Shown here one piece after another: positions 1-35,670 of a DNA stretch of 35,670 nt. Each line of letters starts with the position of its first letter. Position 1 is the stretch's first letter. Made by a program: the position numbers and the translations under genes. Origin of the DNA: a virus; IMG/VR virus record IMGVR_UViG_3300007542_000014, positions 1 to 35,670 of that record. One strand, written 5' to 3'. The notes below the pieces were generated by a model. The model was not told where the DNA came from and did no database searches. It worked only from the letters and a program-made list of their open reading frames with translations.

Positions 1-123
1 ACAATGTGCAAAAAGAAATACATAGAGTCACCGGAAAAAATGTGGGAGTTATTTTTAGCTTATAAAAAAGAAGTTAAAAATAATCCTGTATTAGTTGAGG
101 ATTATGTAGGTAAAGATGCCGAT
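1..123. repeat. Direct terminal repeat, left copy
   Basis: The first 123 bases are identical to 35548-35670. The repeat starts three bases before the ATG of the small terminase gene and ends inside that gene. This is what a circular or circularly permuted genome gives when an assembler closes the graph with an overlap of fixed length. A physical short terminal repeat is less likely, because the repeat begins inside a gene rather than at a cos- or repeat-like boundary. Confidence 0.95.
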
Positions 124-447
124 AGAGTTTTAAGACAAAGAGAACAACCTTTAATAATGGAAGGTTTTGAATGTTTTGTAATGGATAATACTATTATAAA
201 TTATCCTGATTTAACAGAATATTTTGAAGGAAAGAACGAAAGTTATAAAAACTATTTCCCTATCTGTTCACGTATCAAGCGAGAAATAAGACACGACCAA
301 ATAAAATTGGGGCTTGCAAATGTTATCAATCCAAGCATTACACAACGTTTAAATGGGCTAGTTGATAAGAAAGAAACAGATTTAAAAGGTAGCTTAAGTG
401 AGTCTTTAAAAGTCGAAATAGTTAACCCAGAAGATGAAAGCGACTAA
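4..447 (+). CDS. terS: Terminase small subunit (DNA-packaging protein)
   Basis: This 147-residue protein resembles the gp3-like DNA-packaging proteins of Bacteroidota phages. The typical opening is present (MWELFLAYKKEV, residues 13-24), followed by a helical section with PLIMEGFECFV near residues 49-59 and an acidic C-terminus. Small terminases bind the packaging site as oligomers and load the large subunit. The gene lies directly before the large terminase and overlaps it by 14 bases, which suggests translational coupling. Across the contig joint, a hairpin that sequesters a GGGAGG sequence precedes its start (35495-35537). Assignment rests on recognised sequence similarity and on position. 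Confidence 0.85.
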   Translation: MCKKKYIESPEKMWELFLAYKKEVKNNPVLVEDYVGKDADRVLRQREQPLIMEGFECFVMDNTIINYPDLTEYFEGKNESYKNYFPICSRIKREIRHDQIKLGLANVINPSITQRLNGLVDKKETDLKGSLSESLKVEIVNPEDESD

Positions 448-1609
448 AGTATTCCAAAAGAATTGGTTAGCTTATAATAGTGGAAAAGCTAAGTATATTA
501 TAAATAGTGGGTCTTCTCGTAGTAGTAAGACCTTTTCTATTTTACAGATATTTTGGTTAATCGCTTGGTCTAAACCTAGAATGAAGCTATCGGTATTTCG
601 CTATACTAAAAAAGATTGTAAAGATACTATTTTGCAGGATATGTTAAAGTACTATGTGACACTACCTGATTATAGCAGAGTTATTTTTAATAAAACAGAA
701 TCTTATTTTACTTTTCCTAATGGTAGCCAAATTTTTATAGAAGGAACTGATGATGAGTTAAAAGTACATGGTTATCATTCGGATATATTATGGTTTAATG
801 AATTTTACAGAATTTCAAAGGACACATTCGACCAATTAGATATGCGTTGTAGTGGTGCTATATTTTTAGATTACAACCCTGTAGGCAGGCATTGGATAGA
901 TGATACAATGAAACAAGATAACGCAATAGTTATTCATTCTACTTTTAAAGACAACCCTTTTGTACCTGAGCAGCAAAAGAATAAGATATTAAGTTACGAA
1001 CCTACTGAGTACAATATACAACAAGGAACGGCAGACTATTATAAATGGCAAGTTTACGGCTTAGGACTTAAAGCAGAGAAGCCTAATAAAATATATCACG
1101 ATTGGAAAGAAATAGACAAACACACTCCATTTGAAAACATACCTTATCCGAGTTATTACGGTTTAGACTTTGGTAGTCGTAATCCTTCTGCATTAGTGGA
1201 AGTTAAATTTGACGGGGAAAATACATTCTTTATTCGTGAATTATTTTACACTCCAAGAAACGAAATGAATGTTTCTTTAGGTAAAGCGTTTGAAAGTATT
1301 ATACCAGATAAAAGAATCCCATTAGTTTGTGATTATGCCGAGCCTGATGCTATATTTGATTTAAGAAAAGAAGGTTATAATGCTATACCCTGTAATGCTA
1401 AGAACGTTAAAAATACAATCGCGTTTGTTCAAAATGCTACTGTTTACGCTGAGGCGAATAGCGAGAATTTATGGAGCGAATACGAATCTTATGAGTGGGA
1501 AATAGTTCAAAATGTGAACTTAGAAAGACCATTAAAAAAAGACGACCACTTATTAGATGCATTACGCTATGTGATGGATTATATAAAAATAGTCAATAGA
1601 CTTGCGTAA
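434..1609 (+). CDS. terL: Terminase large subunit (packaging ATPase-nuclease)
   Basis: This 391-residue packaging motor belongs to the PBSX/Terminase_3 type. The N-terminal ATPase has a Walker A motif at residues 26-33 (GSSRSSKT) and a Walker B segment DILWFNE at 117-123 with its catalytic Glu. The C-terminal RNase H-like nuclease has candidate metal-binding acids at D245 (LDFGSRNPSA), D300 (CDYAEPD) and D371/D375 (DDHLLDALRYV). The length is near the usual 400-450 residues. The protein translocates DNA into the prohead at the portal and cuts the concatemer. It is the most secure identification in the window. Confidence 0.95.
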   Translation: MKATKVFQKNWLAYNSGKAKYIINSGSSRSSKTFSILQIFWLIAWSKPRMKLSVFRYTKKDCKDTILQDMLKYYVTLPDYSRVIFNKTESYFTFPNGSQIFIEGTDDELKVHGYHSDILWFNEFYRISKDTFDQLDMRCSGAIFLDYNPVGRHWIDDTMKQDNAIVIHSTFKDNPFVPEQQKNKILSYEPTEYNIQQGTADYYKWQVYGLGLKAEKPNKIYHDWKEIDKHTPFENIPYPSYYGLDFGSRNPSALVEVKFDGENTFFIRELFYTPRNEMNVSLGKAFESIIPDKRIPLVCDYAEPDAIFDLRKEGYNAIPCNAKNVKNTIAFVQNATVYAEANSENLWSEYESYEWEIVQNVNLERPLKKDDHLLDALRYVMDYIKIVNRLA

Positions 1610-1632
1610 TTGAAATATTATATTTACTTTTG
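1602..1632 (+). promoter_or_regulatory. Candidate Bacteroidota promoter before portal gene
   Basis: TTG at 1602-1604 is followed after 20 bases by TACTTTTG (1625-1632), which fits TTG-N19/20-TAnnTTTG. The -33 element lies inside the end of the large terminase gene. It would give the portal-to-tail genes their own transcript, with a leader of about 25 bases. The -7 box is less canonical than TATATTTG. Confidence 0.5.
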
Positions 1633-1642
1633 ATTTTAATTA

Positions 1643-1664
1643 ATGTCGTGAGACATCGAAAGAT
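1643..1664 (+). promoter_or_regulatory. Two adjacent GNRA-loop hairpins in the portal leader
   Basis: ATGTC-GTGA-GACAT (1643-1656) forms a perfect 5-bp hairpin with a GNRA tetraloop. It runs into ATC-GAAA-GAT (1655-1664), a short hairpin with a second GNRA loop. The portal ATG follows at once (1665). The pair would sit in the 5' leader of an mRNA from the 1602-1632 promoter and could affect translation or stability. The second stem is only 3 bp, so its formation is uncertain. Confidence 0.4.
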
Positions 1665-2870
1665 ATGAGTATATTAAGCAGATTATTTGGAGGAAATAAA
1701 GGTATTTCCATTGAAAGAGATAGAACAGGTAACTGGTCTTATTGGCTTGACAACTCCTTTACAGGGTGTTCTAAGGATTATTTAAAATGGTCTTTAGAGC
1801 ACCCTGTTTTGTTTCCTATACTTTCATTGCGTGCTAAAATGGTCTCACAAGCTAAAATTTTACACTTAGATGATAATGATGTTGAAATTAAAAACTCTGA
1901 TGTCTTAAAACTATTAAAAAATCCAAATTACTTTCAGTCTCAGCAAGATTTTATATTTCAAATGGTTTATTTTATGGGGTCAAACGGTGGCAACTATACT
2001 TACACACCTACTGCATCCAATTTAATATTACCTAAGCAAATTTATAATTTAGTTCCGAACCAAATTGATACAAATAAGATTGAAGAAATTGATACGTTTT
2101 TCAAGTCTGAAAGTGAATTTAAGGAGTTTGGAAAAAGACGCATTAAATATAATTTAAACGGAAAAGATATTCCTATTGAAATAAGAAATATTATACCAAT
2201 GTATGATGTTGCTAATGGTTTAGTTTCAAATAGTTGGTTAACTTCTCCATCAAGGGTAAAAGCTATTGAGGTGCCTTTGTTAAATATTGAGGAGTTATTG
2301 AAGTCTAAGAATATAAACGCTAAAATGTCTCAGAAGTATCTAGCGACATCGCAAGACCAATTTAACGGGGCTAGTGTTCCGATGCAAGCAGAAGATAAAG
2401 ATAGTGTTAAGAGAGTTCTAAAGAAAGAATCATTACACGTTACTAATGGTAACGTAAAAGTAGAACACTTAGTTAACAACTTGAAAAACTTAGCTTTAGA
2501 CCCTCAAATAAGTGCAGAATCACAGATTTGTTTGTTAAACTTCGGGTTAAACAATGATGTTTTAAATTTTTTCGCTGGTGGTTCAAGTACATTTGAGAAT
2601 CAAGAAAAGGGAGAGATTAGAGCTTATCAAAATGAAATACAGTCTATTGCTGACAATATAGCGAACTCATTAACAAGTGGATTAAATATCAAAGGGCGTT
2701 TAGTATTCTCTTTTGAACATTTACCAATTATGCAAAAGGTATTAGCTGATAAAGTAGATAGTTTTAAGTCGCTACAAGAAGCTATTAAAGTGTCTTTAGA
2801 GAATCAAACTATAACACCAGCACAAGCAATAGAAATGACTAAACAATATTTAAATAGGATTAAGTTATGA
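1665..2870 (+). CDS. Portal protein, HK97-like
   Basis: This 401-residue protein would form the dodecameric DNA channel at the capsid vertex and is the docking point for the terminase. Family marks include an N-terminal segment with HPVLFPILSLRAKMVSQAK (about residues 46-64) and KLLKNPN. A central stem/wing region is followed by a C-terminal stretch with NFFAGGSSTFENQEKG (about 302-317), the common loop before the final helices. Length and gene order (terL, portal, protease, capsid) fit phage_portal (PF04860). The ATG lies just after two leader hairpins. The stop overlaps the next small ORF as ATGA. Confidence 0.88.
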   Translation: MSILSRLFGGNKGISIERDRTGNWSYWLDNSFTGCSKDYLKWSLEHPVLFPILSLRAKMVSQAKILHLDDNDVEIKNSDVLKLLKNPNYFQSQQDFIFQMVYFMGSNGGNYTYTPTASNLILPKQIYNLVPNQIDTNKIEEIDTFFKSESEFKEFGKRRIKYNLNGKDIPIEIRNIIPMYDVANGLVSNSWLTSPSRVKAIEVPLLNIEELLKSKNINAKMSQKYLATSQDQFNGASVPMQAEDKDSVKRVLKKESLHVTNGNVKVEHLVNNLKNLALDPQISAESQICLLNFGLNNDVLNFFAGGSSTFENQEKGEIRAYQNEIQSIADNIANSLTSGLNIKGRLVFSFEHLPIMQKVLADKVDSFKSLQEAIKVSLENQTITPAQAIEMTKQYLNRIKL

Positions 2871-2995
2871 GTTATTTAGATAGAATAGAAGTTTTGTTAT
2901 CTGAAATAAACGAAAGAGAACAGGAACTAAAGGAATTGTTTAAAGATAATATGAATAGTACTTTTGAACTTGAAGTAAAAACAGAAAAACTATGA
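2867..2995 (+). CDS. Small helical protein, unknown function
   Basis: This 42-residue ORF starts at an ATGA overlap with the portal stop and ends at an ATGA overlap with the next ORF, a pattern typical of translational coupling. It begins MSYLDRIEVLLSEINEREQE and is predicted to be a single amphipathic helix rich in Glu and Lys. No family is recognised. Its place between portal and protease suggests a head-assembly accessory or scaffold peptide, but that is inference from position only. Confidence 0.6.
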   Translation: MSYLDRIEVLLSEINEREQELKELFKDNMNSTFELEVKTEKL

Positions 2996-3114
2996 AAATA
3001 GAAAAAACAGACCGATTAAAAGAAATAGCTGAAACGAACAAAGATGTTAGAATTAAAAACGACATTGACAAAAAACTAGGCTATATCAATAACAATAAAA
3101 CAGTAAGGAAATGA
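2992..3114 (+). CDS. Small basic protein, unknown function
   Basis: This 40-residue, Lys- and Asn-rich ORF begins MKIEKTDRLKEIAETNKDVR. It is joined by ATGA overlaps to both the preceding 42-residue ORF and the following protease gene. The unbroken chain of four-base overlaps from portal to protease supports it as a translated gene despite its size. No family is recognised. Confidence 0.55.
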   Translation: MKIEKTDRLKEIAETNKDVRIKNDIDKKLGYINNNKTVRK

Positions 3115-3878
3115 AGTTAGACGAAATATTAGCTAATAAAGAGCTAGCAATACTGAAGAAGAAAACAGAGATTCAAAAGTCTGATTTCTCAAATGTATTG
3201 TTTGATTCAGTAGAAAAGGCGTATAATAATAGTATTTCTAAGTTAGAGGTATTAGTTTATGAAGCAGTTATTTCTAAAGAACGTAACGAAGAAATGTTTA
3301 AGCAGTATCTTAACGGTTGGGTTTTAAATCACTCAGTAGGTATGCGTTATGTTAAGTTGCTTTTTTGCTACAATAACGATGAACCAAGCTATACACAAGA
3401 AAAGGAAAACTTTGACAAGTATTACGACCAGATACTAAACAAGGACGATGTAGGCGAGTATTTTTGGGCGGTATTAGAAGCTAAAAATATAGAGGGTTCG
3501 GCAGTTGTTAAGGGTTCAAACTTCTTAACTCCTGTTTTAAGCCTTGAAATATTAGACGAAAATACAATTAAGGTAAAAGTAGCCGTATCGCCTAGTAATG
3601 TGATAGATTCTCATAAAGATGTTCATATCCCTAATATTTGGAAAAAGACTCTAAATGAAAATAATTACGATTTACTATTACAAGAGCATGATATGGATTT
3701 CAAGAATGTAATAGTTGATTCGATTACAGGAGATTTAAAGGTATATACTGAAATGATAGCCGTTAAAGAATTAATGTCTAAGTTTCAAAAAAATAAATCG
3801 GCAGCCGTTAAAAACACTACCGAACAAAAAGAAGAGCCGTCAAAAGACACTCAAACACGAAGAAGAGTTATTTATTAA
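3111..3878 (+). CDS. Prohead protease-like protein with rearranged domain order
   Basis: This 255-residue protein sits where the HK97-type prohead protease is expected, just before the capsid gene. It contains the conserved blocks of the Bacteroidota prohead proteases (U35-like), but in unusual order. Residues 47-145 hold what is normally the C-terminal half: NHSVGMRYVKL around 73-83 with the presumed catalytic Ser75, then WAVLEAKNIEGSAVVKGSN (119-137). Residues 152-222 hold what is normally the N-terminal half: DSHKDVHIPNIWKKTL (166-181) and LLQEHDM (189-195) with the presumed catalytic His193. The leader MKLDEILANKE looks like the usual N-terminus. The C-terminus is Lys/Glu-rich. Function would be cleavage of capsid delta domains. 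The order claim is from memory of the family and needs a structure prediction. Confidence 0.68.
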   Translation: MKLDEILANKELAILKKKTEIQKSDFSNVLFDSVEKAYNNSISKLEVLVYEAVISKERNEEMFKQYLNGWVLNHSVGMRYVKLLFCYNNDEPSYTQEKENFDKYYDQILNKDDVGEYFWAVLEAKNIEGSAVVKGSNFLTPVLSLEILDENTIKVKVAVSPSNVIDSHKDVHIPNIWKKTLNENNYDLLLQEHDMDFKNVIVDSITGDLKVYTEMIAVKELMSKFQKNKSAAVKNTTEQKEEPSKDTQTRRRVIY

Positions 3879-3896
3879 TTAAATTAAATTTTAAAA

Positions 3897-5150
3897 ATGT
3901 TTACATTAAAAACACAAGAAGAAATTGATAAAATGACACCTCAAGAGGTGGACAAATATCAAGCAGACAAGTCGGCTCACGATGCGCAAGTAAGAAAAGA
4001 AGAAATTGAAAGCGCAATCAAAGAAGCAACAAAGAACAACGCTACTAAAGAAGAAATTGAAGCGTTAAAAACACAATTAGGGTCGATTAACGACGCAATC
4101 ATGGAAGTAAAAGAAAGTCAAAAAACTAATGCTAATGATGTAGAAAAGTCTATCAAAGAGCAAGTTAAAGACTTTTTAACAAACGACGCTAACAAAGCTG
4201 ATTTCGATAAATTAAAATCTGATAAATCTGCATCTATGACATTTGTTGTAAAAGCAGCAGCAGATATGTTGATTTCAACAAATACAACTGGTCGAGTAGC
4301 TAGACAAGACAGAGAAGCTGGCTCTAACAGAACTGTTAGACGCAGACCATTTGTATTAGATAACGTTACAGTTACTTCTACAACTGGAAATACTCTTTAT
4401 TGGGTAGACCAAATTAACCCAGACGGAACACCTGCAATGACAGCAGAGGGAGCGACAAAGGCGCAAATTGATTGGGATTACATCGAAAGAAGTACGCCAG
4501 TAAGAAAAATTACGGCTTATACTAAAGTTTCAAAAGAAATGTTAGACGATATTGATGGCTTTGCTGCTGATATTGATGCTGAATTAACTGAAAGAATTAT
4601 GCTTTTTGCTGATGCTCAGGCGTTAACAGGAGACGGAACAGGACAAAATATCGTAGGTATTTCGGTAAATGCGACACCTTTTGCAGCGGGCGGATTGGCT
4701 AATTTAGTAGTTGGAGCAAATGATACCGATGCTTTAAGAGCGGCAGTAGCACAAGTATATAGACAAGAATTTGTACCAAACAAAATCTTTATCCATCCTG
4801 ATAAAGCTGCTTTAATGGACTTACAAAAAGGAACAGACGAGCATTACTTATTACCTCCATTTGTAACTGCTGACGGTATGAATATTAGAGGTGTAATGGT
4901 TGAAACTAATACAGGAGTAGGTTCGGATGATTTCTATGTGGGTGATTTTACTAAGTATAAATTCAAGATTAGAGAAGGAATCTCAATACAAATAGGTTAT
5001 GATGGTAATGACTGGACTAAAAATATGGTCACTCCATTAGCTGAAATGCGAGGAGCTGGTTATATCTCAAGTACAAATTACGGTGCAATTGTGAAAGGTA
5101 CTTTTACAGTAGCTAAGGCATTACTTGACCCAGCGGTAGCAGATTCTTAA
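3897..5150 (+). CDS. Major capsid protein, HK97 fold
   Basis: This 417-residue protein has an N-terminal charged coiled-coil segment (about residues 1-110, rich in Glu, Lys and Gln) that matches a delta/scaffold domain. The HK97-fold body follows: TVTSTTGNTLYWVDQ around 163-177, then the E-loop and P-domain region with VSKEMLDDI, the usual ALTGDGTGQNIVGI segment, and IFIHPDKAALMDLQKG. A C-terminal segment with VGDFTKYKFKIREGISIQIG completes the A-domain. Length and order match Phage_capsid (PF05065). Protease cleavage probably falls between residues 100 and 125; the exact site cannot be read from the sequence. Confidence 0.92.
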   Translation: MFTLKTQEEIDKMTPQEVDKYQADKSAHDAQVRKEEIESAIKEATKNNATKEEIEALKTQLGSINDAIMEVKESQKTNANDVEKSIKEQVKDFLTNDANKADFDKLKSDKSASMTFVVKAAADMLISTNTTGRVARQDREAGSNRTVRRRPFVLDNVTVTSTTGNTLYWVDQINPDGTPAMTAEGATKAQIDWDYIERSTPVRKITAYTKVSKEMLDDIDGFAADIDAELTERIMLFADAQALTGDGTGQNIVGISVNATPFAAGGLANLVVGANDTDALRAAVAQVYRQEFVPNKIFIHPDKAALMDLQKGTDEHYLLPPFVTADGMNIRGVMVETNTGVGSDDFYVGDFTKYKFKIREGISIQIGYDGNDWTKNMVTPLAEMRGAGYISSTNYGAIVKGTFTVAKALLDPAVADS

Positions 5151-5174
5151 TATTAACATTTAATTTATATAAAA

Positions 5175-5315
5175 ATGGCACAAGAGAAAATCATAGGCTT
5201 TTACGAAGAAAATACAGTTGAAATTATTATTGCAGGTAAAAAATGCAGAGTAAATAAATACGAAGCCGAAGCGTTAAAAGCTAAGTTAGACAAGAATACA
5301 AAAAGTAAAAAATAA
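5175..5315 (+). CDS. Small protein after capsid, unknown
   Basis: This 46-residue ORF begins MAQEKIIGFYEENTVEIIIA and ends in a run of Lys and Ser. It fits snugly between the capsid and the next head gene and has the strong AAAA-ATG context used by its neighbours. A short beta-strand section followed by a helix is likely. Position suggests a minor head or connector accessory protein. No family is recognised. Confidence 0.6.
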   Translation: MAQEKIIGFYEENTVEIIIAGKKCRVNKYEAEALKAKLDKNTKSKK

Positions 5316-5320
5316 TAACA

Positions 5321-5971
5321 ATGCCGAATATAATTAACAATACTTATTTCATCAACGACCTTTACATACCATTAGGGAATGGTACTGTAAGTGGTTTACC
5401 TGTAAATACTTCAACACCTAGCAACTCAGTTGCTTTAGCTGATACTATTACGGAAGTAGAAAAAGAATTGTCAATTAACGCATTTGGATTAACTTTATAC
5501 GACCTTTTACAGACCGCATTAATAGACATTGATTCGGCTGACGCGAGATTTCAAATTTTAGTGAAAGGAGGTGATTATATTCTAAATAGTAAGACTTACA
5601 GATGGGAGGGTCTTAACTCTCCCAAAAGTCTTATTTGTTACGCAATTTACTATGACTTTTTAAGTAATAACAGCAGTTTTTACAACTCTATTGGTGTTAC
5701 AAAACCAAACAGCGAAAACGCAAGTAATGTAAATCCAAATTACAAATTAGCGACTGCATGGCAAACGTTTTTGAGAAAGTATCAAGGTGGATGCTTAGCT
5801 GAACCCTTTTGTTATCAAGATTCTGGTGTTCATTTTATTGATTATTACGGAACGAATGAAAACCAAATTAGGTCTTTGTTTCAGTTCTTAAATGACAATG
5901 CAAGTGATTATCCAGAGTGGACTAATACGGACTTTAGACTTTATGAATCGATTAATACTTTTGGTTTATGA
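5321..5971 (+). CDS. Putative head-tail connector/adaptor protein
   Basis: This 216-residue protein lies immediately after the head genes. The central part reads KTYRWEGLNSPKSLICYAIYYDFL (split around residues 91-114), a stretch I associate with DUF6712-type proteins of Bacteroidota phages found in the head-tail joining position. The C-terminal third is rich in aromatic residues. The expected role is the adaptor ring under the portal. Support comes from position and general resemblance rather than a diagnostic motif. The stop overlaps the next ORF as ATGA. Confidence 0.5.
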   Translation: MPNIINNTYFINDLYIPLGNGTVSGLPVNTSTPSNSVALADTITEVEKELSINAFGLTLYDLLQTALIDIDSADARFQILVKGGDYILNSKTYRWEGLNSPKSLICYAIYYDFLSNNSSFYNSIGVTKPNSENASNVNPNYKLATAWQTFLRKYQGGCLAEPFCYQDSGVHFIDYYGTNENQIRSLFQFLNDNASDYPEWTNTDFRLYESINTFGL

Positions 5972-6471
5972 TAGTCTTTGAAGAGAAGTTAGCAGAGGTT
6001 TTGAATACCATACCACCATTAGAAAAAGATAGTATTTCTTATCCTATTTATTTTAATTGGGGTACTGAGGAGGTTTTGACTAAGTATTTAGCTATCACAC
6101 AACAAAGTCATTATCCTTTGATATGGTTAGTTAATGGAATTGATAGTTATGACCGTAGAAATGTGGAAGTAACTAGAGATAGAATGAAAGTTATAATTGC
6201 TATTAAAAAAGCGGATGTAGATTTATTCAATCCTGATTGGTGGCAAACAGATTATAAACTAGTACTTAATGTAGTAGCTGAAAACGTTGTTAATGCAATA
6301 ACTAAGGCTAGTAATGCTTATTCAAGTGATAATTACAGTTTGCAAAGATTCCCAAACTATACACAAAACAACTCAGAGGGTGTTAGTGTTGATGTTTGGA
6401 ATGCAATCACAATAGAATTTGATAGCGTAACATTTAATAATAATTGCTTAAAACCTATAAAATATGGCTAA
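5968..6471 (+). CDS. Putative tail terminator or head-closure protein
   Basis: This 167-residue protein is coupled by an ATGA overlap to the preceding adaptor candidate. It has an alpha/beta pattern (MIVFEEKLAEVLNTIP, then PLIWLVNGIDSYDRR, then DRMKVIIAIKKADVD) typical of the small alpha-beta proteins that close the head or cap the tail tube. It ends with a segment NAITIEFDSVTF that would form a terminal strand. Position before the major tail protein favours the tail terminator. No diagnostic motif is visible. Confidence 0.45.
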   Translation: MIVFEEKLAEVLNTIPPLEKDSISYPIYFNWGTEEVLTKYLAITQQSHYPLIWLVNGIDSYDRRNVEVTRDRMKVIIAIKKADVDLFNPDWWQTDYKLVLNVVAENVVNAITKASNAYSSDNYSLQRFPNYTQNNSEGVSVDVWNAITIEFDSVTFNNNCLKPIKYG

Positions 6472-6619
6472 AAAAACAAAAAATAAACCAGATGTATTAC
6501 AGGAATTTTCACTAAAGAAAAGATTTCCAACAGAGAAAAAAGTTTATGAGGTAGGCGATATTTACCGAACAAACGATAACAGAATAATAAATTTTTTAAA
6601 ATCACAAAAAATAATATAA
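6464..6619 (+). CDS. Small basic protein before major tail gene
   Basis: This 51-residue ORF starts MAKKTKNKPDVLQEFSLKKR inside the last codons of the upstream gene (8-base overlap) and ends three bases before the ATG of the major tail gene. It is strongly basic at the N-terminus, with a segment EKKVYEVGDIYRTND that looks like a small beta hairpin. Function is unknown; a tail-assembly accessory is possible from its place. Confidence 0.6.
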   Translation: MAKKTKNKPDVLQEFSLKKRFPTEKKVYEVGDIYRTNDNRIINFLKSQKII

Positions 6620-6622
6620 AAA

Positions 6623-7558
6623 ATGGCATTAATAGATATTTTAAATCAAGTCAATTGCGGTAGTTCAAATGTGAACGGCACTTCGATTGACTATTGCAAA
6701 TTTGACTTAAACAGGGTTACTACTCTTGCTTTAATTCAGAGAAGATATGCTTTTCAAGATGGAGACATTGAAACCTTAGCGGGTGTTCAAGAACTGCAAC
6801 AACTTGGAAAAGCAATAATTTTACAAGGTGTACGCTCTCAAGCAGACAACACTGCTGAGGATAACATCAAGACTTATGACGGTTCGGGAGAAAAGTCAGT
6901 TATTAGTAAATATCCTTATGAATGGACTTTTACCTTTGAAAATGGCTTGGCTTGGCACACAGCAGTTCAGTTTGTTAATTCAAACAAACAATATGACCTG
7001 GTAATGTGGGATGATAAGAATACTTGTTTCGTTTCAACTTCTAAAAATGGAGGTGTTTACGGATTGAGTACTATTATGGTAAACGTTAACAAATATATGT
7101 CAGGTGCTGGAACTGATTCAAGTACTAATTCGATTACTATACAAGCAGATAGAAGCCAATTCGACAACTACATTAGAGGTATTGTTTCAGAAAACTTAGA
7201 CTATACTGCTGATTTAGACTTAGATGGTTATAAAGATATTGAAATTACTTTAACAGCACCAGCAGATGCGGCAACTAGTGTTAATTTCACAGTTAAAACT
7301 ACCTTAGATAATCATTTAGTTGCTATTAGCGGATTAGCTGAAACCGACTTTTTGTTTACAGTTGATGGTGGTACTGTTGCTATTTCGGCATTAGCAGAAG
7401 GAGTTACAGCAGGTAGTTATACGGCAACTGTTCCGGCATTAAGTACAGGAGAGGTACTGACACTTCAAACATTCGCAAGTGTTTTGAACTCTACTATTAT
7501 CAATGTTGATGATGTATTGTTTAAATCAAACGTTGCAACTACAATAGTAACAGCGTAA
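6623..7558 (+). CDS. Major tail (tube) protein with Ig-like C-terminal domain
   Basis: This 311-residue protein is the best candidate for the tail tube subunit. Residues 1-195 form the core (MALIDILNQVNCG start, then ISKYPYEWTFTFENGLAWH and DNYIRGIVSENLDYTADL). Residues 205-311 look like an added beta-sandwich domain rich in Thr, Ala and Val (ITLTAPADAATSVNFTV). Such decorations are common on tail tubes, where they project outward. Position between terminator candidate and tape measure supports the call. The downstream gap holds a tRNA-like hairpin rather than the usual chaperone frameshift gene. Confidence 0.7.
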   Translation: MALIDILNQVNCGSSNVNGTSIDYCKFDLNRVTTLALIQRRYAFQDGDIETLAGVQELQQLGKAIILQGVRSQADNTAEDNIKTYDGSGEKSVISKYPYEWTFTFENGLAWHTAVQFVNSNKQYDLVMWDDKNTCFVSTSKNGGVYGLSTIMVNVNKYMSGAGTDSSTNSITIQADRSQFDNYIRGIVSENLDYTADLDLDGYKDIEITLTAPADAATSVNFTVKTTLDNHLVAISGLAETDFLFTVDGGTVAISALAEGVTAGSYTATVPALSTGEVLTLQTFASVLNSTIINVDDVLFKSNVATTIVTA

Positions 7559-7602
7559 TAGATAAACGGTTAATTTGGGCGGTTCGATTCCGCCCTTATC
7601 TA
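7559..7602 (+). other. tRNA-like acceptor/T-arm minihelix
   Basis: TAGATAA (7559-7565) pairs perfectly with TTATCTA (7596-7602). Directly inside, on the 3' side and without a spacer, sits a T-arm: GGGCGG, loop TTCGATT, CCGCCC (7577-7595 taken together). The 11 bases 7581-7591 match the tRNA B-box/T-loop consensus GGTTCGANTCC fully. Only 11 bases (7566-7576) lie between the acceptor strand and the T-arm, so no anticodon arm or full D-arm fits; GGTTAATT there recalls a D-loop. The element is followed by CA rather than a full CCA. It is either the remnant of a tRNA that lost its middle or a tRNA-mimic structure in the tail mRNA. Confidence 0.6.
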
Positions 7603-7616
7603 CAAAATTACATAAA

Positions 7617-8048
7617 ATGGCAAAGACGGTAAAAGACTACATGGATGCCGTTTTGAAAGCTAAAAATAGCATCCCACAACAAACTGAAATTATACTTAAA
7701 AACAATAAAGAAGCCGTTTTAAATCTAAATAGAGACGCTTTATTTGAAGGGGAAAATAACAAAGGTGAGATTTTAGGCACTTACAAGATTACGGCTTTCG
7801 GAAGTGGTAAAGGATTTCCGAAGTTTAAAGGAACAGCATTTAATTTTTATGATAGCGGAAACTTCTTTAAAGGATTTGATTACACATTTAGAAACAACAC
7901 TTTGAGTTTCTTTTCCAGAGATTCAATATCAACAACTTTACAGGATAGATACGGAAGTAATATATTCGGTTTACAATCAGAAAAAGAAAAGCAACTAAAC
8001 CAAATAATACAAAACGATTTATGGGATTATTTAAGAAAAAGCCTTTAA
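7617..8048 (+). CDS. Phage protein before tape measure, unknown role
   Basis: The likely product is 143 residues starting MAKTVKDYMDAVLKAKNSIP at the ATG at 7617. An upstream TTG at 7575 would add 14 residues encoded by the T-arm of the tRNA-like element, so it is rejected. The section from ALNLNRDALFEG-like residues to YDSGNFFKGFDYTF resembles a family commonly seen in Bacteroidota phages near tail genes, of unknown function. It overlaps the next gene by 28 bases, which hints at coupled expression. It stands where tail-assembly chaperones usually lie. Confidence 0.6.
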   Translation: MAKTVKDYMDAVLKAKNSIPQQTEIILKNNKEAVLNLNRDALFEGENNKGEILGTYKITAFGSGKGFPKFKGTAFNFYDSGNFFKGFDYTFRNNTLSFFSRDSISTTLQDRYGSNIFGLQSEKEKQLNQIIQNDLWDYLRKSL

Positions 8049-8644
8049 AACTTACATTTTACGATAGCACAGAAGTAATGCCATTGCACAATTGGGTTAA
8101 ATATTTTGAAACTAATGATTTAACTTACTTCAATAAAGAGCGTAAAGAACACCAAAATAACTACGAGTGTATGACTTCTGTATTCAATGATTATATCAAA
8201 ATTACAGATAATCACGATTTTTACTTAAGATTTGCAAAAATTCATAAGATTTTAAGATTAAGAACTAAATACAATTGCGTTACATTAATTGCTAATTCAT
8301 TATTAAATTATCATTCTAAAATGGATCTATCCGTTTTTAATGATATGATAAAAGAACTTGAAAAATGGCATTATAAAATAGATAAATCAAAAGATGTATT
8401 TACCCAAATAGAAAAGATATTAAAAAGAGCTAGAGGTATTAATACGGAAGTTAAACTATTAGAAATTGAATTAAAGAAAAGCGACAATGAAGAAGCAAGT
8501 TCAATTGAAAAACAGTTAATATTAGTTAGTCGAGGTCTTGAATTAGGTTATAGGTTAGACGCAACTGAAATAAGTCTTAAAACTTGGGTTGAAATGCAAA
8601 AGATTTTAGAAAAAGAAATAGAAGCTAAACAGAAAGCTAAATAG
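8021..8644 (+). CDS. Putative tail assembly chaperone-position protein
   Basis: This 207-residue, mostly helical, charged protein begins MGLFKKKPLKLTFYDSTEVM and overlaps the upstream gene by 28 bases in another frame. It directly precedes the tape measure gene, the place of tail chaperones (lambda gpG/gpGT), but I see no slippery sequence that would fuse it to the upstream ORF. The C-terminus is a long Glu/Lys helix (EIEAKQKAK). Assignment is positional only; no motif identifies it. Confidence 0.5.
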   Translation: MGLFKKKPLKLTFYDSTEVMPLHNWVKYFETNDLTYFNKERKEHQNNYECMTSVFNDYIKITDNHDFYLRFAKIHKILRLRTKYNCVTLIANSLLNYHSKMDLSVFNDMIKELEKWHYKIDKSKDVFTQIEKILKRARGINTEVKLLEIELKKSDNEEASSIEKQLILVSRGLELGYRLDATEISLKTWVEMQKILEKEIEAKQKAK

Positions 8645-8652
8645 AAAAAGAA

Positions 8653-11370
8653 ATGAGTAACGCAATAGATTCAATAGTATCTAAGAGCGCACAGGAGCAA
8701 TTAGATAAGTTATATAGAGATTTAAACCTTGTTAATTCTGAGATTGTTAAAATCAATCAAACAGGGATAAAATTCAACGATTCGGCTTCTCCAAAGAATT
8801 TAACGGAATTGGTTAAAGCTACTGAAGCATATACCAAAGCAGAAAAAGAGCAAGCGCAAACTTTATTAAAAAACGAGCAGATACATAGAAGTTTAAATGC
8901 TACTATTAGGAGTGAAATATCTACTAAAAATGCAGTTACAAGAGAATCAGAGAAGCAAAGAAAAGCGACAGAAAATTTAAACAGTGCTTACGTAAAGCTT
9001 TCAATGGCTCACGCAAGAGCTTCAAGAACGTTACAAGATTTAATTGCATCCGAAAGAGCTTCTAATTCAGAAATAAGAAAAGCGCAAAATGAATTTAATA
9101 AATTGAATTCAAAAATATTGAGTGCTGATAAAGCAGTTGGTAGATTTAATAGAAATGTTGGAAATTACCCTAAAAATGCCATTTTAGGATTAAAAAACTT
9201 GATAGGGGCATTTGGTATTATTGGAGGAGTTTCTTTGTTTGCAAATATCGTTAAAGATACTTATAGGCTTTCAAAGGAATTGCAAGGATTAAGCCAAGCC
9301 CTTAAACAAGTTACAGGAACACAAGAGGAGTACTTAAAGCAACAAGTTTTTCTAAAACAAATAGCTAGTGATTTTGGTGTTGAAATAAACGGATTAACAC
9401 AACAATTTACACAATTTTATGTTAGTGCTAAAAATAAAATAGCAGGTAACGATATACAGCAAATTTTTAAATCAATTACAAAGGCAGGGGCTACAATGGG
9501 TTTAAGTGTTGATGCTCAACAAAGAGCCTTTTTGGCATTAAACCAAATGATGTCTAAAGGGGTTGTTAGTGCGGAAGAACTTAGAGGACAGTTAGGAGAA
9601 GCTTTGCCAGGTGCGTTTGGTATTATGGCAAAAGCATTAAACACAAACGAAATAGGTTTGAATAAAATGCTTAAATCAGGGAGTTTATTAGCAAATGAGG
9701 TTTTACCAAAATTCGCTAAAGAACTTGAAAAAGCATACGGGATTGAAAATGTAGAAAGAATAGACAATCTAACAAGCGCCCAAAACAGGTTACAAAATAG
9801 TTGGACTAATTTAATTAGAACAATTACAGAAGGAGAAGGCGGAATAACTTCTTTTTTAGGAACTATAGTTGATGAAATATCAAAAACAATAAGCGCTTGG
9901 GATAGATTATTATTTAAAATGAAGAGTGCTAAAACTAGATTTTCAGTTGCATCTACAGAAGCAGAAACTTTTTATTTTAAACAAATTCAAAGTGAGTCAG
10001 AAAAAACAGGTATTTCAGTTGAAAACTTAGCAAAAACAAGAATTGGTTTAGCTATAAAAATGAAAGACCAAATAAAATCCGAAATTGACTTAATTAAAGC
10101 GCAAAACGCTGAAATGACAAAATCTATTCCTAATAAATTTGTTAGAGATTTAAGCGGAATGAGTCAGTTAATAGAGTCTAACAATGACATGATTAAAGAT
10201 AAAATTGAACAATTAGGAAGAGTAAACGGTCAATTAAAAGCATATATATCAATATTAAAACCCGCTACTAAGGAAGAAATTTTAAATACTGAGTCTTTAA
10301 AGGAAAATAACGAATATAGAAAAGAATCTATAAAAATAAAAAAAGAAGATTTAAAAAGTGTACAAGATTTAATTAAATTAAAAGAAAATGAAAATGATTC
10401 TATAAAAGTAAATTTAGAATCCTTAGAGAGACAAATAGAATTATATAACCAAACAAAAAAATCTCAGGAAGAGTTAAAAAAATGGTCAGATGATTTCAGA
10501 AAGTCATTCCAAAACGATTTTATAAGTAGCTCAGGATTTGACAAACTTTTCTTTCTAATCGAAAACTTCGACAAGCTAAAAGAAAGCGGTGTAGATACAG
10601 CTTTAGCAATTTCAGAAGCGTTCCAACAGGCTTTTAACACTATTTCAGAAGCTAGTCAAGGTAATTTTGATGCTGAGTATAGTAGATTGGAACAACAAAA
10701 AGAAATTACTTTAAAATTCGCAGGAGAAAGTACAACGGCAAGGGAAGAAATTGAAAGACAGTACGAAGAAAAGAAAAGAGCAATTGCAAGGCGTGAAGCA
10801 GAAGCACAAAAGAGATTAGCGATATTTAATATTGCAATAGATACGGCTCAGGCAATTGTGGCGGCTCTTCCTAATGTAGGTTTATCAATTGCAATCGGGG
10901 CAATCGGGGCAATTCAAGCGGGTATTGTAGCAAGTCAACAAATACCGCAATTCTGGAAAGGAACTGACAATGCGCCAGAAGGTTTAGCATGGACGCAAGA
11001 GAAAGGTGCTGAGGTAATCACAGATAAAAAAGGAAAAGTTAAAACATACGGAAATAATAAAGGTGCTCAGCTTACTTACTTAAAAAAAGGAGACAAGGTG
11101 TATAAATCACGAGAGGACTATATTAATAAAGTGATTGGTAATATCGGGGTTAGTCCACTTGGTAGCTATGCAAATACTATTCAAGCGCAACAAAACTCAC
11201 AGGATTTTAGCGGAATTGAAAATAAAATTAGTAAATTAGCCGATAGTATTAAAAATCAAGAGCCGTTTAATATTACTATGTACCAAGATAAAACTTTTGT
11301 AAGACAAGGCGCTAGAGAACTAGCAAACGCAAGACAAACAATCAAAGCAAGACGATATTCAAATGATTAA
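8653..11370 (+). CDS. Tape measure protein
   Basis: This 905-residue protein sets tail length and is threaded through the tail tube. Residues 60-170 are a coiled-coil-rich region. Residues about 195-400 match the tape measure domain family (TIGR02675 type), with ANGL-like segment SDFGVEINGLTQQFTQFYV and the hallmark VSAEELRGQLGEALPGAFGI. A hydrophobic stretch around 725-760 (AQAIVAALPNVGLSIAIGAIG) is typical of tape measures and their role in membrane passage. It ends with QIPQFWKGTDNAPEG and a basic tail. At about 0.15 nm per residue it predicts a tail of roughly 130-140 nm, which supports siphovirus form. It overlaps the next gene by 8 bases. Confidence 0.92.
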   Translation: MSNAIDSIVSKSAQEQLDKLYRDLNLVNSEIVKINQTGIKFNDSASPKNLTELVKATEAYTKAEKEQAQTLLKNEQIHRSLNATIRSEISTKNAVTRESEKQRKATENLNSAYVKLSMAHARASRTLQDLIASERASNSEIRKAQNEFNKLNSKILSADKAVGRFNRNVGNYPKNAILGLKNLIGAFGIIGGVSLFANIVKDTYRLSKELQGLSQALKQVTGTQEEYLKQQVFLKQIASDFGVEINGLTQQFTQFYVSAKNKIAGNDIQQIFKSITKAGATMGLSVDAQQRAFLALNQMMSKGVVSAEELRGQLGEALPGAFGIMAKALNTNEIGLNKMLKSGSLLANEVLPKFAKELEKAYGIENVERIDNLTSAQNRLQNSWTNLIRTITEGEGGITSFLGTIVDEISKTISAWDRLLFKMKSAKTRFSVASTEAETFYFKQIQSESEKTGISVENLAKTRIGLAIKMKDQIKSEIDLIKAQNAEMTKSIPNKFVRDLSGMSQLIESNNDMIKDKIEQLGRVNGQLKAYISILKPATKEEILNTESLKENNEYRKESIKIKKEDLKSVQDLIKLKENENDSIKVNLESLERQIELYNQTKKSQEELKKWSDDFRKSFQNDFISSSGFDKLFFLIENFDKLKESGVDTALAISEAFQQAFNTISEASQGNFDAEYSRLEQQKEITLKFAGESTTAREEIERQYEEKKRAIARREAEAQKRLAIFNIAIDTAQAIVAALPNVGLSIAIGAIGAIQAGIVASQQIPQFWKGTDNAPEGLAWTQEKGAEVITDKKGKVKTYGNNKGAQLTYLKKGDKVYKSREDYINKVIGNIGVSPLGSYANTIQAQQNSQDFSGIENKISKLADSIKNQEPFNITMYQDKTFVRQGARELANARQTIKARRYSND

Positions 11371-14014
11371 TGACTTTACATTTTACTTAGAATTTACTTA
11401 CGGTCGTGTAGAAATACTTGAACCTGTCGGGTACGATGGTGCTAATTGGATATTATCACAAGATAAGAACCGATACGCCCGTGACGTAATGTATGGTAGT
11501 GATAAAGTAAAGTTAAAGTTTGAAGAAGCATACGGAGAACCTTGCGAGCCTTACATTTTAGATAATGGTGTTATTGTAAATTATTTAGGTTCCGGATGGG
11601 ATTTATTGTTAGAAGAAAATAGAAATTTCGGAACTGAATCGGATGTTAAATTTATTGTTAACGATGGTACGGACGAGTTTTCTAGTGCTTTAAACTTTGC
11701 TGAGAGCAATACGGATGATTTCAGTTACATTGAACTGTCGTTAATTCAAGAAGATACATTAGCAGTTTATAAACGTCAAGAAAAGACACCTGTTAATTTA
11801 TTTAGCGACAAAGATTTAAAAGGTAATACAATTACACCGATTGATACAGTTAATGTATTGTTTAAAGCTAAACCTGTTACTCAGGTAAGCGGATGGGGGC
11901 AAAGTAGAAGACAGTTTGCGGTAGGCTCTCCAATTAATATGGTGGCTCTTGGAGCTGGATTTAATAGATTTAACCCTTGTCAAAATGTACTAAGCTACGG
12001 AATAGAGGACACTTTAAGTAATTTTGATACTTCCTTTAGTTTTGCCACATTACCAGAAAAAGCAAGATTTGTAAGAGCAGCGACAAGTTTGACAAATTTA
12101 AAGTTAAAAGTAGATAGTTCAATTATACACCATCATAGATTTAATGATATTTCTGACCCTTTCGGAAATCCTTCACGTTCTATATTTGAAATTCGTATAG
12201 GTAAGTCGGCAGATGGAACTACATTAACAACCTCGCAAGATGTTTACTCTGATGTTATTACTGCGGATTTTGCAGTAAATAACCCTGTTCCATCATTAAT
12301 TGAATTAGATGTTAATTTTGAATTGAATCAAGGCGAATATTTTCTAATTTGGTTTGAAGCACCAGCAACCATAAGAGCCACTTCGGTGGATTATAACAAT
12401 ACTGCAATAAGTTCATTCTTAACATTTAGTAAATGTGATTTTACACTAACAGCCACATCTACAGCAATAAGTTCAGTAACTAAAGCAGTACGTTATATTG
12501 ATATTGCGAAACAAATTAATAAATCTATTGGCACATTACCATTATCCGCACCAGACTTTGAAAGTGGTGGAAAATGGTATAAAAACGCTTGTTTTAATGG
12601 TAAATTAATACGACAAATTACGGATGAAGCGTTTACGGTAAGTTTAGAAGATTTTCGTAAGTCATTAGGAGAATTTAATAGTGATTATCAGGTTAGTAAT
12701 GAAGAGTTGTTTATCGGGCATGAATCGGATTATTACCAAAATATTGATTTAGGCGGATTTTTAACGCTTCCTGATAAAGATTTTAATAAGCCTAAAAACG
12801 ACCGTTTTTTAATAAATGAATTTGCGTTTTCTTATGAGAATTACGAGAAAGACAAGGACGAAGAAAATACAATTGATGCCATACATACGGAAGCTAAATT
12901 TTTAGTACCTCAGTTAAAAAGCGAAAACAGCCGAGAGGTAAAATGTAATTTTGCACGTGACCCATTTTATGGTGAAAGAATAAGAAGACAAAATACATTA
13001 AGTAATACAACTGCTTACGATAGTGATGATAAAGTTTTAATATATGAAATTATTGAACTTGCTCCGAATAGCAGAGGAGAAATAAACCAAATATTAACTT
13101 ATAATGCGGTTGCTGGAGTAAGTATTCAAATATTAGCCAATAAAACATTTAGATGGGATTTATTAGGTTTTAAAGTGGGCGATTCGGTTATATTAACAGG
13201 AGTAAATACAAGCACACGTACTGTTTTAGAAATTACACCAAGTACATTAACTTTATCACATACGACAGGTACACTAACCGAAACGAGAAGATTAAAAATT
13301 AACTATCCATTAACTGATGTAGCATACACAATTAGAACAGACGAGGGATTGAATTATGCAGAAAATCTACTTAATTCAGATAATTTTGCAAATTTACGTT
13401 ATTCAATTAAGCGAAACATTTTGAATAATTATAGCGAGTATTTAGCTAGTACTACTTTGTTTACTGCTAGTAAAGAAATAGATAACACTTACTTTAAATC
13501 AAATGGCGAGTGCATCACTCAATTTTTAGATGAAAGCGAGCCAATACAAGAAGACGCTGATTTTATAATTGACCCAACTAAGAAGATATTGAATCAAAAT
13601 TTAATAGATACGACTGTTAGTTGTTCATTTTCTGATTATAAGGCGTTACTTGAATCGGTTCAGAATGACAAAGGATTTATACGAGTGATTGATAACAACG
13701 AAAGAGTTTTAAAAGGATTTCCTCAAGAATTGGACTATAATTTTAAGGCTAATGAATTAACTTTATTGCTTGAAGAAAAGTATGAAAGTGATTTCTTAGT
13801 GATTACTTATAATGGTATTAACTTTACTATTAATGAGGTTGGATATGATACTGAAACTGTTACCGAAAGAAGATATAATATTTTTAATGATAAAATACAG
13901 TTTTTTGATAAAAATAACTTAATTTTGTCTAACCGCACTTTATTTAGTAAAGTTCAATATAATGGAGTAGTCTATAACTCAGTAGATGAATTAGTAATTG
14001 CATTAGAATCTTAA
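11363..14014 (+). CDS. Distal tail / tail-tip protein, large
   Basis: This 883-residue protein follows the tape measure with an 8-base overlap, the position of distal tail or tail-associated (Tal) proteins. It is rich in beta strands with repeated short acidic loops and has no transmembrane or peptidase motif that I can see. A segment around residues 395-450 (APDFESGGKWYKNACFNGKL and following) recalls baseplate-hub proteins of Bacteroidota phages. It probably forms the tail tip and may carry the first receptor contact. The assignment is from position, size and composition. Confidence 0.6.
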   Translation: MINDFTFYLEFTYGRVEILEPVGYDGANWILSQDKNRYARDVMYGSDKVKLKFEEAYGEPCEPYILDNGVIVNYLGSGWDLLLEENRNFGTESDVKFIVNDGTDEFSSALNFAESNTDDFSYIELSLIQEDTLAVYKRQEKTPVNLFSDKDLKGNTITPIDTVNVLFKAKPVTQVSGWGQSRRQFAVGSPINMVALGAGFNRFNPCQNVLSYGIEDTLSNFDTSFSFATLPEKARFVRAATSLTNLKLKVDSSIIHHHRFNDISDPFGNPSRSIFEIRIGKSADGTTLTTSQDVYSDVITADFAVNNPVPSLIELDVNFELNQGEYFLIWFEAPATIRATSVDYNNTAISSFLTFSKCDFTLTATSTAISSVTKAVRYIDIAKQINKSIGTLPLSAPDFESGGKWYKNACFNGKLIRQITDEAFTVSLEDFRKSLGEFNSDYQVSNEELFIGHESDYYQNIDLGGFLTLPDKDFNKPKNDRFLINEFAFSYENYEKDKDEENTIDAIHTEAKFLVPQLKSENSREVKCNFARDPFYGERIRRQNTLSNTTAYDSDDKVLIYEIIELAPNSRGEINQILTYNAVAGVSIQILANKTFRWDLLGFKVGDSVILTGVNTSTRTVLEITPSTLTLSHTTGTLTETRRLKINYPLTDVAYTIRTDEGLNYAENLLNSDNFANLRYSIKRNILNNYSEYLASTTLFTASKEIDNTYFKSNGECITQFLDESEPIQEDADFIIDPTKKILNQNLIDTTVSCSFSDYKALLESVQNDKGFIRVIDNNERVLKGFPQELDYNFKANELTLLLEEKYESDFLVITYNGINFTINEVGYDTETVTERRYNIFNDKIQFFDKNNLILSNRTLFSKVQYNGVVYNSVDELVIALES

Positions 14015-14026
14015 AACAATAATATT

Positions 14027-14299
14027 ATGAAAAAATTAGATAAATTCGGAGGTTTAAAAACAGGAGGTAATTATCTTTCAAATGATGAAGTACAAGATTT
14101 GATAAAAATACAAAAAGCCTTATTTGAAGAAGAAAAACTTATAGCAACTTTAAAAGAATGCGAAAGAATTTGGGATAGATATTCTAATGATTTATCTGCA
14201 AGTTGGTTATGTGTTCCTGATAAAAGTTCAGATATTATTAGTCAAATAAAATCAAGTGATTTTTTTACCTCGTTAGAAGATTATGCAAAGAAATGTTAA
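14027..14299 (+). CDS. Small tail-region protein, unknown
   Basis: This 90-residue protein begins MKKLDKFGGLKTGGNYLSND and is mostly helical with a CERIWDRYSNDLSASWLC segment. It lies in the tail-tip operon, 12 bases after the 883-residue gene and 7 bases before the next gene. No family is recognised. It may be a tail chaperone or small tip component. Confidence 0.55.
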   Translation: MKKLDKFGGLKTGGNYLSNDEVQDLIKIQKALFEEEKLIATLKECERIWDRYSNDLSASWLCVPDKSSDIISQIKSSDFFTSLEDYAKKC

Positions 14300-14306
14300 A
14301 TAACAA

Positions 14307-15422
14307 ATGGATAACCCTTTCATAAAACTTAATACAGATTTTCAAACGGCTCGATTCGACAGAATGGTGGATAGCCAATTTTTCTATGGAAGTGGAATAG
14401 CTCTGCATCCTGAGGAGAAATATTTACAAATCAGTAATTCAAAGGTAAATATTGCGTTCGGAGAAAGTTATAAAGTTGAGGTTATAGATTGCGCTGAAAA
14501 TGTATTACATACAGTTACAGATAAATTCTTTCTGTATTCGTTTCAAGAACATAACGGAATTTACCAAATAGCCTATGAGATTTTACCTTTAGGAATTGAT
14601 ACGGGCTTTGAAAAGGTTTACTTTAAATTCACAGGGTTAAGCAATGATGCGGTATTTTATTCAAACGATGTTATAATAACTGACGAAATAGTAAAAACTA
14701 GTTTTAGAATTGATTATAAAAATTATACTAATGATTTAGCAAATTATTATCAATCAATCAGAATCTTAGGTTACTACAATGGTATTGAAGAGAAGCAAGA
14801 ATCAACCATTTACACAACTATAAACGGAAAAGTTAGACGCTCAAGAGTTATTCAAAACTTTGAAAGTTCTTTTTATTTAGAATCAATCAATACAGAAGCG
14901 TTTAAAAGTATAGCCAATTCATTAACTAGTGATATTTTATATTTAAACGGAGAAAGGGCAACAGTTTTAAATGAATTGAAAGCAGGAGAAAGAGAAGGGA
15001 AAACGAATAGATTTAGTGCAGAATTTACGACTATTCTAAATGAAGACGAAACTTTTGTTTATGAGAATCAAATAGCACCTATATTTGCCTATACTGATTT
15101 AACGCCGTTAGGAACTTATTCATTAGCTACCATTCCTTTACTTGGAGAAGCGATTTTTAACTATAATATAACGACATTTGAAAGTCTAAATCTTTATAAT
15201 TCAGATACTAATACATTAGTACAAGAAATAACATCTTTTGTAATTAGTGGTAATTCAATACAATTTTCTATGCCTGTTTTACTAAATGGTAATTATAATT
15301 TTGTACTTTTACAAGTAGAAAGCAATTTAGGCGAGCAAATAGATGTAAATTGGTCGTTTACAATACAGGATGGAGACTTCTTAAATACAGATTTTGACGC
15401 AAATGACTTTTTAATATTTTAA
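14307..15422 (+). CDS. Tail-tip / baseplate structural protein
   Basis: This 371-residue protein is rich in beta strands and starts MDNPFIKLNTDFQTARFDRM. The middle section (YYQSIRILGYYNGIEEKQES) and the end (NVNWSF-like FTIQDGDFLNTDFDAND) look like stacked beta-sandwich domains. It follows the large tail-tip gene and precedes probable fibre genes. Role as a baseplate or tip subunit is inferred from position and composition; no enzyme motif is visible. Confidence 0.5.
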   Translation: MDNPFIKLNTDFQTARFDRMVDSQFFYGSGIALHPEEKYLQISNSKVNIAFGESYKVEVIDCAENVLHTVTDKFFLYSFQEHNGIYQIAYEILPLGIDTGFEKVYFKFTGLSNDAVFYSNDVIITDEIVKTSFRIDYKNYTNDLANYYQSIRILGYYNGIEEKQESTIYTTINGKVRRSRVIQNFESSFYLESINTEAFKSIANSLTSDILYLNGERATVLNELKAGEREGKTNRFSAEFTTILNEDETFVYENQIAPIFAYTDLTPLGTYSLATIPLLGEAIFNYNITTFESLNLYNSDTNTLVQEITSFVISGNSIQFSMPVLLNGNYNFVLLQVESNLGEQIDVNWSFTIQDGDFLNTDFDANDFLIF

Positions 15423-15425
15423 TTA

Positions 15426-15896
15426 ATGGCAACAAAAACAGAATTACAAGCAGCAATAAATACCATAGGCACAGGCGAAGCAAATACAGCTTTAGAGTTC
15501 CGAACATTATTTAATACACTATTGAATGATGGTTACTCTACTGTAATAGTAGAAGACAACTCAACGGTTAATACAGTTACTACAAAAAACACCGTTAATA
15601 CATCACTATTATACAGCGTTAAGATAGTTAAAGTTAATAGAATGGTTTTTTTAAGCGGGTATTGCTTTAATAGCTCAGGAGCAATAGTTTCAAACGCAAA
15701 TTTGAACGATTTCTTTTTTGAAATAACTAACGCTGATTATTTACCTACTACAGCTAATATATTAAGTCCTATTTTCCCGATTTATGGAGCAAACTTTATC
15801 CAATTTGGAGGCACAGGAAATAAGAAAATTTTTATAAATAATGTAGGAGCAGGACAAAGAAAAGATTTTAACATTTGGTATTATACCGAAAATTAA
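15426..15896 (+). CDS. Small putative tail fibre protein
   Basis: This 156-residue protein begins MATKTELQAAINTIGTGEAN, an opening often seen in phage fibre or fibre-attachment proteins, where a short helical segment trimerises and attaches to the tail. Residues from about 45 on are Thr/Asn/Val rich with short beta strands and end in FNIWYYTEN. It would be a trimeric accessory fibre or receptor-binding tip. Homology is not certain. Confidence 0.5.
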   Translation: MATKTELQAAINTIGTGEANTALEFRTLFNTLLNDGYSTVIVEDNSTVNTVTTKNTVNTSLLYSVKIVKVNRMVFLSGYCFNSSGAIVSNANLNDFFFEITNADYLPTTANILSPIFPIYGANFIQFGGTGNKKIFINNVGAGQRKDFNIWYYTEN

Positions 15897-15904
15897 TATA
15901 AATT

Positions 15905-17158
15905 ATGGCAACAGCAATATACTATCCTCAAGTGCTAAGTGAATACAATGAGAATTTACTTAATGTAAATTCAATGTTTAACGATGATTTGATTTGGAAT
16001 GTAACTAGCGGAAGCGCTTTAATAACACAAGATGACAGTAGATATTTTAAAAGCTTAAAAAGTTTAAAAATTGAAACTTTAGATTCTGGTGTTACAACAG
16101 AATTTAATACCACTTCAAACTTGGGATTTGTAGCGCCTTTTACAGGGCGTTATATTTTGTCTTATAGAATATTTTTCGATTCTAGTTTAGGCGATGACCC
16201 TTTTTTTACTTTTAATTTCTTTAAAAACGGGCTTTATTTTCAAGATATTGGTAGTTTATTCACAGAACCCGACTCCGCTACAAACGAGGGTAAAGATGGT
16301 AAATGGTCTTGTTGGTCTCAAGCTATATTATTTAATGAAGGCGATATAGTTACTTTTAATTTCACTTATTCTGCTGGTGGTTTTTTAGATACTATTTGGT
16401 TAGATGGTTTGAAAATTGAATTTGATAGAGGATTAGGAGAACCAACCGAATACAGACTTCCTAAAGATTATTGTTGTTCGGTTGATGCTATAAGCACAAT
16501 TACAGGATACGCAAGTTATTCAGATAGTGGATATACAGAATTGTCTCCATTTTCAATAACTGGTGGTGTTGATACTATACTACCGAATAGAGCTACTACA
16601 AGAGTAACAAGCCAAAGACCTGATGATGTTGACGAGTTTTATTTTGCTGGTGGAGTTTCTGGAACTTTAACAGATGATTTTGAATTAAATGAAACTATAA
16701 CAGGCGGAACAAGTGGAGCAACAGCTACAGTTAGAAGAATCGATACAGATACACTTTATTTTGTTAACTTAGTCGGTTCTTTTACGGCAGGTGAAACAGT
16801 TACAGGAAGCACAAGCGGTGCAACTTTAACAACTATTACAAAGCTAGACCCTGTAATAACAGGTAGAAATGGCGACGGGCTAGATGTAATGATTTATTTT
16901 AAAGCTAAATCAACAGCTATAGACCAATGGTTAGATATTTGGATAGACATAGGTGGCTCAATTGGAGAGCTTTATAGACAAACATTTTCTTTTCCAAAAG
17001 GTACAGGAACTGAAAGAGGTATATTATACGCTTTGCCAAGTGCTTATACTTTAAATACATTTGAAGCTAATGGGGGTAAAGTTAAAGTAAGGAGCAATAA
17101 TAATGTTGAAGTATATTTATTTAATTTCAATTTTGACCGTTCACATAAAGCAAGATAA
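15905..17158 (+). CDS. Tail fibre / receptor-binding protein candidate
   Basis: This 417-residue beta-rich protein has three visible parts. Residues about 20-175 look like a jelly-roll carbohydrate-binding module, with SGSALITQDDSRYFKSLKSL and a C-terminal strand WLDGLKIEFDRG. Residues 250-310 carry two copies of a short repeat built on ETITGGTSGATAT and ETVTGSTSGATLT, a module found in many tail and structural proteins. Residues 315-417 form another beta domain. Binding of surface glycans is a reasonable inference but not shown. Its stop overlaps the ATG of the next gene (TAATG). Confidence 0.55.
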   Translation: MATAIYYPQVLSEYNENLLNVNSMFNDDLIWNVTSGSALITQDDSRYFKSLKSLKIETLDSGVTTEFNTTSNLGFVAPFTGRYILSYRIFFDSSLGDDPFFTFNFFKNGLYFQDIGSLFTEPDSATNEGKDGKWSCWSQAILFNEGDIVTFNFTYSAGGFLDTIWLDGLKIEFDRGLGEPTEYRLPKDYCCSVDAISTITGYASYSDSGYTELSPFSITGGVDTILPNRATTRVTSQRPDDVDEFYFAGGVSGTLTDDFELNETITGGTSGATATVRRIDTDTLYFVNLVGSFTAGETVTGSTSGATLTTITKLDPVITGRNGDGLDVMIYFKAKSTAIDQWLDIWIDIGGSIGELYRQTFSFPKGTGTERGILYALPSAYTLNTFEANGGKVKVRSNNNVEVYLFNFNFDRSHKAR

Positions 17159-18063
17159 TGGCACTAAAAATATACAAAATAGCAGAAAAAGTATTTAGGC
17201 ACAACGATAGCGTTAAAGGCGATTTTGTTCTGTCTAAGTTCTATGCTAAGGAAGAATTTAATAAGTTTTTAGTCGTTGAAATATACGGCTCTGACCACCT
17301 TAAATATGCTATTAATGAAATTGAAGTGTATGATATTGGTGGTAGTGTTGAAACATTCCCTAATTTTGACGATTTATTTACAAGACTTGCGGAATTAAGA
17401 TATACAGGATTCTATGCGGATGGAGAATTTATTTTTGACCCAAATGACTATGATTTAAGCGAGTTTAGAAATGATGAAACAGATAGATTTGCTAAACTTA
17501 GTGATATTACAGGAGGTAGCGGTACTGTTGAAACAATAGTAGCTGGAACAGGAATAACAGTTGACGCAACCGACCCAGCTAATCCGATAGTTAGTGCTAC
17601 AGGCGGTGGTTCAGGCGACCCAGCGCTAATAACATTATCATTGCCAGCATTTGCAGTAACTAGAGCGTCAACGCCATTATTCTACCGACAAGGTACGAAC
17701 CAAGACAGACCAATATTCAACGCTAGTACAGGTGTGTCAGACCATACATTATTGGGCGGTGCAATTGGCATTAGTACTACTAATTTCATAGTACCGTTCA
17801 ATTGTAAATTAAAGTCGGTAGTATATCAGGAAAATATAGCTAACTTTGAACTATCAATTTACAAAACAGAAAGTTTAACTAATCCAGCAGTAGATGCAAC
17901 TGAAATTTTTTACGAAGCTAGTGCAGGTGCAACAATTGAGCAATACGCATTATCAGGAACAGCGATTGACCAAGGGAATTTAATTAGTATATTCATTAAA
18001 ATAGACGCTGGAAGTAGCGGAACAACTTATTCAAGATTATTTTTAACATTTGAAAAAATATAA
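17158..18063 (+). CDS. Tail fibre-like structural protein
   Basis: This 301-residue protein starts at a TAATG overlap with the previous gene. Residues 1-115 form a mixed alpha/beta attachment part. Residues about 120-153 (TVETIVAGTGITVDATDPAN then a Gly/Ser-rich linker) match the shaft repeat found in many fibre proteins. The C-terminal 140 residues are a beta-sandwich ending RLFLTFEKI, probably the trimeric head. It is a good candidate for the receptor-binding tip, although specificity cannot be read. Confidence 0.58.
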   Translation: MALKIYKIAEKVFRHNDSVKGDFVLSKFYAKEEFNKFLVVEIYGSDHLKYAINEIEVYDIGGSVETFPNFDDLFTRLAELRYTGFYADGEFIFDPNDYDLSEFRNDETDRFAKLSDITGGSGTVETIVAGTGITVDATDPANPIVSATGGGSGDPALITLSLPAFAVTRASTPLFYRQGTNQDRPIFNASTGVSDHTLLGGAIGISTTNFIVPFNCKLKSVVYQENIANFELSIYKTESLTNPAVDATEIFYEASAGATIEQYALSGTAIDQGNLISIFIKIDAGSSGTTYSRLFLTFEKI

Positions 18064-18069
18064 AACACA

Positions 18070-18603
18070 ATGGGAACAGAACAATTCATAGACGTAGAGT
18101 ATTACAAAGAGTTACTACGTTATTATTCAAAATTAGGTTATAACAAAGCCTATGTATCGGCATTAAATGACTTTGATGTGGATAGTGAGTACGCAAAAGA
18201 AAGAAGCAGGGCTTTATATAACGAAATGCTAGTAGCTAAAAAGGTAAAGACAAACTTATTAACTTTGCCATTACCTTTGCCAATACTTACAGGACTGACA
18301 ACGGAAGAGGAGTTTTGGGCGAATGGATTCCAATTTGATTTAGATAGACAAAATGCAGAAAATAGTACAAGTGTTAATATGCATGATTATTGCGAAGCGA
18401 TTATTACTAATTGGGATTTGTATTTCACAAGAAAACATATGTTTGATAGTGCGGTTACCGAATGGGTAAAATATGCTACAACTTTGTTTGCGAATGAAGA
18501 ATACGACAGATTACAACTAATGTTTGATTTAATGGAGCAGTTACCTGCAAATATAGATGAAACAGCTTTAGGAACTTTAAGAACAACGGTAAATAATATT
18601 TAA
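18070..18603 (+). CDS. Hypothetical protein at end of tail operon
   Basis: This 177-residue, mostly helical protein begins MGTEQFIDVEYYKELLRYYS. Features are a Pro/Leu-rich turn (LLTLPLPLPILTGL, about residues 62-75), NMHDYCEAIITNWDLYFTRKH and LMEQLPANIDE near the end. It contains no transmembrane segment or signal. It links the fibre genes with the lysis genes; a fibre chaperone is possible but unproven. Confidence 0.5.
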   Translation: MGTEQFIDVEYYKELLRYYSKLGYNKAYVSALNDFDVDSEYAKERSRALYNEMLVAKKVKTNLLTLPLPLPILTGLTTEEEFWANGFQFDLDRQNAENSTSVNMHDYCEAIITNWDLYFTRKHMFDSAVTEWVKYATTLFANEEYDRLQLMFDLMEQLPANIDETALGTLRTTVNNI

Positions 18604-18609
18604 TAAAAA

Positions 18610-18885
18610 ATGAAAACAGTAAAAAAGTATTCGAGTTTGATTATATTTGTAATTGTGGTAGCACTAGATTATAAATATAATTTTTTAGGTAAGATGTTAG
18701 AAAGCACATCTTTAGAGGATTTAATCAAGTTGTTAGGGGCATTACTATTTGCTAAAACAACAAAAACAGATTTAACTACCTCTTTTTTTTCGAAAGATAG
18801 CGGAAAACAAAAATACAATGTTAGCGCTGACGATGAAACCGATATCGGGGGTGGAGGTATTAAAAATCCAAAAACAGGAGGGTAA
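18610..18885 (+). CDS. Single-span membrane protein of lysis region
   Basis: This 91-residue protein starts MKTVKKYSSLIIFVIVVALD and has one hydrophobic segment at about residues 8-20 and a second moderately hydrophobic stretch (LIKLLGALLFAKT, about 39-51). The C-terminus is hydrophilic and Gly-rich. Similar small proteins sit just before holin/endolysin genes in Bacteroidota phages. A role in holin function is possible. Its stop overlaps the next start (TAATG). Confidence 0.5.
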   Translation: MKTVKKYSSLIIFVIVVALDYKYNFLGKMLESTSLEDLIKLLGALLFAKTTKTDLTTSFFSKDSGKQKYNVSADDETDIGGGGIKNPKTGG

Positions 18886-19244
18886 TGAAACAATGGTTGA
18901 TTAAATATTACATTAAAAAATACATTCATTTAGTGCCTATTATAATGCTTTGTGTTACATTAATTAGTAACTTTATTGATATTAATTATGTAGTCGCTGG
19001 AAATTTAATAGGTTATTCTATTTTGAGTAATTTTTTAATGTGGTATTTTTTTAACTTTACGGGGTCTTATTGCTGGTTTACGAGAAAAGCATCTTTAGGA
19101 CTTATTTTGATTAATTTGATTGACATTTTCGGAGTATTCATTGATTACGGCTATTACACCAAAATATTTAATGTTGTCGTTTGTTCGGTTGCATTATTTC
19201 TGTATTCAATATTTAAAATAGGTCAAAAAATTAAAGTATGGTAA
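18885..19244 (+). CDS. Multi-span membrane protein, holin candidate
   Basis: This 119-residue protein has three or four predicted membrane spans: about residues 16-30, 35-55, 68-88 and 94-112. A basic N-terminus (MKQWLIKYYIKKYI) and a basic C-terminus (KIGQKIKVW) are present. It lies two genes upstream of the endolysin and overlaps both neighbours, which suggests a lysis cassette. It resembles no specific holin family that I can name. Confidence 0.5.
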   Translation: MKQWLIKYYIKKYIHLVPIIMLCVTLISNFIDINYVVAGNLIGYSILSNFLMWYFFNFTGSYCWFTRKASLGLILINLIDIFGVFIDYGYYTKIFNVVVCSVALFLYSIFKIGQKIKVW

Positions 19245-19489
19245 TTCCTTTACAAACAGCAACAGATTTAAAAGAAATAATTAGCACTAATGACGCTACA
19301 ATTGTGGGAATACTTATTGCCGTTGTTGTAGTAGAGTCGTTTGTAATTATCTATCTGTATAAAAACATTCAATCTTTAAATGAAAAATTCCTAACTGAAC
19401 TTCGGGAAAATTCAAAGGTATTGATTGAATTAACAAAATCAAATCACGAATTTATTAATAACATTGTTCAATTAAGAAACACAAAATGA
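19238..19489 (+). CDS. Small membrane protein with coiled coil, holin or spanin-like
   Basis: This 83-residue protein has one strong transmembrane segment (IVGILIAVVVVESFVIIYLY, about residues 22-41), followed by a 40-residue helix likely to form a coiled coil (NEKFLTELRENSKVLIELTK). The topology, one span plus a coiled tail, fits BhlA-type holin-like proteins or an inner-membrane spanin. It overlaps both neighbours in the lysis cassette. The two options cannot be told apart here. Confidence 0.5.
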   Translation: MVIPLQTATDLKEIISTNDATIVGILIAVVVVESFVIIYLYKNIQSLNEKFLTELRENSKVLIELTKSNHEFINNIVQLRNTK

Positions 19490-19632
19490 ATTGCACTTTA
19501 GTAGAAAAACCGAACTCACTAATTAACGAACTTAAAAGACAAAGAGAATTTTTACTCCTTGACCTTAAATTTGCAGAAGCTAAATTATTAAATAAAAAAG
19601 AGCATGGATCAAATAACATTACAACGGATTGA
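19486..19632 (+). CDS. Small helical protein overlapping endolysin start
   Basis: This 48-residue ORF starts at an ATGA overlap with the upstream membrane protein gene and ends 29 bases inside the endolysin gene. It begins MNCTLVEKPNSLINELKRQR and is predicted to be one long charged helix (LLLDLKFAEAKLLNKKEHG). The Cys at residue 3 is not preceded by a signal, so it is not a lipoprotein. It could tune translation of the endolysin through overlap. Evidence is the tight coupling only. Confidence 0.45.
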   Translation: MNCTLVEKPNSLINELKRQREFLLLDLKFAEAKLLNKKEHGSNNITTD

Positions 19633-20050
19633 ATTAATGCATCCTACATTAAGGGATAAATTAAGAGCGGAATATCTTGAGATAAACAAACAACTCCCTA
19701 AAGGCGTTCGTTTACGTTTTACACATACTTTAAGAACTATTGAGGAGCAAGACGCATTGTATAAAAAAAGACCAAAAGTAACAAATGCAAAAGGCGGGCA
19801 ATCTATACATAATTATGGAATGGCTTTTGATATTTGCATTTTATTAGATAAAGACAGCAACGGTACATTTGAAAGCGTTGTATGGGATGGAAAGTATTTC
19901 GACCAAGTTGTAGCTTACTTTAAGTCTAAATGTTGGGAATGGGGCGGAGATTGGGTTAAATTCAAAGATAATCCACATTTCCAAGTCAAAGGTGCTAATT
20001 GGAGAAATTTAATAAATTTACCTAAAAAAAACGGTTACCCTATCATTTAA
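19604..20050 (+). CDS. Endolysin, M15 (VanY/L-Ala-D-Glu type) peptidase
   Basis: This 148-residue enzyme would cut peptidoglycan stem peptides at the end of infection. The zinc-peptidase signature is complete: SIHNYGMAFD at residues 67-76 (metal ligands His69 and Asp76) and WEWGGDWVKFKDNPHFQ (111-127) with the third ligand His125 and a nearby Asp116. The order and spacing fit Peptidase_M15_4 of T5 and A500 endolysin type. No signal peptide is present, so release through a holin is expected, and the three membrane genes upstream fit this. A terminator-like hairpin follows at 20109-20137. Confidence 0.92.
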   Translation: MDQITLQRIELMHPTLRDKLRAEYLEINKQLPKGVRLRFTHTLRTIEEQDALYKKRPKVTNAKGGQSIHNYGMAFDICILLDKDSNGTFESVVWDGKYFDQVVAYFKSKCWEWGGDWVKFKDNPHFQVKGANWRNLINLPKKNGYPII

Positions 20051-20055
20051 TTTTG

Positions 20056-20063
20056 TATATTTG
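20056..20063 (+). promoter_or_regulatory. TATATTTG box after endolysin, weak promoter
   Basis: A perfect -7 box TATATTTG lies just after the endolysin stop, but no TTG occurs at the proper distance upstream. If active, it would yield an RNA of about 70 bases that ends at the terminator at 20109-20137. Confidence 0.3.
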
Positions 20064-20108
20064 AATAATAAAATTTAGTTATCCATAATTATCAGTTAAC
20101 ACACTTTA

Positions 20109-20137
20109 AAACCACTACTGCTAATAGTGGTTTTTTT
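20109..20137 (+). terminator. Rho-independent terminator after endolysin
   Basis: AAACCACTA (20109-20117) pairs with TAGTGGTTT (20125-20133) around a 7-base loop, followed by a T run to 20137. It ends the lysis transcript and is immediately followed by a promoter. Confidence 0.85.
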
Positions 20138-20139
20138 AT

Positions 20140-20169
20140 TTGCATATTAAAAATAAAGTTGTATATTTG
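20140..20169 (+). promoter_or_regulatory. Bacteroidota-type promoter for short transcript
   Basis: TTG at 20140-20142, a 19-base spacer and TATATTTG at 20162-20169 match the Bacteroidota consensus exactly. The start of transcription would be near 20175. The downstream transcript is only about 140 bases, to the terminator at 20286-20314. Confidence 0.75.
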
Positions 20170-20218
20170 AAGTACCAATTGTTTATTGAATCTAAGAATA
20201 ACTTAAAAAGCGAAAATT

Positions 20219-20266
20219 ATGAAACAACCAAAATTAATTAGCAAAAGAGATTACGACGGTATTTAA
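20219..20266 (+). CDS. Possible 15-residue peptide
   Basis: An ATG with A-rich upstream context (GCGAAAATT) opens a 15-codon ORF, MKQPKLISKRDYDGI. It is the only reading frame in the short transcript. The product is basic and hydrophilic. It could be a true micropeptide or chance; the ORF is too short for composition to decide. Confidence 0.25.
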   Translation: MKQPKLISKRDYDGI

Positions 20267-20285
20267 ATTTGATTTTAATTATATA

Positions 20286-20314
20286 AAACCGACATTAGTA
20301 CTGTCGGTTTTTTT
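20286..20314 (+). terminator. Rho-independent terminator of short transcript
   Basis: AAACCGACA (20286-20294) pairs with TGTCGGTTT (20302-20310) around a 7-base loop, followed by T residues to 20314. Stem length and loop size copy the terminator at 20109-20137. Confidence 0.85.
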
Positions 20315-20355
20315 ATACCTAAATGTTAAATTTTGAAAAATAATTAAATAAATGT

Positions 20356-20385
20356 TTGGTGGTAATTTTTAAATGACTATATTTG
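20356..20385 (+). promoter_or_regulatory. Bacteroidota-type promoter for 55-residue ORF
   Basis: TTG at 20356-20358, 19 bases, then TATATTTG at 20378-20385. The spacer holds GGTAATTTTTAAA, shared with the early promoters at 23067 and 31559. The start site would be about 25 bases before the ATG at 20416. Confidence 0.75.
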
Positions 20386-20415
20386 TGTAAGAAATAACAA
20401 TTAAAACGAAATATT

Positions 20416-20583
20416 ATGAAACTTATTTTTTTTGCAAACGGAATAAAAGTTACAAAAACAAATTTTACAGAAAAGCAAAAAAACAATATTGAATTGACTG
20501 CTGAAAAATTCAGACAAAATATGTTGGCTAAATATGATTTGCTTTTTAAAAATGTACCTCATTATATTAAAATAGAATATTAA
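20416..20583 (+). CDS. Small protein with its own promoter and terminator
   Basis: This 55-residue protein begins MKLIFFANGIKVTKTNFTEK and ends LFKNVPHYIKIEY. A short N-terminal strand is followed by a helix, then a terminal strand. It forms a one-gene transcription unit between the promoter at 20356-20385 and the terminator at 20599-20627, and its promoter resembles the early ones. An anti-host or regulatory protein made early is plausible by that logic only. No family is recognised. Confidence 0.6.
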   Translation: MKLIFFANGIKVTKTNFTEKQKNNIELTAEKFRQNMLAKYDLLFKNVPHYIKIEY

Positions 20584-20598
20584 TCAATAAAAAATCCT

Positions 20599-20627
20599 AA
20601 ACCGTTCTATTTCAGAGCGGTTTTTTT
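20599..20627 (+). terminator. Rho-independent terminator
   Basis: AAACCGTTCT (20599-20608) pairs with AGAGCGGTTT (20614-20623) with one G-T pair and a 5-base loop, followed by T to 20627. It closes the 55-residue gene unit. Confidence 0.85.
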
Positions 20628-20640
20628 GTATATTTACTTT

Positions 20641-21282
20641 ATGAAAAAACTACCCTACATTGTAATAGCTGTTTTATTGGCTATTATTTGGTTTCAAGGT
20701 TGCAAGGAACAACCGAAGCCTAAAGATAGAATTATAATTAAAGAGATTAAAGGCGAGTTTGAGCCAATTAAACCGATAAAGACTAAACCAATTACACAAA
20801 AGTATATTGATTCGGTTAAATCAACTGTAAAGCGTTCAGAAAGCAATAAGAAGTATCTTAACGATATTTCGGAACTATATGCGGAAAATGAAAGGCTAAA
20901 ACAAAACTACATTGATGCGGATAGTTTGAAAAGAGAATTAATATATCTTAAGTCTATCCAACTAAGCGAGTTTTACCACGAGTTCGATAACGATACTATT
21001 AATATAATGGTTAAAGGAATAGTTCAAGGCGAGGTTAAGCAGTTACAACCATTTTACAAAATAAAAGAAAGAACTATCCCAATCCCTGAGGTTAAATTTA
21101 GAATGTTAGTAGGTGGTGGTGTTGGTATTAATAAAGAATTAAATCAAGGAGTTTATAAATTTAATTTAAGCTTTCAAAATAAAAACTATAATATAATAAG
21201 AGCATCTTATATGCAAATCGGACAACAAAAATATGGTATTGCCGAGTATGATTTTAGTTTGTTTAAAATTAAAAAACCCTAA
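20641..21282 (+). CDS. Lipoprotein with coiled coil, spanin candidate
   Basis: The product is 213 residues from ATG 20641; an in-frame TTG upstream would only spoil the signal. Residues 1-21 form a lipoprotein signal (MKKLPYIVIAVLLAIIWFQG then Cys, lipobox FQGC). A Pro/Lys-rich linker follows (residues 22-60), then a long coiled coil (about 60-105). Residues 150-213 form a beta-rich end (RMLVGGGVGINKELNQG). A lipid-anchored coiled-coil protein near the endolysin fits an outer-membrane spanin. The beta-rich end is unusual for that role. A box resembling TATATTTA stands 12 bases before the ATG, so transcription may start almost at the ATG. Confidence 0.6.
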   Translation: MKKLPYIVIAVLLAIIWFQGCKEQPKPKDRIIIKEIKGEFEPIKPIKTKPITQKYIDSVKSTVKRSESNKKYLNDISELYAENERLKQNYIDADSLKRELIYLKSIQLSEFYHEFDNDTINIMVKGIVQGEVKQLQPFYKIKERTIPIPEVKFRMLVGGGVGINKELNQGVYKFNLSFQNKNYNIIRASYMQIGQQKYGIAEYDFSLFKIKKP

Positions 21283-21296
21283 TTAGTTAGGGTTTT
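21273..21296. terminator. Bidirectional terminator of convergent operons
   Basis: AAAACCCTAA (21273-21282) pairs perfectly with TTAGGGTTTT (21287-21296) around TTAG. A and T runs on the two sides let it work both ways. The stop codons of the rightward lipoprotein gene and of the leftward 71-residue gene lie in opposite arms or loop of this hairpin. Confidence 0.8.
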
Positions 21297-21498
21297 CTTC
21301 TGGAACATATCTAACTATCTCACAACTGCTTCTTATTAGATTTGGAATATAATTCATTCCTATTTTTGCAGCTCTTAATGAATGATATATTTTTTTAGTT
21401 GGTCTCCATTCGTTCCATTTTTCTTTTACCTGATGCAATGGATATCCATTAAAATGTATTACAAATACCTCTGGTTGGCTTTTATTTATTTTAGACAT
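21283..21498 (-). CDS. Small phage protein, last gene of leftward operon
   Basis: This 71-residue basic protein begins MSKINKSQPEVFVIHFNGYP, with RPTKKIYHSLRAAKIGMNYIP in the middle and IVRYVPEENPN at the end. Similar short proteins with the RPTKK-Y-SL pattern are common in Bacteroidota phages; no function is known. Its stop lies in the shared bidirectional terminator. It is the most distal gene from the minus promoter at 23021-23050. Confidence 0.65.
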   Translation of the reverse strand: MSKINKSQPEVFVIHFNGYPLHQVKEKWNEWRPTKKIYHSLRAAKIGMNYIPNLIRSSCEIVRYVPEENPN

Positions 21499-21531
21499 AA
21501 TTCCTATTTTTTTTTTATTAATTAATACATA

Positions 21532-21652
21532 TTAAAATGATTTTACAACACTGTATAAAGATAATATTTTAACCTCGCTTAGTCTTACTTTAATAGATTT
21601 AGTTTCTAATAAATTGCCTTTATAAATAGCTACAAACCATCGAACGTTAGTG
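21532..21652 (-). pseudogene. Open coding fragment without clear start
   Basis: About 38 codons downstream of the 72-residue gene read WFVAIYKGNLLETKSIKVR and look like real protein, with alternating strand and helix. No ATG, GTG or TTG exists near its beginning in that frame; the only in-frame Met codons lie upstream, inside the 72-residue gene. An out-of-frame ATG (CGATGG) sits where the start might have been. A one-base indel, frameshift or unusual start codon would explain it. Confidence 0.3.
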
Positions 21653-21865
21653 AGAATGCTCGAATAACTCCCACCAACTTTTATCGAAATTATGCCAATA
21701 ATCTTCTGTGTGTCCTTGTGTTCCAGCATACCATAAAATAAACTGAACATTACCATTCTTTTTATGTTTTCTGGCAATTTGACCATTTAATGAGCCATAA
21801 ATAAAAGCACTCTCACTAACATCATGTATAATAAACGGAGGTTTTAGGGTAAATTTAAATTTCAT
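21647..21865 (-). CDS. Small protein rich in aromatic residues, unknown
   Basis: This 72-residue protein begins MKFKFTLKPPFIIHDVSESA and ends with a Trp/His-rich segment (TEDYWHNFDKSWWELFEHSH). It has a likely small alpha/beta fold with basic middle (RKHKKNGNVQF). It lies in the leftward operon with a five-base gap from the upstream gene. It is preferred over the overlapping frame 21532-21786 because of its better start and gene packing. No family is recognised. Confidence 0.6.
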   Translation of the reverse strand: MKFKFTLKPPFIIHDVSESAFIYGSLNGQIARKHKKNGNVQFILWYAGTQGHTEDYWHNFDKSWWELFEHSH

Positions 21866-21870
21866 AATCC

Positions 21871-22113
21871 CTATTTTTTTATAATTACCTCTTCAAATTC
21901 GACTTTTATTTCTCTAATTTTTTGGTTTTCTATCCTAATCCACTCGTCTATCATTGGTTCAAGAATAACCAAATCTTTGTATTTTATTTGCCCCGACATT
22001 AGCAGTACATAAATTGATGCAGTTGTTTTGTTCCCTAGTTTACCGCTTTTCTTTACTGCTTCTTTGAAATCATCTTTTCTAATGATGGTCTGAAATTTTT
22101 GTTTTGGTGTCAT
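21871..22113 (-). CDS. Small helical protein, leftward operon
   Basis: This 80-residue protein starts MTPKQKFQTIIRKDDFKEAV and is mostly helical, ending in a charged tail EVEFEEVIIKK-like stretch (KVEFEEVIIKK). A Lys-rich first half could bind nucleic acid. It is followed five bases later by the 72-residue gene. No family is recognised. Confidence 0.6.
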   Translation of the reverse strand: MTPKQKFQTIIRKDDFKEAVKKSGKLGNKTTASIYVLLMSGQIKYKDLVILEPMIDEWIRIENQKIREIKVEFEEVIIKK

Positions 22114-22123
22114 GGTGTTAGTG

Positions 22124-22483
22124 TTAATTAGTTAATAAATAATACATTGATATAATTACTAAAGAGTGAAGTAATTGGTCAAATCCAAAAATAATCCAAT
22201 GCCATTTGTTAGCAGGAGAATTCAAAGAAGGAAACCAAACATTCATTTTGCCTTTCAAAGTATCAATTAAAAAGTGTGTAATTAATTGAAATAAAAACAA
22301 TATAAATAAATATTTTGTAAAGAAACTCAAAAATAAAGTCATCAATGAAGCATGAACTAAAGCGTGCGTAAAAATTGGAAATAATGGTTTTCCTAATCTT
22401 TTTGCATTAAGCATCCATGAGGTTGATAAATGTGTATAATCCGCTAAAAAATGGCAAATAAATAATCCTGTTAAAATAATCAT
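22124..22483 (-). CDS. DUF3307-type membrane protein
   Basis: This 119-residue protein has about four membrane spans and the His-rich pattern of DUF3307 (PF11750): GLFICHFLADY (residues 6-16), TSWMLNAK, FTHALVHASLM (38-48), LITHFLIDTLKG (67-78) and FGFDQLLHSLVI near the end. The conserved His and Asp residues face the membrane and could bind metal. DUF3307 proteins occur in bacteria and phages with no proven function. Here it is an early-type gene in the leftward operon, so host-envelope modification or superinfection exclusion is an open possibility. Confidence 0.72.
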   Translation of the reverse strand: MIILTGLFICHFLADYTHLSTSWMLNAKRLGKPLFPIFTHALVHASLMTLFLSFFTKYLFILFLFQLITHFLIDTLKGKMNVWFPSLNSPANKWHWIIFGFDQLLHSLVIISMYYLLTN

Positions 22484-22487
22484 AATC

Positions 22488-22568
22488 TTACTTTAAATTA
22501 GTTAATATTCCGACTACCACCGCTACTATTGCGATGATTAATAATGTTGTTATGTCTCTTTTTGTCAT
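22488..22568 (-). CDS. 26-residue single-span membrane peptide
   Basis: The ORF reads MTKRDITTLLIIAIVAVVVG and then six further residues (ILTNLK). A charged N-terminus and an 18-residue hydrophobic core are what a bitopic micropeptide or small toxin-like protein looks like. It fills the gap between the 62-residue gene and the DUF3307 gene, with close spacing on both sides. Confidence 0.5.
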   Translation of the reverse strand: MTKRDITTLLIIAIVAVVVGILTNLK

Positions 22569-22588
22569 TTTGTTGGGGTTTTAATTAG

Positions 22589-22777
22589 TTATTCGTTTAA
22601 AATACTTTCTTCATCAGTTAATAAGTTAAATCCTCCTCCAAAGCCGTATCCTTTACTTTCAAAGAAATCTAGTAATTTTAAAAGAAATTCATCATATTCG
22701 TTTTGTGTTATTTCAGAATAATCCTCCTTAGATATTAGCCCTTCAATTTTAATGTGTATTTTATTTTGTGTTTCCAT
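22589..22777 (-). CDS. Small acidic protein, leftward operon
   Basis: This 62-residue protein begins METQNKIHIKIEGLISKEDY and contains a helix (YDEFLLKLLDFFESKGYGFGG) and an acidic tail (TDEESILNE). Acidic small proteins made early by phages are often DNA mimics or protein-binding inhibitors, but nothing specific shows this here. No family is recognised. Confidence 0.6.
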   Translation of the reverse strand: METQNKIHIKIEGLISKEDYSEITQNEYDEFLLKLLDFFESKGYGFGGGFNLLTDEESILNE

Positions 22778-22789
22778 AATCTTATACTT

Positions 22790-22996
22790 TTAATATTTTA
22801 TACAAATTTGTCTTAAAATAACATATTCATCAATAATTTTATCATCATTTAGTAAGGCTTCAATAGCTTGGTCTTCTGAGTAAAATTCATTTGTTATGTA
22901 TTCGCTGTTAAACACAACTTCTTCTAAAGTTTTATTTTTTTCACTTCCTATTATGTAATTTAGCTTATAAACTACATATTTTCTAATTACTTGCAT
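22790..22996 (-). CDS. First gene of leftward early operon, small protein
   Basis: This 68-residue protein begins MQVIRKYVVYKLNYIIGSEK and has a small alpha/beta make-up, ending YVILRQICIKY. It is the promoter-proximal gene after the minus-strand promoter at 23021-23050, with a leader of about 20 bases. No family is recognised. Proximity to an early promoter suggests a role in host takeover, by inference. Confidence 0.6.
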   Translation of the reverse strand: MQVIRKYVVYKLNYIIGSEKNKTLEEVVFNSEYITNEFYSEDQAIEALLNDDKIIDEYVILRQICIKY

Positions 22997-23020
22997 CTTA
23001 TTAATGTTTTAAATTCATTA

Positions 23021-23050
23021 CAAAGATAGCTTTTTTAATTTAATTTACAA
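23021..23050 (-). promoter_or_regulatory. Leftward promoter
   Basis: On the minus strand, TTG (23050-23048), 19 bases, then TATCTTTG (23028-23021) fit the TTG-N19-TAnnTTTG form. It drives the minus-strand operon 22996-21283. It stands back to back with the rightward promoter at 23067-23097. Confidence 0.75.
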
Positions 23051-23066
23051 ATTTTTAAAGAAATAT

Positions 23067-23097
23067 TTGTTTAGTAATTTTTAAAGTTATATATTTG
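23067..23097 (+). promoter_or_regulatory. Rightward early promoter
   Basis: TTG (23067-23069), 20 bases, TATATTTG (23090-23097). The spacer contains AGTAATTTTTAAAG and agrees at 15 of 20 positions with that of the promoter at 31559. It drives the early genes from 23120, including recombination and replication functions. Confidence 0.8.
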
Positions 23098-23119
23098 TAC
23101 TCAACAAAACGATGATACA

Positions 23120-23398
23120 ATGAAAGGTAAAAACAAAACACTAACGGAAATAGTCAACTTACTATTAGATTCAATCAAAGAGGAGTTGCAGGAGCAAGAC
23201 CGTTCTTTAGGCTATTTTGAAGTAAGTATCCATGATAACGCAATTGAGGTTATATGCAATTATTATGATGGTAAAATAATAGAAATGAACTTACGACCAA
23301 TCTATACAACTTGGAATAAACCAGCTACTAATTTGACTGATAAACTAAGAGAACTATTAGACGCGGACAAGAACTTTAAATACATAAACAATTATTAA
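23120..23398 (+). CDS. Small early protein, unknown
   Basis: This 92-residue protein begins MKGKNKTLTEIVNLLLDSIK. A helix is followed by two beta strands (FEVSIHDNAIEVICNYYDGK) and a C-terminal helix (TDKLRELLDADKNFKYI). It is the first gene after the rightward early promoter, with a leader of about 15 bases. No family is recognised. Confidence 0.6.
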   Translation: MKGKNKTLTEIVNLLLDSIKEELQEQDRSLGYFEVSIHDNAIEVICNYYDGKIIEMNLRPIYTTWNKPATNLTDKLRELLDADKNFKYINNY

Positions 23399-23400
23399 TT

Positions 23401-23598
23401 ATGACACCAAAAGAAAGAGCAGTAGAGTTGGTATTAACATACTCGATATTAAAAGAAGGACACAATCATTTAGTAAAACAATGTGCATTAATTGCAGTTG
23501 AGGAGGTCTTAGATTCACATAATTATGTATTATCTGGGATTAAACCTTCTATTTATAAATATTGGCAAGAAGTTAAACAAGAAATTGAGAAATTATGA
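23401..23598 (+). CDS. Small phage protein of a common Bacteroidota type
   Basis: This 65-residue protein begins MTPKERAVELVLTYSILKEG and reads CALIAVEEVLDS in the middle. It resembles short helical proteins with the MTPKEKA-EL pattern, which recur in Bacteroidota phages and prophages without known function. Its stop overlaps the next ATG (ATGA). Confidence 0.6.
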   Translation: MTPKERAVELVLTYSILKEGHNHLVKQCALIAVEEVLDSHNYVLSGIKPSIYKYWQEVKQEIEKL

Positions 23599-23711
23599 AC
23601 GAAAAACAATTAGAACGGATTATTAAAATATTAGTAGTATTGCTAATTATTTTTGGATTACTTTATATAACTAACACATTTTATTTACTATGGATAATTT
23701 CACAACAATAA
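23595..23711 (+). CDS. 38-residue membrane peptide
   Basis: The ORF begins MNEKQLERIIKILVVLLIIF and carries one transmembrane segment (about residues 11-35). It is joined to the previous gene by ATGA and overlaps the next by 22 bases. Chained overlaps favour real translation. Function is unknown. Confidence 0.5.
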   Translation: MNEKQLERIIKILVVLLIIFGLLYITNTFYLLWIISQQ

Positions 23712-23860
23712 CCAACCAAGAAAAAGCAGAGATATTGCAACTGCTTGAGGAATTAGAAGGAGCATTTTCTGAAAATTTCTATATCACAGATAGAGTTGAA
23801 ACAATAACTAAAATAATTAATAAATATGAAAAATCTAAACAAATACTACCATTGGTTTAA
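23690..23860 (+). CDS. Small helical early protein
   Basis: This 56-residue ORF begins MDNFTTITNQEKAEILQLLE. It has acidic helical character and overlaps both neighbours (22 bases upstream, 35 downstream). No family is recognised. Overlap with an out-of-frame ORF on both sides lowers certainty a little, but the whole cluster follows the same pattern. Confidence 0.5.
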   Translation: MDNFTTITNQEKAEILQLLEELEGAFSENFYITDRVETITKIINKYEKSKQILPLV

Positions 23861-24002
23861 AAAATTAGGAGGAGACACAACTAAAATGGATGTATCACAA
23901 ATTCACGAAATATTAAACGAACCTATTTTTTTAATAAGTACGTTTAAAACTAGAGCCGAAGAAATTAAAAATAAGTATAATTATAAATTTAAAACTGTAT
24001 GA
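23826..24002 (+). CDS. Small basic early protein
   Basis: This 58-residue ORF begins MKNLNKYYHWFKKLGGDTTK and is Lys-rich and helical. It ends in an ATGA overlap with the next gene. No family is recognised; it may bind nucleic acid given its charge, which is inference. Confidence 0.5.
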   Translation: MKNLNKYYHWFKKLGGDTTKMDVSQIHEILNEPIFLISTFKTRAEEIKNKYNYKFKTV

Positions 24003-24505
24003 AAACACACATTGACAAATTAAGAAACCCAAACTATTTAGGAGGTTGGGATTTACAAGACCAAAACGGGAAAACTATTGACAAAATAGTAACTATTAAA
24101 GAAATTAAATCCGAACACGTTTTTAACCAAAAGGCGCAAATGGAAGAACCTGTTTTAACTGTTTTCTTTAATGAATGTAAACCTATTATTTTAAATGCTA
24201 CGAACCGTAAAACACTTAAAAAAGTTACAGGGACAGAATACATTGAGGAAATGATAGGCAAGAAAGTACAACTTACTACAAAGCGAATTAAAGCGTTTGG
24301 AGAGTTTCACGATGCTATAAGAATAGTTAATACAGTACCACAAGAAAAAGTTGAGGTAGTAGATATTGAAGCCTGTAAATCTAAATTAAATAAAGCTACA
24401 ACTAAAGAGGAATTAGTAAGTACTTGGAACTCTTTAACTCCTAAAGAAAAATCCACAGCAGAGGTATTAGCCGAAAAAGACAAACTTAAAAACACTTTGA
24501 AATAA
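23999..24505 (+). CDS. Recombination-cluster protein upstream of exonuclease
   Basis: This 168-residue protein starts MKTHIDKLRNPNYLGGWDLQ. Residues 1-115 look like an OB-like or small beta domain (LTVFFNECKPIILNATNRKT, then TKRIKAFGEFHDAIRI). The C-terminal 50 residues are a Lys/Glu-rich helical part. Proteins with the LRNPNYLGSWDL opening commonly precede YqaJ exonuclease genes in Bacteroidota phages. Coupling to the exonuclease by a one-base TAATG overlap supports joint function, perhaps as an annealing or DNA-binding partner. Confidence 0.6.
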   Translation: MKTHIDKLRNPNYLGGWDLQDQNGKTIDKIVTIKEIKSEHVFNQKAQMEEPVLTVFFNECKPIILNATNRKTLKKVTGTEYIEEMIGKKVQLTTKRIKAFGEFHDAIRIVNTVPQEKVEVVDIEACKSKLNKATTKEELVSTWNSLTPKEKSTAEVLAEKDKLKNTLK

Positions 24506-25221
24506 TGATAGTAAGATTTGACATAGAACAACATAGTATCGAATGGTTTGAGGTTAAATGGGGTAAAATAGGAGGTACCAGAGCAAACGGATTATTTATT
24601 AATTCAGATACTTTATTTTACAAAATATTAGCTGAATCAGTAGAATTATTTGATGAAGATTTTGAAGAAGGATTCCAAAACGAAGCAATGGAAAGAGGAA
24701 ATTTATTTGAACCACAAGCGCGTGAAGAGCTAAAAAAATATACAGAAATTGAATTTTTAGAGTGCGGATGGTTGCAAAGTGAAGAAAGTAAACTGTTAGG
24801 CATTTCTCCTGATGGAATTACAAAAGATTTAAAAATACAATGCGAAATTAAATGCCCTCAACCCGTAGCGCATTTAAAAATGTGTGTAGAAAATGAAGTG
24901 CAAAAAGATTATTTACCACAAATAATACACGCGTTTACAGTAAATGAATCACTAGAAAAGTTGTATTTTTGCTCTTATCGCCCTGAGTGCGAAATCAAAC
25001 CTTTATTTATAAAAGAATTTACACGCGATAGCGTTATAGATTTAGGATGGAAAACTAAAGTTGAGGTTAAACAATACGGTAAAAAAGGTCAGGAAATTAA
25101 ACCTAAAATCGAAACGGTCTCAGATTGTAAAACAATACAGCAATGGACATCAATAGCTATTGACGAAGCTGTCAATTTAGAATTAGAGATAACAAAAACA
25201 ATTAATAAATTAAATTTTTAG
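24505..25221 (+). CDS. YqaJ / lambda-type exonuclease
   Basis: This 238-residue nuclease belongs to the YqaJ viral recombinase family (PF09588). The fold marks are MERGNLFEPQAREEL (residues 62-76), SPDG with catalytic Asp103, CEIKCP with Glu114 and Lys116, and YLPQI (136-140) with the conserved Gln. It would resect double-stranded DNA 5' to 3' to expose single strands for annealing. The neighbours, an upstream DNA-binding candidate and a downstream SSB-like protein, make a compact phage recombination module. Confidence 0.88.
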   Translation: MIVRFDIEQHSIEWFEVKWGKIGGTRANGLFINSDTLFYKILAESVELFDEDFEEGFQNEAMERGNLFEPQAREELKKYTEIEFLECGWLQSEESKLLGISPDGITKDLKIQCEIKCPQPVAHLKMCVENEVQKDYLPQIIHAFTVNESLEKLYFCSYRPECEIKPLFIKEFTRDSVIDLGWKTKVEVKQYGKKGQEIKPKIETVSDCKTIQQWTSIAIDEAVNLELEITKTINKLNF

Positions 25222-25224
25222 AAG

Positions 25225-25533
25225 ATGGAATTAACAGGTAAAATTATCAAAATCGGAGAAACAGAAACAGTAGGAAGTGCTGGAACATTTAAAAAACGAC
25301 AAATTGTTATAGCTACCGACGAGCAATATAGTCAGTCAATACCTATTGATTTTGTGCAAGACAAATGTAGTATTTTAGATTCTTACAATGTAGATGAGCA
25401 AGTTAAAGTATCTATTAATATTAGAGGGAACGAGTATCAAGGTAAATACTATTGTAGTATTCAAGGATGGAGAATTGAAAAATTAGGCGAATCACAACCA
25501 CAACAAAGTCAAGAAGGAGACGTTCCGTTTTAA
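25225..25533 (+). CDS. DUF3127 SSB-like single-stranded DNA-binding protein
   Basis: This 102-residue protein matches the DUF3127 pattern (PF11325): MELTGKIIKIGETETVGSAG at the start, then FKKRQIVIATDEQYSQSIPI, with beta strands of an OB-type barrel. It ends in QEGDVPF, an acidic tip like the C-terminal protein-binding tail of SSB proteins. It probably coats single strands and recruits partners during recombination and replication. It follows the exonuclease by three bases. Confidence 0.8.
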   Translation: MELTGKIIKIGETETVGSAGTFKKRQIVIATDEQYSQSIPIDFVQDKCSILDSYNVDEQVKVSINIRGNEYQGKYYCSIQGWRIEKLGESQPQQSQEGDVPF

Positions 25534-25585
25534 ACCAACACTAACACCTCACGATGTATAGGTTAATCGTTTAAAATTTAAGATT

Positions 25586-25900
25586 ATGAAGTACACAAAT
25601 TTAAAAAAATTACTAGTTTTATTTCTAGTATCGGTTGCGATAGTTTTTAAAACTATTGTTTTTCAAAAAGGGTTTAATTGGTTTATTTCCCCTATATTTA
25701 ATATAAACGAAATAAGCTTATGGCAATCAGTAGCCTTTCTTTTATTTATAGGTTTCGTTTTTAAATACAAAGCTAAGGATTTTAATAAGGTAGCAGAGCC
25801 GACTAATTTTGAAGAACTTAAACAGAAAGCTATTTTAAAAATTTCAAATTCAATAATATTTTTATTGTTTTTTACTCTTTTATATAGACTATTTATTTAA
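25586..25900 (+). CDS. Small membrane protein in early operon
   Basis: This 104-residue protein has two or three membrane spans: about residues 10-25, 45-60 and 85-103. The middle loop (KYKAKDFNKVAEPTNFEELK) is charged. It sits between recombination and replication genes but shows no link with DNA metabolism. No family is recognised. A host-envelope or exclusion role is possible without evidence. Confidence 0.55.
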   Translation: MKYTNLKKLLVLFLVSVAIVFKTIVFQKGFNWFISPIFNINEISLWQSVAFLLFIGFVFKYKAKDFNKVAEPTNFEELKQKAILKISNSIIFLLFFTLLYRLFI

Positions 25901-25909
25901 CAATCACCC

Positions 25910-25933
25910 CCGCTCGTTAATTCGGGCGGTTTT
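25910..25933 (+). terminator. Weak terminator or mRNA hairpin
   Basis: CCGCTCG (25910-25916) pairs with CGGGCGG (25923-25929) with one G-T pair and a 6-base loop. Only four T residues follow, so partial termination or an RNA end-stabilising hairpin is more likely than full termination. It lies between the membrane gene and the DnaA-like gene. Confidence 0.4.
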
Positions 25934-25946
25934 AAAAAACTAGAAT

Positions 25947-26312
25947 ATGATAACACTAACCAAAATACTTGAAGTAGTATCCGCTGCATACGTTATAGAT
26001 ACCGAACTATTAAAGTCTAAACAAAGAACAAGACAGCTAGTAATTCCTAGACAAGTTTACTGCTATTTTGCTAGATATTACGCTAAAGAATCCACAACAA
26101 AAATAGGTAAAGAAATAAATCGAGACCATTCAACAGTTTTACATTCAATCAAAGAAATAAATAGTAAATTGAGCGTACATAAAGGAGAAGAAGACCTTAA
26201 TATTATGGTTAATCATATCCAAGATAAACTAAACAAAATCAAAAAATATACTAAAAATGATGAGAAGTTAATTCCTAGCTATGTTAATTTGATTGAAATG
26301 TGTAACAATTAA
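25947..26312 (+). CDS. Free-standing DnaA domain IV-like initiator
   Basis: This 121-residue protein carries the DNA-binding signature of DnaA (Bac_DnaA_C, PF08299): residues 52-71 read TKIGKEINRDHSTVLHSIKE, the RDHSTV motif that binds DnaA boxes. The preceding helix (RQLVIPRQVYCYFARYYAKE) matches the domain IV start. No AAA+ ATPase domain precedes it, and the gene is complete as it stands. It could recognise the phage origin and recruit host or phage replication proteins, or compete with host DnaA. It lies in the replication block, upstream of the DUF6291 and primase-helicase genes. Confidence 0.8.
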   Translation: MITLTKILEVVSAAYVIDTELLKSKQRTRQLVIPRQVYCYFARYYAKESTTKIGKEINRDHSTVLHSIKEINSKLSVHKGEEDLNIMVNHIQDKLNKIKKYTKNDEKLIPSYVNLIEMCNN

Positions 26313-26327
26313 AAAACAATAATAATT

Positions 26328-26510
26328 ATGAAAACAACAATTAAAACATCAATTAAAGGAAAAGAAAATATTTTTGTAAAAGAAAACGTAGATTATGTAT
26401 TCCAAGAGTTAAACAAAAAAGGTAACTTTATGTTTATAACAACAATTTCACACGCTGGGAAAGAAAAGAAAGCAATTATTAAAAAATCACTAATAAAATT
26501 TGCAGAATGA
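26328..26510 (+). CDS. Small basic protein, unknown
   Basis: This 60-residue protein begins MKTTIKTSIKGKENIFVKEN and is rich in Lys and beta strands. It ends in an ATGA-type overlap with the next gene. No family is recognised. Its charge may allow nucleic acid binding. Confidence 0.5.
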   Translation: MKTTIKTSIKGKENIFVKENVDYVFQELNKKGNFMFITTISHAGKEKKAIIKKSLIKFAE

Positions 26511-26674
26511 TAGGTGATTTAAAAGAACGTATAATCGAACTTAGAAAGGAGATAAAATCCTTAAAATACGATAGAAATAAAATTCAAAAAGAAATAGACT
26601 CTAAAGAGGACATTTTGGAGGAATTAGAAAAACTTACAGTAAATCAATTAGATATGTTTGAAAATGAAAACTAA
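26507..26674 (+). CDS. Small coiled-coil protein
   Basis: This 55-residue ORF reads MIGDLKERIIELRKEIKSLK followed by more heptad-like residues, then KLTVNQLDMFENEN. It is probably a coiled-coil dimer. It is coupled by ATGA to the upstream gene and overlaps the downstream one by 11 bases. No family is recognised. Confidence 0.5.
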   Translation: MIGDLKERIIELRKEIKSLKYDRNKIQKEIDSKEDILEELEKLTVNQLDMFENEN

Positions 26675-26885
26675 AACTGAGCTATTAGATAATATAAAAA
26701 AACTAGAACAAGAACTTCATGAATCGAATAATTCTTCTGAGTATTGGAGTCATGAATATAGTGTTATTTTTGAAATGCATGAAAAACTAAAAAGCAAAAT
26801 TAGTAATGATGTAATTTTTAATTTCTTAAGTAATTGTAGCATAATAGACAAAGAGAAACTGGAAAATTTTATAAAAACATTATGA
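26664..26885 (+). CDS. Small helical protein
   Basis: This 73-residue protein uses the ATG at 26664 (MKTKTELLDNIKKLEQELHE) rather than the upstream TTG. The N-terminal half is a coiled coil, and the C-terminal half is a small helical unit (NDVIFNFLSNCSIIDKEKLE). An ATGA overlap leads into the next gene. No family is recognised. Confidence 0.5.
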   Translation: MKTKTELLDNIKKLEQELHESNNSSEYWSHEYSVIFEMHEKLKSKISNDVIFNFLSNCSIIDKEKLENFIKTL

Positions 26886-27064
26886 AAGTAATTTGTAAAC
26901 ATTGTATAAACTCATGTAAAAAATTTGGTCGTGTAGATTGTGATAAATATACATCTATTGCTAGAGCTGAGGTATTAAGAAAAGAAAAAGCTACTTGCTC
27001 TAATCCTGATAGAATTAAAGAACTAGATAAAATCTTAAACGAGTTTGATTATGGGATTAAATAA
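26882..27064 (+). CDS. Small Cys-rich (zinc-binding) protein
   Basis: This 60-residue protein begins MKVICKHCINSCKKFGRVDC. Cys5, Cys8, Cys12, Cys20 and Cys39 include a CxxC and could hold a zinc ion. The C-terminal half is a helix (SNPDRIKELDKILNEFDYG). Small zinc proteins in phage replication blocks are common, but no family is recognised. The terminator at 27139-27166 follows. Confidence 0.55.
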   Translation: MKVICKHCINSCKKFGRVDCDKYTSIARAEVLRKEKATCSNPDRIKELDKILNEFDYGIK

Positions 27065-27138
27065 AAACTCACTATCTTTACAGTTCTAAAATCGTGTTTA
27101 TTTTTTTAGGGGTCGGATCCAAAAAAATTAAGTTTACA

Positions 27139-27168
27139 AAAGCATCATTTATTTTGATGCTTTTTTTT
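27139..27168 (+). terminator. Rho-independent terminator of early operon
   Basis: AAAGCATCA (27139-27147) pairs with TGATGCTTT (27155-27163) around a 7-base loop, followed by T to 27168. The -33 element of the next promoter begins in the last bases of this T run. Confidence 0.85.
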
Positions 27169-27196
27169 GTTTATAATTTAAAAAGGTGTATATTTG
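27167..27196 (+). promoter_or_regulatory. Promoter for structured RNA and replisome genes
   Basis: TTG (27167-27169), 19 bases, TATATTTG (27189-27196). Transcription would start near 27202. It drives the pseudoknot-capable RNA and, on read-through, the HNH, DUF6291 and primase-helicase genes. Confidence 0.75.
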
Positions 27197-27201
27197 CTTA
27201 A

Positions 27202-27298
27202 TGCAACCCACTACTTGCAAGGAAAATATTAGCTAATTAATTTAGCAAACGACAATCCCTGATAGTGTGTAGTGGCTCTATCGGGGATTTGTCTTTTT
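27202..27298 (+). ncRNA. Pseudoknot-capable small structured RNA
   Basis: Between a clean promoter and a T run lie about 97 bases with a rich fold. A stem of 15 bp pairs 27251-27265 with 27278-27293 (one bulged T, one G-T pair). Its 12-base loop contains GTAGTGG (27269-27275), perfectly complementary to CCACTAC (27208-27214), so a pseudoknot can form. A separate 5-bp hairpin, GCTAA (27232-27236) with TTAGC (27242-27246), sits between. The long stem plus T run (27294-27298) also reads as a terminator. A leaderless 11-codon ORF (27201-27236) overlaps but is doubtful. No known RNA family is recognised. Confidence 0.6.
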
Positions 27299-27342
27299 AT
27301 TAACTTAAGAGTTTATCCGTAACTATCAAAACGGTTGTTATT

Positions 27343-27933
27343 ATGAAAGAAATATGGAAAGATATTTTTGGTTATGAGGGTTATTATCAAATATCAAATT
27401 ATGGTAATATTAGGTCTTTAGATAGAACTTATACCGATTCAATTAATAGGGTTGTATTTAAAAAAGGGAAAGAACAAAAAAAATATATTAGAAGAAATTA
27501 TTACTCTGTTTGGCTAAATAAGAATAATAAATCAACTCCTTTTTCAATTCATAGATTAGTTGCATTGCATTTTATATGTAACTACAAAAACAAAAAATAC
27601 GTAAATCACATTGACGGGAATAAATTAAACAATCATTTTCTAAACTTAGAATGGTGTACTCCTAAAGAAAATACTAATCACGCAATTAAAAATAATTTAA
27701 TAGTTTTTAATTCTGGAGAAAATTCAAGATGTGTAAAACTAAAAGAAAATCAAGTTTTTTATATTTTAAACAGCAACTTAACACAACAAGAATTAGCTGA
27801 TAAATTCAATGTATCTCGTTCAAATATTAGCGCAATAAGAAGGGGTAAAAGTTGGAAAGATTTCGCTAAAACACTTCGTACTGAAATAAATAAAATTACG
27901 GAATTGGAAGGAGGTAAAAATGGCACAAGATAA
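27343..27933 (+). CDS. HNH homing endonuclease (NUMOD4 type)
   Basis: This 196-residue protein is a free-standing homing endonuclease. Residues 1-50 form a NUMOD4 domain (EIWKDIFGYEGYYQISNYG). The HNH core follows: SIHRLVALHF (68-77), VNHIDGNKLNNHFLNLEWCT (87-106), with His70, His89 and the conserved Asn. Residues 135-172 form a helix-turn-helix (TQQELADKFNVSRSNISAIR). The enzyme cuts at a specific DNA site to spread its gene. It lies between the early structured RNA and the DUF6291 gene, and overlaps the latter by 14 bases. Confidence 0.9.
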   Translation: MKEIWKDIFGYEGYYQISNYGNIRSLDRTYTDSINRVVFKKGKEQKKYIRRNYYSVWLNKNNKSTPFSIHRLVALHFICNYKNKKYVNHIDGNKLNNHFLNLEWCTPKENTNHAIKNNLIVFNSGENSRCVKLKENQVFYILNSNLTQQELADKFNVSRSNISAIRRGKSWKDFAKTLRTEINKITELEGGKNGTR

Positions 27934-28567
27934 AAAGTCTTTTGTTTTATATGCTGATTTATTAAAAAGCATAGAACATTTAACCAATGAAGAAAAGGGA
28001 ATTTTATTTAATCATTTATTGGAATATGTTAATGATAAAAACCCAATTTTAACTGATAGATTAATTTTAACTGCTTGGAAACCAATAGAATTACAACTTA
28101 AAAGGGATTTAATAAAATTTGAAGAAGTTAAAGAAAAAAGAAGCAAAGCAGGTAAGCGTTCAGCAGAATTAAGAGCGTTAAAAGATGATGAACAAAACTC
28201 AACAAATTCAACACATGTTGAAAGTGTTAAACAGTGTTCAACAAATCCAACTGTAAATGATAATGTAAATGTAAATGTAAATGTTAATGATACTGTTAAT
28301 GTAATAAAAAAGAAAAGAGTAGTAAATAAATTTACACCACCACAACAAATTGAAGTTATTGATTATTTTATTGAAAATGGTTACTCTAAAGATTTAGCTG
28401 AAAAGGCATTCAAATATTATGAGACTGGACAATGGAAAGATGGTAAAGGAAACCAAGTTAAGAATTGGAAACAAAAAATGCAGTCGGTTTGGTTTAAAGA
28501 AGAAAATAAAACTGATAGCCAACAAAAACAAAAATATACTATTCCAACAAAATATAATCTAATTTAA
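27920..28567 (+). CDS. Replication protein, DUF6291 / DnaD-like
   Basis: This 215-residue protein has three parts. Residues 1-90 match DUF6291 (SFVLYADLLKSIEHLTNEEK, KERRSKAGK-type segment). Residues 95-140 form an Asn/Val-rich linker in which the pattern NVN repeats (low-complexity DNA at about 28251-28303). Residues 140-200 resemble the C-terminal DnaD-type unit (YYETGQWKDGKGNQVKNWKQ) that loads helicase. It directly precedes the primase-helicase, so a loader or replisome-organiser role is well supported by context. Confidence 0.7.
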   Translation: MAQDKKSFVLYADLLKSIEHLTNEEKGILFNHLLEYVNDKNPILTDRLILTAWKPIELQLKRDLIKFEEVKEKRSKAGKRSAELRALKDDEQNSTNSTHVESVKQCSTNPTVNDNVNVNVNVNDTVNVIKKKRVVNKFTPPQQIEVIDYFIENGYSKDLAEKAFKYYETGQWKDGKGNQVKNWKQKMQSVWFKEENKTDSQQKQKYTIPTKYNLI

Positions 28568-28569
28568 TT

Positions 28570-30420
28570 ATGGCAAATATTCAAGATTGGAATTTAATCG
28601 ACAGTAATAAGACAAACGGAACGGCAAAATTAAAATGCCCTGTTTGCACACCAATAAGAAAAAATAAAAGTGACAGAAGCCTTTTTGTAAATTTTAACAA
28701 TGGTGTTGCTAAATGTTTTAATAATGGTTGTGATGCTTTATTCTTTCGTGATAGCATAGAAAAAAGTATAGTTCAAAATAATTACACGCTACCAAGTCAG
28801 GAATTTAGAAATTATACTAAACTTTCAGATAAATTGGTTAAATACTGTGAGGATGTAAGAAAAATTAAACAATACACTTTAAATAAGTTTGAAGTTACAG
28901 AAGAGTCATACTACCAACCGTCAACACAAAAAGAAGAAAATAATATTGTTTTTAATTATTTCGAAGGAGATACTTTGGTAAATAAAAAATATCGTTCTGG
29001 AACTAAGAAATTTACACAAAGCAAAAACGGAAAACCAATATTTTACAATATTAATTCTATTATTGGTCAAGATGAATGCTACATTGTAGAAGGTGAGTTT
29101 GATGTAATGGCTTTGTATGAAGTTGGTATTGAGAATGTAATTTCAATTCCTAATGGAGCAAATGACAATGATAATTATTGGGTTAATTCTGAAAAATACA
29201 TCAAAGACATTAAAAAGTTTTACATTGCAACTGACAACGATGAGAGCGGAAATAATGTAGCTGAAAAGATAGCGCAACGTTTAGGGCGTTGGAGATGTGA
29301 AAGAGTTTTATTTGACGGTAAAGATGCAAACGAAGATTTAATTAATGGTGTTTTAGAAAAATCAATTTACAATACAAAAAAATATCCTGTTAGTGGTACT
29401 TTTAGTGTATCAGATTTATATGATGATATTTTAGAACTTTACGATAAAGGTTTACCTGATACTATCTATCCAAAACAAAAATGGTTCGGTAATCTAAAAA
29501 ATAACTATTCTGTAATGCGTGGGCATTTGATTACTGGAACTGGTATTCCATCTCATGGTAAATCAAACTTTACAGAATGGTATGTTTTAAATTTGCTTTT
29601 CGATTATAATTTAAAAGTTAGTTTTTTCTCTCCTGAGCATAGCCCAATGGCATTACATCAAAGTACATTTATACAAAAGGTTACAGGAAGAAGTTTTTGG
29701 AAAGACCACGAAAATTTGCCAAGAATCACAAAAGAAGAAATTGCGAAGTATCACGATTGGGCGAATGAGAAAATTTATTTAACTTCCCCTGATAATGGAG
29801 ATGTGGCAAATTGGGATTGGCTTATAGATAAATTTAAAGAGCAAATGATAACTTTTGGAATTGATATTTTTGTTATCGATGCATTTAATAAAGTTGAATT
29901 GCAAGGGAAAGAAACTTTAAAAGAAATAAACAAAGTCCTTACAAAATTAACATCATTTGCTCAAGCTAACAATGTAATTATATTTTTGATTGCACATCCT
30001 ACTAAAATGAAAAAAAACAATGAGGGTATTTATGATATGCCAAGTTTATACGATGTGTCGGGTTCTGCTGATTTTAGAAACCAAACGCACGACGGATTTT
30101 GTGTTTATAGATATTTTGCAAATGAAAATGGTCAAGAAGATTTTACAAGAATAGTAAATTTAAAAACAAAGTTTAGTTTTCAAGGCAATATCGGAGAGTT
30201 TGAAGATTTCGAGTATCATTTACCTAGCGGAAGGTATTACGCTAAAGATACGGAAGCACCAACTTTTTCTTTAATTGATTTTTATAAAAAAGATAAAGAG
30301 CAAATAAATAAACAGATTGAAGAAGAAGAACCAAAAATTTACACAGCTACTCCAGAAGAAGCATTTGGAGAAGTTGACCCGTTCGGAAATGAATTAAATA
30401 ATAATGAAGTACCATTTTAA
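28570..30420 (+). CDS. Primase-helicase (TOPRIM and DnaB-like)
   Basis: This 616-residue fusion resembles T7 gp4 in plan. A zinc-binding part uses CPVC (residues 23-26), Cys49 and Cys54. The TOPRIM primase part has EGEFD (174-178) and DNDESG (222-227). The helicase part has Walker A GIPSHGKS (325-332), Walker B FVIDAF (434-439) and a sensor-like HPTK (476-479). It would unwind DNA and make primers at the fork. Its C-terminus ends NNEVPF, like an SSB tail. It follows the DUF6291 gene by two bases. Identification is firm for helicase and TOPRIM parts, good for the zinc part. Confidence 0.9.
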   Translation: MANIQDWNLIDSNKTNGTAKLKCPVCTPIRKNKSDRSLFVNFNNGVAKCFNNGCDALFFRDSIEKSIVQNNYTLPSQEFRNYTKLSDKLVKYCEDVRKIKQYTLNKFEVTEESYYQPSTQKEENNIVFNYFEGDTLVNKKYRSGTKKFTQSKNGKPIFYNINSIIGQDECYIVEGEFDVMALYEVGIENVISIPNGANDNDNYWVNSEKYIKDIKKFYIATDNDESGNNVAEKIAQRLGRWRCERVLFDGKDANEDLINGVLEKSIYNTKKYPVSGTFSVSDLYDDILELYDKGLPDTIYPKQKWFGNLKNNYSVMRGHLITGTGIPSHGKSNFTEWYVLNLLFDYNLKVSFFSPEHSPMALHQSTFIQKVTGRSFWKDHENLPRITKEEIAKYHDWANEKIYLTSPDNGDVANWDWLIDKFKEQMITFGIDIFVIDAFNKVELQGKETLKEINKVLTKLTSFAQANNVIIFLIAHPTKMKKNNEGIYDMPSLYDVSGSADFRNQTHDGFCVYRYFANENGQEDFTRIVNLKTKFSFQGNIGEFEDFEYHLPSGRYYAKDTEAPTFSLIDFYKKDKEQINKQIEEEEPKIYTATPEEAFGEVDPFGNELNNNEVPF

Positions 30421-30421
30421 A

Positions 30422-30565
30422 ATGAAAGATATAATAAAAGAATATTTAGAATTTGAGTGTAAAAATCAAATGTTAGTTAGAAAAATGATTAATAGAAAAA
30501 TTGAAGAAGTTGATAAAATAAATAGATTTTCTATCGCTTCTGTAAAACAAACAATAAAAAAATGA
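30422..30565 (+). CDS. Small basic protein, unknown
   Basis: This 47-residue helical ORF begins MKDIIKEYLEFECKNQMLVR one base after the primase-helicase stop, and is Lys/Arg rich. Position suggests a replication accessory, but no motif supports it. An ATGA overlap connects it with the next small ORF. Confidence 0.5.
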   Translation: MKDIIKEYLEFECKNQMLVRKMINRKIEEVDKINRFSIASVKQTIKK

Positions 30566-30627
30566 ATCACGAAATAAAAATAAAACCTTTATTATGTTTT
30601 TGGATAAAGATAATTGACTATATTTGA
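30562..30627 (+). CDS. 21-residue peptide ORF, doubtful
   Basis: An ATGA overlap starts MNHEIKIKPLLCFWIKIIDY and it stops one residue later, inside the TATATTTG box of the promoter at 30600-30626. It may be a truncated gene interrupted by insertion of the downstream endonuclease unit. Confidence 0.25.
   Translation: MNHEIKIKPLLCFWIKIIDYI
30600..30626 (+). promoter_or_regulatory. Promoter of second endonuclease gene
   Basis: TTG (30600-30602) and TATATTTG (30619-30626) are separated by 16 bases, shorter than elsewhere. The expected start site falls at or near the ATG at 30630, so the mRNA would be leaderless. Confidence 0.5.
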
Positions 30628-30629
30628 AT

Positions 30630-31541
30630 ATGGAAAACGTAGAAAAAATAATAGAACTTTATAAGGAATTAAAGTCTATTTGGAAAGTAGGAGAAAAATT
30701 GGGTATTTCTGGTCAAAAAGTTAATTATATTTTGAATAATAACGGAATAGACACATCAAAAAAACCAGAGTTTACTGAACTACAAATAAAAGAATTAATT
30801 GAAATTTATAAAAAAATGGAAGTTGGTGACGGAACTCTTGAATCATACTGCAATAAACATAATAAATCAAAACCAAATGTTTGTAGAAAAGCAAAAAGAT
30901 TAGGATTAACAAATGAATCTAGAAAACATTGTAAAGATTCTAAAAAAAATATGTCAAACAAAATGAAATGTATTATTTTAAATAACGGACATCCAAAAGG
31001 AATGCTTGGTAAAAAACATACTATTGAAAATAAAATTAAGTTTAGTAAACAATTTTCAGAAATGTGGAAAAATCCAAAAAGCAAAGTTAATTCAGAAGAA
31101 CACAAACAATTATTATCAGATAGATTTTCATATATGCAAACAACTGGAAAAATAAAAGGAGGATACTCTAGAGGTAAACAAGGATGGTATTTAATAAATG
31201 GGAAAGAAATATATTTCAGGAGTTTATGGGAGGCAAACTACGCATTGTATTTAGATTTTCTAATCAAAAACAATATGATAAAATCATGGTCATTTGAAAA
31301 AAAAGTATTCTGGTTTGAAAAAATAAAGAGAGGAGTAAGAAGTTATAAACCAGATTTTGAAGTAATAGAGAATAATGGAGAAGTAGTTTATCATGAAGTA
31401 AAAGGATATATGGATTCAAAAAGCAAAACAAAAATTAATAGAATGAGAATATACCACCCAAATGTTAAGTTAATAATAATTGATAAACCTATATATAATA
31501 ATATTTTATCAAAACTAAAAGGAATTGTTAATTTTATTTAA
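30630..31541 (+). CDS. PD-(D/E)XK endonuclease, homing type
   Basis: This 303-residue protein uses the ATG at 30630; an upstream TTG would overlap the promoter. The first 100 residues hold two helix-turn-helix-like units (KLGISGQKVNYILNNNGID and the region around SKPNVCRKAKRLGL) for site recognition. A middle linker (residues 105-180) is Lys-rich. The nuclease core reads FRSLWEANYALYLDF (197-211), then PDF (241-243) and HEVKG (255-259), giving Asp242, Glu256 and Lys258 of the PD-(D/E)XK motif. It has its own promoter and probably acts as a mobile or host-DNA-cutting element. Confidence 0.75.
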   Translation: MENVEKIIELYKELKSIWKVGEKLGISGQKVNYILNNNGIDTSKKPEFTELQIKELIEIYKKMEVGDGTLESYCNKHNKSKPNVCRKAKRLGLTNESRKHCKDSKKNMSNKMKCIILNNGHPKGMLGKKHTIENKIKFSKQFSEMWKNPKSKVNSEEHKQLLSDRFSYMQTTGKIKGGYSRGKQGWYLINGKEIYFRSLWEANYALYLDFLIKNNMIKSWSFEKKVFWFEKIKRGVRSYKPDFEVIENNGEVVYHEVKGYMDSKSKTKINRMRIYHPNVKLIIIDKPIYNNILSKLKGIVNFI

Positions 31542-31558
31542 ATTTTATTAAAAAAAAC

Positions 31559-31589
31559 TTGCATAGTAATTTATAAAGTATTATATTTG
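31559..31589 (+). promoter_or_regulatory. Early-type promoter of accessory block
   Basis: TTG (31559-31561), 20 bases, TATATTTG (31582-31589). The spacer holds AGTAATTTATAAAG and matches the early promoter at 23067 at 15 of 20 bases. It drives the accessory block 31612-35214. Confidence 0.8.
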
Positions 31590-31611
31590 CTTAACTAAAA
31601 TATAGAAAGAT

Positions 31612-31746
31612 ATGAAAACAATTAAAATTAAATTACTAGAATACATACTTTATGTAAAATTTGTAAATCAAAAAATGGATAGCGATGAATGTTATTTATT
31701 AAAAATACACTGCAAAGATTTAGCTGAATCTTTTTTTAACAAATAA
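31612..31746 (+). CDS. Small protein, first in accessory block
   Basis: This 44-residue ORF begins MKTIKIKLLEYILYVKFVNQ and ends CKDLAESFFNK. It is a likely helical protein, 22 bases after its -7 box and with an A-rich leader. No family is recognised. Confidence 0.55.
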   Translation: MKTIKIKLLEYILYVKFVNQKMDSDECYLLKIHCKDLAESFFNK

Positions 31747-31750
31747 CCCT

Positions 31751-31975
31751 ATGAAAACAAAACTAAAAAACGGAATGACAGTAATTGCGCCTGATTGTAA
31801 AAAATTTGATTTAACAACTGGTAAAGAGTATGAAGTGTTTAATGTAGGAAAATCATTAAGTAATAAACATATATTTAATTTTAATATTAAAAACGATAAA
31901 GGAGTTGTTATTTATTGTTTACTAAATTATTGCGGACACTTAAACTATCAAAATTGGATAATTAAAAACGAATAG
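31751..31975 (+). CDS. Small beta-rich protein, unknown
   Basis: This 74-residue protein begins MKTKLKNGMTVIAPDCKKFD and contains LTTGKEYEVFNVGK, an SH3-like or small barrel pattern seen in many phage hypothetical proteins. It follows four bases after the first accessory gene. Function is unknown. Confidence 0.55.
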   Translation: MKTKLKNGMTVIAPDCKKFDLTTGKEYEVFNVGKSLSNKHIFNFNIKNDKGVVIYCLLNYCGHLNYQNWIIKNE

Positions 31976-31977
31976 AT

Positions 31978-32355
31978 ATGACAAAACAAGAAAAAATTAA
32001 AGAAGCGTACGGGGAGCATTGGGAACAGGTAAAAGAGTTTGTAGACGAGAATGGGTGGATTTATTTAGAATCTTTATCAAACATTATTTATTCAGAACCT
32101 GTTGAGTTTGACGATAAAGGTAATTATTGGAGACCAAAAACACTTCAAGGAATTGAGACTAATCTAGGTTGGATAAAAATAGAAAGTGAAGCAGATTTGC
32201 CAGAATTAGAGACTTTTGCGTGGGTAATTGATTCCAGAAGAAATGATGATTTTAAACAGATTTTAATACCTAGAAGAGAGAGTAGAACAAAATATTGGAC
32301 TACATACGCAACCCACTACCAACCAATAATTAAACCACAATCACCAATATATTAA
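31978..32355 (+). CDS. DUF551-like phage protein
   Basis: This 125-residue protein begins MTKQEKIKEAYGEHWEQVKE. The second half, WIKIESEADLPE then TYATHYQPIIKPQSPIY, resembles the DUF551 group, which is widespread in phages without known function: a conserved W---- DLP start and a THYQPI end. It precedes the Cro-like gene by three bases. Confidence 0.55.
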   Translation: MTKQEKIKEAYGEHWEQVKEFVDENGWIYLESLSNIIYSEPVEFDDKGNYWRPKTLQGIETNLGWIKIESEADLPELETFAWVIDSRRNDDFKQILIPRRESRTKYWTTYATHYQPIIKPQSPIY

Positions 32356-32358
32356 AAT

Positions 32359-32553
32359 ATGGAAATAATTAAAAAACTTCAAGATTTACAAAAAGAATCG
32401 GGTAAAACTAGCTACCAAATAGCTAAAGAAACGGGTTTGTCTAAAAATAATGTTTACGAATTGCTGGATAATAAAAACTTAAACCCGAAATTATCAACGC
32501 TTAATAAGATTGGAAAAATATTCGGGATAACTTTAAAATGGACGAAATTATGA
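32359..32553 (+). CDS. Cro/CI-type helix-turn-helix regulator
   Basis: This 64-residue protein is one XRE-family DNA-binding domain: MEIIKKLQDLQKESGKTSYQ, then IAKETGLSKNNVYELLDNKN with the two HTH helices (residues about 20-40), then LSTLNKIGKIFGITLKW. No oligomerisation or protease domain follows, so it is Cro-like rather than a lysogenic repressor. It may control the early promoters that share a spacer motif. It overlaps the next gene by four bases. Confidence 0.78.
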   Translation: MEIIKKLQDLQKESGKTSYQIAKETGLSKNNVYELLDNKNLNPKLSTLNKIGKIFGITLKWTKL

Positions 32554-33035
32554 AAACAATTAAAACGATTATTTTACTATTCGTATGTGCTGTAAGTTGC
32601 GCACAAAACTACGACAAACGATTTACGGTATCAATTAACACTGAACCGAATGCTATTATCAAAGATGGTTTTAACTTTGGTGTCAACATCGATTACCAAA
32701 TGACTTATACCTATTTCAAAGCGGGTATCTATTCTTTTCCTGACTTAAACAAAGTAGGTTATTTCCAATACCATGGAGCTATTGGATTGAATAAACACTT
32801 AGGACTTTTTGAAGATTCACGTGTTTATTTAGGTTTGGTATTGGGTGCTAACTTTAGACAAGGAAACAGCAACCCGATTGCAGGAGTTGAAGTGGGGTAT
32901 CAGTATTATATTTCTGAAAAGATAGGTATTGGAGTAAACGCATCGGAATTGTATAGAGGGGATTCGAAATATTACGGAAGTGATAGAGTGGTTTATAACG
33001 GATCGATTGAATTAATATTTAAAATAGGGAAGTAA
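32550..33035 (+). CDS. Predicted outer-membrane beta-barrel protein
   Basis: The preferred ATG at 32550 gives 161 residues with a clear signal peptide (KTIKTIILLFVCAVSCA, cut before QNYDKRF, a usual Bacteroidota site). The rest is made of amphipathic beta strands separated by short loops (FTVSINTEPN, FGVNIDYQMTYTYFKAGIY, RVYLGLVLGANF, AGVEVGYQYYI, IGIGVNASELY), ending in strand SIELIFKIGK. This is like an 8-stranded barrel of OmpX/porin type. A phage barrel in the host outer membrane could mask a receptor, alter adsorption or exclude other phages. A lipoprotein reading of AVSC is less likely. Confidence 0.65.
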   Translation: MKTIKTIILLFVCAVSCAQNYDKRFTVSINTEPNAIIKDGFNFGVNIDYQMTYTYFKAGIYSFPDLNKVGYFQYHGAIGLNKHLGLFEDSRVYLGLVLGANFRQGNSNPIAGVEVGYQYYISEKIGIGVNASELYRGDSKYYGSDRVVYNGSIELIFKIGK

Positions 33036-33037
33036 TT

Positions 33038-33340
33038 ATGTGGAAAAACATTAAAAATTATAAGCCTAAAAAACAAGGTTTTGTAAAAGTATATGGAATT
33101 GTAAACAAAGGAAGTGAATATCAAACTAAAACGAAGTATGATGCTTTTTGGAACGGGTCAGAGTTTACAGATAAACAAGGAGAAGATTTAATCGGAATAA
33201 ATGATGGGGTTATTTTTTGGTTTGATTTTGATGAAGTTGAAAATCCTACCGAAGTTGAATTATCAGAATGCAATCATGAAAAAATTCAATTAAAATCAAG
33301 CGGAATTTGGAAGTGTAATTGTGGTTATACGCACTACTGA
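33038..33340 (+). CDS. Small protein with C-terminal Cys/His cluster
   Basis: This 100-residue protein starts MWKNIKNYKPKKQGFVKVYG. The first 70 residues are a small beta-rich domain with DUF551-like traits (FWFDFDEVENPTEVELSE). The end CNHEKIQLKSSGIWKCNCGY holds three Cys and one His that could form a zinc ribbon. It follows the barrel gene by two bases. Function unknown. Confidence 0.55.
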   Translation: MWKNIKNYKPKKQGFVKVYGIVNKGSEYQTKTKYDAFWNGSEFTDKQGEDLIGINDGVIFWFDFDEVENPTEVELSECNHEKIQLKSSGIWKCNCGYTHY

Positions 33341-33383
33341 ACTTGCCACTAATAAAAAAATTAACACTTAAATATTTTACACA

Positions 33384-33875
33384 ATGAAAACAATTTTATT
33401 ATTATTAGCTACAATAGCTACATTCGGACAAACAAATTTGATTATCGATTCAAATATGACAATCGGTCAAAACTGCGGACAAGGACAACCAAACCAAACG
33501 CTAACAGTGCAGGATTTAAATTTTAACGGAGATTATATCCTAACATTAAAGGGTATTAATTTGTTTATACTTGGAAACGTAAATGGAACAGGAACAATTA
33601 CTAACTTTTGTAATAACAATCAATCAACTGCATGTTATAACGGCTGGTACAACGGCAATGTTACTACATATGGAATTATTTTAGTTAGTTGTTCGAGTTT
33701 ATCAATACAAATGTTCAATCCAACAATCAACCAAGATTTGCAATTCAAGATTTATGACTTAAACGGTAGGGTATTATTATCAGGCAAAACAAGTGCCAAC
33801 ATGTACGAGACTCTAAGCAAAGGTGTTTACCTGATAGAAGTAGAAGGATTTAAAATTTTTAAGAAAGCGATATGA
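33384..33875 (+). CDS. Predicted type IX secretion system (Por) cargo protein
   Basis: This 163-residue protein has an N-terminal signal (MKTILLLLATIATFG, likely cut before QTNLI). The middle part (residues 20-105) is a small beta-rich domain with four Cys (31, 76, 84, 103). The C-terminal 57 residues match the type A sorting tail (TIGR04183): FNPTINQDLQFKIYDLNGRV (111-130) and LSKGVYLIEVEGFKIFKKAI (144-163). In Bacteroidota this tail sends proteins through the outer membrane and anchors them on the surface. It would put a phage protein on or outside the host cell. Function of the small domain is unknown; no enzyme motif is visible. Confidence 0.75.
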   Translation: MKTILLLLATIATFGQTNLIIDSNMTIGQNCGQGQPNQTLTVQDLNFNGDYILTLKGINLFILGNVNGTGTITNFCNNNQSTACYNGWYNGNVTTYGIILVSCSSLSIQMFNPTINQDLQFKIYDLNGRVLLSGKTSANMYETLSKGVYLIEVEGFKIFKKAI

Positions 33876-34021
33876 AGTCATTTAAGCTATTATTTTTATC
33901 ATTAATAAAGAAGAGTACCAAAATGCCAAAAGACGCTTTTAATGACGTTATAAATAGCAAATGCAACGCTAATTGCGAGAATTGTGTATGTCAAATTAAT
34001 AAACAACATTTTAAATTATGA
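33872..34021 (+). CDS. Small Cys-rich peptide gene
   Basis: This 49-residue ORF overlaps the stop of the preceding gene as ATGA and ends in an ATGA overlap with the next one. Its end reads KCNANCENCVCQI, four Cys packed in ten residues, fit to bind zinc or an iron-sulfur cluster. The N-terminus MKSFKLLFLSLIKK is basic and weakly amphipathic. No family is recognised. Confidence 0.5.
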   Translation: MKSFKLLFLSLIKKSTKMPKDAFNDVINSKCNANCENCVCQINKQHFKL

Positions 34022-34470
34022 AAAAATTAATATCGATGGTTGCTTTTGTGTTGGAGCAAGAAAAAGAATTTGATAAAGGCACAATAGGTTGGAAAGAATT
34101 TACAAATAACACTATTACACACGCCAAATTCCTTTCACAAAAACCTGAATTATGGATGTTTGTGCCTGCTATATTGGTTGATGGTAAATGGATTGTGTTG
34201 AAAGAGCCTGAAAGGTCATATTCTGGATTTACTCATGAACAAGATATTTTAACTAAAAAATATTGGGAAGATGTAAAGCAATTCCAACAAGCCAAAGAAA
34301 GAGTTATTTTTGATGGGTGGAAGTTATATTATAAAGACGATATTCAAAATATAGTTTCAAACCAAAATATGGATAATATTTATTTTCGTAATAGCGGACA
34401 TATACAATTCAATCATACAATAATCAAAACAATCGAGGACTTAGTTCCTTATAATTTAATACTTAAATAA
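34018..34470 (+). CDS. Hypothetical protein of accessory block
   Basis: This 150-residue protein begins MKKLISMVAFVLEQEKEFDK and has a mixed alpha/beta fold (PELWMFVPAILVDGKWIVLKEP, then QQAKERVIFDGWKLYYKDD). The start looks slightly hydrophobic but is not a signal peptide. No family is recognised. It lies between the Cys-rich gene and another unknown. Confidence 0.5.
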   Translation: MKKLISMVAFVLEQEKEFDKGTIGWKEFTNNTITHAKFLSQKPELWMFVPAILVDGKWIVLKEPERSYSGFTHEQDILTKKYWEDVKQFQQAKERVIFDGWKLYYKDDIQNIVSNQNMDNIYFRNSGHIQFNHTIIKTIEDLVPYNLILK

Positions 34471-34471
34471 A

Positions 34472-34918
34472 ATGAAATACGAAATTAACAAAGAAACGAT
34501 TATCAAATACAATATGCAGGATGAATTTCCTGAGGTATTTAAATTCACAGGATGGGCAAAAACAAAAGGTTATAATACTTGGTTAGGATATTATGAAAAT
34601 AATATTTTGAAATATGGTGTTTCTAATATGGGCACTTGGTTTGATAGTGCAGGAGCTATATTTGACTCAGATACTGACCGACCAGCAACACATGAAGAAA
34701 TTGAAAAAGGACTTATTGCAATGGCTGAGAGGTTGGAGCATAAATTTACAAATTATGCATATCATTTTTATGGTGTTTGTGAAAATAATTTATACGGTTG
34801 GAATGGTACAAATGATACAATTAAGTTATTCACTAAAGGCAATTGGGCTGAAATTATCAAAGAACCTTTAACACTCGAGCAACGAATCGAAAGAATAGAA
34901 AAAATACATGGATTATGA
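34472..34918 (+). CDS. Hypothetical protein of accessory block
   Basis: This 148-residue protein begins MKYEINKETIIKYNMQDEFP and reads WLGYYENNILKYGVSNMGTWFDS in the middle. It ends in a helix EQRIERIEKIHGL. It is Trp- and Tyr-rich and looks like a small alpha/beta protein. An ATGA overlap leads into the next gene. No family is recognised. Confidence 0.5.
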   Translation: MKYEINKETIIKYNMQDEFPEVFKFTGWAKTKGYNTWLGYYENNILKYGVSNMGTWFDSAGAIFDSDTDRPATHEEIEKGLIAMAERLEHKFTNYAYHFYGVCENNLYGWNGTNDTIKLFTKGNWAEIIKEPLTLEQRIERIEKIHGL

Positions 34919-35214
34919 AAGCAGAAGAACTTAGAATTGGTAATTACCTATTATCTGCAATTAGTGGTTTGCCTTTTCAAATAACAATTGATGATTTGGT
35001 TATTATAGAATCAGGAGAATCTAAAGCTAAACCAATACCACTAACAGAAGAGTGGTTGGTTAAGTTTATAGAAATAAAATGGATTAGTAAAGATGTTCAC
35101 GGCATTTTTTATTGGTTTAATGGAGAAAAAAAATATTTAAAATTTGTTCATTCATTACAGAATATATATTATTGCATAGAAAATAAAGAATTAATCTTGC
35201 ACAGTAATAAATAA
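34915..35214 (+). CDS. Conserved Bacteroidota phage protein (LRIGNY type)
   Basis: This 99-residue protein begins MKAEELRIGNYLLSAISGLP and contains AKPIPLTEEWLVKFIEIKW. Proteins with the ELRIGN opening and an IPLTEEWL motif are very common in Bacteroidota phages and integrative elements, with unknown function. It is the last gene of the accessory block, before the terminator at 35259-35295. Confidence 0.7.
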   Translation: MKAEELRIGNYLLSAISGLPFQITIDDLVIIESGESKAKPIPLTEEWLVKFIEIKWISKDVHGIFYWFNGEKKYLKFVHSLQNIYYCIENKELILHSNK

Positions 35215-35258
35215 ATTACTATATTAGCCTTTTCATATAATTAGTTTTATATCGTTTT

Positions 35259-35295
35259 AAAAAAGATTATCATTAATTTGGTAGTCTTTTTTTTT
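35259..35295 (+). terminator. Terminator of accessory block, overlapping late promoter
   Basis: AAAAGATTATC (35261-35271) pairs with GGTAGTCTTTT (35280-35290) including three G-T pairs, around an 8-base loop and followed by nine T residues to 35295. The TTG of the next promoter (35278-35280) lies at the loop end and first base of the 3' arm. Confidence 0.75.
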
Positions 35296-35308
35296 ATTTG
35301 TAAGTTTG
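35278..35308 (+). promoter_or_regulatory. Candidate late promoter
   Basis: TTG (35278-35280), 20 bases, TAAGTTTG (35301-35308). It matches TAnnTTTG but lacks the spacer motif AGTAATTTnTAAA found in the early promoters, which suggests a different time of use. It reads into the Cse60-like gene and, through the contig joint, into the terminase genes. Confidence 0.6.
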
Positions 35309-35329
35309 TGTAAACTAAAACAATTTATT

Positions 35330-35479
35330 ATGAAAGTAAAAGTTAAAATATTTAAAGGAGAAGTAGATAAAGTACAAGATTCAGTAAATGATTTCATCCA
35401 AGATATTAGTATTTCTGTAACAGATATAAAAATTTCTTCATCAGATAGAAAAACTTGTGTAATGGTTATTTACGAGTAA
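35330..35479 (+). CDS. Cse60-like small protein
   Basis: This 49-residue protein begins MKVKVKIFKGEVDKVQDSVN, continues DISISVTDIKISSSDRK and ends VMVIYE. The pattern of a VKIF start, a helix with VN-FI and a MVIYE finish resembles the Cse60 group (PF10957), named in Bacillus but also frequent in phages. Its role in phages is unknown. It is the first gene after the late promoter and precedes the terminase genes. Confidence 0.6.
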   Translation: MKVKVKIFKGEVDKVQDSVNDFIQDISISVTDIKISSSDRKTCVMVIYE

Positions 35480-35494
35480 AAACAATATAAATCA

Positions 35495-35537
35495 ACCTCC
35501 CTATGTTCGCAATTCAAAAAGAACAGAATAGGGAGGT
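35495..35537 (+). promoter_or_regulatory. Hairpin sequestering a Shine-Dalgarno sequence before terS
   Basis: ACCTCCCTAT-GTTC (35495-35508) pairs with GAAC-ATAGGGAGGT (35521-35537) across a 12-base loop, with a 3-base bulge (35525-35527): 14 base pairs. The 3' arm contains GGGAGG, the only strong Shine-Dalgarno sequence near a start that I noticed, 13 bases before the terminase ATG at 35551. It could hold back terminase translation or mark the packaging site. Confidence 0.6.
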
Positions 35538-35547
35538 AAAATTTGAA

Positions 35548-35670
35548 ACAATGTGCAAAAAGAAATACATAGAGTCACCGGAAAAAATGTGGGAGTTATT
35601 TTTAGCTTATAAAAAAGAAGTTAAAAATAATCCTGTATTAGTTGAGGATTATGTAGGTAAAGATGCCGAT
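35548..35670. repeat. Direct terminal repeat, right copy
   Basis: Identical to positions 1-123. It carries the start of the small terminase gene again, so the contig closes on itself. Confidence 0.95.
35551..35670 (+). CDS. terS: Second copy of small terminase start (partial, from circular overlap)
   Basis: The first 40 codons of the small terminase gene appear again and run off the end of the contig. This is the same gene as at position 4, not a second copy; it shows that the sequence upstream (late promoter, Cse60-like gene and Shine-Dalgarno hairpin) is the true upstream context of the terminase operon. Confidence 0.9.
   Translation, partial: MCKKKYIESPEKMWELFLAYKKEVKNNPVLVEDYVGKDAD

What the first reader, a model, noticed from the sequence alone, without database searches (positions are those of the whole stretch)
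33384..33875. Phage gene for a type IX secretion cargo
The ORF joins a signal peptide, an 85-residue unknown domain with four Cys and a C-terminal tail that fits the Por/T9SS type A sorting signal (motifs DLNGR and KGVYLIEVEG, Lys-rich end). The phage would thus use the host's own outer-membrane secretion route to put a protein on the cell surface or outside. It sits in an early-promoter block near a predicted outer-membrane barrel, so the pair may remodel the surface of infected cells, for example to block second infections, mask receptors or alter gliding. The tail match is seen; the purpose is inference.
Basis: partly seen in the sequence, partly recalled or inferred. Interest (0 to 1): 0.74.

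Follow-up and report, generated by a model that had tools for sequence, protein, structure and literature searches.

The report
Phage cassette: barrel plus T9SS-tailed protein
A phage related to Flavobacterium phages carries a small two-gene cassette, shared with otherwise different phages, that encodes a predicted outer-membrane barrel and an exported protein whose tail in this phage looks like the address tag for the host's own type IX secretion machine, so the phage probably alters the surface of the cell it infects.

Summary
The ORF at 33384-33875 is real, and its C-terminus is a recognisable type A T9SS sorting domain. TIGR04183 gives 26.5 bits (cut-off 23), PF18962 falls just short (23.7 against 27), a profile of real CTDs gives 25.2 bits with 0 of 2000 shuffles reaching it, and a partly confident model of residues 109-163 resembles CTDs of RgpB, NucA, FspA and RemA. 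The window is a complete phage genome (123-bp terminal repeat) related to Lillamyvirus phages of Flavobacterium. The main new result: the gene belongs to a two-gene cassette. The barrel gene just upstream has 69-70% identical relatives in two other phage contigs, each followed by a homologue of this gene (36-37% identity, four cysteines kept). Those two contigs share 83% DNA identity over the 1.1-kb cassette and little other DNA. The cassette is under purifying selection. The barrel family also occurs without the partner in Winogradskyella phage Peternella_1 and Flavobacterium phage MaF61. In the two relatives the sorting tail is degenerate, so T9SS export is likely for the window protein but doubtful as a conserved property. 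Phage-encoded T9SS cargo was reported before (Cryophage, 2020). Surface remodelling or superinfection exclusion is inference.

The parts
33384..33875 (+). T9SS-tailed exported protein, 163 aa, second gene of the cassette
   Evidence: ORF; TIGR04183 above cut-off; homologues next to the same barrel in G007 and G008
33384..33428 (+). signal peptide, residues 1-15, predicted SPI cleavage before Gln16
   Evidence: sequence; homologues end GA|Q; fits the Bacteroidetes Q-rule (PMC5837995). No SignalP run
33429..33698 (+). beta-rich body, residues 16-105, four Cys kept in homologues
   Evidence: alignment A3, Cys columns; strands 38-74 in the model at low confidence; dN/dS 0.031 between G007 and G008
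33708..33872 (+). type A T9SS C-terminal sorting domain, residues 109-163
   Evidence: model pLDDT 57-79 with T9SS CTDs among the best structural matches
33361..33380 (+). 20-bp leader TTAACAMTTAAATATTTTAC directly upstream, same in all three cassettes, once in the window
   Evidence: blastn match of 45-49 bp across the junction
32550..33035 (+). small outer-membrane beta-barrel (predicted), 161 aa, first gene of the cassette; ORF listed from 32538
   Evidence: family of seven sequences in six phage records; weak hits to barrel families DUF2715, TP0733, OMP_b-brl; aromatic C-terminus in several members
33038..33340 (+). 100-aa hypothetical gene with C-terminal CxC zinc-like motif, lies between the two cassette genes only in the window

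Best explanation
The gene is half of a portable phage accessory cassette ('moron') that changes the outer surface of an infected Flavobacteriaceae cell. The first gene makes a small barrel that inserts into the outer membrane. The second makes a short disulphide-capable, beta-rich protein that goes through Sec, loses its signal peptide before Gln16, is recognised in the periplasm by its CTD and is passed out through the host's type IX translocon to the cell surface or medium, where it acts with or beside the barrel. Shown: both genes, the signal-peptide-like leaders, the CTD in the window protein, the conserved pairing, purifying selection and shuffling between phages. Inferred: the barrel's location, actual T9SS passage, surface location, and the purpose. 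The most likely purpose is excluding further phages by masking or blocking a surface receptor.
For: CTD profile hits and CTD-like model of residues 109-163 (5ag8, 8glk, 7pq4, 8glj, 8gl6, 8qb1). Complete phage genome with a 123-bp terminal repeat, related to Flavobacterium phages (TerL 60.9%; primase region 72-73% DNA). Barrel followed by a homologue of this gene in G007 and G008. The cassette is the only long DNA match between those two contigs, 83% over 1094 bp. G007/G008 dN/dS is 0.034 for the barrel, 0.031 for the body and 0.20 for the tail. The T9SS-tailed gene is absent from the nine named phage records searched, and the barrel from the six Lillamyvirus, Hattifnattvirus and Muminvirus records and phi19:1. 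The cassette is not in the structural module, and both proteins have signal-peptide-like leaders.
Against: The tails of the homologues are degenerate: L018 scores 13.6 bits and L017 has no TIGR04183 match; their own profile matches real CTDs poorly (hhalign probability 9%). So T9SS export cannot be assumed for the family. The host and its T9SS are inferred, not observed. The body has no recognised fold and the barrel hits are all below cut-off. No functional data.
Confidence: 0.5

Rival explanations
1. Periplasmic partner: the protein is exported by Sec, folds in the periplasm and works with the barrel from inside; the C-terminal domain is an inherited CTD-fold module whose T9SS signal has faded or never mattered.
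For: Homologue tails fall below cut-off while the body is highly conserved; the tail changes about six times faster per nonsynonymous site than the body, G007 against G008; four Cys and a signal peptide suit the periplasm.
Against: The window copy itself passes the curated TIGR04183 cut-off and keeps the LSKGVY motif and Lys-rich end; the tail is still under purifying selection (0.20).
Confidence: 0.27
2. Host fitness or competition factor: the secreted protein acts on other cells or on the substrate (adhesion, toxin-like, nutrient capture), as proposed for the Cryophage T9SS cargo, not on phage adsorption.
For: Other phage T9SS cargo are large enzymes or repeat proteins (PMC7468147; 825- and 1053-aa cargo in G004 and G005).
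Against: No enzyme or adhesin domain; no integrase noticed among the ORFs, so long-term benefit to the host is less likely; pairing with a small barrel fits membrane work better.
Confidence: 0.15
3. Lysis or egress helper that disturbs the outer membrane late in infection.
For: Two exported small proteins, one predicted in the outer membrane, lying just before the packaging genes.
Against: Endolysin (19604-20050) and a lipoprotein-like gene next to it (20626-21282) are in a separate cluster; the cassette position differs in G008, between tail genes and recombination-type genes.
Confidence: 0.06
4. Chance resemblance: a beta-rich protein whose end merely looks like a CTD.
For: PF18962 just under its gathering score; PNP motif missing.
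Against: 0 of 2000 shuffles reach the score, next ORF 20 bits lower; tail homologous in all three proteins; CTD-like model.
Confidence: 0.02

Closest known systems
Cryophage T9SS type A cargo proteins (PMC7468147)
   Same: phage-encoded proteins with a type A T9SS sorting domain, in variable genome islands
   Different: those are an endoglucanase, a GH39 enzyme and a PA14 protein; here a 163-aa protein without an enzyme domain, paired with a barrel in a cassette
T9SS-domain and BACON ORFs of crAss-like phages (PMC6949934)
   Same: T9SS sorting domains in Bacteroidetes phages
   Different: BACON repeats near structural genes; no BACON match here
Barrel genes of Winogradskyella phage Peternella_1 (gp20) and Flavobacterium phage MaF61 (ORF35)
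   Same: same barrel family as the first cassette gene
   Different: no T9SS-tailed partner gene follows
T5 Llp superinfection exclusion lipoprotein (PMC9586334 by title and abstract; detail from own knowledge)
   Same: phage-made outer-envelope protein that protects the infected cell; functional analogy only
   Different: lipoprotein that acts on FhuA; no sequence relation claimed, no T9SS
RgpB, NucA, FspA, RemA, mirolase CTDs (PDB 5ag8, 7pq4, 8glk, 8glj, 8gl6, 8qb1)
   Same: beta-sandwich sorting domain, C-terminal, similar length
   Different: the window CTD is shorter at its start and lacks the PNP motif

Membership tests
T9SS type A cargo (TIGR04183 / PF18962) | C-terminal domain above the curated TIGR04183 score | tested here: met
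   26.5 bits against 23
T9SS type A cargo (TIGR04183 / PF18962) | PF18962 gathering score | tested here: not met
   23.7 bits against 27, E 6.1e-5
T9SS type A cargo (TIGR04183 / PF18962) | Sec signal peptide cleaved by signal peptidase I | tested here: inconclusive
   clear hydrophobic leader and TFG|Q site by eye; Q-rule fit (PMC5837995); no predictor run
T9SS type A cargo (TIGR04183 / PF18962) | Ig-like beta-sandwich CTD fold | tested here: inconclusive
   model pLDDT 57-79 over 110-163; best Z 5.4-5.1 with CTDs among top rows, but Z of this size can be a common arrangement
T9SS type A cargo (TIGR04183 / PF18962) | sorting domain conserved in homologues (supporting, not strictly defining) | tested here: not met
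   L018 13.6 bits, L017 none
T9SS type A cargo (TIGR04183 / PF18962) | T9SS-dependent secretion in a host that has T9SS | not testable with these tools
   host inferred from phage relatives only
Phage accessory (moron) cassette | same genes in otherwise different phages, absent in close relatives | tested here: met
Outer-membrane beta-barrel (8-stranded type) | match to a barrel family above cut-off | tested here: not met
   only weak hits: DUF2715 E 0.0085, TP0733 family E 0.095, OMP_b-brl E 0.062; described as predicted barrel, not filed in a family
Superinfection exclusion protein | protects the host against a second phage | not testable with these tools
   needs an experiment

The most novel reading that the evidence does not exclude
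A shuffled two-gene phage system in which a phage outer-membrane barrel serves as the dedicated surface anchor or receptor shield for a partner delivered through the host's type IX secretion system: phage protection of the infected cell that depends on T9SS.
Probability: 0.2. Interest if true: 0.8.

Novelty: new variant of a known kind. Interest (0 to 1): 0.55.

Why it matters
Phages are known to alter host envelopes, but in the papers found here phage use of T9SS is documented only as a few annotations. A 1.1-kb cassette with a barrel and a short T9SS-tailed protein is small enough to clone and test, and would show whether phages use T9SS during infection. The three homologues, one with an intact and two with decayed tails, also form a natural series for finding which CTD residues matter.

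Tried and rejected
Homologues of the protein in phages, plasmids and viral contigs by single-sequence search: none. The genome-contig hit L003 is an rRNA-like stretch with no fitting ORF (the hit frame is full of stops), rejected; this also spent the only scan of bacterial genomes, so bacterial or prophage homologues were not tested. DNA pattern for the body motif: 0 hits. Tail-pattern scans gave G004 and G005, true CTDs on phage contigs but unrelated bodies. A consensus tail written by me as a probe, by tblastn in 50,697 phage records: no match; tblastn is weak for so short a domain, so this does not show absence. The exported 343-357-aa proteins of G004/G005 are not detectably related to the window barrel. 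Structure of the body: confidence too low to name a fold. Profile A3 against PDB sequences: only weak matches, the best to a collagen adhesion protein. Sigma-70 promoter scan: no excess.

Full report
What is there. The ORF 33384-33875 encodes 163 residues: a hydrophobic leader (MKTILLLLATIATFG|Q), a body with four cysteines and a C-terminal domain. TIGR04183 matches residues 112-155 with 26.5 bits, over its cut-off of 23; PF18962 matches 106-157 with 23.7 bits, under its gathering score of 27. To get a null of my own, I built a profile from five CTDs of solved proteins (found) and two phage CTDs (L015, L016), none from the window. The window protein scores 25.2 bits, no shuffle of its tail out of 2000 exceeds 12.3, and the next best ORF of the window scores 5.1. 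An AlphaFold2 model from the three-sequence alignment is poor in the body (pLDDT mostly under 50) but moderate in residues 110-163 (block means 57-79). Its best Foldseek match is the CTD of NucA in the T9SS complex 8glk (E 0.16, not significant on its own), and the second-look list has CTDs of RgpB, NucA, FspA, RemA and mirolase among transthyretin-like and other sandwich folds at Z 4-5. That supports a beta-sandwich but does not by itself identify a CTD.

Where it is. The first and last 123 bases of the window are identical, so this is a complete phage genome, circularly presented. Its large terminase is 60.9% identical to those of Lillamyvirus and relatives that infect Flavobacterium sp. LMO6 and LMO9, and DNA of the primase region is 72-73% identical. 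The gene lies, all on the + strand, after the primase (28570-30420) and a Holliday-junction-resolvase-like gene (30624-31541) and before the small terminase that straddles the ends. In Flavobacterium phage sniff9-2 the stretch from the primase to the small terminase is 1.7 kb; here it is about 5 kb, so this is a variable spot. GC content of the gene (0.317) is like the genome (0.300). The host is inferred to be a Flavobacterium-like bacterium. That such hosts usually have T9SS is general knowledge, not tested here.

The cassette. Searching with the upstream barrel instead of the gene itself was decisive. Two other IMG/VR contigs, G007 (18,850 bases, loci L017/L034) and G008 (49,140 bases, locus L018), encode barrels 69-70% identical. 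In both, the very next gene is a 172-173-aa homologue of the finding: 36-37% identity over the full length, BLASTP E 9e-28 for L018. Three cysteines align column by column and the fourth within three columns. Compared with each other, G007 and G008 share one long DNA match, 83% over 1094 bp, which is just the two genes; everything else is short. G008 has baseplate-hub genes and no terminase match to the window, so it is a different kind of phage; in G007 the cassette stands before a gene that looks by eye like a small terminase (L017:7331-7645), which no PHROG confirmed. The cassette is thus shuffled between phages. Between G007 and G008, dN/dS is 0.034 for the barrel, 0.031 for the body and 0.20 for the tail (Nei-Gojobori): both genes are under strong purifying selection, the tail less. 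In the window a 100-aa gene separates the two, but a 20-bp leader directly before the second gene is the same in all three, although the proteins differ at more than 60% of positions.

The barrel family. Other members are Peternella_1 gp20 (42.7%), MaF61 ORF35 (30.8%, E 2e-3), a contig from IMG/VR 3300001373 (31%) and a tandem second copy in G007. None of the records with a single barrel outside the cassette shows the T9SS-tailed partner next to it. Peternella_1 is a Mu-like myovirus (PMC8776804). Barrel nature rests on weak family hits, signal-peptide-like leaders, and aromatic C-termini (GFRF, IGTKF, TWNW), so it is likely but not proved. The leaders of both genes end at Ala/Gly before Gln in the window and in the cassette relatives, which fits the Bacteroidetes Q-rule (PMC5837995).

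The point against a simple story. The tails of the two homologues are homologous to the window tail (32-35% identity) but have lost LSKGVY (LPKNTVY, LPRDTVL). TIGR04183 gives 13.6 bits and nothing (16.1 bits in the genome search). On my CTD profile they score no better than the top 1-2% of their own shuffles, and hhalign of the two alone against real CTDs gives 9% probability, 90% once the window tail is added. Either the T9SS address decayed in that branch or it works in a divergent form. T9SS export is therefore well supported as a prediction for the window protein, and doubtful as the conserved function of the family.

How it most likely works. Both proteins cross the inner membrane by Sec; the barrel goes to the outer membrane; the partner, at least in this phage, is taken by T9SS through its CTD to the surface. 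Acting together, they would change what the outer surface offers to other phages. The analogy is functional (T5 Llp and similar exclusion proteins, PMC9586334 and own knowledge); no sequence relation is claimed. Probability of this whole reading is about one half; a periplasmic partner role is the main rival.

What is known. Phage-encoded T9SS cargo is not new: the Cryophage paper describes three variable genes with type A sorting domains and already proposes superinfection exclusion or competition (PMC7468147), and T9SS domains occur in crAss-like phages (PMC6949934). I also found two IMG/VR contigs that carry 825- and 1053-aa cargo with CTDs over cut-off, one with terminase and portal genes that match PHROGs strongly. 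New here are the small cargo without a recognised enzyme domain, its fixed partner barrel, the cassette's movement between phages, and the tail decay. I rate it a new variant of a known kind.

Noticed in passing
window 33872-34021; G007:13005-13184; G008:45498-45746: Tiny ORF right after the gene (49 aa) with a shared Cys motif KCxAxCxNCxC; homologues in both cassette-bearing phages but away from the cassette.
   Followed up: partly
L015:8812-11289 with 11474-12547; L016:5953-9114 with 3326-4357: Two phage contigs carry 825- and 1053-aa T9SS-tailed proteins made of Cys repeats (GCTDPxAxNYNxxANxDDGSC), each near a similar exported 343-357-aa protein: another possible cargo-plus-envelope pair, not detectably related in sequence to the window pair.
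   Followed up: partly
L017:4305-4796 and 5004-5489: Tandem barrel paralogues (37% and 69% to the window barrel) with the same signal peptide, suggesting diversification of the barrel.
   Followed up: partly
L017:5487-5551: Perfect palindrome TAATTATGGCGAATTCGCCATAATTA between barrel and partner gene in G007, not in G008 or the window.
   Followed up: no
G007:13255-13959 and L002:1991-2647: DNA methyltransferase 95% identical at protein level between G007 and Flavobacterium phage sniff9-2, though the rest is mostly unlike: recent gene exchange.
   Followed up: no
window 1-123 and 35548-35670: 123-base direct terminal repeat: the record is a complete genome and the small terminase gene straddles its ends.
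   Followed up: yes
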